Assembly (NCBI GenBank): GCA_029261405.1
Contig: JAJDBK010000043.1
Location: forward strand, 62,001 to 126,000
Source of the DNA: Nitrospinaceae bacterium
GTDB lineage: Bacteria; Nitrospinota_A; UBA7883; JAJDBK01
Direction of reading: 5' to 3'
Length of the DNA: 64,000 nt
Below the pieces are notes generated by a model. It was not told the origin of the DNA, did not search any database, and was given only the letters and a program-made list of their open reading frames with translations. Below are positions 1-64,000 of the stretch, one piece after another. A program made the translations under genes and the position numbers. Within the stretch, counting starts at the first letter, position 1; the number at the start of each line of letters is the position of its first letter.

Positions 1-1179
1 ACCCATGGAGAAGATCGGCATGTACATAGCCACAACAACGAAACCGACCACTACGCCGAGAAATACCATGAGCATCGGTTCGAGCATTGATGTCAAGCCG
101 TCCACAGCTGTATCGACCTCCTGATCGTAGAAGTCGGCGATTTTGTTCATCATATCGTCCAGGGCGCCTGTCTGTTCTCCAACTTCTATCATAGAAACGA
201 CCATGGTCGGGAATACACCCTGTTGCCTTAACGGATCTGAGAGTCCTTTTCCCTGTTTGATATCGTCTATGACATCCAGAACGGCAAGTTCAATAACTTT
301 TTGCCCGGAGGTTCTCGCTGTGATGTTCAGCCCGTCGATTATCGGGACACCGGAGGAGATCAGCGTACCCATGGTCCTGGTGAATTTGGCGACGGCGACT
401 TTCTGGATAAGGGGGCCGAAAACAGGCGCCCGGATCAGCATCCTGTCTGTAAGGATATGCCCCTGTTCGGTTTTCCTGATATATGAGATCAGCATGATAA
501 TGCCGACGGGCATAAGGAAAACAATATACCAGTAGTTGATAACAATGTCTGACGCCCCGATGACTACTGCTGTGGGCCAGGGCAAAGCCTTGCCGGCGCT
601 ACTGAACATCTCTCCGAACATCGGAATAACGAAAACCAGCAGGAAAACAATAACTGTAAAGGCGACGGAGACGATGATGGCGGGATATACCATGGCGGCC
701 TTGACTTTACCTTTAAGGGCCATGGCTTTTTCCATGTAATCGGCCAGTCGAATGAGGATCTTGTCGAGGATACCCCCTATCTCGCCAGCCTCAATCATGT
801 TTGTATACAACTCGTCAAAAATCTGGGGGTGGCGGCGTAAAGAGTCGGCGAATGTTTCACCAGATTCAACTTTCGACCTGATATCGTTGATGGTTCTGGC
901 GAATCCCTTGTGGTCGGACGAGTTGGCGAGAATAGTAAGGCATTGTACCAGAGGTAGTCCGGCGCCTATCATCGTTGCGAACTGACGGGTGAAAATGACC
1001 ACGTCTTTTTGAGTGGGACCAGATTCAAAAAGGACTACCTCTTTCGGTTTGGCTTTTACCGACTTGAATTTTATATGTTGCCGACTCAGGATTGTTTTCG
1101 CAGCTTCAAGCGAATCGGCTTCAAGTTCGGCGGTCTGCGATCCCATTTTTGTTTCGTAGGTATATTTGAAGACAGGCAT
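1..1179 (-). CDS. pilC: Type IV pilus inner-membrane platform protein PilC (3' end cut by window edge)
   Basis: Inner-membrane platform of the type IV pilus, which couples the cytoplasmic ATPases to pilin insertion and extraction (known for the PilC/GspF family). The frame reads on the minus strand from an ATG at 1177-1179 to the window edge, 393 codons without a stop. PilC proteins are about 400 residues, so only the last few are missing. Two GspF repeats are visible: the first around residues 60-190 (FTRQFATMIGAGLPL, then an EAGE motif), the second around 265-390 (FTRTMGTLISSGVPI, then an EVGE motif). Each is followed by hydrophobic segments. It is the last visible gene of a pilT, zinc-ribbon, pilC run with about 20 nt to its upstream neighbour. 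Confidence 0.93.
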   Translation of the reverse strand, partial: MPVFKYTYETKMGSQTAELEADSLEAAKTILSRQHIKFKSVKAKPKEVVLFESGPTQKDVVIFTRQFATMIGAGLPLVQCLTILANSSDHKGFARTINDIRSKVESGETFADSLRRHPQIFDELYTNMIEAGEIGGILDKILIRLADYMEKAMALKGKVKAAMVYPAIIVSVAFTVIVFLLVFVIPMFGEMFSSAGKALPWPTAVVIGASDIVINYWYIVFLMPVGIIMLISYIRKTEQGHILTDRMLIRAPVFGPLIQKVAVAKFTRTMGTLISSGVPIIDGLNITARTSGQKVIELAVLDVIDDIKQGKGLSDPLRQQGVFPTMVVSMIEVGEQTGALDDMMNKIADFYDQEVDTAVDGLTSMLEPMLMVFLGVVVGFVVVAMYMPIFSMG

Positions 1180-1199
1180 ATCCGTTTATCCTTTTCCGG

Positions 1200-1934
1200 T
1201 CAGATTTTTGTTTCTTTGCCGGTTTCGACAAGCGTTCTGTTGAACAGCGCGTAAAAGTTCTCGTAATCTTTCAGAGCTTTTTTGAGAATCAGTTCAAAGT
1301 TCTGAAAATCATCTGCGTTCATGACCATGTTTACGCTTTTGGCGAAGGCGGTCATGTTGTCGAGGGTCCTGAAGTTTTTCCCTATGACCACTACGAAAAA
1401 CTTTCTTCGTATATCCATTGTCATAGGTTCTATCGATTTCAAGATGGGATTATTTACCGGGTCGGAGCCTTCGAAACGCTCATTGATTATCACGATGTCG
1501 TACCGGTTGAACGCCATCTTTTTCAGCGCTTCATCGCACGTCTTTACGGTGGAGACGGCGTACTCCATTTTTTTCAGTACCGGGGCGATCCGGTCAAGGT
1601 TATCCTCATCGGCCACCAGCGCTCTTTTGGCGCCCTCCTCGAGCATATCCATCTCATTTTCAAGGGAGGTGGTGATGGCGGCAAGCTTACTTGTATCTTC
1701 TGCGGCGGGGGGGAGGATAACGTTACGGGTTTCGTCGAGAGGCTGGGACGCCGGGGTTGTATCGGGCACACCTGAAAACTCTGGCAGACCGGGGCCACTG
1801 GGAGGATTGGTCCATTTTCTGACGGTGATGGGGTTTTTGCATCCGGGACATTTGAAGGTGAGATCCTTGCCATCGGGGATCTTCTCGTCCGGAACACTTA
1901 TCGTTTTCTTACAGCTTTCACAGGTAACTTTCAT
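1200..1934 (-). CDS. Zinc-ribbon protein with degenerate receiver-like domain
   Basis: A 244-residue protein between pilT and pilC. The N-terminus is an MJ0042-type zinc ribbon with Cys pairs at residues 5/8 and 29/32 (CESC and CPGC). A Pro-rich linker (about 40-80) follows, then a CheY-like fold from about 105 to 225. The acidic pocket is kept (VADED, 107-111), but the expected phospho-acceptor position reads Asn (IIN at 149-151), so it probably is not phosphorylated. Similar zinc-ribbon proteins accompany pilus genes in deltaproteobacteria (from memory). Inference: an adaptor or regulator of pilus assembly. It starts 9 nt after the pilT stop, so the two are likely cotranscribed. No specific function can be assigned. 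Confidence 0.72.
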   Translation of the reverse strand: MKVTCESCKKTISVPDEKIPDGKDLTFKCPGCKNPITVRKWTNPPSGPGLPEFSGVPDTTPASQPLDETRNVILPPAAEDTSKLAAITTSLENEMDMLEEGAKRALVADEDNLDRIAPVLKKMEYAVSTVKTCDEALKKMAFNRYDIVIINERFEGSDPVNNPILKSIEPMTMDIRRKFFVVVIGKNFRTLDNMTAFAKSVNMVMNADDFQNFELILKKALKDYENFYALFNRTLVETGKETKI

Positions 1935-1943
1935 CCGTTTATA

Positions 1944-3134
1944 TTACCTTCTTCTTCTTTTAAAACCGGACAACGATTTTTCGGCGTCCTGATCCATCGA
2001 CAGATCATCAATGTCTGTGGTCTTTTCGCCTCTCCCTGACTTGATCTGGTCGATTCCCCGTCCCACAATCGGTTTTCTCGAAGCGTAGGCCAGAGCGGTA
2101 TCTTCGGTGATCATTCCTTCAGAGTAGAGGTCGAGAATACTCTTGTCGAATGTTCGCCATCCGAAGGGGAAAGAGTCGCTTATTATTTCGTAGAAGGATT
2201 TTCCCTCCTGTTCACCGTTCAAAATGGCGTCTTTTATCCTGAGGTTATTGCCCATGATTTCGAATGCGGCCACACGGCCTCCACCCTTTCTCGGAAGGAG
2301 CCGCTGGGAGATTACAAATCTTAATGTCTCGGCCAGGCGTATACGGACAAGGTTCTCCTCTTCGAGATCGAACATACCTATCAGCCTGTTTATTGTCTGA
2401 CCGGCGTCGACGGTGTGCAGGGTGCTCATCACCAGGTGGCCCGTCTCAGCGGCTGACATGCCGATTTCGACTGTCTCCCGGTCACGCATCTCGCCCACCA
2501 GGATAACTTTCGGCGCCTGTCTCAAGGCCGCTCTGAGTCCATTTACGAAAGTGTCGAAATCGCTTCCCAACTCCCGCTGGTTGAAGGTGGCTTTCTGGTG
2601 TTTGTGCGAGTATTCCACAGGGTCTTCCAGAGTTACGACATGGATCGCTTTTTCCTTGTTGATTACGTCGAGCATAGCGGCCAGAGATGTGGTTTTACCC
2701 GACCCTGTAGCCCCTGTCACAAGGATCAAACCGTTTTTTTCCTGCGATATCTTTCTGAAAATTTTTGGCAGTTTAAGCTGGTCGATGGAGGGAATTTCCG
2801 ATTCGAGTTTCCTTAAAACCATCGAGTAGGTATTTCGTTGCGAGAATATGTTAACGCGGAACCTGGCTTTGTCGCCGATGCTGTAGGAGGTGTCGGCGGA
2901 GCCATTTTCGATAAGATGTCTTGTTAAACGGGGGTCGTTTTTCAGAAGGTTGAGGGCGAGCGTTTCCGTCTGGTACGGTGTCAGTTTCCATATTGGCGGT
3001 TTGATGCTGACATCAGTAAGCACACCGGAGGACTCAACCTGGAGGGCCTTGCCGACACTCATATTAAGGTCTGACACGTTACTGTGCGCGCTCATCATGG
3101 TTTCCAGGACAAAGTCGAGTTCAGCCTGTCTCAT
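1944..3134 (-). CDS. pilT: Type IV pilus retraction ATPase, PilT/PilU family
   Basis: Hexameric cytoplasmic ATPase that powers pilus retraction and twitching. Of the 396 residues, about 1-110 form the PAS-like N-domain. Walker A is GATGSGKT at 141-148. An Asp box (LEDPVEY), the Walker B region (ILVGEMRD) and a His box (LVMSTLHT) follow, all typical of PilT rather than of the extension motor PilB, which is larger and carries a zinc site. The C-terminal tail of about 60 residues is basic (ends KRRRR) and longer than in classic PilT, nearer the PilU style. It is the first gene of the pilT, zinc-ribbon, pilC run. Whether it is PilT or PilU cannot be settled here. Confidence 0.9.
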   Translation of the reverse strand: MRQAELDFVLETMMSAHSNVSDLNMSVGKALQVESSGVLTDVSIKPPIWKLTPYQTETLALNLLKNDPRLTRHLIENGSADTSYSIGDKARFRVNIFSQRNTYSMVLRKLESEIPSIDQLKLPKIFRKISQEKNGLILVTGATGSGKTTSLAAMLDVINKEKAIHVVTLEDPVEYSHKHQKATFNQRELGSDFDTFVNGLRAALRQAPKVILVGEMRDRETVEIGMSAAETGHLVMSTLHTVDAGQTINRLIGMFDLEEENLVRIRLAETLRFVISQRLLPRKGGGRVAAFEIMGNNLRIKDAILNGEQEGKSFYEIISDSFPFGWRTFDKSILDLYSEGMITEDTALAYASRKPIVGRGIDQIKSGRGEKTTDIDDLSMDQDAEKSLSGFKRRRR

Positions 3135-3273
3135 ACTCCTGTTTCCCCATAGTTTTTCTGTTCCGTGTACAAAAACGCTCCATTACGGATTTTCCCGGTC
3201 GGAACACGCCCAAGGGGACGCATCCTAACGCTGTTCCCCTATAAAAACCGCACCTTGCGATTATACACCATGA

Positions 3274-3300
3274 TTCCACGATATAGAATAAACCGTGGAA
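3274..3300 (-). terminator. Possible hairpin downstream of ispF
   Basis: A 7-bp inverted repeat (TTCCACG at 3274-3280, CGTGGAA at 3294-3300) lies 5 nt after the ispF stop on the minus strand. There is no clear U tract, so a termination role is only suggested. The rest of 3135-3304 holds no recognisable gene. Confidence 0.3.
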
Positions 3301-3304
3301 ATAT

Positions 3305-3790
3305 TTAACCCCGCGCCAGTAAAACCACACATGTCGCGGATACGCCTTCACCACGTCCGCTGAAACCGAGACCTTCCGTGGTCGTTGCCTTTATCGACAC
3401 TTCCGGAATATCGGTTCGTAAGGCGTTACACAACGTTTGTCTCATTTTTTCAATATGGGGGGCCAGTTTAGGCGCTTCGGCCACCACGGTTACATCTATG
3501 TTTGAAACCTTGTAACCCTCTTTTGTTACACGATCCACGACCTCTTCTAGCAGAAGAAGGCTCGAAACACCCTCATATCGCGTATCGGTATCGGGGAAGA
3601 GCTTGCCGATGTCGCCTAAGGCCAAGGCTCCCAGCATAGCGTCGCATACCGCGTGGATCAGAACATCCGCGTCGGAATGTCCTTTCAAACCCAGGTGGTA
3701 CGGAATCTCTACGCCGCCGAGAATCAGTTTTCGGTCAGGAACAAGCCTGTGCACATCAAAACCGTGACCTATCCTATATTCTGCCATCAT
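3305..3790 (-). CDS. ispF: 2-C-methyl-D-erythritol 2,4-cyclodiphosphate synthase
   Basis: Fifth enzyme of the MEP isoprenoid pathway. It cyclises CDP-methylerythritol 2-phosphate to the 2,4-cyclodiphosphate with loss of CMP. The protein is 161 residues, normal for IspF. Metal ligands are D12 and H14 (GFDVH) and H46, matching the family D8/H10/H42 pattern. The LKGHSDADV loop and the C-terminal ATTTEGLGF signature are intact. Two adjacent Met codons (3788-3790, 3785-3787) are possible starts. Either way the start overlaps the end of the PBP gene by 12-17 nt, which implies translational coupling. Confidence 0.96.
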   Translation of the reverse strand: MMAEYRIGHGFDVHRLVPDRKLILGGVEIPYHLGLKGHSDADVLIHAVCDAMLGALALGDIGKLFPDTDTRYEGVSSLLLLEEVVDRVTKEGYKVSNIDVTVVAEAPKLAPHIEKMRQTLCNALRTDIPEVSIKATTTEGLGFSGRGEGVSATCVVLLARG

Positions 3791-5768
3791 CTTCCGTCTC
3801 TTTTCTGCAATATTCCAAAGGCTCTGTTCCCACTATGAATACTTCGTTTATCTTGTCCCGGCACTTGGGCGTTGCAAGTTTGCCGGAATGCTGGTCTATC
3901 GATTTGACCACTATATTTTCTGGTGGGGTGAAATCGTGGGCCGGTCTGTTTTGCAAGGCTTCCGCCATGAACCGGGTCCAGATCGGGCCGGCGGTATGCC
4001 CCCCGGTCTCACCTTTTCCCATGGAACCGTTGTCATCAAGTCCAATCCATACCCCTGTAGCAATACCGGGCGTGAAACCTGCGAACCAGGCGTCTTTATA
4101 GTCGTTGGTGGTTCCGGTTTTAGCCGCTACTTGACGTTGCAGTTTTTTTGCTACTTTACCTGTGCCGTTCTCCACTACTCCCACGAGCATTTTTGTTATG
4201 GTGTATGCGACTTCAGGCCGGATAGCGTCGGTCAGTTCAGGAACTGATTCTTCGAGAATCTCGCCGTCGGCTGTTGTTACGGACCGGATAAAGTATGGTT
4301 TTGCATGGACCCCGCCGTTTGCGATAGAGGCGTAGGCCGATGTCAGCTCCAGAGGGGTGACTACGCTGGCCCCAAGCCCGAGCGACAGGTATGGCGCCAG
4401 TTCGGACTCGATCCCAAGATTCCTCGACATCTGGATCACCGAATCGACCCCCACACGCTCCAGCAGTTTTACCGTAGCCACGTTAAGCGATCTTTCAAGA
4501 GCGTTGCGTAACGTAACCGGGCCGTAAAAACGTTTGGAAAAATTAACCGGTTTCCAGGCTCTCTTTCCAGGCGATTCGGAGTATGAGATAGGTGAATCGA
4601 TAACGATATCGGCGGCTGTAAATCCTGTGTCGAGCGCCGCCAGGTAGACGAACGGTTTGAAGGCCGATCCGGGTTGGCGTCTGGCCTGGGTCACCCTGTT
4701 AAAGGCCGACCTGGAAAATCCGGTTCCACCTACAAGCGCAAGAATAGCTCCGTCTTGCGGCCTGAGAGCGACAAGAGCGCCCTGAGCCGATTGGCCCGCC
4801 TTCAGCTTCTTTTTCCTTAATAGCCGTTTGTTGATCTTCTCGATTCCCTCTTTCATCGACTTTTCGGCGCTCTCCTGATAGTCGAGGTTTAAAGTGGTGG
4901 TGACGCTCAATCCCTCCCTGTAAACCTTTTCAGCTCCATACTTCTTTATAAGCTCGCTTCTTACCATCTCCACCAGGTACCCGGCTCGGCCCCGCTCCTT
5001 TTTCGATTTGGCGAGTTCTACCCTTTCGGACCGGGTGGCAAGCTCCAGCTCTCGCGATATATAGCCCTCTTCGCGCATTCCACTCAATACAGTCGCCCGC
5101 CGTCCGATAGCCAGATTAAGGTTGTTTTTCGGGGAGTACCTGTTTGGCGCTTTTGGCAATCCGCCCAGAAGCGCGGCCTCACCGAGGGAGATGTCATTTA
5201 TCGCTTTGCCAAAATAGGTTCTTGCCGCCGCTTCAAAACCGTAGGCGCCAGAGCCTAGATAAATGTGGTTGCAATAAAGCTCGAGGATCTCTTCTTTCGT
5301 ATATCTTTTTTCAATCTGGATGGCGAGCAGGGCTTCCTTGATTTTTCTTGCGATGGTTTTTTCAGAGGTCAGAAAAAGCTGTTTTGCCAACTGCTGGGTG
5401 ATGGTGGAGCCTCCCTGCACCATCTTTCCCTTTCGGATATCGATGATGAGCGCCCGCAGGATGCTCATAAACCGGATTCCCTTATGTTCGAAAAACTCCC
5501 GATCTTCGGTGGCCACCAGCGCATTTCTCAGGTTGACCGGTATCGATTGGTACGGAACCCATATCCTTTTCTGGCGAAAAAGCTCGTCCAGCAGTTTTCC
5601 ATCCTCACTGAATATCTTTGTAACAACATCTGGTTTGTAATCTTTCAGACCGCGTAATTTCGGCAGGTCGTGGTATGCGGCGAAGAGAAGACCGGATATG
5701 GAGCCTGTCATTACGGCAAAGAGAAAGAACGACACAACCAGTAACGAAAATTTCTTCTTACCCGCCAT
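3774..5768 (-). CDS. mrcA: Penicillin-binding protein 1A (bifunctional class A PBP)
   Basis: Peptidoglycan polymerase and crosslinker anchored in the inner membrane. A signal-anchor helix at about 7-30 is followed by a GT51 glycosyltransferase domain (catalytic Glu in ATEDREFFEHKG, then GGSTITQQLAKQLF). The transpeptidase domain has its nucleophile in SAFKP (SxxK), an SxN motif in RSLNVATV and a KTG box in AAKTGTTNDYKDAW. At 664 residues it lacks the extra OB insert that makes some PBP1A proteins over 800 long. It overlaps ispF, and its start lies 5 nt after the stop of the upstream SDR gene, so all three may be one transcript. The specific name 1A rests on overall pattern. Confidence 0.93.
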   Translation of the reverse strand: MAGKKKFSLLVVSFFLFAVMTGSISGLLFAAYHDLPKLRGLKDYKPDVVTKIFSEDGKLLDELFRQKRIWVPYQSIPVNLRNALVATEDREFFEHKGIRFMSILRALIIDIRKGKMVQGGSTITQQLAKQLFLTSEKTIARKIKEALLAIQIEKRYTKEEILELYCNHIYLGSGAYGFEAAARTYFGKAINDISLGEAALLGGLPKAPNRYSPKNNLNLAIGRRATVLSGMREEGYISRELELATRSERVELAKSKKERGRAGYLVEMVRSELIKKYGAEKVYREGLSVTTTLNLDYQESAEKSMKEGIEKINKRLLRKKKLKAGQSAQGALVALRPQDGAILALVGGTGFSRSAFNRVTQARRQPGSAFKPFVYLAALDTGFTAADIVIDSPISYSESPGKRAWKPVNFSKRFYGPVTLRNALERSLNVATVKLLERVGVDSVIQMSRNLGIESELAPYLSLGLGASVVTPLELTSAYASIANGGVHAKPYFIRSVTTADGEILEESVPELTDAIRPEVAYTITKMLVGVVENGTGKVAKKLQRQVAAKTGTTNDYKDAWFAGFTPGIATGVWIGLDDNGSMGKGETGGHTAGPIWTRFMAEALQNRPAHDFTPPENIVVKSIDQHSGKLATPKCRDKINEVFIVGTEPLEYCRKETEDDGRI

Positions 5769-5773
5769 ATCGA

Positions 5774-6517
5774 TTAAACAGACAATGTCCGGCCACCGTC
5801 CACAACGATGGTTTGACCGGTTATATAATCGGAGTCGGCCAGAAATATCACTGTTTTTGCGATATCAGAAGGTTTGCCGAACCGTTTAAGGGGAATTTTG
5901 GCGGTAATCCTCTCCGTCGAACCGGGCGAACTTTCCGCAGGTTCGAGAATGGCGCCTGGAGCGATAGCGTTTACCAATATGTCTGGAGCAAGCTCCAAAG
6001 CCAACTGCCGTGTCATCGTTTTCAGGCCAGCTTTGGAAATGGCGTAAGGTGTATATCCTTTGAGGGCAAAATCGGCGTGAATATCCACAAGATTAATTAT
6101 ACAGCCCTTTCTGCCAAGGTTTAGCAAATGAGCGGCCAAGTCCAGAGACAACCGCAAAGGGGCTTTTACATGGACGGAGTGGAACAGATCTTGTTCCCCA
6201 ATATCGATGTCGGGCAGTTTAGTCCGTTCGAAAATCGACGCATTATTCACAAGAAGGTCAATACGGCCAAAATCCTCCACCACTTTTCCTACGAGGGAGC
6301 CGCGCTCTTTTTCGTTTATCAGGTCGGCCTTGCAGGTTATTGCGAGAGTTTCGTTCTTGCCGGAGTTAATCGAGTTTGCCAGTTCTTCGGCCTGTTCACC
6401 CGAATTAAAGTAGTGAATGGCCACTTTGTACCCGTTATTCGCAAGAGCGCAGGTTATTTCTTTTCCAAGCCTTTTTGCCCCTCCGGTTATGAGGGCCACT
6501 TTCAAACCGCATGTCAT
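5774..6517 (-). CDS. SDR oxidoreductase, pteridine reductase-like (FolM/PTR1 type)
   Basis: A 247-residue classical short-chain dehydrogenase. The nucleotide site is TGGAKRLG at 11-18. The Lys/Arg after the glycines, in place of the usual SxGIG, is the pteridine-reductase style and favours NADPH. NNAS, the active-site YAISK and the C-terminal GQTIVVDGG strand follow. By analogy with FolM it may reduce dihydropterins, but FabG-like or sugar substrates cannot be excluded. It heads the minus-strand run into PBP1A and diverges from gmhB across 180 bp. Confidence 0.8.
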   Translation of the reverse strand: MTCGLKVALITGGAKRLGKEITCALANNGYKVAIHYFNSGEQAEELANSINSGKNETLAITCKADLINEKERGSLVGKVVEDFGRIDLLVNNASIFERTKLPDIDIGEQDLFHSVHVKAPLRLSLDLAAHLLNLGRKGCIINLVDIHADFALKGYTPYAISKAGLKTMTRQLALELAPDILVNAIAPGAILEPAESSPGSTERITAKIPLKRFGKPSDIAKTVIFLADSDYITGQTIVVDGGRTLSV

Positions 6518-6660
6518 AATAAGCGACTACCATATAAAATCAACAGCTTCTAAGCAGAGCATTATCTCTCCCGCCCCCATTGTTGACAACTAAAACTCTA
6601 CATTCATCCTGAAAGGCCATTTTTATCTTTTTGTTCACTACTGATCGATGAAAGGTTACG

Positions 6661-6702
6661 ATGTCTGGAGAATCGATTAATAACCTGATTGAGGGTGTTT
6701 GA
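6661..6702 (+). other. Possible 13-residue upstream ORF coupled to gmhB
   Basis: An ATG at 6661 follows AAAGG at 6651-6655 with 5 nt spacing. It opens a 13-codon frame ([13 protein letters not shown]) whose TGA at 6700-6702 overlaps the TTG start of gmhB (TTGA at 6699-6702). This is the geometry of a translationally coupled leader. It may be chance, and no conserved feature of the peptide is recognised. Confidence 0.3.
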
Positions 6703-7262
6703 AAAGCGTAATGTTACGGGCGGCGATATTTCTGGACAGGGACGGAACGATAAATGTGGAGAAGGAGTTTGCGAGCAGACCGGAGGATCTGACGCTTATA
6801 GAAGGCGCCGCCACCGCTATCCGTCGTTTTAACGAACTCGGATATCAGGTGGTTGTCATCAGCAACCAGTCTGGAGTCGCCAGAGGTTACCACACCGAAG
6901 AACAGGTCGATGAATTTCACGATCACCTGGATCAAACCCTGAAAGAAAGCTCTGCAAAAATAGACGCTTATTACTACTGTCCACACCACCCGGAACATGG
7001 CGACAAACTCGATTGCGATTGCAGAAAACCGGCTCCGGGGCTTTTTCTGAGAGCGGCGAAAGAACGACAGATAGACCTGACCCGCTCATTTATGATCGGT
7101 GACAGGGCGCGGGACCTTGTTGCCGCTGTGTCAGCCGGGGTCAGCCCTATCATGGTAGCTACAGGTTACGGTAAGGCCGAAGAGAGTCTTCGACCGCCCG
7201 GTTCACCATTTGTCGATGATATTCTTACAGCATGCAAACTGGTGGAGAAGAGCGTCCGATGA
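6699..7262 (+). CDS. gmhB: D-glycero-beta-D-manno-heptose 1,7-bisphosphate 7-phosphatase
   Basis: HAD-family phosphatase of ADP-heptose synthesis for the LPS inner core. The first HAD motif is FLDRDGT with D13 and D15. SNQSG is motif II, and KPAPG and GDRARD supply motifs III and IV. The zinc loop CPHH...CDC diagnostic of GmhB is present. The protein is 187 residues, normal. The TTG start at 6699 sits after GAGGG; an in-frame ATG at 6711 is the alternative, giving a frame that begins MLRAAIF. Its TGA overlaps the ATG of the epimerase gene (ATGA). The other heptose genes are not in this window. Confidence 0.92.
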
Positions 7263-8245
7263 AAGCTCTGGTGACAGGGGGCGCAGGTTTTATCGGAAGC
7301 CATCTATGCGAGCTTCTGTTAAGTGAGGGGCATGAAGTTGTCGTAGTCGATAACCTGACAAGTGGTCGGCTTGAAAATATTGAGGAAATCGTCCAAAATA
7401 GCCATTTTTCGTTCCATAAACTCGATATTCTTGACGAAAAAGGGCTGAAACCGCTATTTAACGGTGTCGATTGGGTCTTTCATCTAGCCGGTCTGGCGGA
7501 CGTAATTCCATCCATTGAAGAGCCGCATCGTTATTTCGCTACCAACGTGGGTGGCGCTTTAAATGTTCTGCGACTTTCTAAAGAAGCTGACGTTAAACGT
7601 TTTATTTACGCCGCTTCCTCCTCCTGTTACGGCATCCCTGATGAATTTCCAACGCCGGAAACAGCTCCGGTCAGGAATCAGCATCCATACGCCTTGACCA
7701 AGTATATGGGAGAGGAACTTGTCACCCACTGGTCTATGATTTACGGGCTTTCGACCGTTTCCCTTCGTCTTTTCAATGTCTTCGGTCCGAGATCTCGAAC
7801 CACAGGGGCTTACGGGGCCGTATTCGGTGTTTTTTTGGCCCAAAAGATAAATGGTCTCCCTTTTACGGTTGTAGGGGATGGAAACCAGAGCAGGGATTTT
7901 ATTTATGTGAAGGATGTGGCGGAGGCGTTTCTCAAGTCGGCTCAGTCGAATATATCGGGTGAGATAATGAACGTTGGAAGCGGTCGTACATATAGTGTGA
8001 ACAGGCTTGTGGAGCTGTTGGGAGGAGAAGTTATATACGCACCGAAACGACCGGGCGAACCAGACAGTACCGTAGCTGACATCAGTAAAATAGAAAAACT
8101 GACTGACTGGCGCCCATCGACATCGTTCGAGGAGGGGGTGGCGGTTCTTCTTGAGAAGATAGACGATTGGCGGGACGCTCCTGTGTGGGATACAGGAGGG
8201 ATCGAAAAAGCCACTTCAAGCTGGTTTCGTTATCTTGCCCGATAA
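7259..8245 (+). CDS. NAD-dependent sugar epimerase/dehydratase (extended SDR)
   Basis: Nucleotide-sugar epimerase or dehydratase of the GalE/RfbB/WbpP superfamily, 328 residues. The Rossmann motif is [10 protein letters not shown] at the N-terminus, and the active site is S...YALTK (SSSCYG then [12 protein letters not shown]). The ATG at 7259 is chosen because it overlaps the gmhB stop, has GGAGAAG upstream and puts the NAD motif at residue 6. A longer frame from 7232 would lie inside gmhB. C-terminal sugar-binding motifs ([22 protein letters not shown]) resemble UDP-glucose/UDP-GlcNAc 4-epimerases. Given its partner GmhB, a role in LPS or exopolysaccharide sugars is likely. The substrate is unknown. 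Confidence 0.82.
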
Positions 8246-8316
8246 GGTTTATTTCAATTAAAGTTGTTCTTTTATGGGCATTAAAGCTAAAATGAAAAGT
8301 CGAGTAGCGCATAACC

Positions 8317-8345
8317 TTGAACTCACTGGTCTGCGTATATATGGT
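8317..8345 (+). promoter_or_regulatory. Possible sigma70 promoter for split transketolase
   Basis: TTGAAC at 8317-8322, a 17-bp spacer and TATGGT at 8340-8345, 26 bp before the transketolase start. Both hexamers match consensus at 4 of 6 positions, so support is modest. Confidence 0.33.
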
Positions 8346-8371
8346 ATTTACATCTTATTTATGAAGTTTTA

Positions 8372-9199
8372 ATGGAATATACAGACGATATTGGCGTGTT
8401 AAAAAATATCGCCAACGATTTGAGGGTGGATATTGTCAAATGCCTGACCAAATCCGGGTCTGGACATCCGGGTGGGTCGCTGTCGGCTATCGACATGCTT
8501 ACGGCTCTCTATTTCTCCAGGATGCGTCACGATGTCAACAATTCGGGTGGCGACAAATATGACCGGTTCGTCCTCAGTAAAGGGCACGCCGCTCCGGCTC
8601 TATACGCTGTACTGGCAAGATGCGGATATTTTGAAAAGAGTTGCCTCGACACATTAAGGCAGGTCGATTCGATCTTGTCAGGACACCCCTACGCCCCCTC
8701 CACACCAGGAGTGGAAGTATCCACAGGATCGTTGGGACAAGGATTGTCGATGGCAAACGGTATGGCTCTCGCCTCAAAACTCGATAATCTGGACAGGACT
8801 GTTTTTTGCATGTTGGGAGACGGTGAAATTCAGGAGGGACAGGTTTGGGAAGCGGCTATGACATCGGCCCACTACAAGCTCGATAACGTCATCGCTTTCC
8901 TCGACAACAACGGGCTACAGATAGATGGTCCGGTAAAAGACATAATGAACATAGAGCCTATTGGTGATAAATGGCGATCTTTTGGATGGGAGGTGTTCGA
9001 GATAGACGGACACGATATCGGAGCCATCCTCACCGCTATCGACAAAGCCCGGAAGGTTACCGGAAAACCATCAATGATCTGGGCGCACACGGTCAAAGGA
9101 AAAGGTGTCTCTTTCATGGAGAACAAGGTCTCGTTTCATGGAGTTACGCCGACGGAAATTGAACTCGAAACCGCCTTGGCGGATCTTGCAGGAGAATAA
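8372..9199 (+). CDS. Transketolase, N-terminal (thiamine diphosphate-binding) subunit
   Basis: First half of a two-subunit transketolase, which moves C2 units in the pentose phosphate pathway. Its 275 residues carry the pyrophosphate-binding half: SGHPGGSLS near residue 30, SKGHAAPALYA, TGSLGQGLS, and the ThDP motif starting GDGEIQEGQVWE with a downstream NN. The C-terminal half is the next gene, 9 nt downstream. Split enzymes of this kind occur in archaea, Firmicutes and some sugar-pathway clusters. With gmhB and an epimerase just upstream, a dedicated role in carbohydrate supply is possible, but core pentose metabolism is the default reading. Confidence 0.92.
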   Translation: MEYTDDIGVLKNIANDLRVDIVKCLTKSGSGHPGGSLSAIDMLTALYFSRMRHDVNNSGGDKYDRFVLSKGHAAPALYAVLARCGYFEKSCLDTLRQVDSILSGHPYAPSTPGVEVSTGSLGQGLSMANGMALASKLDNLDRTVFCMLGDGEIQEGQVWEAAMTSAHYKLDNVIAFLDNNGLQIDGPVKDIMNIEPIGDKWRSFGWEVFEIDGHDIGAILTAIDKARKVTGKPSMIWAHTVKGKGVSFMENKVSFHGVTPTEIELETALADLAGE

Positions 9200-9208
9200 G
9201 AAGCTTAA

Positions 9209-10171
9209 GTGGCCGAACTAACTTTGAACACCATAGAGAAAAAATCCCTTCGTGATGAATACGGCTCCCTGATAGCCGAATTAGGTGACACCCACAAAGA
9301 TATCGTGGTTCTCGATTCCGATCTTTCATGCTCGACGAAAACCGCGAAATTCGCCAAAAGACACCCGGAACGATTCTTCAATATGGGTATAGCGGAGGCG
9401 GATATGATCTCCACCGCCGCAGGTCTAGCCTCGGCGGGCAAGAAACCTTACGCCTCCACCTTCGCGGTCTTCGCCACGGGGCGGGCGTGGGACCAGATCA
9501 GACAGTCTGTCTGCCTGTCGAAACTGAACGTCAAGATCGTCTCCACCCACGGAGGCATTACTGTTGGCGAGGATGGGCCCTCCCATCAGGCGATGGAGGA
9601 TGTCGCCCTGATGCGGGTAATGCCCAATATGACGGTTATCGTTCCGGCCGACGCCAACGAAACCAGGGCGGTTATTACAGAATCGCTTAAAACGCCCGGC
9701 CCGATGTATATAAGACTTACCCGCGAAAAATTTCCACTTATCCATGGAGAGGATTGCGGTTTTAAACTCGGTAAAAGCCGTGTCGTCAGGGATGGCGGTG
9801 ATATCGCTATACTGGCTTGTGGATACATGGTGTATAAATCTCTCCAGGCGGCGAACCTGCTTGCTGAAGAGGGGATATCGTGCAGAGTGATAAATATGTC
9901 TTCCATCAAACCGATAGACGAAGAGGCCATTCTTCGCGCCGCCACCGAGTGCAAGGCTCTTGTTACGGCGGAGGAACACTCAATATTAGGTGGCCTTGGA
10001 TCTGCGGTAACGGAAGTCGTTTGTGAAAACAACCCGACACCTGTCGTTCGGGTCGGCATGGATCCCGTTTTCGGGAAATCCGGGAAATCGGAAATTCTAC
10101 TGGAAAAGTTCGGAATGAACACAACAGCCATCGTTAAAGCTGTTCACAGATCCTTGTCTTTAAAGAGATAA
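9209..10171 (+). CDS. Transketolase, C-terminal (pyrimidine-binding) subunit
   Basis: Second half of the split transketolase, 320 residues from a GTG start at 9209. The catalytic Glu region is NMGIAEADMISTAAGLA, followed by STHGGITVGEDGPSHQ, which is typical of transketolase and DXS pyrimidine domains. The C-terminal transketolase domain has TAEEHSILGGLGSAV. Separation from the N-terminal subunit by 9 nt, and from the protease gene by 1 nt, points to one operon. Confidence 0.92.
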   Translation: MAELTLNTIEKKSLRDEYGSLIAELGDTHKDIVVLDSDLSCSTKTAKFAKRHPERFFNMGIAEADMISTAAGLASAGKKPYASTFAVFATGRAWDQIRQSVCLSKLNVKIVSTHGGITVGEDGPSHQAMEDVALMRVMPNMTVIVPADANETRAVITESLKTPGPMYIRLTREKFPLIHGEDCGFKLGKSRVVRDGGDIAILACGYMVYKSLQAANLLAEEGISCRVINMSSIKPIDEEAILRAATECKALVTAEEHSILGGLGSAVTEVVCENNPTPVVRVGMDPVFGKSGKSEILLEKFGMNTTAIVKAVHRSLSLKR

Positions 10172-10172
10172 T

Positions 10173-11591
10173 ATGGCCTTCAACGACCATCCATTACAGG
10201 AAACCAATACAATGCCTGATAGTAAGAATCCGCCACTGGCGCAGGATACAAAAGTGTCGTTGCGATATGTTATGACCATGTTTGTCGTCGCTATATTTGT
10301 CGGTATGGGGCTTGGCTCAGTCAGGTCGGATGCGGTTTTCGCCGGGAGCGAGACTTACGACGAACTCGAATCATTCGCCGATATTCTTTCGCTGGTCGAG
10401 AACAGCTATGTGGACGATGTGGACACCAAAGAAGTCATTGAAGGCGCCATCAACGGGATGCTTCGTACTTTGGACCCTCATTCGAGCTATATGACCCCAG
10501 AGTTTTTCAAGGAGATGCAGGTCGAAACCCAGGGTGAATTCGGCGGACTCGGCATTGAGATCACCATAGACGAAGGATGGCTCACCATCGTGGCCCCTAT
10601 GGAAGAGACTCCCGCATGGCGTGCGGGAGTCAAGTCGGGCGATAAGATAGTCAAGGTGGACGGAGAACGGACCAACGATATGAGCCTGATGGACGCCGTC
10701 AGAAAAATGCGTGGAAAGAGGGGAACCCCTGTCACGATTACTATTGTCCGGGAAGGTTTTGAGGAGCCTAAGGATTTCATCATTGTCCGGGACATAATTC
10801 ATGTATCAAGCGTCAAATTCCAGATGCTACCTGAAAATATAGGTTATGTACGCCTGCGAAGTTTTACAAAAGAAGCTGGCTCCGAGACAAACGAGGCGAT
10901 TGAATCGATGAAAAAAGAGGGGATGAAAGCCCTTGTGCTCGATTTAAGGAACGATCCCGGCGGACTTCTCGATCAGGCGGTGGAAGTGTCGGAGCTTTTC
11001 CTTAAACGAGGAGAGCTTATCGTCTATACCAAAGGAAGAATTGAGAGCCAGAATATGCGCTTTACCGTCAAAAATCCTGGTGGGGGTGATGATTACCCGA
11101 TGGTAGTGCTGGTGAACCAGGGTTCGGCGTCAGCGTCTGAAATAGTCGCAGGGGCGTTACAGGATCTTAAGAGGGCCATCGTTGTCGGTACACAGAGTTT
11201 CGGCAAAGGGTCTGTCCAGACGATAATCCCTCTTAAAAACGACGCCGGGCTACGCCTTACTACAGCGCGATATTATACTCCTTCGGGACGTCAGATTCAG
11301 GGTGTGGGAATTACTCCCGACATTGTAGTCGAGGAGGAGTTTCTTGACCTTGAAAAGCTCAACGGGAAGAAAAAACATCGTGTCATTCGGGAAAAAGACT
11401 TAACTAATCACCTTGAACCGGTTGGCAAGGATAATAACGGCGACGATAAGAAGAAGAACGACAAAAAATCGCTTATTCGACCGGTAGCGGATATTGAAAG
11501 AGATGTTCAGCTCCAGCGTGCGGTTGGAGTTCTCAATAGCTGGGAAATCATAAAGGATATTCAGAACAGGCAGACCAGCGCCAACAATTGA
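10173..11591 (+). CDS. ctpA: S41 family carboxyl-terminal processing protease
   Basis: Periplasmic serine protease that trims or degrades envelope proteins at their C-termini. An N-terminal signal anchor lies at about 29-50 (VMTMFVVAIFVGMG). A PDZ domain spans about 120-210 (GGLGIEI...AWRAGVKSGDKIVKVDG). The S41 core has the catalytic Ser in NQGSASASEIVAG and the Lys in SFGKGSVQT. The charged C-terminal extension of about 90 residues is not typical of the core. The ATG at 10173 and a second ATG at 10212 are both possible; the first lies 1 nt after the transketolase stop. The 154 bp after it hold no gene I can support. Confidence 0.93.
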   Translation: MAFNDHPLQETNTMPDSKNPPLAQDTKVSLRYVMTMFVVAIFVGMGLGSVRSDAVFAGSETYDELESFADILSLVENSYVDDVDTKEVIEGAINGMLRTLDPHSSYMTPEFFKEMQVETQGEFGGLGIEITIDEGWLTIVAPMEETPAWRAGVKSGDKIVKVDGERTNDMSLMDAVRKMRGKRGTPVTITIVREGFEEPKDFIIVRDIIHVSSVKFQMLPENIGYVRLRSFTKEAGSETNEAIESMKKEGMKALVLDLRNDPGGLLDQAVEVSELFLKRGELIVYTKGRIESQNMRFTVKNPGGGDDYPMVVLVNQGSASASEIVAGALQDLKRAIVVGTQSFGKGSVQTIIPLKNDAGLRLTTARYYTPSGRQIQGVGITPDIVVEEEFLDLEKLNGKKKHRVIREKDLTNHLEPVGKDNNGDDKKKNDKKSLIRPVADIERDVQLQRAVGVLNSWEIIKDIQNRQTSANN

Positions 11592-11745
11592 TCCGTGCCT
11601 GGCTACGCTTGAGCGAAGAGTTTGGGCAAGCGGCCCTGGTTTTCATGAGTGTATGTAATGGGACTTAGTATACCTGGAGCCAAATGAAATTAAGTGGCGC
11701 ATTATTCTTTGCATGTAACCGGGCTCTGATGGCGAACATCTCGTA

Positions 11746-14301
11746 ATGAGCCTTACAATCAGGTATCTTGGCGCTCTGGGTTTGATTGCCCTGCTCTCCA
11801 CTGGCGCCTACTTCAGCCTGATTAAGGTGATAGAAACCCAGGATAACAGCGCCGCCATAATAAACCTAAGCGGCCGACAGAGAATGCTCTCCCAGAGGAT
11901 CGCACATCTTGCGGAGAAGGTTGCCGATCAACACTACGAAGCATCACCCGACGAAAATATAAAGCCTCTAAAGAGAGCTATTTCCCTGATGAAGCAGTCC
12001 CATGAGTGGCTGACCCAAGGTAACATTGAAAGAGGCATTACAAAAGCGCATTCAAAAAAAATTCATGAGATGTATTTTGATGAACCGTTGAATCTGGATC
12101 ATCAGGTACGTAAATTCATCACTGAAGCCAGGAAGCTGATTGATGACCCTCTATCGGCGGGCAGATACGATAATCCTCATCTTTTGTATATCAATTCCGT
12201 GACCAGCGCGAAACTGCTCACCTCCCTTGACCAGATAGTTTTGCAATACCAGATAGAGAGCGAAAATCATATTGAGCGATTAAGATGGGTTCATTCCACT
12301 ATTTTGTTTATTACCCTGCTGACCCTTCTGATTGAGGCCATATTTATCTTTCGACCGATGGTCCAGAATATTGAGATTGACCGCCAAAAGCTCATTGAGG
12401 CTGAGCAAAAAACCTTATCGATACTAAAAACGGTGGGAGAGGGTGTGATTACCATCGACACCAAATCCATCATTGTTTTCGTAAACGAGGAGTTATGCAA
12501 TATTTTCGGCTATTCGGAAACGGAACTACTGGGGCGGAAGCTTGATGTCCTTATTCCGGCAAGATACCTTTCGAAACACCACTCAGGGCTGAGGAGGTAC
12601 CTTGAAGGAGGGCCAGCGAGGATTCTGGGCAAAAGGCTGGAGCTTGAAGGTTTACGCCAGGACGGTTCGATCTTTCCCATAGAGCTTCGGGTCGAGGAGA
12701 GCAAACTGGGCGGTGACCATGGGAGGCTCTTCATCGGCGCCATCCGGGATATTGCAAAACGTAAGGATGCCGAGGAGGCCTTTTACAGGCTACACACGGC
12801 CATAGAGTCGGCGGACGAGATGGTTTGTGTGACAGACAATAACGGCTATATACAATACTGCAACCCTGCGTTTGAACGGATAACAGGCTACTCCAGAGAG
12901 GAGGCTCTGAACAAAAATCCGAGAATCCTGAAAAGTGGCAAACATGAAGACAGCTACTATACGGGAATTTGGGAGGTAATTACCCGGGGGGATGTTTGGA
13001 AGGGTCGTTTTATAAACAAGAAAAAAAACGGCGGACTGTATGAGGAGATTGCGACCATCTCCCCTATCAAAAACAGCTCCGGCGGGATAATAGGGTATGT
13101 GGCTGTTAAACGGGACGTTACTCATGAATTGTTGCTGGAGAAGCAGTTTCAGCAGGCGCAGAAATATGAGAGCCTTGGCATTCTGGCTGGAGGGATAGCT
13201 CACGACTTCAACAATCTGCTTACGACAATTCTTGGTAACGCGGAACTTGCCCTCGAAGAGATCGGCGATTCTACTCTGGCTCACGAGAGCGTGATGGAGA
13301 TTCATACAGCGACAAACCGGGCGGCGGAACTGAGCAGGCAGATGCTCGCCTACTCCGGCAAGGGGCAGTTTTTGATAGAAAAAATAAACTTGAATGACAT
13401 CGTCAGGGAAATGACAAAACTGTTAAAGTCGTCAGTTTCCAAAAACGTAATTATTCAACACTACTTCCATGCAGACCTTCCACTTATCAAGGCCGACGTT
13501 ACGCAGATTCGCCAGGTCGTAATGAACCTTATAACAAACGCATCGGAGGCTCATAACGAGAAGGATGGTGTCATTACCATTACTACCGGAGTGATGGATT
13601 GCGACCATGTATTCCTGAAGGACGCATACCTGAACGAGGAACTTCCTTCGGGGGAGTATGTATTCCTGGAGGTTCTCGATACGGGTGAAGGAATGGACAA
13701 GGAGACAAAAGATAAATTGTTCGACCCGTTCTTTACCACAAAGTTTACCGGCAGAGGGTTGGGTATGGCGGCGGTTCTCGGAATCATTAAAGGTCACAAG
13801 GGAGGCATAAAGGTAGACAGTTCTCCCGGAATAGGGACCAGGTTCACGATTGTATTGCCTCCGACAGCGGGAAAAGAAGTTGATGAGATTCTTGCTCCAT
13901 CGCAAACCTTGAACTGTGTTGGAACTATTCTTTTGGTTGACGATGAGGATGGGGTTATTAATATCGGCAGGAAGATTCTTGCACGGCTCGGTTTCAATGC
14001 GCTTACCGCGAAAAACGGTGAAGACGCCATCGAAATATTCACGAAAAATGTGGATATAATAACCTGTGTAGTTCTCGACCTTTCAATGCCGAAAATGGAT
14101 GGTGGAACCTGCTTTAAAAAGTTGCGTGATATCAAGCATGATATACCCGTGGTGATAACCAGCGGATATGATAAGTCCGACTTCTCCAGACGCTTTGACG
14201 GTTGGGGTGTCTCGGAGTTCCTCCAGAAACCGTTTCAGAAAATATCGATGGAACAAGCTCTGATCAAAGCTTTGGGAGCCAGCAAGGAGACGGCCAACTA
14301 A
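11746..14301 (+). CDS. Hybrid sensor histidine kinase with PilJ-type sensor, two PAS domains and receiver
   Basis: An 851-residue membrane kinase. TM1 lies at about 5-25. A periplasmic PilJ/NarX-like domain (NLSGRQRMLSQRI) runs from about 35 to 175, and TM2 lies at about 182-205. Two PAS domains follow (about 220-340 and 345-465). The HisKA domain has H486 in GGIAHDFNN, followed by an HATPase (EVLDTGEGMD, GRGLGMAAVLGI). A C-terminal receiver has acidic residues VDDEDG and phospho-acceptor D778 (VLDLSMPKMDG). There is no output domain, so it must act through a partner. Its kinase and receiver closely resemble those of the kinase at 41090-43765, while the sensors differ. The ligand is unknown. 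Confidence 0.9.
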   Translation: MSLTIRYLGALGLIALLSTGAYFSLIKVIETQDNSAAIINLSGRQRMLSQRIAHLAEKVADQHYEASPDENIKPLKRAISLMKQSHEWLTQGNIERGITKAHSKKIHEMYFDEPLNLDHQVRKFITEARKLIDDPLSAGRYDNPHLLYINSVTSAKLLTSLDQIVLQYQIESENHIERLRWVHSTILFITLLTLLIEAIFIFRPMVQNIEIDRQKLIEAEQKTLSILKTVGEGVITIDTKSIIVFVNEELCNIFGYSETELLGRKLDVLIPARYLSKHHSGLRRYLEGGPARILGKRLELEGLRQDGSIFPIELRVEESKLGGDHGRLFIGAIRDIAKRKDAEEAFYRLHTAIESADEMVCVTDNNGYIQYCNPAFERITGYSREEALNKNPRILKSGKHEDSYYTGIWEVITRGDVWKGRFINKKKNGGLYEEIATISPIKNSSGGIIGYVAVKRDVTHELLLEKQFQQAQKYESLGILAGGIAHDFNNLLTTILGNAELALEEIGDSTLAHESVMEIHTATNRAAELSRQMLAYSGKGQFLIEKINLNDIVREMTKLLKSSVSKNVIIQHYFHADLPLIKADVTQIRQVVMNLITNASEAHNEKDGVITITTGVMDCDHVFLKDAYLNEELPSGEYVFLEVLDTGEGMDKETKDKLFDPFFTTKFTGRGLGMAAVLGIIKGHKGGIKVDSSPGIGTRFTIVLPPTAGKEVDEILAPSQTLNCVGTILLVDDEDGVINIGRKILARLGFNALTAKNGEDAIEIFTKNVDIITCVVLDLSMPKMDGGTCFKKLRDIKHDIPVVITSGYDKSDFSRRFDGWGVSEFLQKPFQKISMEQALIKALGASKETAN

Positions 14302-14364
14302 TAACCCACAGCCAGCGTCTCAATAAAACCTGCATTAAAACATCCCCTGAATCGAAAGTAGTCA

Positions 14365-15318
14365 TTGGCAAAAAAAAGAAAACGCGCAAAAAAGATACTC
14401 GACAATAAAGCGATATACGTCGCCATTCTACTCTTTGTCGCAGGTTTTCTCGCAGGCTATTTTTTCAAGGATACTGAGAAAAACGTTCCGACTCAAGGCG
14501 CGATTTACGACAACTCGGTAGAGTTTTACGAACCGTCTAAACCAAAACCAAAACCAAAGCCAGAAACAACACACAAAAAGGTGATCGACCGGAAACCAAT
14601 AATAGAAAAGGATGAGAAGGAACCGCCGAAACCTGTGGCTCAACCAGCGCCGCCAACGTCCACTGTGGCCATTATCATCGACGATCTGGGCGGAAACCTC
14701 AAGATGGCAGAACGTTTCATGAAACTCGACATTCCGGTGGCGTTCGCCATTTTGCCCCATCTGGCAAGGTCTGTCATGGTGGCGGAAAAAGCTCATGAGG
14801 CGGGGTTGGTGGTAATGCTTCACCTTCCCATGGAGGCTAAAGGCAAGGACGCGCGTCTCGGTCCCGGAGCTTTATATGTGAATATGGGAAAGAGATCGAT
14901 AGAAAAACAACTATTCGCCAATATCGACGCTGTTCCTCATGTCGTCGGTGTAAATAATCATATGGGGTCTCTTTTTACCGAACGAAGCCAGGGGATGGAG
15001 GATCTGGTTTCAGGTATTAAAAAGAGGGGTCTCTTTTTTGTAGACAGCAGGACAACGCCGAAAACTGTTGCGTACGATGTAGCTCTGGCCGCTGGGGCGC
15101 CGACGGCCAGAAGGGACGTGTTTCTCGATAACGAGCGGGATGTGGAAAAAATCGTTTTACAGATCAAAGACCTGGCCGACAAGGCTATTAAAAGGGGAAG
15201 GGCCATCGGCATCTGCCACCCATACCCGCAAACATTGCAGGCGTTAAAAAGAGCCTCCGCTATTTTCAGGGATTCGGGTGTTAAGGTGGTCCCGGTTACC
15301 CAACTGCTTATAAAATAA
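14365..15318 (+). CDS. Divergent polysaccharide deacetylase family protein (YibQ/DUF610)
   Basis: A 317-residue protein with a TTG start at 14365, an N-terminal basic stretch and TM helix (about 16-35), and a Pro/Lys-rich periplasmic linker (about 50-95). The divergent deacetylase domain follows, with motifs IIDDLGGN, NNHMGS, DSRTTP and the C-terminal CHPYPQT. The family is related to NodB-type deacetylases and is often encoded next to carboxyl-terminal proteases, as in this neighbourhood. The substrate is unknown; cell-wall or exopolysaccharide is the usual guess. It converges with the next minus-strand gene across 4 bp. Confidence 0.85.
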   Translation: MAKKRKRAKKILDNKAIYVAILLFVAGFLAGYFFKDTEKNVPTQGAIYDNSVEFYEPSKPKPKPKPETTHKKVIDRKPIIEKDEKEPPKPVAQPAPPTSTVAIIIDDLGGNLKMAERFMKLDIPVAFAILPHLARSVMVAEKAHEAGLVVMLHLPMEAKGKDARLGPGALYVNMGKRSIEKQLFANIDAVPHVVGVNNHMGSLFTERSQGMEDLVSGIKKRGLFFVDSRTTPKTVAYDVALAAGAPTARRDVFLDNERDVEKIVLQIKDLADKAIKRGRAIGICHPYPQTLQALKRASAIFRDSGVKVVPVTQLLIK

Positions 15319-15322
15319 GTAT

Positions 15323-17893
15323 CTATTCCCTATCCATCAACGATTTCAGGCACAATAGACTTGAGATGTTGTGTTGCACATAATCGATCCTGATCTCAAA
15401 GTTTGTGAGACTGCGGTGAAAACCTCCCAACGCGCGGTTCGGGTCTTCAAGGTAGATGGTAGTCTCCGGCGCGAACTGGGTCTGGAGCTGGAATCTTACG
15501 CCAGCTTTTAACGCCGCCAGAACCGAGCCGTCACCCGGTAACTTGTTCATGTCGGTAAAAAGGTTGTAGGCGGCGCAAAGACCTTCGCTCCTGGTTGCAG
15601 TTGGTGTAGAGCGGGGAGGAGTATAATAACTACCTCTCCAGTCGTCGTATCGGTCTGGTGGATTCATGCTCTGTTTTGCAACGATGGCTGTTACGATCCT
15701 TCTGGCGTGCAAAAGCAACAGGTCGTCTTTTTTCGCCCTGTATAATTCGTTTAGCCCGTATAGCAGCCAATGATCGTGTATCAGGTTCTCTGTGGCGGTA
15801 TCCTTGTCCCTGACTTTTATAAGGTAAAGGGTAGATCGGTAAGCGGACTCAAGCCATTTTTCGTCCCCGTCAAGTTTATAAAGCCTCATGAAAGCCAGAA
15901 TCGATTCGCCGGGGTAATATTCGGAGATAAAGTCGGTGGCTACCCCCCCCGGATACGATATTTTGTGAACAGAAGAGCCGTCATCCCGCAACATGTGGAC
16001 CATTCCGTCTCCCAGCTTCTTGACGGTATCCAGATGACTGGCGTCGCCGGTTACATCCATATATTTGATCAAAGCGATTATCGCCAGTCCCGCTCCCCCA
16101 AGTTTGACCGACCCTTTTTCCATTATAGCCAGCGCTTCGGACGCCCCCGGCATCGGTACGATCTGGTCTGACAGGTAGCCGATAGCTCTCTTCGAAGACG
16201 CAAGCAGTTCACTATCTTTTCTGATTTCATAAAGCTCCATCATCGCGTAGATGGTTCCCGCATGGCGAAGTATGTTGTATTTATCCCGGGACGTATTTTT
16301 GTGAGCGTCAAAGGAGTAGACAAAACGCCCGTCAGGACCAACGGCTGAGGTAAGATATTTTCCGCCCATGACGGCTGATTCAAGAAGATCCCCGGAGGTG
16401 TAGTTTAAAACCGGAAGATGACCCCTCACGATCCCGGTCCGCCTCTTCTCGCTTGCAAAATGGTTTACCGTGGTGAATTTATAACCCCGCGATTTCGATT
16501 TTAATCTCTTCAGCCGTTTAAACGGGAGGTCACGTTCCTTTAATAGTTTTGTCATTCTTCCGGTATTGAGATTGCCTTTTCGGGAGAGAAGGACTCTACT
16601 CGTTATCTCATCCGGCAGGAACGCAATTCCTGTTTTCCGGTTAAACGCAAAACCGAAACTACCGTTCCGGAAAACAGGGGGGACAACGCCCTCCACTATA
16701 TTGAGTTTCTCAACGAAATCGACGATATCGACTTTCACCCATTCAGGAGACCAATGGTCACCTGTTATTTTCTTGAGTTGTTTTATCGCTGTCAGTCCCG
16801 CTGTCTCGAGGTCAAAACCGCTCCCATACGTTACTTTCGCCTGTTTGCCAAACCGCCCCGCCGAAATAAATATAATGGCGGGCCGGGACGAAGCGCTTTT
16901 CGGCGCCCCGTTATTTTCTATCGTATCCCAACTCTCGTAAAGTCCGTCCGCTAAGCTTTGAGCGTACCGTTTTTTCTCTTCAGTCTCGGCATTGCCGGTT
17001 CCTGCAAGATTTTTAAACCATACTTGCCGGTTTTTTACGGCAACTTTTTTATGCGCTTTTTTAAAGAGAGTTGGGACCGGAGCCGAATTATCCGCCTGGC
17101 CGCTTGCAAGCGTAAAGAACAGAACGCCTGATAGAGCGAAAACCGCCGAGAGTATGGCGAGGTTTCCAAACGCCCTTAAACTGAAAAATCTTGCGTTAAC
17201 AACCACCGACCGCACAGTCCCGGAACCGATATCGATGGCGTAATAAATGATGGATGAGAGAAGGCAGATGGCGCCTGCCATCTCGAACTCTTCTTCGAGC
17301 AGGACTTCGAGTCGGTAGACCGAATAATCGGAAAATTTCGCCGCCCCCCGCACTCCTTCAAGGAGCAGGGCAAGAACCCAGAAACCGAGGCCCGCGAAGG
17401 CCCAGAGCGCGGAGCGTTTACTGGTAAGGAATCTCTGGGTGAAAAAGAGCGCCATGGCCGAGACCAGAAGAATAATTACGGGGGCGAAAACCAGTTGCCA
17501 CTGCGTGATATATATCCATGGCCCTCCCATTTTTTCAGAGGTGTTTCTTATCTCCGCCCAGAAAAGATTTTCGTGCAGGATGGTGATCTCATCAAGCGAG
17601 AGCAGAAACCCGACAAGCCCCACACCGAGCCACAAGGCCGGAAACGCTGGTCTGTACTTACGGTCAAGGCCGGTTTCAACAAAATAAGCGAGAAGACACG
17701 CCATGCCGAAGAGTGTGAAAAGAGCGCCGGAATACCAGGTGGGGATGTTCCGCTCCTTATCGAGGTTGAACCAGTAGACGCCCGACAACTTCATGTCCGA
17801 ATAGAAGAGATCCAGCAGGCCGAGGATTATGGCTACAATAAAGAGGAGCCGAATATAGAAGTCGGCTCTGTTGTTTAACGATTTTGTGTTCAC
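15323..17893 (-). CDS. Large membrane protein with predicted alpha/alpha-toroid periplasmic domain, function unknown
   Basis: An 856-residue protein. The first 270 residues contain about seven hydrophobic helices. Residues about 300-490 are a soluble region I do not recognise. Residues about 500-850 show the repeated helix pairs and aromatic/acidic pattern of an alpha/alpha toroid such as six-hairpin glycosidases (RHAGTIYAMMELY near 540, GGAGLAIIAL, FISEYYPGESILAFMRLY, HDHWLLYGLNELYR). No catalytic residues can be named with confidence. Its ATG overlaps the stop of the 1233-residue gene upstream by 4 nt (17890-17893), so the two products are probably made together. A glycan-processing role is inference only. 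Confidence 0.75.
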   Translation of the reverse strand: MNTKSLNNRADFYIRLLFIVAIILGLLDLFYSDMKLSGVYWFNLDKERNIPTWYSGALFTLFGMACLLAYFVETGLDRKYRPAFPALWLGVGLVGFLLSLDEITILHENLFWAEIRNTSEKMGGPWIYITQWQLVFAPVIILLVSAMALFFTQRFLTSKRSALWAFAGLGFWVLALLLEGVRGAAKFSDYSVYRLEVLLEEEFEMAGAICLLSSIIYYAIDIGSGTVRSVVVNARFFSLRAFGNLAILSAVFALSGVLFFTLASGQADNSAPVPTLFKKAHKKVAVKNRQVWFKNLAGTGNAETEEKKRYAQSLADGLYESWDTIENNGAPKSASSRPAIIFISAGRFGKQAKVTYGSGFDLETAGLTAIKQLKKITGDHWSPEWVKVDIVDFVEKLNIVEGVVPPVFRNGSFGFAFNRKTGIAFLPDEITSRVLLSRKGNLNTGRMTKLLKERDLPFKRLKRLKSKSRGYKFTTVNHFASEKRRTGIVRGHLPVLNYTSGDLLESAVMGGKYLTSAVGPDGRFVYSFDAHKNTSRDKYNILRHAGTIYAMMELYEIRKDSELLASSKRAIGYLSDQIVPMPGASEALAIMEKGSVKLGGAGLAIIALIKYMDVTGDASHLDTVKKLGDGMVHMLRDDGSSVHKISYPGGVATDFISEYYPGESILAFMRLYKLDGDEKWLESAYRSTLYLIKVRDKDTATENLIHDHWLLYGLNELYRAKKDDLLLLHARRIVTAIVAKQSMNPPDRYDDWRGSYYTPPRSTPTATRSEGLCAAYNLFTDMNKLPGDGSVLAALKAGVRFQLQTQFAPETTIYLEDPNRALGGFHRSLTNFEIRIDYVQHNISSLLCLKSLMDRE

Positions 17894-20800
17894 TTTGCAA
17901 GAATTCCTATATAAGCGATTTTAGGCGCTACTTGTGGGAATTTCTTCAGTACCCTTTTATCGTGTCCCGGAAGGATGAAAAATGGGGAAGCGGCTTTTTT
18001 GTTCATCTCCCTGATCGCCGAAATATTTTCATTCTCATCGTAGTTTGCGCCGGTAGGCAAGTATCTGTCGATGCTCTTATAAAGATACGCTGTGTCTCCC
18101 CCGATAATTACAGGACCGTCCAGAGTCTTCACTGTCACATATTGGGAGCCTATGGTGTGTCCTCCACCAGCCGTTATATCTATCCCCGGCGCAAAAACAG
18201 CTGAACCATCCTTGAGTTTTAACCTTCCCTCGTTTTCGGCTGTCAGCAACGCTTTGACACCAGGGCGATCTGTTTTCTCTTTTATAGAGTCAAACTCTTT
18301 TTGCTGAATATGGATATTGGCGTTGGGGTAGTCGGACAGTGAGCCGATATGGTCCCAGTGCCCGTGGGTGACAATTATATCGCGTACATCATCAGGTTCG
18401 ATCCCAAGCTCGCGCAGTTTAACCACCGGTCGTTCGTACCTTGTAAATTCTTTTTTCCTGGCTTTGTTACGATCACCAAAACCTGTATCGACCAACGTAA
18501 CACCATCGTCGCTCTTTATCACCCAGTAGAACCAGTCGAATGAGACTTTTTTTGATGGCGCCCCTCCCTTGATCGCCCTGCTCTCCTTATACTCGGAGGA
18601 GCCGTAACTTACGGCGTAGACTTCATGTTTGTCCAATGCTTTAGGGTAAGCCTCCACGTCGCATGTGAGCCAGGGTGAGTAGAGAAGGGTCAATAACGCC
18701 ATCGCCGCTACCACGTTGGTCACAGCGGTAAACAACATCGCGCGGGCCGACAGAAAAAGGAGACCGACTAAAAGGTAGAGCGATACACCGATCATCGCCG
18801 TGGCCGTAAGACCCCAGGCGGTTGATGTATTCATGGCAAGGGGGACAGCCAATGCGCCAAGGGCTCCGTTCATGGCGAAGAGCAGGGTAGGGGGCAATCC
18901 ATCCTTTGCCGCCGTTCTGAGCGTATACGGAAACGGTACGCCCATAAAAAACGCTATCGGGGCGATAAGGATTACGGCAATGCCCATCTTGACGAGCAGA
19001 GGGTTTCTCGCTGTTGCGGCGAAAACAATGGGTGAGAGTTTTATGTAGACCACCAGCAGGACTATTATGGTCAGGAGAGATATCCATAGCCCCTTTTGCT
19101 TCATGGCTCCACTCGAAAGCGACCCGATCCCCGAAAATATAAAGAGGGTTCCGAGGACCAGAGTGAAAGTAACTATAGGTGAGCCGATAAATATGCCGAG
19201 ATGTTGTATAAGGGTGACTTCGATCAACAGGTAAGCCGCTCCGGTGAACATCACGATAAACATATGTCTGAGCGCGGGCATCCTGTCGATTTCCCTGCCG
19301 AACAGCGGCGCGAAGCAGAACGGCAATACCAACAGCGCCACGATAAGGGTTTTTACATACCCATCTTTTATCGATTGGCTGGCAGGGTCGATGCGGAATG
19401 GAAAAGGTTTGTCGTCGGTGATAACGGTGACATTCCTTTTTACCATGAACTCCCGGTCCATCTGACCACGGATGATTTTGGAAAAATTCGTGTCGAGTGG
19501 AATATAAGGGTCGCTCAGCATGGTTGTCACGGAGTTTTTAATCGGCCCTTTGTAAACCCCTTCCTCTTTTTCGATTTTACGGATATCGTCAACCTCTTTT
19601 AACCACTTCTTGAGCAGAATATTTTCGTCTTTTGTGAAGGGGGTCTTTTTCATCAGGATCTGGATATAGTTATTGGTCTTGGTGATCCAGCGAAAGACGA
19701 AGAAGTGTCGTTCCGGGTTTTTTGCGCCCCGATCTTCCAGGGCTTTTTTGAGAGTCACCAATTGCTTGTAGGGGTGCGCTTCGCGAAGTGGATTGTTGGC
19801 CGGCTCTTCTATGATGAGCGTCCCGCGAGGTGTCAGGTGGTCGAGGTACATATGGGCCGCCTCAAGGGTGTTGAGGTACTCCGGGGCGGCGGATCTGCCA
19901 CGTACGCCTCCCTTGGCGTAGTGGGCGTTTAGCAAGGTTATCATGTCAAACGCTTTATCGTTTCGTTCCAGGTAACTTCTGCCGTCGAGCAACTCCACCG
20001 TTATATCTTTATAGTTGTCGCCATTGTACGGTACAAGCTCGCCTGTCATAAGATCGACGACCGACGGGTTTATCTCCACTCCATGAACATCGTTGGATAG
20101 AAATCTACCTGTTTTGGTAACGCCATCGCCCGAAAGCCCGATAATCAGGATGGCCGGATTGTCGTACATATTGTTCGGCATTCGTGGGTCGATCGCAAAA
20201 TCCTCGACCGGGTTGGGGCGAATAGTGTCGATGGTCCTGCCGTTATCGTAGCTTTTCAGGGTGGAGGAGTCTGGTTGTCTGCGGACGATATCGTACCTGC
20301 CGACGAAGGATGAGCGAGAGAAGAGCGTCTCCGCTTTTTTATGTTGTTTGCTCACCTTTGCCCTGACCACGTTCAGCCAGTCTGTCTCAAGGTTCAGGTA
20401 CCCACCCGTTATAAAAATGGCCGATCCGAGAAGGGCGAGGGTGATCAGTGGCGCCCGGAAACTTTTTACCGGATGTAACCGGATAAAGAATATGGCGGTA
20501 ATAAATGTGAAGGCCGAGAGGAAAAGAAGCCCGCTCTCCTCCCGGAACATTACCAACGCGGAATTGAGCAGGATCGCTCCGAGGGCGGCCCCCAGCAGGT
20601 CGAAGAAATAGATACGATACGAATCGGAAAAAGTGAGCGCCGCCGTAATGAGGTAACCGCAGGCGATAAACGGGACGGTCAGCAGTAGGGGCGCCAGAAT
20701 GGTCGATTTGTGAAGAGCCACCGCGGCTCCAAAGGAGAGGAGTATCGCAAAGGGCAACAGCAGACCCCACAACGCAAGGGCGCTACGCCTTCTGTCGTTA

Positions 20801-21591
20801 TCGGTATGGTATGCGAGCAATCCACCGATCGATATACCGAGCAGAGCCGTGGAAATAACCGAGTTGGCGCTGTTGTAGTTGTTGAATATGGTCAGAAGCT
20901 GAAAGAGTATTATCTGCAGAAATATGATGGTAAAGGTTGTTCCGAAAACACCCGCGTAGAGGTTCCAGGCGTGAAATGGAGCGGGCTTTTGTTGCGGACC
21001 CCTTCCGCTGTCACGGCTGTATCCGAACAGAAACAATCCGGCTGAATAGAGAAACGCCGTGGCTCCGAACAGTCGCGTAACGCCTGAAATCAAGGCCAGA
21101 TACAAATTGTCGCTCTCCGGGATCAGCAGGTAGATCACCCATAAGGTGAGCCATATTACGGCGTAAGCCTTTGCGTCTTTGTTATCCCCCAGCGCATGGA
21201 GGTAGCTTTCCCCGAAATAGAGGAGGAACGAGACCGAAAATCCCGCCATTAAAAGATACTGGTATTCGCCAAGGTCATCGGACCCGATTCCGTTGATAAC
21301 GTGGTGAAACCTTGTGAAAGCCAGAGCGGACATAGCCAGGGCCACTATGGCGGCCATTACCCAGAAAGGTTTTCTGAGGGTTTCTTTATGGGATACGGCC
21401 AGGAAAAAGAGTGACGTGGCGATTAATTGAGCTGTTACGAGCCATGTGGCGGGGGTCAGTCGGTTGTTGAAGTTAAAATACGATTTCCTCCCCTGGCCCC
21501 ACTGGTATTCGGGCCACATCAAATGGGCTATACATAAAAGAACCTCGATTGTGACGAGCGCGAGGAGGGGCATTCTCAAATTAGCTATCAT
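17890..21591 (-). CDS. Spermidine-synthase-like polytopic membrane protein fused to a metallo-beta-lactamase domain
   Basis: A 1233-residue fusion. Residues about 1-410 are polytopic and include the FDLLGAALGAILL helix seen in membrane-embedded spermidine-synthase-like proteins. An AdoMet-type Rossmann domain spans about 470-650 (ILIIGLSGDGV near 478, VHGVEINP, LLDGRSYL). A second membrane block lies at about 750-965 (YLLIEVTLIQHLGIF). Residues about 985-1233 form a complete metallo-beta-lactamase fold of the lactonase/glyoxalase group: HGHWDH at 1076-1081, H1145 (GGGH), D1166 (GGDTAY) and H1210 (LPGHD). All expected metal ligands are present. The substrate of either enzyme half is unknown. 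It is the first gene of a two-gene unit read away from the hub at 21592-22333. Confidence 0.8.
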   Translation of the reverse strand: MIANLRMPLLALVTIEVLLCIAHLMWPEYQWGQGRKSYFNFNNRLTPATWLVTAQLIATSLFFLAVSHKETLRKPFWVMAAIVALAMSALAFTRFHHVINGIGSDDLGEYQYLLMAGFSVSFLLYFGESYLHALGDNKDAKAYAVIWLTLWVIYLLIPESDNLYLALISGVTRLFGATAFLYSAGLFLFGYSRDSGRGPQQKPAPFHAWNLYAGVFGTTFTIIFLQIILFQLLTIFNNYNSANSVISTALLGISIGGLLAYHTDNDRRRSALALWGLLLPFAILLSFGAAVALHKSTILAPLLLTVPFIACGYLITAALTFSDSYRIYFFDLLGAALGAILLNSALVMFREESGLLFLSAFTFITAIFFIRLHPVKSFRAPLITLALLGSAIFITGGYLNLETDWLNVVRAKVSKQHKKAETLFSRSSFVGRYDIVRRQPDSSTLKSYDNGRTIDTIRPNPVEDFAIDPRMPNNMYDNPAILIIGLSGDGVTKTGRFLSNDVHGVEINPSVVDLMTGELVPYNGDNYKDITVELLDGRSYLERNDKAFDMITLLNAHYAKGGVRGRSAAPEYLNTLEAAHMYLDHLTPRGTLIIEEPANNPLREAHPYKQLVTLKKALEDRGAKNPERHFFVFRWITKTNNYIQILMKKTPFTKDENILLKKWLKEVDDIRKIEKEEGVYKGPIKNSVTTMLSDPYIPLDTNFSKIIRGQMDREFMVKRNVTVITDDKPFPFRIDPASQSIKDGYVKTLIVALLVLPFCFAPLFGREIDRMPALRHMFIVMFTGAAYLLIEVTLIQHLGIFIGSPIVTFTLVLGTLFIFSGIGSLSSGAMKQKGLWISLLTIIVLLVVYIKLSPIVFAATARNPLLVKMGIAVILIAPIAFFMGVPFPYTLRTAAKDGLPPTLLFAMNGALGALAVPLAMNTSTAWGLTATAMIGVSLYLLVGLLFLSARAMLFTAVTNVVAAMALLTLLYSPWLTCDVEAYPKALDKHEVYAVSYGSSEYKESRAIKGGAPSKKVSFDWFYWVIKSDDGVTLVDTGFGDRNKARKKEFTRYERPVVKLRELGIEPDDVRDIIVTHGHWDHIGSLSDYPNANIHIQQKEFDSIKEKTDRPGVKALLTAENEGRLKLKDGSAVFAPGIDITAGGGHTIGSQYVTVKTLDGPVIIGGDTAYLYKSIDRYLPTGANYDENENISAIREMNKKAASPFFILPGHDKRVLKKFPQVAPKIAYIGILAK

Positions 21592-21644
21592 ATTGCAAAT
21601 TTACCAGCAAGAATCGTAATAAAAGCGAATAAACAGGGTATTCT

Positions 21645-21656
21645 GGACAACTGTCC
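21645..21656. promoter_or_regulatory. GGACA palindrome upstream of the fusion gene
   Basis: Perfect inverted repeat GGACA-AC-TGTCC, 54 bp upstream of the 17890-21591 start codon on the minus strand. It uses the same half-site as the direct repeats at 21798-21872, which suggests a shared regulator (inference). Confidence 0.4.
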
Positions 21657-21797
21657 TTGTAGCGTCCCGGCGTTTATAATAAAGTCATAATTCGACCCGG
21701 CATTATACCTCAAAACGCAAAATATCCTCTATTTATATATATGTTTAACCTGACGTTAATATATCATAAAATATCAAAAAAAAATATATGTGTAACA

Positions 21798-21872
21798 TGG
21801 ACATATGTATATACATATTACGGACATCTGGGCAATATAAAACCGGACAAAAGATCGTTTTACAAACGGACA
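21798..21872. repeat. Four phased GGACA direct repeats with exact 23-bp period
   Basis: The hexamer (T/C)GGACA occurs at 21798, 21821, 21844 and 21867, each exactly 23 bp from the last. The sequence between boxes is not conserved. Even spacing near two helical turns suggests cooperative protein binding on one DNA face. This is iteron-like in geometry, but no replication gene is nearby. Confidence 0.6.
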
Positions 21873-22201
21873 AATGTATATCAAGGGAAGGGTTTTTGGC
21901 CATGGTCTTGTCAGTTGATCTGGGGGAACGCAACTGTAATTTCCGGGAAAGTGTCATAAAGTGATACGTATGGCGCTGAGTGTGACAGCTGTAAGGGTCT
22001 GAAAGTAAAGCTTATAGTATGTGATGGCGGTGTTTGCGCCTCTGTCGGCTGTTTTTGGATGCGGGGTTCTTCTCTGGTGTGGTTTTATGCTAATTTCCGC
22101 CGAATCCTTCGCTGTTAGTGGGTGTGGATATATAGCTGTTCGGGATATATATAAACCGGACATTTGTCGTGCTGTAGTAGTCTGTTAGCCGATTGCGGCG
22201 C

Positions 22202-22230
22202 TTGATTTTATGTAAAATCTAATGTATGAT
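22202..22230 (+). promoter_or_regulatory. Sigma70 promoter of the minor pilin operon
   Basis: TTGATT at 22202-22207, a 17-bp spacer and TATGAT at 22225-22230. Transcription would begin near 22237, giving a leader of about 97 nt before pilV. It is the best promoter match I see in the window. Confidence 0.6.
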
Positions 22231-22252
22231 TAATTACGAAATACGGGTTGCG

Positions 22253-22324
22253 AAAAGGACCTTAATCGGGAAGCCGAAAGGCCGTAAGCTGGCAGGGCGC
22301 CTAAAGGCCCCAAACTTTTAAGGA
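22253..22324 (+). ncRNA. Candidate structured 5' leader (riboswitch-like) of the pilV operon
   Basis: Two internal hairpins are visible: GCC-GAAA-GGC (22273-22282, GNRA loop) and GGGCGCC-TAAA-GGCCCC (22295-22311, one bulged C). They can be closed by CCTTAA (22260-22265) pairing with TTAAGG (22318-22323), which buries the AAGGA Shine-Dalgarno at 22320-22324. AAAAG (22253-22257) can instead pair with CTTTT (22315-22319). The two closing helices share bases and exclude each other. Pilus genes are known targets of cyclic-dinucleotide riboswitches, but I could not match the GEMM core, so the class is left open. Confidence 0.45.
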
Positions 22325-22333
22325 CGAAATGGA

Positions 22334-22855
22334 ATGTTAATGCTGATCGATTCGAAACGGAAAGAAGAGCAGACGCAAGTAGAAACCGTTTTGTCTGGTG
22401 ACCATGCTGGGACGGGCCGGTCCGGTTTTACGTTGATAGAAATCATGGTCGCTATGCTTGTGATCGCCGTGGGAGTTCTTGGCGCGACCGCTATGCAGAC
22501 CACAGCTTTGAAAGCCACTATCCTTACAAGAAACGTAGACACCTGCACCCATCTCTCCTTCGCGGCTTTGGATCGAATCCACGCAAGCGCCAGCGATATC
22601 GCGGGATACACTGGTGGAGATTACGGAACAGACTTCGTGGTGTCCCCGACAGCCGGGTGCCCGTCGGGTACCTCCGATGCGGCGATGCTCTGCGAATCAA
22701 TGGAAAATATGCAGTTTGATTTTGGCGCCCTTTCTGTGTCGTTTGACAGCGACTTCCCCGTTACAGGGGTCGATACGGTTAGTGTGTCTGTAACGTGGGA
22801 CCATAATGGAGAACAGTACGAATGTCAGGCTATAGACATAATCCCGACCGGCTGA
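22334..22855 (+). CDS. pilV: Type IV pilus minor pilin PilV
   Basis: Minor pilin or pseudopilin that helps prime pilus assembly. The prepilin peptidase site is G31|FTLIE, followed by the hydrophobic alpha-1 helix (IMVAMLVIAVGVLGA), and the C-terminal half has paired cysteines. The 31-residue leader is long for a type IVa prepilin. An ATG at 22340 would shorten it by two, and the Shine-Dalgarno AAGGA at 22320-22324 suits either start. It is the first gene of the pilV-pilW-pilX-gspH run and overlaps pilW by 34 nt. Confidence 0.88.
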   Translation: MLMLIDSKRKEEQTQVETVLSGDHAGTGRSGFTLIEIMVAMLVIAVGVLGATAMQTTALKATILTRNVDTCTHLSFAALDRIHASASDIAGYTGGDYGTDFVVSPTAGCPSGTSDAAMLCESMENMQFDFGALSVSFDSDFPVTGVDTVSVSVTWDHNGEQYECQAIDIIPTG

Positions 22856-23889
22856 CGTCAAACTCAGGTTTTACCCTGATCGAGATGCTGGTGGCGATGG
22901 TAATCGCCGTGATTGTCATGGGAGGGGCCGTGTCGATGTTCCGTAGCAACCGAATCGCTTATACCCTTACGAACGAACTGCGAATCCTTGAGGAGAACAG
23001 CAGAATCGGAATCGATTATATGGGCCGAGCGTTACGGGGCGCCAATTTCCCCGGTGGCGTAGACCCCCTCTTTCAGGTAGACAACCTTGGAGCCGATCCT
23101 GATAACATACGCACCAACGTTGACTGGAAAACCGGTACCGATATTCTGGAGCTTTTTACATCCTCCTGCCCTGAAGAAATTCGAATCTCTTTTAGTGAAA
23201 CCGCCGCCAATACACAGGTGCCCGCAAGCTCTCTGATAGGTTGCATGGAGTGTTATGACCCGTCAGGCTCCTCCCAGGACCTCAACGACTGTCTGTCACA
23301 GTACGTCATCCTTATCCAGGGGGCGGGGCCGAACAAGATGTGCACACAGAACATAACCGGTGGCAACTTTACAGGTGGTGGCGCCAATGCGAAGATTAAT
23401 TATAACCGTGGCTCCGATGACGAGGTCAGAAACTCTCCCCACGACTGTGCGGACGTAACAGGCCATGAGATCAATCCGAATACAGGATGGGCCAACGTGG
23501 TTATCGGTGAGGATATATACTACTACGTGCGAAACGACGATCCTGACAATCCTGACCCCACGAAACCAAATCCCCAGCTTATGCGTTACAACTTCGGCGG
23601 TAACACCGAGGTTATAGCGAACAACGTGGAGGATTTTCAGGTGGTGATCGGAGAAGACAGCGACGCTAACGGGACTGTTGATCTTTGGGGAGACGAGGTT
23701 ACCACAGGTGAAAACGTCCGCACCGCTCGTATCTCCATGCTTTTCCGATCCGACAACATCGACCCTAATAAGGCGGTAAAACTGGTTCCCCCACTGGAGA
23801 ATAGCGATATTGACTCCACCGGAACTTCCGATAAATACCTGAGACGGGTCGCAAGCAGAACGGTACGCTTGCGAAACATGGGTAACTAG
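22822..23889 (+). CDS. pilW: Type IV pilus minor pilin PilW
   Basis: Minor pilin of 355 residues with a short leader ending SNSG|FTLIE, a hydrophobic helix (MLVAMVIAVIVMGGAV), and the PilW signature after it (RNRI-like SNRIAYTLTNELRILEENSRIGIDYMGRALR region). The long C-terminal globular domain has several Cys. The ATG at 22822 has GGAGA upstream inside pilV, and the 34-nt overlap indicates coupling. Confidence 0.9.
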   Translation: MSGYRHNPDRLTSNSGFTLIEMLVAMVIAVIVMGGAVSMFRSNRIAYTLTNELRILEENSRIGIDYMGRALRGANFPGGVDPLFQVDNLGADPDNIRTNVDWKTGTDILELFTSSCPEEIRISFSETAANTQVPASSLIGCMECYDPSGSSQDLNDCLSQYVILIQGAGPNKMCTQNITGGNFTGGGANAKINYNRGSDDEVRNSPHDCADVTGHEINPNTGWANVVIGEDIYYYVRNDDPDNPDPTKPNPQLMRYNFGGNTEVIANNVEDFQVVIGEDSDANGTVDLWGDEVTTGENVRTARISMLFRSDNIDPNKAVKLVPPLENSDIDSTGTSDKYLRRVASRTVRLRNMGN

Positions 23890-23898
23890 GCGGGTTTA

Positions 23899-24684
23899 AT
23901 GAAGGCTACGACCATGAAAAAGTATATGGCTCCCCGAACGATTAACGGTAAACGAAACAGCGGGAATGGTGTTGTCCTTATAGCCGCCCTGCTGGTGTTG
24001 GCCATGGTTACGGTCATGGGTCTCTACGGAACAAGAATGGCCGGCCTGGAACAGCACGTCGCCTCAAACACCAGGGCCAACATGAGTACCTTCTTCTATG
24101 CGGAGTCGGGGCTTAATCACGGTATGGTTATGCTTGCCAACGAGTTCGACGATTATAACAGCGACAATATCGCCCTGGGGAACAATCCGACCTGGAGCTA
24201 CGCTCTTGACGGTACCGCTTTTCCCAGCGCTGCGACCGAATTCTTCTGCCAGGATTGTGACGCGGGGGAGTCGTACCTTACCGGCGCCTGGACCAATGGT
24301 GGTGTGCAGATAATATCCAGATCAAACACGTTTGGAAACCTGACGATTATATACACCGTGACGTTGTGGGACAACGACGAGAGTTACAAGGATTCCACCT
24401 ACGACGAATACGACATCAATTGCGCCAATAACAACACCGATCCGATTGTCGATTGTGATGGATATATTGTCCTGCGGTCGGTTACCCAGGCGTTCGCCGC
24501 AGGATCAACTGACCCGGTTTCAGAGTCGATACAAGAGATGGTTCTTCAAGGGAGTGTCGATAGTTCCGGAGCGATCCTGCCGGGCGTATCCCAGGAGTTC
24601 GCCAACGAAGGTTCCGCATCTGGCGGTTCGGATCTGCACGATATAGACTTTACCGCCGCTGACTTCCAGCGAGTCAGTTTATAA
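23899..24684 (+). CDS. pilX: Type IV pilus assembly protein PilX
   Basis: A 261-residue pilus assembly protein of the PilX N-terminal family. A basic N-terminus is followed by NSGNGVVLIAALLVLAMV, a class III-like signal without the usual FTLIE sequence, then a segment matching the PilX pattern (GLEQHVASNTRANMSTFFYAE is the family-like region, about residues 50-71). It lies 9 nt after pilW. A second in-frame ATG at 23914 is possible. No pilY1 follows here, although pilY1 often sits beside pilX. Confidence 0.85.
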   Translation: MKATTMKKYMAPRTINGKRNSGNGVVLIAALLVLAMVTVMGLYGTRMAGLEQHVASNTRANMSTFFYAESGLNHGMVMLANEFDDYNSDNIALGNNPTWSYALDGTAFPSAATEFFCQDCDAGESYLTGAWTNGGVQIISRSNTFGNLTIIYTVTLWDNDESYKDSTYDEYDINCANNNTDPIVDCDGYIVLRSVTQAFAAGSTDPVSESIQEMVLQGSVDSSGAILPGVSQEFANEGSASGGSDLHDIDFTAADFQRVSL

Positions 24685-24817
24685 CAGAAAGAATAATTTT
24701 AATGGAGGCGCATGTATATGGACAAAATTTTGTAAGTAGTTGAAAATATAGCTATATCCACTGTGGGGGCATATTATGGATATTTTCCTGGGGTTTAAAC
24801 AGTCAATTGGAGGAATT

Positions 24818-25621
<804 letters not shown>

Positions 25622-25686
25622 TTAGCCGAATGCTCATAGTCAACCGGTTCCACCAGACCGGCTGTCAGAACCATCAGTAAAGAATT

Positions 25687-25726
25687 GGCCGGGAGTCGGG
25701 TAGATACCTGCTCCCGGCCATTTTTA
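25687..25726 (+). terminator. Rho-independent terminator of the pilin operon
   Basis: Stem GGCCGGGAG (25687-25695) and CTCCCGGCC (25711-25719), 9 bp perfect, followed by ATTTTTA. It lies 65 bp after the pseudopilin stop. Confidence 0.9.
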
Positions 25727-25918
25727 CATTCGTATCCGCCACTGTGTCGCAGAATCGGATAACGATTTCTTGTTATGCCTCTATCAGAAGTGTTATCATC
25801 TCACGAACCGGGTTTTCAAATGGATAACGTGTGTGCGCAATAAATAACTTGAAGTCGATCCATTCTGCCAACCCGAGTGAACCCGCACAATATAAATCGT
25901 CTTTTAGATCGCCGGGGC

Positions 25919-26212
25919 ATGGATTTTAACCTGTTTACGAAAGTAGAAGGCAAACTTGACCAGGTTTTGGACCGGTTGAGCGACCTGAGGGAGGAGAACC
26001 GGTCTCTCAAGGAGCATATCCATACTCTCGAACTTTCGGTGGAGCGAGCAAAATCGAACCCGGAACATACCAGGCTCAGGGAGAAACATCTGGTTCTCAT
26101 TGAAAAATACGACCACCTTATGATGCAAAAGGAGCTGTTGCGCAAGAAGATTGAATCGATTATAGCGCGCCTGGACGAGGTTATAACCGGGGAGGTGGAA
26201 GCCGGTGAGTGA
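25919..26212 (+). CDS. ZapB-like coiled-coil protein
   Basis: A small, almost wholly coiled-coil protein of 97 residues from the ATG at 25919. An upstream ATG at 25877 would add 14 residues. Heptad-like leucines run through LDQVLDRLSDLREENRSLKEH and on to the C-terminus. Its overlap by 8 nt with zapA, together with size and composition, suggests a divisome-associated factor related to ZapB. Sequence identity of coiled coils is weak evidence, so the name is not assigned. Confidence 0.65.
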   Translation: MDFNLFTKVEGKLDQVLDRLSDLREENRSLKEHIHTLELSVERAKSNPEHTRLREKHLVLIEKYDHLMMQKELLRKKIESIIARLDEVITGEVEAGE

Positions 26213-26525
26213 AAGCTGGAATGTGAAGATTGAGGTTTACGGTAAGGAATTCACCATAAAAACATCGGAGGATCCTGAAACCACCCGGGAGTACGCCCGC
26301 TTCATTGACGAGCGCATGAAAGATATCAGCCATAAGACAGGAACCTTCGATCCGGCCCGGATATCGACTCTGGCGCTCTTGCAGATCACCCACGAACTCT
26401 TTGCGCTTAAAGGGCAGATGGAATCGGACGAAAAGGAATTCGCCGCCCGGACCAAATCGCTGTTACGGAAGTTCGACTCGATTATACATCAGAAGGGGAT
26501 TCAGGGAGAGTTGACACAGGAGTAA
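26205..26525 (+). CDS. zapA: Cell division protein ZapA
   Basis: A 106-residue FtsZ-ring stabiliser. It shows the ZapA pattern: VKIEVYGKEFTIK at the N-terminus, then ARFIDERMKDIS and a long C-terminal helix with ISTLALLQITHEL. The GTG start at 26205 has GGAGG about 10 nt upstream. It is coupled to the coiled-coil gene in front. No 6S RNA-sized gap follows, as only about 30 nt separate it from the next gene. Confidence 0.87.
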   Translation: MSESWNVKIEVYGKEFTIKTSEDPETTREYARFIDERMKDISHKTGTFDPARISTLALLQITHELFALKGQMESDEKEFAARTKSLLRKFDSIIHQKGIQGELTQE

Positions 26526-26554
26526 CACCCTGCCGCCCCTGGAGCTTTTCGCTC

Positions 26555-27361
26555 ATGCTTTACAACTCGATTATTCCACCACTACTGATTGTTGTCACAC
26601 TTTTTTGCGGCGGTTGCGCTACAGTCGATAGCGGAAAAGAGTGGGGGAGTCGAGTGTCGGTTTTTCCCGGTTATACAAAGACCGAATCAGCATTTTCAAC
26701 GGCAATGAAAGATCCGGATACCTGGGCGCCTCTTATCGGAGCCACAATCTTCAGAGTCCTGGACATGGATCGCCAAGTGTCGCAGTGGGCATTTAATAAT
26801 ACACCTGTTTTCGGTTCTCCCTTGTCGGCTATCGAGGCAAGCGACCTCCTCCAGGATACGGCTGGCGTTGGCATGATTGTAACCGCTCTTATGACACCTG
26901 TGAGTGACGACAAAATGAGTGCAATGACCGGCAGGCTCAAGGGATTCGGGGTCGAGGCGCTCGCTGTCGGCATTACATCTGATACCACTGGTATTATCAA
27001 GGGGATAAGCGGCAGGCGAAGACCGGACGGCTCCGATAATAACAGCTTTCCGTCAGCTCACAGTTCACGCGCCTTTTCATATGCGGCGTTGGGTTCAAGA
27101 AACCTTGAGAGTATAAAGATGGGTGAGGGGTCACGAAGGGCGCTTGATTACGGTTTCACCGCTATTGCGATGGGTGTCGCCTGGGCGAGGGTGGAGGGGA
27201 GAGCGCATTACCCGTCCGATGTTCTTGCGGGCGCGGCGCTCGGCAATTTTCTTGCGCTATTTATCCACGACACGCTTCTGGGTAGGGAGTATGATGACTT
27301 AACCCTCCATGTCGATCCGGGCCAGGACGGTATTACGGTTCGGTTTACCATGGGCATGTGA
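26555..27361 (+). CDS. PAP2-family phosphatase, probable lipoprotein
   Basis: A 268-residue phosphatidic-acid-phosphatase type 2 protein. The three phosphatase motifs are KGISGRRRP, FPSAHSSRA and ARVEGRAHYPSD, with the catalytic His pair intact. The N-terminus is a signal peptide ending LFCGGC, a slightly irregular lipobox, so lipid attachment is likely but not certain. Members dephosphorylate lipid phosphates such as undecaprenyl diphosphate or lipid A intermediates. The substrate here is unknown. Confidence 0.82.
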   Translation: MLYNSIIPPLLIVVTLFCGGCATVDSGKEWGSRVSVFPGYTKTESAFSTAMKDPDTWAPLIGATIFRVLDMDRQVSQWAFNNTPVFGSPLSAIEASDLLQDTAGVGMIVTALMTPVSDDKMSAMTGRLKGFGVEALAVGITSDTTGIIKGISGRRRPDGSDNNSFPSAHSSRAFSYAALGSRNLESIKMGEGSRRALDYGFTAIAMGVAWARVEGRAHYPSDVLAGAALGNFLALFIHDTLLGREYDDLTLHVDPGQDGITVRFTMGM

Positions 27362-27370
27362 AAGATCTTT

Positions 27371-28333
27371 ATGAATAACCTTGACGATCTACCGTGCGAC
27401 GATATAATCCATTTTCGTGAAAGCTCCGACCCCACCATCTTCTTCGATATCGAATTGCAGAATATTGACCGGCTGACGCAATACGATTCGGTGGAACTGC
27501 ATCTGGTCTTTTCTCCATACAGCAGAAACGTGACATCAAAAAATTTCATCTTCTTTCCGTACGAAGATTACAGTCACGATATCTCCACCCACATGAAATC
27601 GATTTATACAAAAATCGGTAGTATTGGCGACAACCTCTTCGGGTTGGGGCTCGGTTTTGCTCTTGCCGTTATTTTCTATATTTTTAAGCCGTCAGAGCTT
27701 TTCAGTGTGGAGTCGGTAGTATCGATAATAGCCGCTTACGCTATCGGGAAGGAGCTGTGGGCCGACATAGATAACGGGTTGGTGAGGCTGACGAAGAACT
27801 GGAGAATTCAGTTCCGGAAAAGTTACTACTTATATCGGATGGAGCGGGGAACCACCCTGACCCGTTATGCGCAGATCGCCCAATCGAATCGCTACGGTCT
27901 TCTCGCCCTGAATCCAGGTCTTTTCGACTTCATCCAGCAGAAAAGTTCCCAAACACTGCGGATGTATTTCGACTCCGAATGTATACGCGCCCATAAGGGG
28001 GCAAGCGCTCATATTTTCAGTATCAGGGTCGATCCGGAAACATCAAGGCTTCTTGTAGCTAAAGGTTATATGATCGGAATGAAAACAAGTTTTAACAGAC
28101 ATTGCGCGGGGCTGATCCGTAGTGTAGAGCTGTTTCAGTCGATCAGCAAAACAATGGATTCAAGTTGCAAGGGTTGTATCGACAGCGCGGGGGAGTGGCG
28201 CGAGGGAGCTATCTTTTATCGGCGTACGGAAGCTTTCGGCAGGTTAAAGTATTTCGCCGAAGAGGGTATTGTCGATAATGTGTCGGCCCTCACTGTCGCG
28301 CCTGTAGAGTCAATTGCATCTGATAATCCATAA
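27371..28333 (+). CDS. Hypothetical membrane-associated protein
   Basis: A 320-residue protein I do not recognise. One or two hydrophobic segments lie at about 90-130 (LFGLGLGFALAVIFYIF, then VVSIIAAYAIG), separating an N-terminal beta-rich region from a larger basic and aromatic C-terminal region with CKGC near residue 260. It begins 9 nt after the PAP2 gene with the same orientation, so an envelope role shared with it is possible but unproven. It converges with the CCA transferase across 12 bp. Confidence 0.6.
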   Translation: MNNLDDLPCDDIIHFRESSDPTIFFDIELQNIDRLTQYDSVELHLVFSPYSRNVTSKNFIFFPYEDYSHDISTHMKSIYTKIGSIGDNLFGLGLGFALAVIFYIFKPSELFSVESVVSIIAAYAIGKELWADIDNGLVRLTKNWRIQFRKSYYLYRMERGTTLTRYAQIAQSNRYGLLALNPGLFDFIQQKSSQTLRMYFDSECIRAHKGASAHIFSIRVDPETSRLLVAKGYMIGMKTSFNRHCAGLIRSVELFQSISKTMDSSCKGCIDSAGEWREGAIFYRRTEAFGRLKYFAEEGIVDNVSALTVAPVESIASDNP

Positions 28334-28345
28334 GGTTCCCGGCGA

Positions 28346-29791
28346 TTACCTGTTTTCAAGTAGCTTTTCCGCCAAGGCCAGGGCGTTCTTTTTGTCGGTT
28401 ACACCGTTTACCGAGATCTCTTCATCAAGAGTGGCAAGCAGTTGTCCGATGGCCGGACCTTCTGCGATGGAAAAATTATCCATAAGATCCTGACCGGTGA
28501 TTAACGGTTCTTTTGCTCTACTGGTTTCCGCCAGATATTCCATAATTTGTCGCACAGCTCTCCTCTCATCGGCCCGTCTCTCTTTTGTGACAAAACTTCC
28601 CGCTGTGGCGGCGCCGTCGGCCAAGGCGTGAAGCAGGGCGGGTATGGTCCATTCATCCAAATCTCTGGCGAAACGGAACATGGCCCGTCTGCTCAAACCT
28701 TTATCGCCCGAAATAGCGTTTAACGGGCGCAGATGATGCAGAACCAGCTTTGTAACACCATTTTTTGTCCGGTTGGAAAATTTCAGGCGGCTGAGGATTT
28801 TTCCGGTGATCCGTTCGCTCTCCTGATCATGGCAATAGAATGTCACGGCGCCTTTCCTGATTTTTCTGGTAGCCGGTTTTCCTGTGTCGTGGAAGAGAGC
28901 GGCAAGTTTGACGGCTGTTTTTCTGGTCACACCCCCTTCCGTCTCTACGGCGAGGGATTTTATTATCATCTCTCGCCACGGTTCCAGAAATTGCGGAGGC
29001 TCTTCGATGATCTTTTCCAGACACCGATATGCCTCCAGTGTGTGATCGAAGACATCAAGATGATGCCACTTGTTCTGCGTGACACCCCTCGTTTCGGAAA
29101 GTTCCGGGAACAGAGCGTCCAAAACTTTCTCCCGCGCCATTTTATTTACTGCGTGATGCGAGTCGGTGGAGTTTACGATATGGAGTAATTCCCTTTGTAA
29201 ACGCTCTCCCGGCGCGTCATAAAGCTTTACAGCGGCGATCTGGATCGAACGGCGTGTTTCGCCGCTGAGAGAAAGAGCGTGAGTCCTCATGAATCGGAAG
29301 GCTCTGAGAACCCGCACGGGATCGTCGATAAGCGATGTCGTACTCACAGGTCGCAGAACACCTTTTTTAGTGTCGGCGATTCCTCCGTATGGATCGGCGA
29401 TAACCACTTTACCCCGGGTCATGCGGAGGGCGATAGCGTTTACGGTAAAGTCACGCAAGGAAAGATCGTGATTTATATCGGTTCCTCGCATCAGCGCAAC
29501 GTCGATAACGATCTTCTTTCCGGTCAGTCGGAAAATTCTCCGCTCACTATCGAGGGGAAACATCGACAGGGAAAGCTCTGCCCCTAAAGCTGTCGCCAGA
29601 GTCTCAGGGTCGTCTTGCGTAACAATATCGAAGTCGGCGCAGGTTGTTATACCCAGAAAAAAATCTCGCAAAACCCCGCCGACAAGCCAAACGTCACCCG
29701 AAAACCTGTCCGCTACGGCAACAATATTGCGCAGGGGTTTGGCGTTTGTGGTTAGCTGTTGAAAAACTTCCCCGGCTACTACTGCGCCCAT
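28346..29791 (-). CDS. CCA tRNA nucleotidyltransferase / poly(A) polymerase family, with HD domain
   Basis: Class II nucleotidyltransferase, 481 residues. The head has GGVLRDFFLG and the metal-binding pair D53/D55. RDFTVNAIA, and DPVRVLRAFRF of the neck, follow. An HD phosphohydrolase domain is present in the C-terminal half (LAALFHDTGKP). This architecture fits bacterial CCA-adding or poly(A) enzymes, which maintain tRNA 3' ends. A-adding versus CCA-adding activity cannot be told by eye. It overlaps ubiX by 13 nt. Confidence 0.85.
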   Translation of the reverse strand: MGAVVAGEVFQQLTTNAKPLRNIVAVADRFSGDVWLVGGVLRDFFLGITTCADFDIVTQDDPETLATALGAELSLSMFPLDSERRIFRLTGKKIVIDVALMRGTDINHDLSLRDFTVNAIALRMTRGKVVIADPYGGIADTKKGVLRPVSTTSLIDDPVRVLRAFRFMRTHALSLSGETRRSIQIAAVKLYDAPGERLQRELLHIVNSTDSHHAVNKMAREKVLDALFPELSETRGVTQNKWHHLDVFDHTLEAYRCLEKIIEEPPQFLEPWREMIIKSLAVETEGGVTRKTAVKLAALFHDTGKPATRKIRKGAVTFYCHDQESERITGKILSRLKFSNRTKNGVTKLVLHHLRPLNAISGDKGLSRRAMFRFARDLDEWTIPALLHALADGAATAGSFVTKERRADERRAVRQIMEYLAETSRAKEPLITGQDLMDNFSIAEGPAIGQLLATLDEEISVNGVTDKKNALALAEKLLENR

Positions 29792-30339
29792 CTTTTGTAG
29801 AGGTCGTGATCTATGTCGAGCATGTCGAGAACTTTTCCGACCGTCTGATCCACGATGTCGTTGATACTTTTTGGATTATGATAAAAGGCGGGCATGGGCG
29901 GAAGAATTACCGCTCCGATATCGACAGTTTTGAGCATCAATTCAAGATGCCCCTTATGCAGGGGGGTTTCACGGGGGACCAAAACCAATCTGCGCCTCTC
30001 CTTTAAAGTCACATCAGCGGCCCTCACAAGCAGGTTGTCGGCTCTTGAGCAGGCTATATCGGAGAGAGTACGCATACTGCACGGAACTACCACCATGCCG
30101 CAGGTTTTATAAGATCCACTCGACACCGGGGCTGTCAGGTCGTCGTAACTATCCACAACATCGGCCAGCCCTTTCACCTCATCAACGGTTTTGTCGGTCT
30201 CTATTCCGATATTCTGTTCGGCGGCCGGGGAGAGGACCAGCCGGGTTCTTATACCGAGTCGCTTGAGGGCCGATAGCGTCCGACAGCCATATATGACGCC
30301 GGACGCTCCTGAAATGCCCACTACAAGGGGAGCGGTCAT
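29779..30339 (-). CDS. ubiX: Flavin prenyltransferase UbiX
   Basis: Makes prenylated FMN, the cofactor of UbiD-type decarboxylases. Its 186 residues match the family, with GISGASGVIYG at the N-terminus, VVPCSMRTLSDIA, LKERRRLVLVPRETPLH and LPPMPAFYHNP. No ubiD is in the window. It lies between the AIM24 gene (6 nt) and the CCA enzyme. Confidence 0.95.
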   Translation of the reverse strand: MTAPLVVGISGASGVIYGCRTLSALKRLGIRTRLVLSPAAEQNIGIETDKTVDEVKGLADVVDSYDDLTAPVSSGSYKTCGMVVVPCSMRTLSDIACSRADNLLVRAADVTLKERRRLVLVPRETPLHKGHLELMLKTVDIGAVILPPMPAFYHNPKSINDIVDQTVGKVLDMLDIDHDLYKRWAQ

Positions 30340-30345
30340 ACTCGA

Positions 30346-31365
30346 TTAATCGCCCATCATGATGTCGCCGATGACACCTCCAAGAAGCGACCCTTCTCCT
30401 TTCGAGGAGCCTATGCCGCCAGTTTGGGGGGCCGCCGCATGTATTCTGCCTGCAAGCCGTGAAAAGGGGAGGGACTGTAGCCAGACCGGCCCCGGTCCGC
30501 GTAGTGTGGCGAAGAAAAAACCTTCACCACCGAAGAAGGCCGATTTGACATCTCCCATCATCTCTATGTCGTAATGGACCGAAGGCATGAGAGCGACCAG
30601 ACACCCGGTATCGACCCTCAGCACTTCGCCATGTTTGAGTTCCTTTTTAACAACCACACCCCCGGCGTGGATAAAAGTCATGCCGTCACCTTCGAGTTTT
30701 TGCATGATAAAACCTTCACCACCAAACAGGGCGGCGCCGATTTTTTTCTGAAAATGGATACCGATGGAGACCCCTTTGGCGGCGGCGAGAAAAGCGTCTT
30801 TCTGGCAGATCAGGGTTCCGCCTACAGAAGAGAGATCGACCGGGATTATGGTTCCGGGATAGGGGGACGCGAATGCAACGTGCGCCTTGCCGGATCGCCC
30901 TTCATGGGTGAAGACTGTGGTGAAGAGGGATTCGCCCGTTATAAGCCGCTTTCCGGCTCCGAGCAGTTTGTCCATGAATCCACCCTTCTGGTCCTGGCTC
31001 GACCCGTCACCAAATATGGTCTTCATCTTTATGGTGTCGGTCATATACATCATCGACCCGGCTTCGGCTATGGCGCTTTCACCCGGATCAAGCTCCACCT
31101 CCACATACTGCATCTCCTCGCCTACGATCTCGTAATCGATCTCGTGGGCTGTCATGCTACCGGGGGGGAAGGCGGGGGCGGCAAAATCGTCGAGGGATCG
31201 TTTTTTAAACTGCGGCAGATGTTTCAGTTTTATCCAGTTCATCATGCCAGGCCCGAACATCAGGCTGTTATCACTCAGTCTCCCCGCGTCGATCAGTTTT
31301 CTGATCTCGTTCTCCGGCAGGGGTCCTTTTTGTTCTTTTCCTTCAGCATAATACCAGTCGCCCAT
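30346..31365 (-). CDS. AIM24/TIGR00266-family protein with N-terminal GYF_2 domain
   Basis: A 339-residue protein. Residues about 1-50 form a GYF_2 (DUF4339) domain ([18 protein letters not shown]). About 72-300 is the AIM24 beta-prism ([51 protein letters not shown]). The C-terminus is Gly-rich and ends MMGD. The family is widespread and of uncertain function, with links to membrane or stress proteins. The GYF_2 addition suggests recruitment by a proline-rich partner. It heads the minus-strand AIM24-ubiX-CCA run. Confidence 0.87.
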
Positions 31366-31486
31366 TGTTTCGCCTCCAAGGTGTGGTTCGTAGGATCAGC
31401 GGACATTATATAACAGATACGCCTGTAAGCCCTGTTCGTGATATAAAAGATGGTTGTTCATAATTGCTGGCAGGATTTTTTCAGGT

Positions 31487-32392
31487 ATGGATTATTCGGT
31501 TATAGCTCCGGCTTATAACGAGGAGGGGAATGTGGCGCCCCTGATCGAAAAGATCACCGGGGCGATGTCCGGGGTGACGGAGGCTTACGAGATTATTATC
31601 GTCGATGACGGCTCCACTGACGGCACCCTCGAAAAGCTCCAGGCATTACGGGAGGAGCATCGTAATCTCGCCATAATATCGCTTGCTGAAAACTCCGGGC
31701 AGACTGTAGGGATGCAGGCGGGGTTTGATTACGCGAAGGGGGAGCGGATTGTGACGATGGATAGCGACCTTGAGAAGGACCCGAAATTCATCCCTGTTAT
31801 GATAGATAAGATGGAGAGTGAATCTCTCGACGCTGTATATTTCAAAAAAATCTATCAGGACGTGCCGTGGAAGAGGAGGATCGCCTCTGATCTTGCCAAC
31901 AGGTTCCGCAGGGCGGTGACCGGGGATAAAGCCGCTGATGTCGGTAGCACATATATACTCTTCCGGCGCAATGTTTTTAAGGGCCGCAACTTCGGGTCCG
32001 GGTTTCACAGATACTTCATCGGTTTCATGGAGGTTGAAGGTCTGAAAATGGATTGTGTGCAAGGCCCGGTATATCTACGCCCCTCCGGCGAAACAAAATA
32101 TACAAACTTTGGCAGGCTCAAGCAGGGGCTTGCCGATATGTTCTATTATTACCTCTACAAAAACAAACGGACAAGTCTGGTTAAAACCGTTTTTCTCCTC
32201 TTCGGAATCGGCGCCATGTTCTATCTGTTGTCACTGCCTGCGCAAACAGCGGTAATATCATTTGTGGGGCTGATCTTGACTACCATACTCGCGCTGACAC
32301 TGCATGTCGTCCACCTGTTGGTGCAGGGTAGAAGACTCCCTTACGCCGTCAAAGGGTATTGGCCCAGCTTGAATAGCCTGGATGGATCGTAG
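31487..32392 (+). CDS. Glycosyltransferase family 2, DPM1/ArnC-like
   Basis: A 301-residue GT2 enzyme likely making a polyprenyl-phosphate sugar. The N-terminal VIAPAYNEEGN, VDDGSTDGT and MDSDLEKDPKFI (metal-binding DxD) are seen, with two C-terminal TM helices. The start at 31487 is chosen because it begins right at the conserved strand, with AGGA upstream. A TTG at 31454 would add 11 residues without family support. It ends at the base before the next ATG. Together with the GT39 and LAB_N genes it forms the donor/transferase set used to decorate lipid A or envelope glycans. Confidence 0.85.
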   Translation: MDYSVIAPAYNEEGNVAPLIEKITGAMSGVTEAYEIIIVDDGSTDGTLEKLQALREEHRNLAIISLAENSGQTVGMQAGFDYAKGERIVTMDSDLEKDPKFIPVMIDKMESESLDAVYFKKIYQDVPWKRRIASDLANRFRRAVTGDKAADVGSTYILFRRNVFKGRNFGSGFHRYFIGFMEVEGLKMDCVQGPVYLRPSGETKYTNFGRLKQGLADMFYYYLYKNKRTSLVKTVFLLFGIGAMFYLLSLPAQTAVISFVGLILTTILALTLHVVHLLVQGRRLPYAVKGYWPSLNSLDGS

Positions 32393-33991
32393 ATGACATC
32401 CGACCTGACCAGAACCACGACCGTGTTGTTATTGCTGGCGGTGGCGATACTCGGTTTCTTCCGGTTGGGCGAAAAGAGCTACTGGGCCTCTCATGCGGAG
32501 TCGAGAAGAGCTGAAATAGCACGCAACATGATCGATACCGGTGATTTTATGGTTCCCGAAGTAAACGGGAATGTGATCCTCACCAAACCTCCGCTCTACT
32601 ACTGGTCGCTTGCCGCATCATTCGCCGTTAACGGCGAGGCCACGGAGGGTACTGCACGGATCGTATCGGCTCTATTCGGGTTTGCGACGATTCTGCTGGT
32701 AATAGTGATCGGCGCATACCTCTACAACTTTGAAACGGGGCTATATTCCGCTGGCGTTCTGGCAACATCATACCTGTTCGTTTTTTTTATGCGCTTCGTC
32801 GAACTGGATATGACGTTCACCTTTTTTATTACCCTCTCGTTCTATTTCCTGATTCGACATATGAACGAATACGAGAAAAATGTATGGGGTTATTTATTCT
32901 GGCTTGCAACCGCTTTGGCCTTTATGGTCAAGGGACCGTTCGCTCTGCTCTTTCCGCTGGTAGCTATCCTTGTTCTGGTACCGTTTAACTTCGGTGTGTA
33001 CAGGGTAAATAGAATTTTTCCGCCACTGGGGGTAGCAGGTTTTCTGGTCATAACAGCGCCTTGGTTCGTTTATGTGTTTCTCTTCTCTGAGGCTGGCCCG
33101 ATCTTCATGGAAGAGGCGTTACAGCGGGCAGTCGATTCCAGGGGACAGTCGCGTGGAATATTTTATTATCTCGGAAGTCTTGGCAACTTTGCGCCGTGGA
33201 TACTGATATTGCCTCTCGCGCTTATCGGCGCTTTCAAACGTGAGAGCGCCGCAAGCGATATAGTTCTTTCATGGTTTACCGCCGGGTTTATTTTAGCTTC
33301 GTTAATCGGCGCGAAGAACCATCACTATATACTGCCCCTCTATCCGGCAATGGCGCTTTTGTGCGGTCGGTATCTTCATGAAATGTCGGGATCGGTCGAT
33401 ACTCTTTCGCGAAGGGTAACAGGCCGGATAGGAATTGCGATCACGTTTCTGGTATTACTTATATTTTGCGCCGTCCCCATCGCGCCACATTTCACGAACG
33501 AAGTACCGGCTGTCTACCCTGCGCTTACAGCCATGCTCATACTTGTAACGCTGGTCTTATCTCTGTTCACGCTGGTTTGTTTTAAACGAAATATGTGGGA
33601 GGGATTATGGATATCTGTTATTGCAACGCTTTTTATCCTGTTCATATTTCTCCACTCGTTTGTCTTGCCGGAACTTAATACACGCAACTCCCACAAGGAT
33701 TTTATCGTGAAAGCCGGAGAGTTGATTCCCCTCGATTCCGGGGTGTTCATGTACAGGATCGAAAACTTTCAGGTCAGCTATTATCTAAGCAGGACAGCTC
33801 CTGTAATATGGAACGAATCGGACCTGGATAACATTCATAGTGAGTATTATGTGATTACCGAATCAAGGTTTCTTTCGGAGCTGGTGTTGAAAACCGATGG
33901 CCTTGTAGTATTGAACGATACCGATTTCGTCCCCTCCTCGGCAGGTAAGGAAGATGAGCGGTTTACCCTTGTAAAGGTGGAAAAGGATTGA
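32393..33991 (+). CDS. ArnT-like GT39 glycosyltransferase
   Basis: A polytopic 532-residue transferase of the PMT/ArnT superfamily. The first periplasmic loop has the acidic pair near AESRRAEIARNMI and the KPPLYYW motif, and about 11-12 hydrophobic helices follow. It uses a polyprenyl-phosphate sugar made by its GT2 neighbour. The acceptor is not evident. It is directly joined to the GT2 gene and overlaps the LAB_N gene by 1 nt (TGATG) or more. Confidence 0.87.
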   Translation: MTSDLTRTTTVLLLLAVAILGFFRLGEKSYWASHAESRRAEIARNMIDTGDFMVPEVNGNVILTKPPLYYWSLAASFAVNGEATEGTARIVSALFGFATILLVIVIGAYLYNFETGLYSAGVLATSYLFVFFMRFVELDMTFTFFITLSFYFLIRHMNEYEKNVWGYLFWLATALAFMVKGPFALLFPLVAILVLVPFNFGVYRVNRIFPPLGVAGFLVITAPWFVYVFLFSEAGPIFMEEALQRAVDSRGQSRGIFYYLGSLGNFAPWILILPLALIGAFKRESAASDIVLSWFTAGFILASLIGAKNHHYILPLYPAMALLCGRYLHEMSGSVDTLSRRVTGRIGIAITFLVLLIFCAVPIAPHFTNEVPAVYPALTAMLILVTLVLSLFTLVCFKRNMWEGLWISVIATLFILFIFLHSFVLPELNTRNSHKDFIVKAGELIPLDSGVFMYRIENFQVSYYLSRTAPVIWNESDLDNIHSEYYVITESRFLSELVLKTDGLVVLNDTDFVPSSAGKEDERFTLVKVEKD

Positions 33992-34272
33992 TGATGAGTA
34001 ATACGACAATGTGGCTGGTGATCGGGTTTTGCGCCCAGGCGATGTTCTCGGCCCGATTCCTCGTTCAGTGGATTGCTACCGAACGCGCCAAAAAATCTGT
34101 AGTTCCGATGGCTTTCTGGTATCTGAGTGTTTCGGGTGGCGCCTTGCTGTTGTTGTATGCCATCCACCGATCCGATCCCGTTTTCATAGTAGGGCAGGCG
34201 GCGGGACTATTTGTCTACCTGCGCAATATATATATCATCAAAGTACAACACCACCCGGAACTAGCCGAATAG
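33991..34272 (+). CDS. Small LAB_N (lipid A disaccharide synthase N-terminal domain) membrane protein
   Basis: About 93 residues, three hydrophobic helices. It fits the LAB_N family (FCAQAMFSARFLVQWIATE, then FWYLSVSGGALLLLY and YLRNIYII). Such small proteins often sit in GT2-ArnT operons, as here. The start at 33991 or 33994 is uncertain; a TTG at 33988 is also open. Its stop codon TAG (34270-34272) lies inside the first copy of a 42-bp repeat, so its true end may have been rewritten by the repeat. Confidence 0.8.
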   Translation: MMSNTTMWLVIGFCAQAMFSARFLVQWIATERAKKSVVPMAFWYLSVSGGALLLLYAIHRSDPVFIVGQAAGLFVYLRNIYIIKVQHHPELAE

Positions 34273-34309
34273 TGGCAGGGCCACAGCCAGTTTCGCTTCG
34301 CTAGGATTC
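34268..34309 (+). repeat. 42-bp direct repeat, copy 1
   Basis: Begins AATAGTGGCAGGGCCACAGC and ends CTAGGATTC; identical to the copy at 34342-34383. It contains a small hairpin GTGGC-AGG-GCCAC (34272-34284). It overlaps the last codons and stop of the LAB_N gene. Confidence 0.9.
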
Positions 34310-34341
34310 ACAAAAGTCGGTAGGCTAGAATCAGATAACTC

Positions 34342-34383
34342 AATAGTGGCAGGGCCACAGCCAGTTTCGCTTCGCTAGGATTC
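34342..34383 (+). repeat. 42-bp direct repeat, copy 2
   Basis: Exact second copy, period 74 bp, with a 32-bp unrelated spacer. It lies between convergent genes. A separate hairpin GGTGGC-TTT-GCCACC follows at 34411-34425 and may help transcription end. Confidence 0.9.
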
Positions 34384-34461
34384 GATGGTCTGTTTTCGTT
34401 CGCGTCGGGGGGTGGCTTTGCCACCTGCCTCCGGGTTTGTTATGACGAATAAAGAGTGACG

Positions 34462-35175
34462 CTATATCCCTAAATAGGCTTCTTTTACTCGTTCGTCTTG
34501 CGCGAGTTCTGATCCTGTTCCGCTCATTATTATTCGTCCGTTTTCAAGGACGTAACCTCGATGGCAGATTGCAAGGGAGCTTTTTACATTTTGCTCAACA
34601 AGCAGAACCGTTACCCCTTCACCGTTTATTGTTTTCACGATCCTGAAGATGTCGAGAGCCAGTTTTGGTGACAGACCGAGCGACGGTTCGTCTAGCATTA
34701 TCATCTTCGGCAGTCCCATCAACCCTCTCCCCACTGCCACCATCTGCTGTTCGCCACCCGACAGGTTACCCGCCGCCTGACCCGACAGGTTCTTAAGCTG
34801 TGGGAAAAGATCGTAGACCCGTTTTAACGTCTCTTCTCTTTTCTCTTTTGCGTCAGGTTTCAGGGAGCCTAAAATCAGGTTTTCCTCCACACTCATTTCG
34901 TGGAACAGTTTTCGACCTTCCGGGACGTGGGCGAGATGGTGGCTGAAAACCTTGCTGGCCGGAAGAAGATCGAGTCGCACTCCGTCATAGGTGATGGTTC
35001 CCGACTCAGGCTTGACAAGACCTGAAATGGTTTTTATTACTGTCGATTTCCCGGCGCCGTTGGAGCCGAGCAGAACCACGATCTCACCTGCCATGACATC
35101 GAAGGAGACATCCCGCAAAGCGTTTGCGCCATCGTACCGGACACATAAGTCGCAAACTTCAAGCATGGTGGTCAT
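34462..35175 (-). CDS. livF: Branched-chain amino acid ABC transporter ATPase LivF
   Basis: The smaller of the two ATPases of a Liv-type importer, 237 residues from the ATG at 35175, which has GGAG 6 nt upstream. A TTG at 35187 would extend it. Walker A GSNGAGKST, signature LSGGEQQMVAVGR and Walker B IMLDEPSLGLSP are present. The C-terminus (VLLVEQNVKSSL) is LivF-like. It overlaps livG by about 17 nt. Order livF, livG, livM, livH and SBP reads as one operon from 39095 downward. Confidence 0.92.
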   Translation of the reverse strand: MTTMLEVCDLCVRYDGANALRDVSFDVMAGEIVVLLGSNGAGKSTVIKTISGLVKPESGTITYDGVRLDLLPASKVFSHHLAHVPEGRKLFHEMSVEENLILGSLKPDAKEKREETLKRVYDLFPQLKNLSGQAAGNLSGGEQQMVAVGRGLMGLPKMIMLDEPSLGLSPKLALDIFRIVKTINGEGVTVLLVEQNVKSSLAICHRGYVLENGRIIMSGTGSELAQDERVKEAYLGI

Positions 35176-35887
35176 ACGGCTCTCCAAGGTATGCTCTTAC
35201 AACCTCCGGGTGAGACACAACTTTGGACGGTGTTCCCTCCGCCATCGTTTCGCCAAAGTTTATGGCGTGCACCTTGTCGGAGATGTTCATTATCACTTTC
35301 ATGATATGTTCCACGATAATGATAGTTACCCCGGAGTCTCTTATCCTGCCAATTAATTTTATCGAATCGTCCTGCTCGGCGTGGTTTAGTCCGGCGAAGG
35401 TTTCGTCGAGCAGTATCAGGGCGGGTTTGGTCGCAAGCGCACGGGTTATCTCAAGCCTTTTCCGATCACCAATGGTAAGCTCTCCGGCAAGATTTTTTCT
35501 TCTGTGATCCAGCCTGCAAAAATCGAGAGTTTCGCAGGCTATGGCCTTGGCTTCTTTCGGTCCTGTGGCTGTAGCAAACGCCCCCACCATAACGTTGTCA
35601 AGGACAGTCATTCGTTTGAGCGGTTTGACCACTTGAAAAGTTCGCGCTACTCCGAGCCTGTTTATCTGGTGAGGTTCTTTGCCATCTATCCGGTTTCCCT
35701 GAAAATGGATCGAACCTGCGTTCGGTTTGTAGAAGCCTGATATCAGGTTGAACAGGGTCGTTTTCCCTGATCCGTTCGGCCCGATCAACCCGAAAATCTC
35801 CCCTTCCTGAACGGTAAAACTGACATCGGTAACGGCTTTCACTCCGCCGAAACGTTTCGAGATTTTTTTAATTTCAAAAAAACTCAT
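35159..35887 (-). CDS. livG: Branched-chain amino acid ABC transporter ATPase LivG
   Basis: Second ATPase of the Liv importer, 242 residues. Walker A GPNGSGKTT, signature LTIGDRKRLEITRAL in place of LSGGQ (a known LivG-type variant), Walker B LILLDETFAGLNH. The ATG at 35887 overlaps the livM stop by 4 nt; an ATG at 35923 lies inside livM and is less likely. Confidence 0.92.
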   Translation of the reverse strand: MSFFEIKKISKRFGGVKAVTDVSFTVQEGEIFGLIGPNGSGKTTLFNLISGFYKPNAGSIHFQGNRIDGKEPHQINRLGVARTFQVVKPLKRMTVLDNVMVGAFATATGPKEAKAIACETLDFCRLDHRRKNLAGELTIGDRKRLEITRALATKPALILLDETFAGLNHAEQDDSIKLIGRIRDSGVTIIIVEHIMKVIMNISDKVHAINFGETMAEGTPSKVVSHPEVVRAYLGEPYDHHA

Positions 35888-36879
35888 CTTTTTTTTGTCA
35901 CAGCTTTCACCAGCATCTCCCAATCGCCAGCGATACCGTTTGGCATGAACCGGATTACGAGAACCACCAGAATTCCGAAACCGAGAGTGTGAGCCTGAGT
36001 CATGTTGTTGGCGATGGTTATCATCGATGCGTTTCCTGTCGATTCCGCCAGACTTGTAATAACTCCGAACCCGCCCGTTCTGAAAAGTTCCTGAGCCAGC
36101 ACCATGACAAATGCGCCGATAGCCGGGCCGTAGATCGTTCCGACTCCACCAACAATGCCCACAAGGATCGCCATGATAGAAATGTCGTGCAACGAGAAGA
36201 CGACTTCCGGGTCGATAAAGCCCATGTAGTTCATATACAACGCGCCCGCCACTCCGGTGAGTCCGGCCGCTATGGCAAGGGAGATCATTTTGTAGAAATG
36301 CGTGTCGATGCCGAGACTTTCAGCGGCGTCCTGATCCTCTCTGATCGATAAAAAATAGTAGCCGGAACGATGCCCCATAACCGCCATGACACAGACTACA
36401 GAAAGGATCGCTAACGCAAGAGCGATGTAGTAGTAAGGAATCTTTGACGTAAACGATTGCAGAATCATCACACCGGCCATGCCCGATGTGAAACCATCCA
36501 TGATAGTGGCGGTGTGCCGCATCACCTCGTTTAGAGCCAACGTCGCCAGAGCGAAATAAGCTCCACGCAGACGAAAACAGATCCAGCCGAACGGGACCGC
36601 CACCATAATCGCCGTGATCGGACCGAACAGCAATCCCCACCAGGGGGACCAGCCGAGATGATCGTGGAGAAGTCCGGCGGTATAAGCGCCTGTTCCGAAG
36701 AAGGCGGCGTCACCAAAAGATACCTGCCCCGTATAACCTGCCAGAAGGTTCCACGCGGAGCCGATAACAACCCACATCAGCGCCAGAATCATCAAGTGCA
36801 GGTAATAATCGTTATCGATGAGAAGGGGTGCAACCGCCAGAATACCGGCAATAACGATTCCGAATGTATGTTTTTTCAT
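35884..36879 (-). CDS. livM: Branched-chain amino acid ABC transporter permease LivM
   Basis: A polytopic permease of 331 residues with the LivM pattern (NLLAGYTGQVSFGDAAFFGTGAY region, GLTGVAGALYMNY, GGVGTIYGPAIGAF). About nine hydrophobic helices. It overlaps livH by 4 nt and livG by 4 nt. Confidence 0.94.
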   Translation of the reverse strand: MKKHTFGIVIAGILAVAPLLIDNDYYLHLMILALMWVVIGSAWNLLAGYTGQVSFGDAAFFGTGAYTAGLLHDHLGWSPWWGLLFGPITAIMVAVPFGWICFRLRGAYFALATLALNEVMRHTATIMDGFTSGMAGVMILQSFTSKIPYYYIALALAILSVVCVMAVMGHRSGYYFLSIREDQDAAESLGIDTHFYKMISLAIAAGLTGVAGALYMNYMGFIDPEVVFSLHDISIMAILVGIVGGVGTIYGPAIGAFVMVLAQELFRTGGFGVITSLAESTGNASMITIANNMTQAHTLGFGILVVLVIRFMPNGIAGDWEMLVKAVTKKR

Positions 36880-37751
36880 ACACCCGTCAGCCGTTTAAAT
36901 CCACCCGGAAGGAAAAGCAGGACGATGATAAATATTACGAGTCCGATCATATCCTCGAATTCCATGGCGATATAAGTCGCTCCGAAAGCCTCCGCCAATC
37001 CGAGGGTAATGCCGCCGAAGATGGCGCCAACGGTCGATCCTAACCCTCCCAGAATGCAGATCACAAACGCCTTTCGGGTGAAGGGGCCACCGATATCGGG
37101 GTATAGATAGAAAATCGGCAACAACATCGCCCCGGCCATGGCGACTATGGCGGAGCCGATTCCAAATGTTATCCAGGTTATCCGTTCCGTATCGATTCCC
37201 ATGAGAGTCGCCGCCTCTTTATCCTGGGCGGTGGCGCGGATCGATCTGCCCATGTCGGTCCTTATCAGAAACCAGAAGAGCGCGCATGTCATTGCCACAG
37301 CAAGGAAAAAATCGATTACGAGCGGCATGGAAAATGACACCCCGCCAAGGAAGAAAACCGCGTTGGAGTATGAGACCTGAACCGATTTGTAGTCTGATGT
37401 GAAAATGATACGCATCGATTCTGTCAGCACCATGCCGATACCGACTGTCATCAGCACCTGGTTCTCCGGGAGGATGGTCTCGATCCTCATGAGCGGGTTT
37501 AGCAGGTAGCGCTGGATGGCGGCGCCCAAAACAAATATGGTGGGTGCGCCTATGGCCATCGACAGATACGGGTCGATACCGAAGATTGCGAAAAGCGAGT
37601 AGGTGATATACATGGCGACCATCATGATCTGCCCGTGAGCCAGATTGATTACCCCCATCACACCCATAATGAGGGTCATGCCCATTCCTATGAGGGCGTA
37701 GACCCCCCCTTTCAGAAGGCCCGATACCAGAGTCTGGAGGAGAAGCTCCAT
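36876..37751 (-). CDS. livH: Branched-chain amino acid ABC transporter permease LivH
   Basis: A 291-residue permease. LivH hallmarks are the N-terminal LLKGGVYALIGMGMTLIMGV, VINLAHGQIMM, and GLGSTVGAIFGGITLG near the C-terminus. It begins immediately after the SBP stop (37752), so it is in the same operon. Confidence 0.94.
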   Translation of the reverse strand: MELLLQTLVSGLLKGGVYALIGMGMTLIMGVMGVINLAHGQIMMVAMYITYSLFAIFGIDPYLSMAIGAPTIFVLGAAIQRYLLNPLMRIETILPENQVLMTVGIGMVLTESMRIIFTSDYKSVQVSYSNAVFFLGGVSFSMPLVIDFFLAVAMTCALFWFLIRTDMGRSIRATAQDKEAATLMGIDTERITWITFGIGSAIVAMAGAMLLPIFYLYPDIGGPFTRKAFVICILGGLGSTVGAIFGGITLGLAEAFGATYIAMEFEDMIGLVIFIIVLLFLPGGFKRLTGV

Positions 37752-39095
37752 TTATTTTCGCTCTTCCGGCCAGTTAACCGGGTAGACGTATTTCTGTTTA
37801 GCGAGGTTTTCAGGCCAGATCATCGTGAGCTTTCCGTCGATCCACTGGACGACGTATGTCGGCAGTCTGTTCTGGTGGACCTTGGCGCCGTACGAGATAA
37901 ATTTTACCGGTCCGAAGATAGTCTCCATGTCGGTTTTCAACAGCGCGTCTCTGATCTCTTCGGGTGAAAACGATTTTGCGCGCCGGAGCGCATCGGCGAT
38001 GACGAATGTTGCGGCGTAGGCTTCCGCTCCGTGGTATTCGGTCTCCCTGTTATATCTTTTTGCAAAATCGTCGTAATACTCCATAGCGCCAGGGAAAGGG
38101 ATCGACTGGTGCCATAATGTAGCCGAGATTACCTTCTCTGCGGCCTTACCCGCCGCAGTGTAAAACTCCGGCAGGGTGAATCCTGCGCCGCCACCGATGA
38201 ACATTTTAGGATTAAGGCCAAGTTCCATCGACTGTTTCATCAATAAGGAGGCGTCCAGCACATAAGAAGACATGTAGACAATATCAGGATCGAGGTCTTT
38301 CACCTTGGCTAATATCGGTTTGAAGTCGATGGCGCCCTGATCGTAACTCTCCTTTAACAGAACCCGCACCCCAAGTCTCGCGCAGGTTTTCTGGAATGAT
38401 GCGGCGCCTTTTGTTCCGAACAGCGAATTTTCATTAAGGATCACCGCTGTTTGAGGTTTTACGACTTGGGCGAGGAAACTTTCGATTCCGTTGGCGTATT
38501 CACTTACCGGCGGGTTGAGTCTGAATATGGCGTATCGTGAAAGGATCGACTCCGCTTCTTTTTCCGCTTTTTTAGTAAGTTCGGCGATCTTTGTTGTAAT
38601 GTCATCGCTTTTGTTCGATTTTTTCAGTCGGTCGATCTTTTTTCCGCTCGGAGTGTGGGCGGTAGGCTCCGTTATTATGTCAGCCGAGCCTGTGTTCACC
38701 AGAAACGGGAACCCCTTGTTAATGGCGACTCCGGCGATGGCCGCTGTTACCGAAGAGCTGTAGCCTCCACCGAGCATGACAACCTCGTTCTGGGTAATCA
38801 ACTTTTCAGCGGCTGATCGACCGATATCGGGTTTGCCTGTGGTGTCTTCGAAGATAAGTTTTAACGGACGTCCGTTTATTCCCCCCTCCGCATTGACTTT
38901 CTCGAGAGCCAACTCAAACGAGAGTTTTTCGATTTCGCCGAATTTTGCGTGTTTGCCTGTTAACGGGAGTACGATTCCGACATTGACCGGGTCCGGTTGA
39001 TCCGTCGAAGGCGTTTTGCTGTCGTTGGGGGAACAGGAGACAATAGTTAACAATCCAGACAAAAGAAGCGATATAAGAAGTGAAGAGTTTTTCAT
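37752..39095 (-). CDS. ABC transporter substrate-binding lipoprotein, Liv (type I) family
   Basis: A 447-residue periplasmic binding lipoprotein with lipobox ending VSC (C21) after a signal peptide. The fold is of the LivJ/K type (GIVLPLTGKHAKFG, ALEKVNAEGGINGRPL, GGGYSSSVTAAIAGVA). Compared with typical 370-400 residue members it has an extra charged segment of about 35 residues near 145-180 (KKIDRLKKSNK, then AELTKKAEKEAES) that looks like an alpha-helical insert. The ligand may be a branched amino acid or an amide or aromatic compound; it cannot be read from sequence. Confidence 0.88.
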   Translation of the reverse strand: MKNSSLLISLLLSGLLTIVSCSPNDSKTPSTDQPDPVNVGIVLPLTGKHAKFGEIEKLSFELALEKVNAEGGINGRPLKLIFEDTTGKPDIGRSAAEKLITQNEVVMLGGGYSSSVTAAIAGVAINKGFPFLVNTGSADIITEPTAHTPSGKKIDRLKKSNKSDDITTKIAELTKKAEKEAESILSRYAIFRLNPPVSEYANGIESFLAQVVKPQTAVILNENSLFGTKGAASFQKTCARLGVRVLLKESYDQGAIDFKPILAKVKDLDPDIVYMSSYVLDASLLMKQSMELGLNPKMFIGGGAGFTLPEFYTAAGKAAEKVISATLWHQSIPFPGAMEYYDDFAKRYNRETEYHGAEAYAATFVIADALRRAKSFSPEEIRDALLKTDMETIFGPVKFISYGAKVHQNRLPTYVVQWIDGKLTMIWPENLAKQKYVYPVNWPEERK

Positions 39096-39121
39096 GAAAG
39101 TACGCTGGCCTTTGAGCTGGT

Positions 39122-39139
39122 TAAAATAGCGCTATTTTA
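39122..39139. promoter_or_regulatory. 18-bp perfect palindrome between divergent operons
   Basis: TAAAATAGCGCTATTTTA is perfectly self-complementary. It sits 27 bp from the liv operon start (minus) and about 90 bp before the 39228 start (plus). TATAAT at 39186-39191 is a possible -10 for the plus gene, without a good -35. Most simply it is an operator for a dimeric regulator. Confidence 0.45.
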
Positions 39140-39227
39140 TCTCTCTGGGAGCGTGTAACACAACTTATGCTATAGTGGCTGACTTTATAATGACTTGGAC
39201 TGGATCATGCCCCGGAGAAGAATACGA

Positions 39228-41027
39228 ATGAGACTGTTTCCTCATGTTTGCGTAGTGACACTGCTGGTCCTCTTGTGTGGTGGCGTAGCCAATGCGGGGA
39301 GTCCCGGTGATATTGCCGTCCGGTTTTCCGATCAGTTTTTCCCTTCTGAAGGTCGTATCGTAAGAACGGTTGATGGAACTATCCACGCTGCATTTCCGGG
39401 TGGTTCGACTCCTGACATCGGGACCATCACAAAATACTCCGATAAACTCAGGGAGAATACCGGATACGCTGTTGTTACCGGTTTGTCGCATGATTTAATC
39501 CAACTTGCGCCTGTTACCCCGCCCGGCGCCACGAACCTTGATGGTGGTCTGGTAAGCGGCGGCGCTTACCCAGTACGGATGGTCTACCTTGCCGACATGA
39601 GCGGCGCCGATGGAAAAACCAACGCCCTTGCCCTTGTGGAAGAGGAGTTGAGGCAATCTAGCCGTCTTGATCTTGTACCTGTGGATCTGTCGAGGTTCTT
39701 TCTCGAAAGAGAGGGCGTAGTTTCTGTAAAGACGATTCCAAAGCTCGCCCTGACCCAATTCGCTACCACGCTTGGTGTCGATTTCATTGTATTGGCCAGG
39801 GCCGTCAAACCGGATGATGAGGACGGCTATATAATCCACCTCGAACTGCTTTCACCTGCGGGTGGGAGCCTGACGACAATTACAGGCTCCATGACCCTGC
39901 CCGTACTGGAGAAACATGTAGCCACTCCTGAAACCAATAGAGCCAAGGGAAACTCCGTAGATATTGACGATGTCAGGAGAGGCGCAGGATTCCTCTCCGG
40001 TCGATGGAAAGGTGGTGGCGCCCAGCCAAAAAAACTGTCCGAGAACATCATGGCCATAAGGGACCGGGTAAGATTCTCCCGATATGAAGTGGACGGAAGA
40101 GTCAAAAGCGCCTCGTTCGGTTATACAGGTGGAGTTGTAAACAGGGTTCTGGTCTTACTGTTTGATAACAACCTGCGGATCGTCACTATTACCGACGACA
40201 AACTTGAGCGGATAGCTGAAGTAAAATTCAGAGGTGGGCTAACGCCGATAAGCGTCGTTTCGTTTGATGTCAACGGCGATGGGCGTGACGAATTCTATGT
40301 CAACTCCATGGGCAAAGAGCGACTTGAGTCGATGATAATCGACAAGACTGACGGGCAGTACAAGGTTGTGGCCCAGCAGGTTCCGTTCTATTTTTCAAAA
40401 ACCGGCGACGGAGTTTTGTTGGCGCAAAAAGAAGCGGGAACCTCAGTTGTGGGCAATGAGGTTTTTACTGTACTTGAGTCGAACGGGGAGCTTTCTTACA
40501 TTCCCGCGTTCACCTTGCAGGGCAAAGAGACACCGATGGGAATAATTCGCGCCGACCTTGATGGAGACGGGATTCCGGAGATTGCGGGGATCTCGCCATA
40601 TGGCAGGTTGCTGATTTTCGAGAGAGGCGGAAAACTTGTCTGGAAGAGTGACAGGTTCGCCTTTACAGCAAAGATCGCCGCCTCGACGGAGAAGTACCAG
40701 ATCCCGGCGCCACCCGGAGTTGTAGTGGTAAACGATGAAAAAGTTGGAACCGTTCTTGCCGTGGGAGGAGCGATCTATAACGAGGGGGGAACATTTGTCG
40801 CCCCCACTTATGACAGGGGGTTCGTTCGGTATATAGCTGTTCGGGCTTCCGATTACGTTATCCACGATTCTTTCCAGGGGGGCCAAGGGTCTGTAAGTGA
40901 CCTGATAGACGTTTCCGGTGGACCCCTAGGACGTCGTGACTCGGCAGGTTATATCCGTGTTCTTTCAGGAGTCATGTCTGACAGTTCAGAGTTGATCGTC
41001 CCCTTGCCTGATAGTTTGGCAAGATGA
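39228..41027 (+). CDS. Secreted FG-GAP/VCBS-like repeat protein
   Basis: A 599-residue exported protein. The start at 39228 is chosen for GGAGAAG 8 nt upstream and because it opens a clean signal peptide ending GGVANA|GS; a TTG at 39195 would add 11 residues. A region at about 105-225 (VYLADMSGADGKTNALALVEE) resembles lipoprotein/TolB-N-like folds, but weakly. The C-terminal half has beta-propeller-type repeats with calcium-like loops DVNGDGRDE and DLDGDGIPE. Function is unknown; similar propellers occur in surface and pilus-associated proteins. It is followed 62 bp later by the second hybrid kinase. Confidence 0.72.
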   Translation: MRLFPHVCVVTLLVLLCGGVANAGSPGDIAVRFSDQFFPSEGRIVRTVDGTIHAAFPGGSTPDIGTITKYSDKLRENTGYAVVTGLSHDLIQLAPVTPPGATNLDGGLVSGGAYPVRMVYLADMSGADGKTNALALVEEELRQSSRLDLVPVDLSRFFLEREGVVSVKTIPKLALTQFATTLGVDFIVLARAVKPDDEDGYIIHLELLSPAGGSLTTITGSMTLPVLEKHVATPETNRAKGNSVDIDDVRRGAGFLSGRWKGGGAQPKKLSENIMAIRDRVRFSRYEVDGRVKSASFGYTGGVVNRVLVLLFDNNLRIVTITDDKLERIAEVKFRGGLTPISVVSFDVNGDGRDEFYVNSMGKERLESMIIDKTDGQYKVVAQQVPFYFSKTGDGVLLAQKEAGTSVVGNEVFTVLESNGELSYIPAFTLQGKETPMGIIRADLDGDGIPEIAGISPYGRLLIFERGGKLVWKSDRFAFTAKIAASTEKYQIPAPPGVVVVNDEKVGTVLAVGGAIYNEGGTFVAPTYDRGFVRYIAVRASDYVIHDSFQGGQGSVSDLIDVSGGPLGRRDSAGYIRVLSGVMSDSSELIVPLPDSLAR

Positions 41028-41089
41028 ATTAGGTTACAATAGGCAACCTTGGATAATCGGTTTTTTCCTGTAATGGTGGTAGATCTCTG

Positions 41090-43765
41090 ATGAACCTGGA
41101 ACGAAATGGCGCCATCTCCATCAGCCCGCAAACCTATATATCTGGCGGAATTATTCCACTTGCAGGCTTACTGCTTCTATATCTCATTTCTCCAGACATC
41201 ATTTTTGTAAGCTATCCTGTCCACTCCTTCATGGAGGGAGCAGGATCGTTAATGGCGATTGCGATATCGTTTCTGATCTATCTCCAGGTGAAAAACGGTC
41301 GCTTGCCCCCACAATACATATTGATTTCTCACGCAATCCTCATCATGGGGACGCTGGACGGGTTCCACGCCCTGTTTCATGCAGGGGAGCGGTTCGTATG
41401 GTTCCACAGTCTTGCGACGTTCGCAGGTGGACTCGGTTTCTCTCTACTTTGGTTACCCGACAGATTTGCCGAAAGTCTGCGCTCCAGGAAGTTTTTGACG
41501 GCTATTGGTGTATCAACCGTCATCGTTGGCCTTTTCTCGACTCTAGCGCCTTCATTTCTTCCGCTAATGCTGGTTGGAGAAGACTTCTCCATTGTAGCGG
41601 CAACTTTGAACATCGCTGGTGGATCGGGATTCTTTGTCGGGTGGTTGTATCTTGCGCGTCAACGCAACCATGACAAGGGATGGAGTAATGTGATTTTCGC
41701 CAACCACTCTTTCCTGTTCGGAATAGCCGGTCTCATCTTCGCAGGTTCCGCTCTCTGGGACACAACCTGGTGGTACTGGCATGCTCTCCGTTTATTGGCT
41801 TACCTTGTTGTTGTTGCATTTTTTGCGGATATGTACAGAAGGGACATGGGCGCCATACTGCGTTTGAACGAAAGCTATAGTGACACGCTTGGGGCGGCCA
41901 AAGTTGGAACATGGGACTGGAACCCTGACAACAACCAACTTGTATGGAGCGATGAAATCTACAACATTTTCGGCCTGCACAGGAAGGATGTAACCCCATC
42001 ATTTGAGTTGTTCATCTCTCTGGTTCATCCCGACGACAGGACTATGTTGGAAAAGGTGGTAAAAGACTCCCTAAGCTCCGAAAAACCGTACGATATCGAA
42101 TGCCGGATTATAACCGGTGACGGGACCGAAAAGAACTGTCACGCCATTGGTAAGGTGGAGTTTGACGAAGAGAAAAAACCGGTCCGGATGCTCGGCTCGT
42201 TTGCAGATATTACCGAATGCAAAAAAGCTATGACTGGACAACAGCAGAGTGAGCGGAAGTACCGCGAACTGTTTGAAAGCGCCACTGAAATAATATTAAC
42301 CATCGATTTTGGAGGAACCATCACTTCGGTGAACAGGATGATGGAGGATATAAGCGGTTACAGCATAGACGAAATCGTCGGTAGTAATATATCGAAATTC
42401 CTGTCGGAGGCGGGCCTGAGAAAGGCCAGGGAAATGATCAAACGTAAACTTGATGAAAATCAAACGACCGTATACGAACTCGATATTATTGCAAAATCAG
42501 ATGAAGCGATTCCTGTAGAAATCAGTAGTAGTGTCATAAGCGAGAATGGAAGCCCGGTCGGTATCCAGGCTTTCATCAGGGATATCAGGGAGCGGAAAAA
42601 CCTTGAGGAGAGGATGTTTCAGGCGCAGAAGCTTGAGAGCCTCGGTGTGTTGGCTGGTGGCATAGCTCACGATTTTAATAACCTGCTAACGGCTATCATA
42701 GGAAACGCCGATCTTATTTATGATGATCTGCCGCCCGGCTCCACAGCGCAACAAGGGATTGACGAAATCAAACTGGCTTCCCAAAGAGCCGCTGACCTGA
42801 GTCGCCAGATGCTGGCCTACTCTGGAAAAGGGAAGTTTATAATCGAACATATTGAGATAAACAAAATAGTAAGGGAAATGGCTCATCTGCTCGAATCGTC
42901 CGTCTCCAGGAAAGCTGTGATTGAATACGACTTCATGTCAGACCTCCCTCTTCTGGAAGTCGATGTCACACAGATACGACAGGTAATAATGAACCTTATC
43001 ACCAACGCCTCCGAAGCGCTGGAGGAGGGGAGCGGTTTCATAAAAATCAGCACCGGGGCCACCGAGTGTAACTCTGAATGTGTTATCAGCACATATCTTA
43101 ACGAAAAACTTGATGAAGGACTCTATATCTTCATGGAGGTCGAGGACAACGGTGTCGGCATGACGACAGAGACCATCGAAAAACTTTTCGATCCGTTCTT
43201 TACGACCAAGTTTACGGGACGTGGCCTTGGAATGTCCGCAGTACTGGGAATAGTGCGCGGTCATGGAGGAGGAATAAGGGTTGACAGCGAACCTGGCCGT
43301 GGAACCAAATTCACAGTGTTGCTACCACCCGCTTCAATGAAGAATGATATAAGGGAGAAGAGTGTAGTCAAAGCGCCAACCTCTTCTTACGAGGGAACCG
43401 GAACTGTACTTCTTGTAGATGATGAGGATGGGGCGCGTCTTGTTGGTAAAAAAATGCTTGAGCGGTGCGGTTTTAAAGTCTTTCTGGCAGGGGATGGCAA
43501 GGAAGCGCTGGAAGTGTATCAGGAGCGTATCGGGGAGATCGACTATGTGATACTGGATCTTACGATGCCGCGCATGGACGGCGTGGAGTGTTTAACAAGG
43601 CTCAGGGAGATCAGAAGCGACGCCCAGGTAATAATATCGAGTGGTTATGATGAGGACGAGGTTTCCAAGCGGTTTCCCGGTAATGCTGTGACGGGCTACC
43701 TCCAGAAGCCATTCGACCTCAATGCCCTGAAAAACACCCTGAGTCGGTCATTTACAGGTGGCTGA
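41090..43765 (+). CDS. Hybrid sensor histidine kinase with membrane sensor, two PAS domains and receiver
   Basis: An 891-residue kinase. The N-terminus has seven or so TM helices (about 15-250) of a MASE-type integral sensor (HALFHAGERFVWFHS). Two PAS/PAC domains follow (about 265-380 and 385-500). The HisKA has H527 in GGIAHDFNN, then an HATPase (EVEDNGVGM, GRGLGMSAVLGI) and a receiver with D823 (ILDLTMPRMDG). From the kinase to the end it closely matches the kinase at 11746-14301. No output domain, so a phospho-relay or an unseen response regulator is needed. The signal is unknown. Confidence 0.88.
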   Translation: MNLERNGAISISPQTYISGGIIPLAGLLLLYLISPDIIFVSYPVHSFMEGAGSLMAIAISFLIYLQVKNGRLPPQYILISHAILIMGTLDGFHALFHAGERFVWFHSLATFAGGLGFSLLWLPDRFAESLRSRKFLTAIGVSTVIVGLFSTLAPSFLPLMLVGEDFSIVAATLNIAGGSGFFVGWLYLARQRNHDKGWSNVIFANHSFLFGIAGLIFAGSALWDTTWWYWHALRLLAYLVVVAFFADMYRRDMGAILRLNESYSDTLGAAKVGTWDWNPDNNQLVWSDEIYNIFGLHRKDVTPSFELFISLVHPDDRTMLEKVVKDSLSSEKPYDIECRIITGDGTEKNCHAIGKVEFDEEKKPVRMLGSFADITECKKAMTGQQQSERKYRELFESATEIILTIDFGGTITSVNRMMEDISGYSIDEIVGSNISKFLSEAGLRKAREMIKRKLDENQTTVYELDIIAKSDEAIPVEISSSVISENGSPVGIQAFIRDIRERKNLEERMFQAQKLESLGVLAGGIAHDFNNLLTAIIGNADLIYDDLPPGSTAQQGIDEIKLASQRAADLSRQMLAYSGKGKFIIEHIEINKIVREMAHLLESSVSRKAVIEYDFMSDLPLLEVDVTQIRQVIMNLITNASEALEEGSGFIKISTGATECNSECVISTYLNEKLDEGLYIFMEVEDNGVGMTTETIEKLFDPFFTTKFTGRGLGMSAVLGIVRGHGGGIRVDSEPGRGTKFTVLLPPASMKNDIREKSVVKAPTSSYEGTGTVLLVDDEDGARLVGKKMLERCGFKVFLAGDGKEALEVYQERIGEIDYVILDLTMPRMDGVECLTRLREIRSDAQVIISSGYDEDEVSKRFPGNAVTGYLQKPFDLNALKNTLSRSFTGG

Positions 43766-43791
43766 AGATCTTTTCAACCACCTGTAAATTT
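43751..43791 (+). terminator. Terminator-like hairpin between convergent kinase and acs genes
   Basis: TTTACAGGTGG (43751-43761) pairs with CCACCTGTAAA (43778-43788), an 11-bp perfect stem whose 5' arm holds the kinase's last codons, followed by TTT. The U tract is short, so use as a terminator is likely but not certain; the stem works in both directions. Confidence 0.55.
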
Positions 43792-43804
43792 CAGCTCAAA
43801 CCTG

Positions 43805-45772
43805 TTACGACGGTCTCTCGGAGACGAGTTTGTCAACAACCGACGGGTCGGCGAGCGTACTTATGTCGCCGAGGTTCGATAGATCGTTTTCCGCTATTTT
43901 CCTTAAAATACGCCGCATGATTTTGCCGGACCGGGTCTTTGGCAGGCCCGGAGCGAACTGGATGATATCCGGTTTGGCTATCGGCCCTATCTCGGCGGTA
44001 ACATGTTTGAGCAGTTCTTTAACGAGATTATCGGAGGGTTCTGTCCCCTGATTCAGGGTAACGAATGCGTAGATTCCCTGCCCCTTGATGTCGTGCGGGA
44101 ATCCTACTACCGCCGATTCGGCAACGTTTGCATGGGAGACCAGAGCTGACTCCACTTCGGCTGTTCCCATCCTGTGACCGCTGACGTTAATGACATCATC
44201 CACCCTGCCCATGAGCCAGAAGTAGCCATCTTCGTCTTTCCTGGCGCCGTCTCCGGTGAAGTAGAAACCTGGATACTGTGAAAAGTATGTATCTATAAAA
44301 CGCTGGTGATGGCCGTAGAGGGTGCGCATCATTCCTGGCCAGGCCGATTTTATAACGAGGTATCCCCCTTCGTTTACGTCAGCTTTTGTGCCGTCCTGGC
44401 GGATCACCTCCGGCTCGACTCCGAAGAAAGGCAGTGTCGCAGATCCCGGTTTCAGGGGAGTGGCGCCGGGCAGAGGTGTTATGAGAATCCCGCCGGTCTC
44501 TGTCTGCCACCAGGTATCTACGATAGGGCAGTTACCTCCGCCAACATTATTGTGATACCAGATCCACGCTTCCGGGTTGATCGGCTCTCCTACCGATCCG
44601 AGGATACGCAAGGAACTTAAATCGCACGCTTTCGGCCATTCGTCTCCTTCACGAGCCACGGCCCGTATGGCGGTGGGAGCGGTGTAAAAAGTGTTGACCT
44701 TATATTTTTCCACCACTTTCCAGAACCTGTCCGGTTTCGGGTAGGTTGGAACCCCTTCGAACATTATGGTCGTGGCCCCTGTCAGGAGCGGTCCGTAGAC
44801 GATGTAGGTATGCCCGGTCACCCAGCCGATATCGGCGGTACACCAGTAGATGTCTTCATCGTGGTAATCGAAGATATATTTGAACGTATCGGCGGCGTAG
44901 ACCATGTAACCACCGGTGGTGTGCAATACACCTTTCGGTTTGCCTGTAGAGCCGGAGGTGTAGAGGATAAAGAGGGGATGCTCCGATTCGTTGGGGACAG
45001 CCTCACATTCGTCGTCCACCGAGTCCATAGCCTCGTGCCACCAGATGTCGCGACCTTCGCTCCACTCGATTTTCGACATGGTTCGTTTTACCACAATCGT
45101 TGTCTCAACGGTCGGGCAGTTTAGCAGGGCTGTATCGACCGCGTCCTTAAGGCGCACAACTTTTCCCGCCCTGTAACTTCCGTCCGCCGTAATGACCATC
45201 TTCGCCTCGCAGTCCAGAATCCTGTCCCGCAAGGCGTCCGCCGAGAAACCTCCGAATACGATGGAGTGGATTGCGCCGATCCTTGCGCAGGCGAGCATGG
45301 CGATGGCAAGCTCGGGTACCATGCCCATGTATATGGCTACACGGTCCCCCTTTTTAACGCCGTTATCCTTGAGAACGTTGGCGAATTTTCGCACATCTTT
45401 TGCGAGCTTATTGTATGTGAACGTCTTCGACTCGTGTGGGTTGTCCCCCTCCCAGATTATGGCGATCTTGTCACCTTGCTTCTCAAGATGGCGGTCGAGG
45501 CAGTTATGGGTGATATTCGTCTCACCCCCTTCAAACCACCTGATGTCGGCGGTTATGAAATCGTACTCCCTGACTTTGTCCCATTTTTTGTACCAGTGAA
45601 ACTGATCCGCCCGTTCCGCCCAGAAACCGTCCGGGTCCTCAACGGAACGTTTATACATGGCGCGGTATTCGTCGAGGTTGGCAAAATAGGCTCTTTTGGA
45701 CACCTCCTGGGGAGGCTCGAAAACCCTCTTTTCGGTTGAAAGGGAATCGATGGATTTTTCTTTTTCACTCAT
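43805..45772 (-). CDS. acs: Acetyl-CoA synthetase
   Basis: AMP-forming ligase that activates acetate to acetyl-CoA. The protein is 655 residues, standard length. The P-loop is [12 protein letters not shown], the aromatic motif [10 protein letters not shown], and the [16 protein letters not shown] hinge region is present. The conserved acetylation Lys is in [11 protein letters not shown]. It is next to a nitrilase gene (32 nt downstream of that gene's stop) but a functional link is not apparent. Confidence 0.96.
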
Positions 45773-45804
45773 GGCGTAAGCCCCTCCTCAAATGAGCTAT
45801 ATAA

Positions 45805-46620
45805 CTATGAAAACCCCAGAGGCATTTTTGTTCTAACCTCACTTATATAATCAGAGTCGATTTCCGCTACGGCGATTCCTTCGCTCTCTTTTACCTCAGC
45901 TATTACCTCACCCCACGGATCGATTATCGACGCTCCGCCGAAGAGCCGTTTTTCGTCCACTGTCTCTCCAGACAACGCAGGGGCCAGAAGGTAACATTGG
46001 GTCTCTATGGCTCTACATTTTATCAGAGTCAGCCAGTGCGCCTTCCCGGTTTCGTATGTGAAAGCGGAGGGCGTCACAATAAGGTCGACACCCATACTGC
46101 GCAACCTCTGAAAATGAGCCGGAAACCGCAAGTCGAAACAGATCGAGAGACCGACGGTCCATTCATCCACTTTCGCAGTCTCGGCCAATGCGCCTGGCAG
46201 AAGCTGATTCGATTCTCTATATTGATGACCACCTACATCGACATCGAATAGATGGATCTTTCTGTATCGGGCGACTTCGGAACCATCGGGTGAGAGGAGG
46301 AAAGATTCATTCGCCTGTTTTTTCTTTACGCCGGAGGGGACGAGTATTGAACCGGCCAGAAGGTATATTTTGTGGGTTTTAGCGGTATCGGACATCGATT
46401 GTAAGATATGGGCGCTCCAACTCGACATCTCCTCCCATCTATCTTCCGCTCCGTACCAGGCGAAATACTCCGGCAGTGTAACGAACGTGGCGCCCAATCC
46501 CGCCGCTTCAGCGACCAGATCACAGGCCCTGGTAAGGTTCTTCTCGAGGTTGTCGCTGGTTTCGATCTGAATCGCCGCAGTAATCATTGCCCGGTCACTA
46601 TTTTTTGTAATCGTCGCCAT
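45805..46620 (-). CDS. Carbon-nitrogen hydrolase (nitrilase family, Nit1/Nit2-like)
   Basis: A 271-residue member of the nitrilase superfamily. The catalytic triad is visible: Glu in LPEYFAWYG, Lys in RYRKIHLF, Cys in SICFDLRFP. The sequence is nearest the Nit1/Nit2 branch, which hydrolyses deaminated glutathione or omega-amides, a repair role. The ATG at 46620 may be too far upstream: an ATG at 46587 (MITAAIQIE) also fits the family start. The exact substrate is not assignable. Confidence 0.87.
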   Translation of the reverse strand: MATITKNSDRAMITAAIQIETSDNLEKNLTRACDLVAEAAGLGATFVTLPEYFAWYGAEDRWEEMSSWSAHILQSMSDTAKTHKIYLLAGSILVPSGVKKKQANESFLLSPDGSEVARYRKIHLFDVDVGGHQYRESNQLLPGALAETAKVDEWTVGLSICFDLRFPAHFQRLRSMGVDLIVTPSAFTYETGKAHWLTLIKCRAIETQCYLLAPALSGETVDEKRLFGGASIIDPWGEVIAEVKESEGIAVAEIDSDYISEVRTKMPLGFS

Positions 46621-46661
46621 TGCGCCATTTATCTGTCTACTTCATAATATGCGCTTGTTTT

Positions 46662-46675
46662 CATTTAATAAACAA
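46662..46675 (+). repeat. 14-bp flanking direct repeat, left
   Basis: CATTTAATAAACAA, identical to 47632-47645. Confidence 0.75.
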
Positions 46676-46726
46676 CAACTTCTTTAACATATTGAATATA
46701 TTGGTCTTATGTTTTCGGTTTCTTGC

Positions 46727-46753
46727 TCAGGGGCAAGCCGTGGGCAAAATCGG
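46727..46753 (+). repeat. 27-bp imperfect inner repeat, left
   Basis: TCAGGGGCAAGCCGTGGGCA..., closely matching 47546-47572 (TCAGGGGCAAACCGGGGGCA...). Each copy holds two GGGCAA boxes. Confidence 0.7.
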
Positions 46754-46775
46754 TTATTGGTAATAGAACTAATCA

Positions 46776-47297
46776 CTATTTTGCCCCTTCTTTTTCTTTG
46801 TTTTCTTGTGGAGGTTTAGAATAGCAATTCTTGTTGCTTTGGTTACGTTCGCATACCTTTTCTCCACCATCCAGCGCCATTTCCAAGCGTGGTGGCAATT
46901 TCTTCCCCCGCTTTTCGGCGCGTCGAAGTATTCCCTTGCAGGCTTTCGGAGTCAAGAAGTACCGCTGTGGCAGGTCGCCAGTCTCCAAGATATCCGACAA
47001 CGAAGACTCTTCTGCGTCGTTGTGGAACTCCGAAGTATCGAGCGTCCAGGATTCGGTAGGCGAGACCATACCCGCACTCAGCCATCTTCCGGAGAATGGC
47101 TCCAAAGGTTCGCCCTCCTTCGATGGATAGAACACCTGGGACATTCTCCCAAATAAACCAACGAGGCCGGATACGACCAAGAAGTCGAAGAAAGGTAAGT
47201 GTGAGGTCACCACGGTCGTCATCCATTCCTTTTCGCTGTCCGGCGATTGAGAATGATTGGCAGGGAGTTCCGGCGATAACAAGGTCAACTGGTTCAT
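46776..47297 (-). CDS. Phage-type protein encoded in a frame overlapping the methyltransferase
   Basis: A 173-residue frame from the ATG at 47297, which overlaps the methyltransferase by 455 nt in another frame. It shows phrases I remember from a phage protein family found with C5 methyltransferases: NQLTLLSPELPAN, SSLSDILETGDLPQRYFL, and ACKGILRRAEKRGKKLPP. The tail after about residue 150 is low in complexity and charged (ends KEKEGAK). A longer frame reaches 47396. Function is unknown. Because the phrases are clear in this frame while the methyltransferase motifs are clear in the other, the sequence appears truly dual-coding (inference). Confidence 0.6.
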   Translation of the reverse strand: MNQLTLLSPELPANHSQSPDSEKEWMTTVVTSHLPFFDFLVVSGLVGLFGRMSQVFYPSKEGEPLEPFSGRWLSAGMVSPTESWTLDTSEFHNDAEESSLSDILETGDLPQRYFLTPKACKGILRRAEKRGKKLPPRLEMALDGGEKVCERNQSNKNCYSKPPQENKEKEGAK

Positions 47298-47484
47298 ATT
47301 TCGATATCTCTTTAAGGATAGGTGGATCGGTAATGTCTCCCGGATTCGGGACCGCCGGGTAATGGTGTTTAAGAACGGCGGAAGCGAATGTATCAATCTC
47401 CGAAAACCAAGCCGCCTCCCAACCGAGTGGCGCCCATGCTACAGATGGGGCCTCTATGCCGGAACAGAAAGAACCGTATCTCAC
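46843..47484 (-). CDS. Truncated phage-type DNA cytosine-5 methyltransferase
   Basis: A 213-residue frame from a GTG at 47484. Motif I reads GSFCSGIEAPSVAW, the catalytic PCQ loop is GTPCQSFSIAG, the ENV motif is FIWENVPGVL, and the QRRRR motif VIII is PQRRRRVFVVG. Motifs IX-X and the target-recognition domain are absent: the frame ends soon after SLQGN, about half the length of complete relatives. It probably cannot methylate DNA on its own. Phage origin is indicated by the MRYGSFCSGIEA opening and by the overlapping frame. No restriction partner is near. Confidence 0.8.
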   Translation of the reverse strand: MRYGSFCSGIEAPSVAWAPLGWEAAWFSEIDTFASAVLKHHYPAVPNPGDITDPPILKEISKYEPVDLVIAGTPCQSFSIAGQRKGMDDDRGDLTLTFLRLLGRIRPRWFIWENVPGVLSIEGGRTFGAILRKMAECGYGLAYRILDARYFGVPQRRRRVFVVGYLGDWRPATAVLLDSESLQGNTSTRRKAGEEIATTLGNGAGWWRKGMRT

Positions 47485-47545
47485 AGGGATCCACCGGGGG
47501 AGGGGAAGGAATCATACTTTTGCCCGTTTCCGATTTGGAATAAGT

Positions 47546-47572
47546 TCAGGGGCAAACCGGGGGCAAGATTTA
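47546..47572 (+). repeat. 27-bp imperfect inner repeat, right
   Basis: Partner of 46727-46753, same orientation, about 60 bp before the right 14-mer. Confidence 0.7.
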
Positions 47573-47631
47573 GGGGGTTATTTTTTAACAACTCTTTGTA
47601 TATAATGACCGAAGTCGCTACGCGAAGTTTA

Positions 47632-47645
47632 CATTTAATAAACAA
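47632..47645 (+). repeat. 14-bp flanking direct repeat, right
   Basis: CATTTAATAAACAA, 12 bp upstream of the proS ATG; identical to 46662-46675. Confidence 0.75.
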
Positions 47646-47657
47646 TAATTGGACGCT

Positions 47658-49376
47658 ATGAGACTCACAAAGTTCTATATTCCCGCGTTAAAAGAGGCTC
47701 CAGCCGACGCAGAGATCGCCAGCCACAAGCTTATGATAAGAGCCGGTTTTATCAGAAAACTCGCCGCTGGTGTCTATTCTCTTCTTCCCGCTGGCGTAAA
47801 AGTTATCAGGAAGATCGAGGCTGTCATCCGCGAAGAGATGAACAGGGCTGGAGCTTTGGAGGTTTATCTGCCATCGGTACAACCGGCTTCTCTCTGGGAG
47901 GAGTCTGGCAGATGGGAGGTTTACGGCAAGGAACTGCTCCGCATAACTGACCGTCACAACCGTGAGTTTTGTTACGGCCCCACCCATGAGGAGGTTATTA
48001 CCGACCTTGTGCGTCGGGATGTCCGCTCTTACCGTGACCTGCCACTGAATCTCTACCAGATCCAGACAAAATTCCGGGACGAGATCAGGCCCCGGTTCGG
48101 TGTCATGCGGGCGCGGGAGTTCTCCATGAAAGACGCATACAGTTTCGACGCTGATGAAGAGGGCGCAAAGGAGAATTACGAGGCGATGCGCAAGGCGTAT
48201 ACGGCGATTTTCAGCCGTTTGGGCCTGAAATTCAGGGCCGTGGAGGCGGATACGGGACAGATAGGTGGATCGGCTTCCCACGAGTTTATGGTGCTTGCCG
48301 AGACGGGAGAGGATCGGATCGCCCATTGTGACAAGTGCGGTTATGCGGCCAACGTGGAGAAGGTGGAGCTTTCAGATATTGCGGTGAGTGGTGATGAGAA
48401 CGTTCAGGATCTGCAAAGCGTCGATACGCCCAATGCCAAAACCATCGAAGAGGTTTCGGAGTTTCTCGACATGGATTCCTCCCGGTTCATCAAAACCCTT
48501 ATCTACAAGGCCGATGGCAATATTATCGCCGTGTTGATCCGTGGCGACTACGAGGTGAACGAGACAAAACTGCTTCGGGCCATCGATTCGGGTGAGGTCG
48601 CCTTAGCCTCTGAGGAGGAGGTCGAATCGGTCGGAACGATGGTTGGATTCGCAGGGCCGGTCGGTCTTGAAAACGTAAGGATCATTGCCGACAGCAGTGT
48701 AAAGTCGATAGTTAATGGTGTCACCGGCGCAAACCGTGTCGATACCCACTTTTTTAACGTTAACCCCGGCAAGGATTTTACGCCCGGCCTCTATGCGGAT
48801 ATCAGAGAGGCTGTTCCGGGTGATCCGTGTCCCAGGTGCGACGACGGCAAGCTCTCGCTTGCGAGAGGTATCGAGGTGGGGCATATCTTCCAGCTGGGCG
48901 TAAAATATTCCGAGGCGATGAAAGCAAACTTCCTCAACCGTGAAGGGAAAGAGCGCCCGATGATAATGGGGTGTTACGGTATCGGGGTAGGCCGGACAGG
49001 CGCCGCATCCATTGAGCAGAATCATGACGACAACGGTATAATCTGGCCCCCCTCCATAGCCCCTTTCGACGTGGTTGTCCTCCCTTTAAGCCTGAAGGAT
49101 GAAGAGGTTGTGCGGGTTGCCGAATCGATATATGAAGAGTTGAAAAATGGGGGGTTCGACCCGGCGCTAGATGATCGAAACCTGCGACCCGGAGTGAAAT
49201 TCAACGAATCTGATCTCGTCGGTTACCCGCTACAGGTGGTTGTCGGCAGGAAAGGACTTGCCGATGGGGTTGTGGAGGTAAAGATAAGGAAAACCGGAGA
49301 GCGGATGACTGTGGCGCCTGAAGGGGCGTTTCACAAAATAAAGGAGACGCTTGAAAAGCTCTCGTCAATCGACTGA
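47658..49376 (+). CDS. proS: Prolyl-tRNA synthetase
   Basis: Bacterial-type class II ProRS with editing insert, 572 residues. The ATG at 47658 gives the family N-terminus (MRLTKFYIPALKEAPADAE); a TTG at 47649 would add 3 residues. Class II motif 1 (IRKIEAVIREEMNRAGALE) and motif 2 (QIQTKFRDEIRPRFGVMRAREF region) are present, and the INS editing domain spans about 230-390. Motif 3 is GCYGIGVGRT. The anticodon-binding domain is at the C-terminus. The right flank of the phage-derived insertion ends just before it. Its last 26 nt overlap the next gene. Confidence 0.97.
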   Translation: MRLTKFYIPALKEAPADAEIASHKLMIRAGFIRKLAAGVYSLLPAGVKVIRKIEAVIREEMNRAGALEVYLPSVQPASLWEESGRWEVYGKELLRITDRHNREFCYGPTHEEVITDLVRRDVRSYRDLPLNLYQIQTKFRDEIRPRFGVMRAREFSMKDAYSFDADEEGAKENYEAMRKAYTAIFSRLGLKFRAVEADTGQIGGSASHEFMVLAETGEDRIAHCDKCGYAANVEKVELSDIAVSGDENVQDLQSVDTPNAKTIEEVSEFLDMDSSRFIKTLIYKADGNIIAVLIRGDYEVNETKLLRAIDSGEVALASEEEVESVGTMVGFAGPVGLENVRIIADSSVKSIVNGVTGANRVDTHFFNVNPGKDFTPGLYADIREAVPGDPCPRCDDGKLSLARGIEVGHIFQLGVKYSEAMKANFLNREGKERPMIMGCYGIGVGRTGAASIEQNHDDNGIIWPPSIAPFDVVVLPLSLKDEEVVRVAESIYEELKNGGFDPALDDRNLRPGVKFNESDLVGYPLQVVVGRKGLADGVVEVKIRKTGERMTVAPEGAFHKIKETLEKLSSID

Positions 49377-50373
49377 TCATGACGTATCGGTTCTTCTGCC
49401 GGTAAAAAACTGTTCCCCATATATCGTGGAGGCGGTCGATAGTCTACTAAACCAGACCCATGATGATTTCGAGATCATTATGGTGGACGACAACTCGACT
49501 GACGATGGTGTCGAAAAAATCGTTGAGCGGTTTGGCGATGACAGAAGACTCAAAATCTTGCGCAGTCCGGGCGCTGGTGTTGTTGACGCTATCAACCACG
49601 CCGCCACCAGCGCCTGCGGAAAATACTTTGCCCGGATGGACGGGGATGATATTTCGTTACCTGAGAGGTTATCTGTACAAGCGGGATATCTTGATAAACA
49701 TCCAGGAACCGGACTTGTCGCGTCGCTGGTGGAAATATTCGCCGATGGTGAATTGGGGGAGGGGTACAGACTCTACGAAAAATGGGTCAATTCCATAGTT
49801 ACCGCCGATGAGATAGAGATGTCGATCTTTACAGAAAACCCCCTGCCGAACCCGAGTGTAATGATGCGCCGGGAGGTTTTTGAATCGCTTGACGGATACA
49901 GAAATCTTGCGTGGCCTGAAGATTACGATTTTTTCCTTCGCGCCTACGAGCGGAACATGCGGATGGAGAAGATCGATCAGGTGTTGTTCAGGTGGCGGGA
50001 TCATTCGAGCCGATCCACACGGGTCATGAAAATGTACTCTCCATCGGCGTTCATGAAGGTTCGCGCCCATTTCCTTGCGAGGGTCATAAAAAGACCGATA
50101 CTGATCTGGGGCGCAGGAAAAAACGGCCCCTCATTATGTCGAATGTTACTTTCCGAGGGGGCGAACGTAAAAGGTTTTATCGATATAAACGAACGCAGGA
50201 CAGGTGGTCGGAAAGTTGGTCTGCCGGTATATGATCGGGAATATGCAAAAAACCTTGAGGGTGAGGTTCTGATACTTGTGTGTGTCGCCGCTCGTGGAGC
50301 AAGAGAAGAGATAGGGGAATATCTTGAAAATATTGGTAAAAGGGAAGGGGAGGGGTTCAGGTTTGTCTTGTAA
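49351..50373 (+). CDS. Glycosyltransferase family 2 with C-terminal Rossmann-like domain
   Basis: A 340-residue protein. About 10-240 is a GT-A family 2 domain (SVLLPVKNCSPYIVEAVDSLL, VDDNSTDDG, MDGDDIS with DxD, then WPEDYDFFLRA). About 250-330 is a distinct domain starting RPILIWGAGKNGPSLC, a nucleotide-binding GAGxxG loop resembling PglD/CoA-type folds. The TTG at 49351 has a strong AAGGAGA 5-10 nt upstream within proS and overlaps it by 26 nt. The sugar and acceptor are unknown. Confidence 0.8.
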   Translation: MKSSRQSTDHDVSVLLPVKNCSPYIVEAVDSLLNQTHDDFEIIMVDDNSTDDGVEKIVERFGDDRRLKILRSPGAGVVDAINHAATSACGKYFARMDGDDISLPERLSVQAGYLDKHPGTGLVASLVEIFADGELGEGYRLYEKWVNSIVTADEIEMSIFTENPLPNPSVMMRREVFESLDGYRNLAWPEDYDFFLRAYERNMRMEKIDQVLFRWRDHSSRSTRVMKMYSPSAFMKVRAHFLARVIKRPILIWGAGKNGPSLCRMLLSEGANVKGFIDINERRTGGRKVGLPVYDREYAKNLEGEVLILVCVAARGAREEIGEYLENIGKREGEGFRFVL

Positions 50374-50489
50374 CCACCATAGTCGCGCCATAATGCGCCA
50401 TCGCAGACGCTGATTAATCAAAACACACCACGCGCTGTCTGGTACGATAACACCAGATATTTATAGTTATCCGGGAAAGGTTGATTCTT

Positions 50490-51632
50490 GTGGACACTCC
50501 GAAGAAGAATATGTCTGAACTGAACAGACAGAGAATGACAGAGAAAAGTCTTGCAGAGCAGTTACATATAACCGACCGGGATATCGAATATCGCAAAAAA
50601 CTTCTGAAGTTCACCGATGAGGATGTGAAGTACCTCGTAGACTCCAAGGAAACAGTCGTCGAGAACCTGGCCGAAATCGTTAACCGATTCTACGATATGC
50701 AGAGGGGAGTACCCGAAATAGAACTCCTTATAGGCGATGTGGAGACTTTTCGAAGGTTACACGCATCCATGGAAAAATATATTATCGAGCTTTTTGAAGG
50801 GTACTACGATCGGGAGTATGTGAATAAAAGGTTAAGGATCGGTAAGGTACATAAAAGAATAGGGGTTTCGCCCAAACTATACGTCTCCGCCATAACCTAT
50901 CTTGAGTCGTTGTTGTATGAATATCTCCTGGACGTTGGCAAGAAAGAGAAAAATTGCGACATATGCTCCGGTCGAAATTCCGCCCTTAACAAACTGCTGA
51001 TGTTTGACATCCAGCTGGTTTTTGATACTTATATAAACTCCCTTCTCGCAGAAGTAAAAATGGCGAAGGAGCAGGTTGAGGAGTACGCCGAAGGACTCGA
51101 AGAAGTCGTTGAATTGAGGACCAGGCAACTTGAAGAGTTGTCCCGGAGAGACGAACTGACAGGCCTTTATAATCAACGCGCTTTTTACGACGAACTGCGG
51201 CGTGAGGTCTCCCGTGCGGAACGGACCAAAGTGCCGATTGTATTGCTCTACATGGACCTGAACAATTTCAAAAAGCTTAATGATACTGAAGGGCACATGG
51301 CGGGTGATGCGATCCTCAGCGCCGTCGGTTCCGCTATTCTACAGTCGGTCAGGTCGATAGATATTCCCTGCAGGTATGGAGGAGACGAATTCGCCGTCAT
51401 AATGCCCGATACAGACGTTAAACAGGCTGAAACCATGTATACGAGGCTTGTCGGGAATTTTAATTCCGGGGACGGGAAAGGTATATCGTTTAGCGTAGGT
51501 GTTGCAGGTATGGGTACCTCCGATTATTTCAACTCGGACACGATTGTCAAAGCCGCTGACAAGGAGATGTACAAGGCAAAAACCTTCTCCAGAAAAAAAC
51601 CGGGACACCACATTAGCGTTATCCATCTTTAA
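50490..51632 (+). CDS. Globin-coupled diguanylate cyclase
   Basis: A 380-residue sensor enzyme. About 25-175 is a protoglobin/globin-coupled sensor domain, with the likely heme-ligating His at 121 in GKVHKRIGVSPKLY. A linker helix (about 195-220) leads to the GGDEF domain: GGDEF at 297-301 (active), preceded by the inhibitory I-site RSID at 288-291. Heme-bound O2 or another gas probably tunes c-di-GMP synthesis. The GTG at 50490 is preferred because AAAGG ends 9 nt upstream; TTG at 50481 is the alternative. It lies beside pilus-type regulators in the window but no direct target is visible. Confidence 0.88.
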   Translation: MDTPKKNMSELNRQRMTEKSLAEQLHITDRDIEYRKKLLKFTDEDVKYLVDSKETVVENLAEIVNRFYDMQRGVPEIELLIGDVETFRRLHASMEKYIIELFEGYYDREYVNKRLRIGKVHKRIGVSPKLYVSAITYLESLLYEYLLDVGKKEKNCDICSGRNSALNKLLMFDIQLVFDTYINSLLAEVKMAKEQVEEYAEGLEEVVELRTRQLEELSRRDELTGLYNQRAFYDELRREVSRAERTKVPIVLLYMDLNNFKKLNDTEGHMAGDAILSAVGSAILQSVRSIDIPCRYGGDEFAVIMPDTDVKQAETMYTRLVGNFNSGDGKGISFSVGVAGMGTSDYFNSDTIVKAADKEMYKAKTFSRKKPGHHISVIHL

Positions 51633-51678
51633 CCGTGATAACACAAATATTATATCGGATTAAGGAATCCTCTCACCA

Positions 51679-52926
51679 GTGAAGAAGTCAGCTTTCTATT
51701 TCGTCGCCGCCATTATTACAGTGACTGTCCTGTCAGTTTCCCTTGAGGTTGTTTTCGGCGCCTACTACCTTGTCAGGAACGGGGGGTACATAAGCGTCAA
51801 TGAGATGCTTGATAATGAACAAAACTCCTACATACAAGAGATGTTGGATGGTAATACAGAGTGCAAATATCTGGACGCTCTCTTTCCCCATCCTTATCTC
51901 GGATTTGTATACCATGGGAAAAAACCGTGTGGAACAGCCAATGTCAATCGTTCCGGCATGTTGGGAGTAGACTATCCGCTCGAAAAACAGAAAGATAAAT
52001 TCGTTGTCCTGGTTACGGGTGGATCTGTGGCGGCCCAATTCGTAAACGCCGGATACCTGGGTGACATCTTGAACAAGAGCGCCGATCTGGGGGGAAAAGA
52101 AGTTGTCATTTTAAATGGTGGTTTGGGAGGCTGGAAACAACCGCAACAAGCGATACTATTATTGCTCTACGGAGAAGTTATTGATGCGGTTATCACCATA
52201 GATGGTTTTAATGAACTGGATGGTTTCCACTTTTTTAAAGAAAACAAGTCTGGCGCCAGATTTGAGGTTCCTGCGAAAAATTTCATTATGGTAAATCCCG
52301 CTATAAGTACAAGTTATGAAAAACTTATGGGGATATGGATCTATAGTTCGATCTATCGTTATTCGAAAACCAACTTCCTGTTGTCAAAGTCATTTTTCTC
52401 CTATTTTGTTACCAAGAGACTGAGGGACATGGTAAGAATAATGAGCGACTTTCAGCATAATAGCTCAGCGGGAGTCGAAACATTCAGGAACATGTTCTCC
52501 CTACCTTCCGAGTGGAGTTTTGAAAAAACGTATCAGTGGCAAAAAGGGCAATACAAAAAATACATCAGCGCCACACATGCCCTTGCAAAACACTACGGCC
52601 TGAAAAGCGCGTTTTTTATTCAACCTGTCCCGGCTATTTCAAAGAAGCTCTCCGAAGAAGAGATCAGGACTATTAAAGCCTCAGGTTATACATTGGAGTA
52701 TAAAAAACCTTATCTTGAGATTGTTACAGAGGTTCTTAAAGTTAAAGGGGAGGGTGTTCCTGTATTCAGCCTGTTAGATATATTTGCTGAAGAGGAAGGA
52801 ACCATTTACGCCGATGCGGTACATTGCAAATTCGACCCTGCTACAGGTGCAAACGAAGGGTACAGAATAATGGCCGAAATAATCGCAGATACTATAATCG
52901 ACGAATGGGGCATGGCCAAAAAATGA
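51679..52926 (+). CDS. Exported SGNH-hydrolase-like protein
   Basis: A 415-residue protein with an N-terminal signal anchor (about 5-28). Weak SGNH hallmarks occur in order: TGGSVAAQF (block I-like, near 115), GGLGGW (block II-like), DGFNEL (block III-like) and DAVHCKFDP (block V-like DxxH). The spacing fits GDSL-type esterases, which often act on cell-wall or polysaccharide acyl groups. The GTG start at 51679 has AAGGA 12 nt upstream. Convergent with dtd across 3 bp. The assignment is by motif pattern only. Confidence 0.6.
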   Translation: MKKSAFYFVAAIITVTVLSVSLEVVFGAYYLVRNGGYISVNEMLDNEQNSYIQEMLDGNTECKYLDALFPHPYLGFVYHGKKPCGTANVNRSGMLGVDYPLEKQKDKFVVLVTGGSVAAQFVNAGYLGDILNKSADLGGKEVVILNGGLGGWKQPQQAILLLLYGEVIDAVITIDGFNELDGFHFFKENKSGARFEVPAKNFIMVNPAISTSYEKLMGIWIYSSIYRYSKTNFLLSKSFFSYFVTKRLRDMVRIMSDFQHNSSAGVETFRNMFSLPSEWSFEKTYQWQKGQYKKYISATHALAKHYGLKSAFFIQPVPAISKKLSEEEIRTIKASGYTLEYKKPYLEIVTEVLKVKGEGVPVFSLLDIFAEEEGTIYADAVHCKFDPATGANEGYRIMAEIIADTIIDEWGMAKK

Positions 52927-52929
52927 GTC

Positions 52930-53379
52930 TTATTTCTTCTCCGACGTATCCATGGTAAATGTCACGGGACCGTCATTGATAAGTTCCACTTCCATATGCG
53001 CGCCAAAAAGGCCGGTCTCTACATGAATAGAAAGGTCTTCCAGCTTTTTCACAAATAGCTCAACCATCTTTTCCGCATCCGCCGGAGCCGCCGCCGAATC
53101 GAAACCTGGTCGTCTCCCCTTTCGCCAGTTGCCAAGGAGTGTGAACTGGCTTACCACCAGAGCGGAGCCGTTTATATCGAGCAGGGAATGGTCAAACTTT
53201 CCCTCCTCATTGTCGAAAATACGCATATTTGCGATTTTTCCCGTAAGGTATTCGATCTCCTTTTCACCATCCCCCTCCGCCACACCCAGCAGAATCAAGA
53301 CTCCCAGCTCTATCTCTCCCACAGAGGCTCCAGCGATGGTCACCCTTGCGTGGGCGACCCGTTGAACCACGGCAATCAT
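52930..53379 (-). CDS. dtd: D-aminoacyl-tRNA deacylase
   Basis: Clears D-amino acids from mischarged tRNAs. 149 residues, normal. The N-terminus MIAVVQRV, the active-site SQFTL and the Gly-Pro motif (NDGPVTF) are present. It overlaps murJ by 4 nt. Confidence 0.96.
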   Translation of the reverse strand: MIAVVQRVAHARVTIAGASVGEIELGVLILLGVAEGDGEKEIEYLTGKIANMRIFDNEEGKFDHSLLDINGSALVVSQFTLLGNWRKGRRPGFDSAAAPADAEKMVELFVKKLEDLSIHVETGLFGAHMEVELINDGPVTFTMDTSEKK

Positions 53380-54959
53380 GAACCGGCTCCGATCTTGCCG
53401 ACAATTCTGTTTTTTACAGAAATGGCTTCCGGCAGTCGGAACAACAGCGTCATTGCGGTATAGATTACAATTCCCAAAAACAGAGCCGCTCCCAGGTGAA
53501 AAACCCGTGATAGCGCGCCAGCGTCAAAACTGAAAAAGAATGAGCTGTACATATAGACCAGAGTACCCATGATAGCCGCGGATAAAACCATCAGACTTGC
53601 GGACTTCACTATTCTGGCTCCATCGATAGTTCCGGTCTTCTTTCGCAGTAACCAGAGCAGAAAAGCCATATTCACCGCCGATGAGATCGATGTCGCCAGC
53701 GCTAACCCTCCGTGAAGCAACGGACCCATCAGTAACACGTTCAAAGCCACATTAAGAGTCATGCACCATGCCGCCACCCTGCTCGGAGTGGCGGTGTCTT
53801 TCATGGCGTAGAAAGCCGATACCAACGGTTTGACAGCCGAGAACGCAAACAGACCTACCGAGTAGTAGACAAGAGCGATGACCGATCCCGTCCTCGCCAT
53901 TTCGTCAAATTCGCCCCGCTCGAACAGAACGTTGATAATCGGTCCAGAGAGAACAATCATGCCCGCCATCGCCGGAATCGATATGAACAGGGTCAGCCTC
54001 AAGGAGTGGGAAACAAGTTCCACGAGCTTCTCCTTGCCGTTTCTTACCACTTCCATCGACATGGCCGGAAGAGCCGCTATTCCCACCGCTACGCCAAAAA
54101 CCCCCAGCGGAAACTGGGTCACCCGGTTGCCGTAATAAAGGTACGAAATACTCCCTTCGGGCAGTAAGGATGCAAGGAGTGTATCGACAAAGATATTTAT
54201 CTCCGCCACCGCCATCCCCAGGGCCGCCGGCCCCAACAGCAGACCGATTTTTCTCGTCTGTTTGTCTTTCAGGTCGAAGGAGGGAGCAAAAGAGAAGCCG
54301 AGTTTTGCAAGTGGCCTTATCAGGAGGGTCATCTGGAAAACACCACCGATTATCACACCGATAGCAAGCGCAACTGTCGGCTCCTCAAAACTGTCGTGAA
54401 AAAGAAGGGCGCAGGTTATGATCGCAATGTTCAACAGGGCCGGTGTCAGCGCAGGCAGAAAAAATCGGCCAAAAGAGTTTAAAATCCCGGTCAGCACAGC
54501 CGATATGGAGATAAAGAGAAGGTAGGGGAACATGATCCTGGTCAGCAGGGTCGTCAGCTTGAGCGAATGATCGTCCGCCGTAAAGCCGGGAGCTATGGCT
54601 CTGACTATCTGTGGCGCGAACAGTTCTCCTGCAGCCGTCAATATGGCAAGGAAGAGAGCCAATATTGTGATTACGTTACAAGCGAGAGTAAACGCGCTCG
54701 TGGTTCCTTTCTTCTCTTTTTCGTCAGTGAATACCGGTATGAACGCCGCGGTCATGGCGCCTTCGGCAGTAAGCCTGCGAAGCAGGTTGGGGATACGGAA
54801 CGCAACGAAGAACGCATCGGCCGCGACCCTGGCGCCGAAAAGCTCGGCTATGATCATATCGCGGACAAATCCGAGGATCCGGGAGAGAAAGGTCGCCAAG
54901 CCAACGGCGCCGGCGGCGCTTGTAATACTCTCTTTTGAAGTAGTCTTAGACCCCGGCAT
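53376..54959 (-). CDS. murJ: Lipid II flippase MurJ
   Basis: Polytopic protein of the MOP exporter superfamily that flips lipid II. 527 residues from the ATG at 54959; a TTG at 54983 would add 8 residues and increase overlap with ptsI. Family motifs are LSRILGFVRD, RIPNLLRRL, TAAFIPVF and the later GVAVGIAALPAMS. About 14 hydrophobic helices. It overlaps dtd and ptsI, placing it at the end of the PTS operon. Confidence 0.94.
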   Translation of the reverse strand: MPGSKTTSKESITSAAGAVGLATFLSRILGFVRDMIIAELFGARVAADAFFVAFRIPNLLRRLTAEGAMTAAFIPVFTDEKEKKGTTSAFTLACNVITILALFLAILTAAGELFAPQIVRAIAPGFTADDHSLKLTTLLTRIMFPYLLFISISAVLTGILNSFGRFFLPALTPALLNIAIITCALLFHDSFEEPTVALAIGVIIGGVFQMTLLIRPLAKLGFSFAPSFDLKDKQTRKIGLLLGPAALGMAVAEINIFVDTLLASLLPEGSISYLYYGNRVTQFPLGVFGVAVGIAALPAMSMEVVRNGKEKLVELVSHSLRLTLFISIPAMAGMIVLSGPIINVLFERGEFDEMARTGSVIALVYYSVGLFAFSAVKPLVSAFYAMKDTATPSRVAAWCMTLNVALNVLLMGPLLHGGLALATSISSAVNMAFLLWLLRKKTGTIDGARIVKSASLMVLSAAIMGTLVYMYSSFFFSFDAGALSRVFHLGAALFLGIVIYTAMTLLFRLPEAISVKNRIVGKIGAGS

Positions 54960-56736
54960 TCGTTGGATCGGAGCGTTCTGCAACCACCATATATTTAGCC
55001 ATTTCCCGGCTTATGAACGCCTCTGTTTCGGATGCTCCGTCAAGTTCCAGAGCTTTTTTCGCTAATGCCCTGCAATCCTCCATGCTGATCGATCGGATGA
55101 ATCTTTTCAGGCGTGGAATCGAGTGTACGTCCATTGAGAGAGTGTGCGCTTGTCCCAGTCCGAGCAGTAACATGGCGTACCGTGGGTCACCCGCCATTTT
55201 CCCGCATACCGAAACTTTCACTCCGGCGTCATCGGCCGATTTCATAACCCGCGCAAGCATTCGGATAATGGCCGGTGAGAGGGGCTGGTAGAGGTAAGCG
55301 ACGTTTTCGTTGACCCTGTCGATTGCCATGGTGTACTGGATAAGATCGTTGGTGCCGATGGAGAAGAAGGAGCAGTGTCTGGCCAGGATATCGGCGATCA
55401 TTACCGAGGAGGGTGTCTCTATCATTATGCCGACCTCAATATCTTCGTCGAAAGCAATTCCTTCTTTCCCAAGCTCCTCCTTGGCCGTTTCCAGTATTTT
55501 GTTCGCCTCCAATATTTCATCCGTGGCGGTGATGAGGGGGTACATGATCTTGAGTCTGCCATAGTGGGAGGCGCGGAGGATGGCTCTTAGCTGTGTCTTG
55601 AAAATATTCGGATTTTTGAGGCAGAACCTGATGGCCCGAAGACCGAGAGCGGGGTTCGGTTCTGACTCGTAATACTTCGCTACGCTGATGATCTTGTCAC
55701 CGCCGATATCAAGGGTTCTGATGACGGCGTGGTAAGGGGTGACAGCCTCGGCGACTTTTTTGTAGTCCTCGAACTGCTCCTCTTCATTCGGCAATGTATT
55801 ACGGTTAAGGTAGAGGTACTCGGTCCTGTAGAGACCCACTCCCTCCGCGCCGTGTTCGACCAAGTGGCGCAGGTCATCTGACGACTCGATATTAGCTTGT
55901 ATGGTTATGCTGTGATCATCAGTGGTGGTGGCGTGCAGATCTTTCTGGGCGTGCACCTCCTGATCGAAGTAGAGATAGTTCTGTCGCCGTCTGTTGTAGT
56001 CTAAAAACTGCTCCTTGTCTGGAAGGTGGATTACCTCTCCCGAGTTACCGTCCACTATGAGGTGGTCGCCGGACCTTACAGTGTGGGAGAGATTCCGTAA
56101 TCCAACCACCGCAGGTATATCCATCGATGATGCGAGAATGCCGGCGTGGGAAGTGGCGCCACCGCCATCAATGGCGAACCCGATGACCATTTCACGGTTC
56201 ATCTGCAAGGTGTCTGTCGGGGTCAGGTCGTGGGAAACGATGATGACATGTTCGCTTAAGTCCGCCAACGATTGCGATTCGTGATTTATCAGGATCAGCT
56301 GAAGTTTGGTTATCGCCTGCTCAATGTCATTTAATCGTTCCCGGAAATAACCGTCATGTATTTTGGAGAACCTGTTCTCATATTTTTCCAGGAGAAGTTT
56401 TAACGCCCATTCGGCGTTGCATCCACGCTCTTCTATCGTCTCCTCCACCTCCTGGAGTAGCGCCGGGTCGTTTAAGATCTGGGTGTGGGAGTCGAATATG
56501 GAGAGAGGCACGGCGCCGCCGAACTCCTCCTTCGTTTTGTCCCGCAGTTCCGCCATCTCGTTGTTGGAGCGTTCCACCGCCTCCCTGAACATCTCGATTT
56601 CGCTCTCGATCTTGTCTGGAGGAATCGGGTGTTCCAGAATACAGATATGATGCCGGTCGAGAACGTAGGCCTTGCCGATAACTATTCCCGAAGAGGCGGG
56701 GATTCCGTGAGATATATTCTTGTTTATAGCTGGCAT
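54946..56736 (-). CDS. ptsI: PTS enzyme I
   Basis: Phosphoenolpyruvate-protein phosphotransferase, first step of the PTS relay to HPr. The phospho-His is H197 in GGGATSHAGILA. The PEP site is GLYRTEYLY, with C-terminal motifs GTNDLIQY and VSVCGKMAGDP. At 596 residues it is standard. It lies 8 nt after HPr and overlaps murJ by 14 nt. Confidence 0.95.
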   Translation of the reverse strand: MPAINKNISHGIPASSGIVIGKAYVLDRHHICILEHPIPPDKIESEIEMFREAVERSNNEMAELRDKTKEEFGGAVPLSIFDSHTQILNDPALLQEVEETIEERGCNAEWALKLLLEKYENRFSKIHDGYFRERLNDIEQAITKLQLILINHESQSLADLSEHVIIVSHDLTPTDTLQMNREMVIGFAIDGGGATSHAGILASSMDIPAVVGLRNLSHTVRSGDHLIVDGNSGEVIHLPDKEQFLDYNRRRQNYLYFDQEVHAQKDLHATTTDDHSITIQANIESSDDLRHLVEHGAEGVGLYRTEYLYLNRNTLPNEEEQFEDYKKVAEAVTPYHAVIRTLDIGGDKIISVAKYYESEPNPALGLRAIRFCLKNPNIFKTQLRAILRASHYGRLKIMYPLITATDEILEANKILETAKEELGKEGIAFDEDIEVGIMIETPSSVMIADILARHCSFFSIGTNDLIQYTMAIDRVNENVAYLYQPLSPAIIRMLARVMKSADDAGVKVSVCGKMAGDPRYAMLLLGLGQAHTLSMDVHSIPRLKRFIRSISMEDCRALAKKALELDGASETEAFISREMAKYMVVAERSDPTNAGV

Positions 56737-56744
56737 GTTCTGTC

Positions 56745-57020
56745 TTATTCCGGTTCGTCGAATTTTGTCTCAATAAGTTTAACTATATCGTCCACGGCGT
56801 TTTTTGCGTCTGGCCCCTTCGCGCTCACCGTTAATGTATCGCCGAAACCGGCTCCAAGCATTAACAGGTCGCCGATATCTTTTCCGTTGGCCTTGCGTTT
56901 CTCCCAGCCAATGACAACATCGGAGGTGAATCCCATCGCTTTTTTAGCAAGCTTGAACGACGTTCTGGCGTGAAGACCCCATTTATTACAAATCGTCGCC
57001 GGTTTTGAGTGATTGTTCAC
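56745..57020 (-). CDS. ptsH: HPr phosphocarrier protein
   Basis: Small phosphocarrier of 91 residues. The phospho-His is H17 (GLHART). Aligning H17 with H15 of Bacillus HPr puts residue 48 on the regulatory Ser46, and here it is Asp (NGKDIGDLL). This prevents HPrK-type phosphorylation and mimics it in charge. HPrK is not in the window. The gene lies directly after the EIIA gene (stop 57021) and feeds EIIA-type partners in the operon. Confidence 0.93.
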   Translation of the reverse strand: MNNHSKPATICNKWGLHARTSFKLAKKAMGFTSDVVIGWEKRKANGKDIGDLLMLGAGFGDTLTVSAKGPDAKNAVDDIVKLIETKFDEPE

Positions 57021-57461
57021 TCATATTTTCTCTTTTTTGGAGCCTGACAACACATCCGAAGCGAGGAAAATGTTGTTTCGACCGTAATCTTTCAACCTCA
57101 CAGCTTTCTCTTTTAGCTTCAGATTATCGTCGATGGTTGTAGCGTATATAAGTAGTGGCATGTTGACACCAGCGACGATTTCGATCGGTTTTTCGTCTAT
57201 CAGGGAGATAGCGAGGTTGGAAGGCGCTCCGCCGAAAAGATCGGTAAGTATAACGACCCCCTCCTCTCCCATTACAGCGTCTATCGCTTCGATGATAATA
57301 TTCCTGGCGGCGTCAACGTCCACGGCGTGGTCGATGGCTATAGCTCCGAAATTGGGTTGCTTTCCGGCGATGAATTCGAGAGTGTTGAGCAACTCATGGC
57401 CCAGAGCGCCGTGGGCTATAATCAGGTAGCCGGTTCGTTTGCCGTCAATGTTGTCATTCAT
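57021..57461 (-). CDS. PTS mannose-family EIIA-like protein
   Basis: A 146-residue protein of the mannose/EIIA-man family. The phospho-His is H17 in IIAHGALG, with LTDLFGGAPSNLAI as a second family motif. No EIIB, EIIC or EIID follows, so it probably serves regulation, as in other deltaproteobacterial clusters. It overlaps ptsN by 4 nt. Confidence 0.9.
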   Translation of the reverse strand: MNDNIDGKRTGYLIIAHGALGHELLNTLEFIAGKQPNFGAIAIDHAVDVDAARNIIIEAIDAVMGEEGVVILTDLFGGAPSNLAISLIDEKPIEIVAGVNMPLLIYATTIDDNLKLKEKAVRLKDYGRNNIFLASDVLSGSKKEKI

Positions 57462-57922
57462 CCAAGAATCTCGTCTTCCTCCACGATTCTCTCGTAGATG
57501 GTCACAGGGTCGTCCAGGTTCTCTATATCGTTTCGGAAGGAGGTCCTCTTCAGGAGCCGCGAGATTCTGGCCAAAGCTTTTAAATGGGCGCCGGTAGCGC
57601 TTTTGGTGGCCATGAGCATAAAGATCAGACGGACCGGTTTATCGTCCACTGAATAAAACTCTATCCCTTCCCTGTTAATTCCGAAAGCGGCCACCATGGT
57701 TGATACACCGGCTGTCTTTGCGTGAGGTATGGCGATATGGTCCCCGATACCGGTGGAACTTAATCTTTCCCGGTTCACCAACGCCTCGTAAGTCAAGTCT
57801 ATATCTGTGATATCGCCGTTCTTCAGTAGCAAACCGCACATTTCACGCAAAACGTCCTCCTTGCTGGTGGAGGTAAAAGGCGCGATACAATTTTCCTTTC
57901 TGAGGAAATCGGTAATCCGCAT
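57458..57922 (-). CDS. ptsN: Nitrogen regulatory EIIA (PtsN)
   Basis: Regulatory EIIA of the nitrogen PTS. 154 residues with H67 in GIGDHIAIPHAKT, which is the EIIA-Ntr/fructose signature. It sits in the usual place near rpoN and hpf. Signals may run EI, HPr, PtsN, and it overlaps EIIA-man by 4 nt. Confidence 0.92.
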   Translation of the reverse strand: MRITDFLRKENCIAPFTSTSKEDVLREMCGLLLKNGDITDIDLTYEALVNRERLSSTGIGDHIAIPHAKTAGVSTMVAAFGINREGIEFYSVDDKPVRLIFMLMATKSATGAHLKALARISRLLKRTSFRNDIENLDDPVTIYERIVEEDEILG

Positions 57923-57984
57923 TTTATCGAATATTCATCAGCAGGTAAAAAGACCGACTAACCTTATGTTCACGCTGATTAACC

Positions 57985-58317
57985 CTACTCTTCTTCGGCG
58001 AAGGTTTCCGCCGCTGTAGGCGCCCCTTTTTTCCGGGCCTGAATCTTTCCCTTGAACTTTTTCGCCTGTCGGTCGATCTTGCTCATGGCGTTATCTATGG
58101 CCGTATACATGTTTTCATGTTTATCAACACCCTGGAAATCTACACCGTTGGCATGAATGATGATTTCAGCGATATGATCGAGTTTCTCGACTTTCAGGAT
58201 TACATGGGCGTTGATTGTTGTGTTTAAAAAACGCCTGATCTTTGCCACTTTTTCTTCCGCGTGATCCTTCAGCGCGTCGGTTACCTCGATATTGTGGCCA
58301 GTAATCGTTATTTGCAT
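57985..58317 (-). CDS. hpf: Ribosome hibernation factor HPF/RaiA family
   Basis: Short-form hibernation factor, 110 residues, that binds 30S subunits and dampens translation in stationary phase. It shows the HPF pattern: NIEVTDALKDHAEEKV, HVILKVEKLDHIAEI, YTAIDNAMSKIDRQ. The C-terminal 20 residues are charged and disordered. It is 38 bp after rpoN. Confidence 0.93.
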   Translation of the reverse strand: MQITITGHNIEVTDALKDHAEEKVAKIRRFLNTTINAHVILKVEKLDHIAEIIIHANGVDFQGVDKHENMYTAIDNAMSKIDRQAKKFKGKIQARKKGAPTAAETFAEEE

Positions 58318-58355
58318 TTTATGTCGGTCTCCAAACCATAGGTTAATCGTAATGA

Positions 58356-59840
58356 CTACAGATACAATTTTCGACGTTTCGGCGTCGAAGGTATCTGAAG
58401 CTCTTTTCTATATTTAGTTACAGTTCTACGGGCTATTTTTACATCCTTAGCCTGTAACAGTTTTACCAATTGATCGTCGGTCAGCGGTTTTGTCGGATCC
58501 TCCTCCTTGACAAGGTTTTTTACCATCTCCTTGACACGAACCGAAGACATGTCGTTACCCAGGTACGACCCCACCGATGAGTGGAAGAAATACTTCAACT
58601 CGAAAAGCCCTTGCGGGGTGTGGATATATTTATTAGTGGTGACGCGGCTTATGGTCGATTCGTGCATTTTGATGTCGTCGGCAACATCCTTCAAAACCAG
58701 TGGTTTAAGGTACTGAAGACCGTTGTCCAGGAAGCCGCGCTGAAACTTGCACAGGCTTCTGCCGACTTTCAGCATCGTCTGACGCCTCTGTTCGATGCTT
58801 TTTATCATCCACAGAGCGGAGCGGAACTTGTTGTCGATATACTCACGGGTCTGTTTCTGATCTTCTTTTTTGTTTTTGAGAATAGCATGGTAGACCGGGT
58901 TGATCCGAAGTCTCGGTACGTCGTCGTCGTTGAGGTAGACCTGATATTCCCCGTCCACTTTCACAACGAAAATATCGGGAGAGATGTAGTGTGTATCTTC
59001 TTCGTTAAAGAGCAGGCCAGGTTTCGGATCGAACTCCCGGATTGTCATTACGGCGTCAACGATATCCTCGATGTCTACATCGAGCAGTTTGGCGAGTTTA
59101 GGGAAGTTTCGCTCTTCAAGGTTTGAGATGTGGTCCTTTACGAGATCCTCAACCAACATCCCTTTGAATCCGTTTGCGTAAACCTGCAACAACAGGCATT
59201 CCCGCAAATCGCGTGACGCTACCCCGTGAGGGTCAAAGCTTTGCACCAGAGCCAGACCATCCTCCATCTCATCGGCCGTGACACCGGCTTCATTGCAGAG
59301 GTTTTCAAAGTCTGTTGCGAGGTAACCATCGTTATTCAGGTTGCCGATAATTATCTCACCGAGCCTCCGTTCCTCTTCGGTCAGGGCGGCCATGTTCAAC
59401 TGCCATAACAGGTGGTCTTCCAGTCCATCTTTCTGCCGCAGGGTGTTTTCAAGGCTCGGTTTGTTTTCGTAACCCTCACCAGTACTACCTTCGTAAAGCT
59501 CCTCCTGGACATACGCATCCCAGTCGATATCTTCGCGACTGTCCTGTTCTTTCTCTTCTCCAAGAGAGGTTTGCTCCTCGAAACCGGGAGCGTCCTCCGC
59601 TGATCTCTCTCCGGGAGCCTGTTCGGTGGAAGGCGCCAGGTCCGTCTCGTCCTCTTCCTGGTTCTCCTCCGGTTCCGCTTCGGCAAGCTCCTCAAGTAAC
59701 GGATTTTCTTCGATTTCGCTCCGAATGGCCTGAACGAGTTGCAGGCGGGTCATGGGTAGCAGTTTTATCGCCTGTTGTAGCATAGGCGTCATGACCAGGC
59801 GCTGGGACATGCGCGCCTCAAGTCTCATTTCCATACCCAT
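58356..59840 (-). CDS. rpoN: RNA polymerase sigma-54 factor
   Basis: Sigma54, which needs an AAA+ activator to open DNA. 494 residues. The N-terminal activator-interacting region (RLVMTPMLQQAIKLL) is followed by an acidic region of about 55 residues. The core-binding domain and HTH follow, and the RpoN box ARRTVTKYRK is near the C-terminus. It lies between lptB and hpf in a common gene order. No activator is in the window. Confidence 0.97.
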   Translation of the reverse strand: MGMEMRLEARMSQRLVMTPMLQQAIKLLPMTRLQLVQAIRSEIEENPLLEELAEAEPEENQEEDETDLAPSTEQAPGERSAEDAPGFEEQTSLGEEKEQDSREDIDWDAYVQEELYEGSTGEGYENKPSLENTLRQKDGLEDHLLWQLNMAALTEEERRLGEIIIGNLNNDGYLATDFENLCNEAGVTADEMEDGLALVQSFDPHGVASRDLRECLLLQVYANGFKGMLVEDLVKDHISNLEERNFPKLAKLLDVDIEDIVDAVMTIREFDPKPGLLFNEEDTHYISPDIFVVKVDGEYQVYLNDDDVPRLRINPVYHAILKNKKEDQKQTREYIDNKFRSALWMIKSIEQRRQTMLKVGRSLCKFQRGFLDNGLQYLKPLVLKDVADDIKMHESTISRVTTNKYIHTPQGLFELKYFFHSSVGSYLGNDMSSVRVKEMVKNLVKEEDPTKPLTDDQLVKLLQAKDVKIARRTVTKYRKELQIPSTPKRRKLYL

Positions 59841-59890
59841 ATCAAACTGCTTTCATCTGTCTATATTTGTTGATAGCACGATCCTTGCAT

Positions 59891-60619
59891 CTATTTTAAC
59901 GAAAAATTCTCGCCAAGATAGATATTTCTCGCTTTTTCGCTCTTTGCAATCCTTTCGGGCGATCCCTCCTCTATGATTTTACCCTCGTTTAGAATATACG
60001 CCCTATCGCAGATTCCAAGGGTGTCCCTAACGTTATGATCGGTAATCAGGATGCCGATACCCCGTTCGTTTAGTTGAAGTACGAGTCTCTGGATATCGGA
60101 AACAGCGATAGGATCGATGCCGGCAAAAGGTTCGTCGAGCAGAATAAAGGTCGGTTCGGTACACAAGGCTCTGGCTATTTCAAGCCTTCTGCGCTCACCT
60201 CCAGATAACGCAAGCGCCTGGCTTTCAGCAAGATGGAGAATTCCGAACTCGTCTAACGCCTCCTTGGCTTTCCGTTCCCGGTCTATACGGGTTAAGCTCT
60301 GCGTCTCAAGGATGGCGATCACATTCTCCCATACTGTCAGTTTACGGAAAATTGACGGCTCCTGGGGAAGGTATCCGATTCCTGTCCTGGCCCTCCTGAA
60401 CATGGGCAGTTCGGTTATTTCTTCGTCGTCAAGAGTGACCTCCCCGGAATCACAGCCAACAAGACCTATAACCATATAAAAAGTTGTCGTCTTGCCTGCG
60501 CCGTTAGGCCCAAGCAACCCCACAATTTCACGGTTGGTCATGGAGATGGATACGTCATCGACCACCAGTCGGTTCTTGTAGCTTTTTTTCAGGTTGTTGG
60601 CCTGTAATATCCTGATCAA
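59891..60619 (-). CDS. lptB: LPS export ABC transporter ATPase LptB
   Basis: ATPase that drives LPS extraction by LptB2FG. 242 residues. Walker A GPNGAGKTT, signature LSGGERRRLEIARAL, Walker B ILLDEPFAGIDP and the H-loop TDHNVRDTLGI. It overlaps lptA by 4 nt. LptF/G are not in the window. Confidence 0.97.
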   Translation of the reverse strand: MIRILQANNLKKSYKNRLVVDDVSISMTNREIVGLLGPNGAGKTTTFYMVIGLVGCDSGEVTLDDEEITELPMFRRARTGIGYLPQEPSIFRKLTVWENVIAILETQSLTRIDRERKAKEALDEFGILHLAESQALALSGGERRRLEIARALCTEPTFILLDEPFAGIDPIAVSDIQRLVLQLNERGIGILITDHNVRDTLGICDRAYILNEGKIIEEGSPERIAKSEKARNIYLGENFSLK

Positions 60620-61701
60620 TGGGAGAGATTGTAATCGATTACGGAAGAATCGAGGTTTTCGTTGTTTTTAAGATGATCGACCATTTTTCGCGCCATTTCC
60701 CGGTTTTCGTATTTTCCTATCCTGACGTTGTAGACCACATTCCCCTCTTCGTTGACCGGCGCCATGTATACCGCGTATTCACGTTTTTTCAACAATATGT
60801 AGACCCTGGCCGCGCTTTTTGTGTTTTCGTAAGAGGCCACATGTATTGTGTAAAACTGTGTCGTTTTATCCGCCGCATCGTTAAAACTATCATCCTGAGT
60901 AACCGTTTCAGGCGTGGTCTCCTTTTTTACCGGGGCGATCTCTTCAACCTTCATGATTTCCACCTCCTGTTTCGGCTGAGGTTTAATGTCTTCTTCAGTT
61001 ATCTCATCGATGGTTACCGGGGCTTCAACAATTGTCTCTTGTTTTTCAGGTACTTCCTCAACAGTCGTTTCGGCCGGTGTAACCTCTTCAGGTGTAACCT
61101 CTTCAGGTTTATCATCGGACTTCTTCTCTTCTTTTGCCGGTTTGGGGGGGAAGGTGACTGTCGCCTTACCTTTTTCAGGTATCTTTTCCTCTTCTTTTTT
61201 CTTTGTGGGAAACAATGTCAGAGTGGAGCGTTTTTCAGCGCTACCGATAATTACCATATCCTCCCGGTCAAAATAGTAGATGACTTTTTCACCAGTGGCG
61301 CGATTCTGACCATCCTGCAGAACAGGATTGCCGATAAGCTCAATCATCTCCTTTTCGGTGTAGTATATTGCAGTGTCACCAGTGGCGGTTTTTTCTCCAC
61401 GAGTGATTATCACATTGCCGAAAGCTTCTATTTTTTTAAAATCGCTCTGATCATCGGTTGTATGAACCACCATTTCCGTTGAGTTGACCTTCAGTTTTCC
61501 CTTTGTGGCGATAACTGAACCGTAGAAGGATATCTTGTTATTTTTCTTGTCTGATACCATACGGTCAGAGGTTACTTCAAGGGGGCTTTCCGAGTCCCCC
61601 TTGTCGCCTGCCATGTCAACTGGAGTTATAGACTGCTCCTCGGCAAAAATATCACCCGCAGAAATCATGAGCAGTAAAGTCAAGGCAAGGAAAAATCGCA
61701 T
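60616..61701 (-). CDS. lptA: LptA LPS bridge protein with C-terminal SPOR domain
   Basis: Periplasmic LPS-bridge protein, here about 361 residues, more than twice the usual length. It has a signal peptide (about 1-21), an OstA/LptA beta domain (about 38-165; MVSDKKNNKISFYGSVIAT, DTAIYYTEKEMIELIGNP region), an acidic Glu/Pro/Thr linker (about 165-280) and a SPOR domain (about 282-350; QFYTIHVASYENTKSAARV, YNVRIGKYENREMARKM). SPOR domains bind denuded peptidoglycan. The fusion suggests tethering of the LPS bridge to the wall (inference). It lies between lptC and lptB. Confidence 0.87.
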   Translation of the reverse strand: MRFFLALTLLLMISAGDIFAEEQSITPVDMAGDKGDSESPLEVTSDRMVSDKKNNKISFYGSVIATKGKLKVNSTEMVVHTTDDQSDFKKIEAFGNVIITRGEKTATGDTAIYYTEKEMIELIGNPVLQDGQNRATGEKVIYYFDREDMVIIGSAEKRSTLTLFPTKKKEEEKIPEKGKATVTFPPKPAKEEKKSDDKPEEVTPEEVTPAETTVEEVPEKQETIVEAPVTIDEITEEDIKPQPKQEVEIMKVEEIAPVKKETTPETVTQDDSFNDAADKTTQFYTIHVASYENTKSAARVYILLKKREYAVYMAPVNEEGNVVYNVRIGKYENREMARKMVDHLKNNENLDSSVIDYNLSH

Positions 61702-61713
61702 CAGATTATTTTA

Positions 61714-62262
61714 TCAACCATCGGAATTGAAAACAGCGTTGACATCGGCAAGCAATTCAACCCTCTCTTCATCGATATAAGCAATCATTCCCGATCCGGC
61801 TATCAGGAAGTTATTCCCGAAAATTCGCACACGGTCAGGAGTGGAGATGACCCTCTTGATATTATCGAGATTCAGGCTATCGGTAATCAGCGACCGTCCC
61901 ATTTCATCCCGGATCAGTACGTTGTTTAACGCTTCGATATCATTCCCGGCGCTATCTATGGAGCCTGTCTCAGCGGCAAAAGTGATATCACCCATATCTT
62001 TCGACCCGAGCAGGACAGAGAAGTTGTCGAGTATGGTGCGTGATTTATCCACCGCCATAGAGGCGTTACCGGCAATCAATTCAATCTCGTTAATATTATT
62101 CTTCTTTTTAACCAACCGTACACCGTGTAACGCCATCGACCTGTTTTTGTTCAGGCCCATGGTGTTGACAAGCCCCGACCCGCCACTCTTCAAACCACCG
62201 GAAAGATACCATAATGTGGTTACAACCAGGCCTGCGATGAACAAGACCAGTATTGTACGCAC
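61714..62262 (-). CDS. lptC: LPS export protein LptC
   Basis: Inner-membrane-anchored bitopic partner of LptBFG. 182 residues, TM helix at about 4-22, then a periplasmic beta-jellyroll with the OstA-like pattern (VRLVKKKNNINEIELIAGNA, TDSLNLDNIKRVISTPDRV). The position just before lptA supports the call despite low sequence conservation in LptC. Confidence 0.84.
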   Translation of the reverse strand: MRTILVLFIAGLVVTTLWYLSGGLKSGGSGLVNTMGLNKNRSMALHGVRLVKKKNNINEIELIAGNASMAVDKSRTILDNFSVLLGSKDMGDITFAAETGSIDSAGNDIEALNNVLIRDEMGRSLITDSLNLDNIKRVISTPDRVRIFGNNFLIAGSGMIAYIDEERVELLADVNAVFNSDG

Positions 62263-62267
62263 AATCT

Positions 62268-62744
62268 TCAGTTTCGCACAGAAAATGGTTTTAAATTCAA
62301 GGATATCAGCAAGTTGTCGTCAGCCAAGATCGTAAATTCCCGTTCGTCCGGGTTTGGGTCTGCGATTGAGACAGAAAGGTCGCCTGAAAGGGGTAGCCCC
62401 GGCCCTTTATCCGCCCACTCTACAACCGTAATCCTGCTCGAATAATCCTCGTCAAAAGCGCCGATGGTCTCAAAATCTTCAACGTCATCCACCCGGTACA
62501 GATCGACATGTCGGACCGGTATTTTACAAATGTAGTCATTCACCACAGTAAAAGAGGGTGATTTTACCCTATCCGGGTGAAAACCACCTATCCCCAGGCA
62601 CAAACCTTTCACAAATGTGGTTTTACCCGCTCCAAGATCACCAGTCAGCAAAACGGTGTCTCCAGCCTTTAGTCCGGAACCGAGGATAGAACCCAGCTCA
62701 ATCGTCCCTTCCGGAGAATGGGTTTTGAGACGGAGACTTTTCAT
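62268..62744 (-). CDS. tsaE: tRNA threonylcarbamoyladenosine biosynthesis ATPase TsaE
   Basis: P-loop ATPase of the t6A modification complex with TsaB and TsaD. 158 residues. Walker A GDLGAGKT at 35-42, SPSFTVVNDY and HVDLYRVDD follow, as in the family. It overlaps the kinase gene upstream by 4 nt. A nearby phosphotransfer link is not implied. Confidence 0.95.
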   Translation of the reverse strand: MKSLRLKTHSPEGTIELGSILGSGLKAGDTVLLTGDLGAGKTTFVKGLCLGIGGFHPDRVKSPSFTVVNDYICKIPVRHVDLYRVDDVEDFETIGAFDEDYSSRITVVEWADKGPGLPLSGDLSVSIADPNPDEREFTILADDNLLISLNLKPFSVRN

Positions 62745-63979
62745 AGAGGAAAATAGAGACGAAAAGTAGCGCCTTTTCCAGACTCGCTCTCCACCTCGAT
62801 TTTTCCACTATGAGCGTCCATCGCCATTTTACAGAAGGTTAAACCTAGTCCGGAGGAGTATTTTGCCGTAGACCCGGGCGCCTGGGAGTATTTATCGAAT
62901 ATTTTCTTCTGGTCTTCAGGCGTAATGCCAGCTCCGGTATCCGACAAACTGATTGTCGCAAAACCGTTCTCCGACGAAAGGTGAACCGTTATTGTGTCCC
63001 CGGAGCTTGTATGGTTGTTGGCGTTTGACAAGATATTCCAGATAACCCTTTGTGTGATCTCTCTGTCCGCTAAAATCTCCAGAATCGACTCTTGCGGGTG
63101 AAAAAAGATCTTCTTTTCGTCACGCTCGACGGTTTTTTCTATTCTCGCCACCGAACTTGCGACAAGTTTTACCAGGTCCAGCTTTTCCGGTTTAACAGTA
63201 AACCTGCCTTCTTCCATCTTGTTAACATCCAGGATGTTGATTATCATCCCGAAAAGGTCGTTTATGGCGTTTGAGGCGTCGTCCAGTGCGTCTTTCTGGA
63301 AACCGTCGTCAATGTCGGATTCGAGCATGTTCAGGTTCGCCATAATCTCACCGGTCGGCCCTTTAAGGTCGTGTACCAGCATTTCGGTCAGGTTCTGCTT
63401 TAATCTTTGAAGTTTCGACAGCTCCTCGTTGACGGTCTTGAGTTTGTCTCTTTCATTCTCAACCTCCTTGGCAAGCAGGGCGCTTATAAGCAGACCTGAG
63501 AAGACCGAGAGGATGACATCATCTTCAATCCTGAAACGCCCCTGGTCGACCCTGTCGGTGACATTGATTACCCCAATAACGTTATCCTGAAAACAGATAG
63601 GTATGGTAAGAAGCGCGTCGCTCTCATATTTCCCCTTTTCCGACTGTTTTCCCCCCGAACCTGGATTATGGATGGTTCGGTTCTCCCTGACCGCCCTGCT
63701 GGCTACAGAATTTCCTTCCAGCTTCTGAACGGCCCCGACTATCTCAGAATGGCTGGCCGCCCTGACAACGAGGGTATCCTCACCCTCCATGAGCATGATG
63801 GAGCCTCTTTTTGCGTCGAGGAAATCGAGGGCTATTGTCAGGAAACTGTTCAGCTTGTCGGCGAGGCTGGTTTTCGAGGAGGTCACCACGTTCAGCGTAT
63901 CGCCGAGGGCCAGAAAGAAATCTATCTTGCGGCTTTTGAGCGAGTCGTCCCCCCGGTCGGTGGCGCCACTCTTCGTCAC
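62741..63979 (-). CDS. GAF-domain sensor histidine kinase (start may lie beyond window)
   Basis: A cytoplasmic-looking kinase, no TM seen. A GAF domain lies at about 30-180 (KRGSIMLMEGEDTLVVRAAS, then IPICFQDNVIGVINVTD). A coiled linker leads to HisKA with the H-box MLVHDLKGPTGEI (His near residue 208), and the HATPase N and G boxes are seen (SNANNHTSSGD, DTGAGITPEDQ, SSGLGLTFCKMAMDAH). The GTG at 63979 is the first usable start, but the frame stays open to the window edge at 64000, so the true start may be outside. A cognate response regulator is not visible. Confidence 0.86.
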   Translation of the reverse strand: MTKSGATDRGDDSLKSRKIDFFLALGDTLNVVTSSKTSLADKLNSFLTIALDFLDAKRGSIMLMEGEDTLVVRAASHSEIVGAVQKLEGNSVASRAVRENRTIHNPGSGGKQSEKGKYESDALLTIPICFQDNVIGVINVTDRVDQGRFRIEDDVILSVFSGLLISALLAKEVENERDKLKTVNEELSKLQRLKQNLTEMLVHDLKGPTGEIMANLNMLESDIDDGFQKDALDDASNAINDLFGMIINILDVNKMEEGRFTVKPEKLDLVKLVASSVARIEKTVERDEKKIFFHPQESILEILADREITQRVIWNILSNANNHTSSGDTITVHLSSENGFATISLSDTGAGITPEDQKKIFDKYSQAPGSTAKYSSGLGLTFCKMAMDAHSGKIEVESESGKGATFRLYFPL

Positions 63980-64000
63980 CGCTGTGATCGATTGGCCGAT

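Follow-up and report, generated by a model that had tools for sequence, protein, structure and literature searches.

The adjacent genes for P0001 and P0002 encode a new protein architecture that is built from known families and is rare, conserved and distributed over several phyla. P0001 joins a degenerate membrane domain, a membrane spermidine-synthase-like module and a metallo-beta-lactamase domain in one chain, while P0002 carries a related membrane domain, a middle domain and a putative (alpha/alpha)6 toroid. Our reading, which is tentative, is that the two proteins form an inner-membrane complex with periplasmic soluble domains, which transports and edits a glycan or a lipid-linked molecule. 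A literature search returned no paper describing the pair. The features, numbered within the window (the whole 64,000-nucleotide stretch of DNA that was analysed), are the following:

17890..21591, minus strand: P0001, 1233 amino acids, with 6 transmembrane (TM) helices, 7 TM helices, a Rossmann domain, 8 TM helices and a metallo-beta-lactamase domain
20977..21591, minus strand: P0001 residues 1-205, N-terminal domain with 6 TM helices, homologous to the P0002 membrane domain but degenerate (hhalign)
20392..20976, minus strand: P0001 residues 206-400, TM block 1, the seven helices that open the membrane spermidine-synthase-like module (hydropathy, model helices, standalone relatives)
19357..20391, minus strand: P0001 residues 401-745, Rossmann (AdoMet-type) domain, distant homologue of polyamine aminopropyltransferases (family profile, alignment)
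18754..19356, minus strand: P0001 residues 746-946, first seven TM helices of block 2, common to standalone relatives
18682..18738, minus strand: P0001 residues 952-970, extra TM helix, in full-length fusions only
17893..18636, minus strand: P0001 residues 986-1233, metallo-beta-lactamase domain of the AiiA / N-acyl homoserine lactonase type
17890..17893, minus strand: GTGA stop/start overlap linking P0001 and P0002
15323..17893, minus strand: P0002, 856 amino acids, with 7 TM helices, a middle domain and a toroid
17084..17893, minus strand: P0002 residues 1-270, 7-TM domain
16424..17083, minus strand: P0002 residues 271-490, middle domain, with no more than a remote likeness to AMMECR1
15326..16423, minus strand: P0002 residues 491-856, putative (alpha/alpha)6 toroid of the GH127/GH76/sugar-epimerase type

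Both open reading frames are exactly as given in the first-pass annotation, P0001 being a single uninterrupted frame of 1233 codons and P0002 a frame of 856 codons. The G+C content at all three codon positions is close to that of the neighbouring genes, so both look coding. At the junction, P0001 ends in GCA AAG TGA, with the GTG AAC of P0002 nested within. The overlap at 17890-17893, previously read as ATGA, is present, but its sequence is GTGA, and the start codon of P0002 is therefore GTG rather than ATG. The only Pfam family above its cut-off in P0001 is Lactamase_B, and no family exceeds its cut-off in P0002. The convergent neighbour (window 14365-15318) encodes a polysaccharide deacetylase of divergent sequence (PF04748, 258 bits). 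Two further frames (window 24776-25618 and 27371-28330), about 280 and 320 amino acids long, have no Pfam match at 1e-5. No dedicated glycan cluster was found among the neighbouring genes.

The fusion recurs outside the source genome. Among 385 genomes sampled around it, a second full-length fusion (1332 amino acids, 37% identity) is present in one genome, from another phylum. A scan of named species genomes revealed fusions in Ca. Scalindua sp. OFTM1, Ca. Scalindua rubra, a Hydrogenedentota MAG and an Acidobacteria MAG, the Hydrogenedentota protein being identical to the 1332-residue fusion. The full-length relatives, from the two Ca. Scalindua and Hydrogenedentota, share 35-46% identity with P0001, and the contig of the Acidobacteria MAG terminates within the fusion gene. 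Within the Scalindua order, the fusion is present in 2 of 62 genomes, and no further full-length fusion (E <= 1e-60) was found in the 396 genomes sampled from the Acidobacteriota phylum and the 392 from the Planctomycetota phylum.

The earlier proposal of a two-protein membrane system fits these genomes well: homologues of both genes occur together in all four other genomes and adjoin in three. The two Scalindua genomes have their P0002 homologue downstream, within about 60 bases of the fusion gene; in Ca. Scalindua rubra (L078:10274-12939) it is split near its 3' end, by an assembly frameshift or by real decay. At the start of contig C27 of Scalindua OFTM1 lies the C-terminal end of another copy of the fusion (L126:1-250). 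No P0002 homologue comes after it; by eye, the next frame is transposase-like. In Hydrogenedentota, read across two contigs joined by a 36-base end overlap, the stop codon of the fusion overlaps the ATG (as ATGA) of a gene for the membrane half of P0002 only. The toroid gene is on a separate contig, so the parts need not all be tightly coupled. In the Acidobacteria MAG, the toroid and TM homologues are on contigs other than that of the fusion. Standalone genes encode synthase-like membrane proteins of about 800 amino acids, lactonases of 250-310, membrane proteins of 240-300 and toroid proteins of mostly 630-740 amino acids. The presence of the whole architecture in several phyla argues for more than chance. 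The synthase-like modules of all five fusions group together in a single clade (99% SH-aLRT), and the lactonase domains could conceivably have a single origin as well, with the Hydrogenedentota copy unplaced in the tree. The fusions are scattered over several phyla and missing in most sampled kin, which suggests horizontal transfer.

P0001 had been described as having two membrane blocks; three were found, of six (residues 7-192), seven (residues 218-399) and eight (residues 746-970) TM helices, the last two matching the model helices. The structure models, made from shallow alignments, are weak (mean pLDDT 57 and 46); only their helix boundaries and their matches to metallo-beta-lactamases and toroids were drawn on, to back up the sequence results. 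The N-terminal domain of P0001 can be aligned to the membrane domain of P0002 over 194 columns (hhalign probability 97.8%, E 8e-13). In the P0002 domain, residues D101, H107, W132, E179, E200, E201 and E204 are invariant in ten relatives, and this acidic set is mostly absent from the P0001 copy. An unassigned standalone family with six to seven TM helices (L129:6398-7300, L072:1315-2088, L073:1471-2190, L124:117-857 and L088:1483-2286) keeps invariant D, H, W and E residues and an EExxE motif, which could form a metal site or belong to a membrane enzyme. The region of residues 952-970 is hydrophobic in all four full-length fusions and not in the standalone family.

The carboxy-terminal part of P0002 shows remote profile and fold matches to GH127, GH76 and sugar epimerases, all under the family cut-offs; for PF07944 (GH127 beta-L-arabinofuranosidase) the scores are 15-18.9 bits against a gathering score of 24.9. 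As these are (alpha/alpha)6 enzymes, the matches back the alpha/alpha toroid that had been predicted here. The toroid family has the conserved set RHxGT, YYPGE, DxW, RxE and IDYxQH, and several standalone relatives carry lipoprotein-type signals. Of ten middle domains in the P0002 family, one (L114, 4e-8) matches AMMECR1 (PF01871); P0002 itself has no such match, with a profile comparison probability of 1.3%. Contig C14 of the source genome encodes a 500-residue protein that combines its canonical spermidine synthase with an almost complete AMMECR1 domain, both above their cut-offs (L130:733-2235, minus strand), and no paper treating spermidine synthase and AMMECR1 together was found in a literature search.

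The AdoMet-type domain of P0001 is a Rossmann domain distantly homologous to polyamine aminopropyltransferases: its family profile matches aminopropyltransferases in the PDB, the best being 7xif (8.9e-13), and residues G485, G488, E506 (the acidic residue after beta 2), D536 and R538 are retained. P0001 itself has no match to PF01564, which some standalone relatives do pass; PRK03612 matches residues 326-551 (E 3e-4) with 19.3 bits against a cut-off of 472, and NF037959 (fused MFS/spermidine synthase) is not among the families listed for P0001. The MDLTDP segment of 7xif aligns with TLLNAH or similar in the fusions, which puts a histidine at the position of the catalytic aspartate. This residue, H557, is invariant in the four full-length fusions, and the two aspartates found in polyamine synthases are missing.

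The main new result concerns the side of the membrane on which this domain lies, as suggested by loop charges. In 25 aligned synthase-like modules, the N-terminal-side loops of block 1 contain 20.4 lysines and arginines per protein, against 4.7 on the Rossmann side, and the bias has the same direction in all 25, which are related sequences and therefore not 25 independent trials. Together with the seven helices of block 1, this places the Rossmann domain on the outer face. The loops one helix away from it on either side are both positive, so that a reversal would require errors in both flanking helices. Standalone relatives end inside after the seven helices of block 2, and the eighth helix of the fusions would therefore bring the lactonase domain outside. 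We infer from the sequences that both domains lie outside the cytoplasm. Relatives of the lactonase and toroid domains that are exported agree with this topology, the nearest standalone lactonase-type proteins bearing N-terminal signal-like segments. For the membrane domain of P0002, the positive-inside count is weak (11 versus 8). An 889-residue MFS-spermidine synthase-TPR protein is encoded on contig C1 of the same genome (L132:757-3426, minus strand), and its loop charge also places the synthase domain outside; contig C1 contains a further spermidine-synthase match.

AdoMet is not expected outside the cytoplasm, and a non-cytoplasmic Rossmann domain makes AdoMet chemistry doubtful. If the Rossmann and lactonase domains were cytoplasmic instead, P0001 might be a working aminopropyl- or methyltransferase that uses AdoMet or decarboxylated AdoMet and is coupled to a hydrolase. 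The retained glycine-rich loop, E506 and D536 and the match to the polyamine aminopropyltransferases speak for such an enzyme, but the outward topology of all 25 sequences and the replaced catalytic residues speak against it. In addition, a canonical spermidine synthase is encoded elsewhere in the genome, which can do without P0001 in this respect, and we consider an AdoMet transferase unlikely. Homology of the domain to polyamine aminopropyltransferases is supported; a working AdoMet enzyme is not. Polyamines are known on the outer surface of Pseudomonas aeruginosa (PMC9746822), and P0001 might therefore have a polyamine-related role.

The 14-TM layout of the synthase-like module contains a tentative 6+6 repeat, the half-repeat homology between blocks 1 and 2 being only suggestive (E 0.0016, probability 16%). 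This layout speaks for a pair whose chief task is to transport or flip a substrate, with the Rossmann, lactonase-like and toroid domains confined to binding or gating it, and so does the presence of a related family with fused MFS in this genome. We give this little probability, as all lactonase metal ligands are invariant even though the fusions share only 35-46% identity with P0001, which suggests catalysis.

The lactonase-type domain belongs to PF00753 (Lactamase_B), scoring 68.3 bits over residues 1022-1198 (cut-off 22.7). The ligands described earlier (HGHWDH at 1076-1081, H1145, D1166 and H1210) are all present, and positions 1076, 1078, 1080, 1081, 1145, 1166 and 1210 are invariant in all four full-length fusions. 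The position of the AiiA tyrosine, after the bridging aspartate, is occupied by tyrosine in three of the four. The hydrolase half of the earlier proposal is supported, with the predicted AiiA-type lactonase fold of a putative zinc enzyme: the closest sequence and fold matches are the N-acyl homoserine lactonases of Pseudomonas poae (8x78, 1.1e-24) and AiiA (4.5e-13). These matches would also suit a periplasmic quorum-quenching N-acyl homoserine lactonase. However, the domain scores 78.9 bits against the cut-off of 375 for the AiiA equivalog (NF045699), and quorum quenching leaves the toroid and the 14-TM core unexplained; it is quite improbable. A search of the same genome for LuxI gave no match, and control genomes were equally without one. 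Finally, the fusion might be suspected of stemming from an assembly error or a frameshift, as its modules are separate genes in most genomes. Uninterrupted full-length frames in four genomes from at least three groups rule this out for practical purposes.

The location, the lactonase fold and the type of toroid would all suit a complex that faces the envelope and edits an exported glycan or a lipid-linked molecule. In such an inner-membrane complex of P0001 and P0002, all soluble domains would be periplasmic. P0001 would pass or present a substrate by means of its 14-TM core, which resembles a 6+6 transporter with two extra helices that keep the Rossmann domain between them on the outside; the AiiA-type metallo-hydrolase on its additional helix would open a lactone or ester of this substrate, and the P0002 toroid would act on the sugar part of the same molecule. 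Our guess for the most likely substrate is an exported glycan or a lipid-linked glycan, and the order of reactions is likewise a guess. The two proteins might pair via their homologous N-terminal membrane domains, also a guess, with P0002 retaining the D/H/E set and P0001 contributing a degenerate copy. What the computations show are the domains, their homologies, the pairing of the genes, its recurrence and the metal ligands. The lack of a dedicated glycan cluster, the toroid scores under the cut-offs, the weak structure models, the near-even charge count of the P0002 membrane domain and the separate toroid gene of Hydrogenedentota count against this reading. Of the activity first suggested, making or modifying a small molecule or glycan, the glycan part is compatible with the toroid, but a working AdoMet enzyme is not supported.

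If the topology is true, the common bacterial annotation "membrane spermidine synthase-like" misleads, since the presumed cofactor would be missing at the site of the domain. It is possible, though far from assured, that the whole family has its Rossmann domain outside the cytoplasm, binds another ligand and consists of envelope enzymes or binders, the fusion with a lactonase and a sugar-active partner being a self-contained periplasmic editing machine. The fusion can be regarded as a natural experiment, in which a lactonase-type hydrolase and a toroid partner are tied to the module and narrow the search for its substrate. Its presence in Ca. Scalindua offers an anammox lineage for examining expression.

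Compared with known systems, AMMECR1 is matched over the middle region by one P0002 homologue, L114, but not by P0002 itself. The toroid domain has a weak profile and fold likeness to the toroids of GH127, GH76 and AGE-type epimerases, but misses their cut-offs, has its own conserved set and is anchored to seven TM helices. PRK03612 and NF037959 have, like P0001, a TM block beside a spermidine-synthase-type Rossmann domain, while P0001 has a second TM block after it, a histidine for the catalytic aspartate and scores under the curated cut-offs. AiiA (2a7m and 3dha) and 8x78 share the metallo-beta-lactamase fold and the HxHxDH-H-D-H ligands with the carboxy-terminal domain of P0001, which differs in being located behind 21 TM helices, in its predicted periplasmic location and in scoring far under the AiiA equivalog cut-off.
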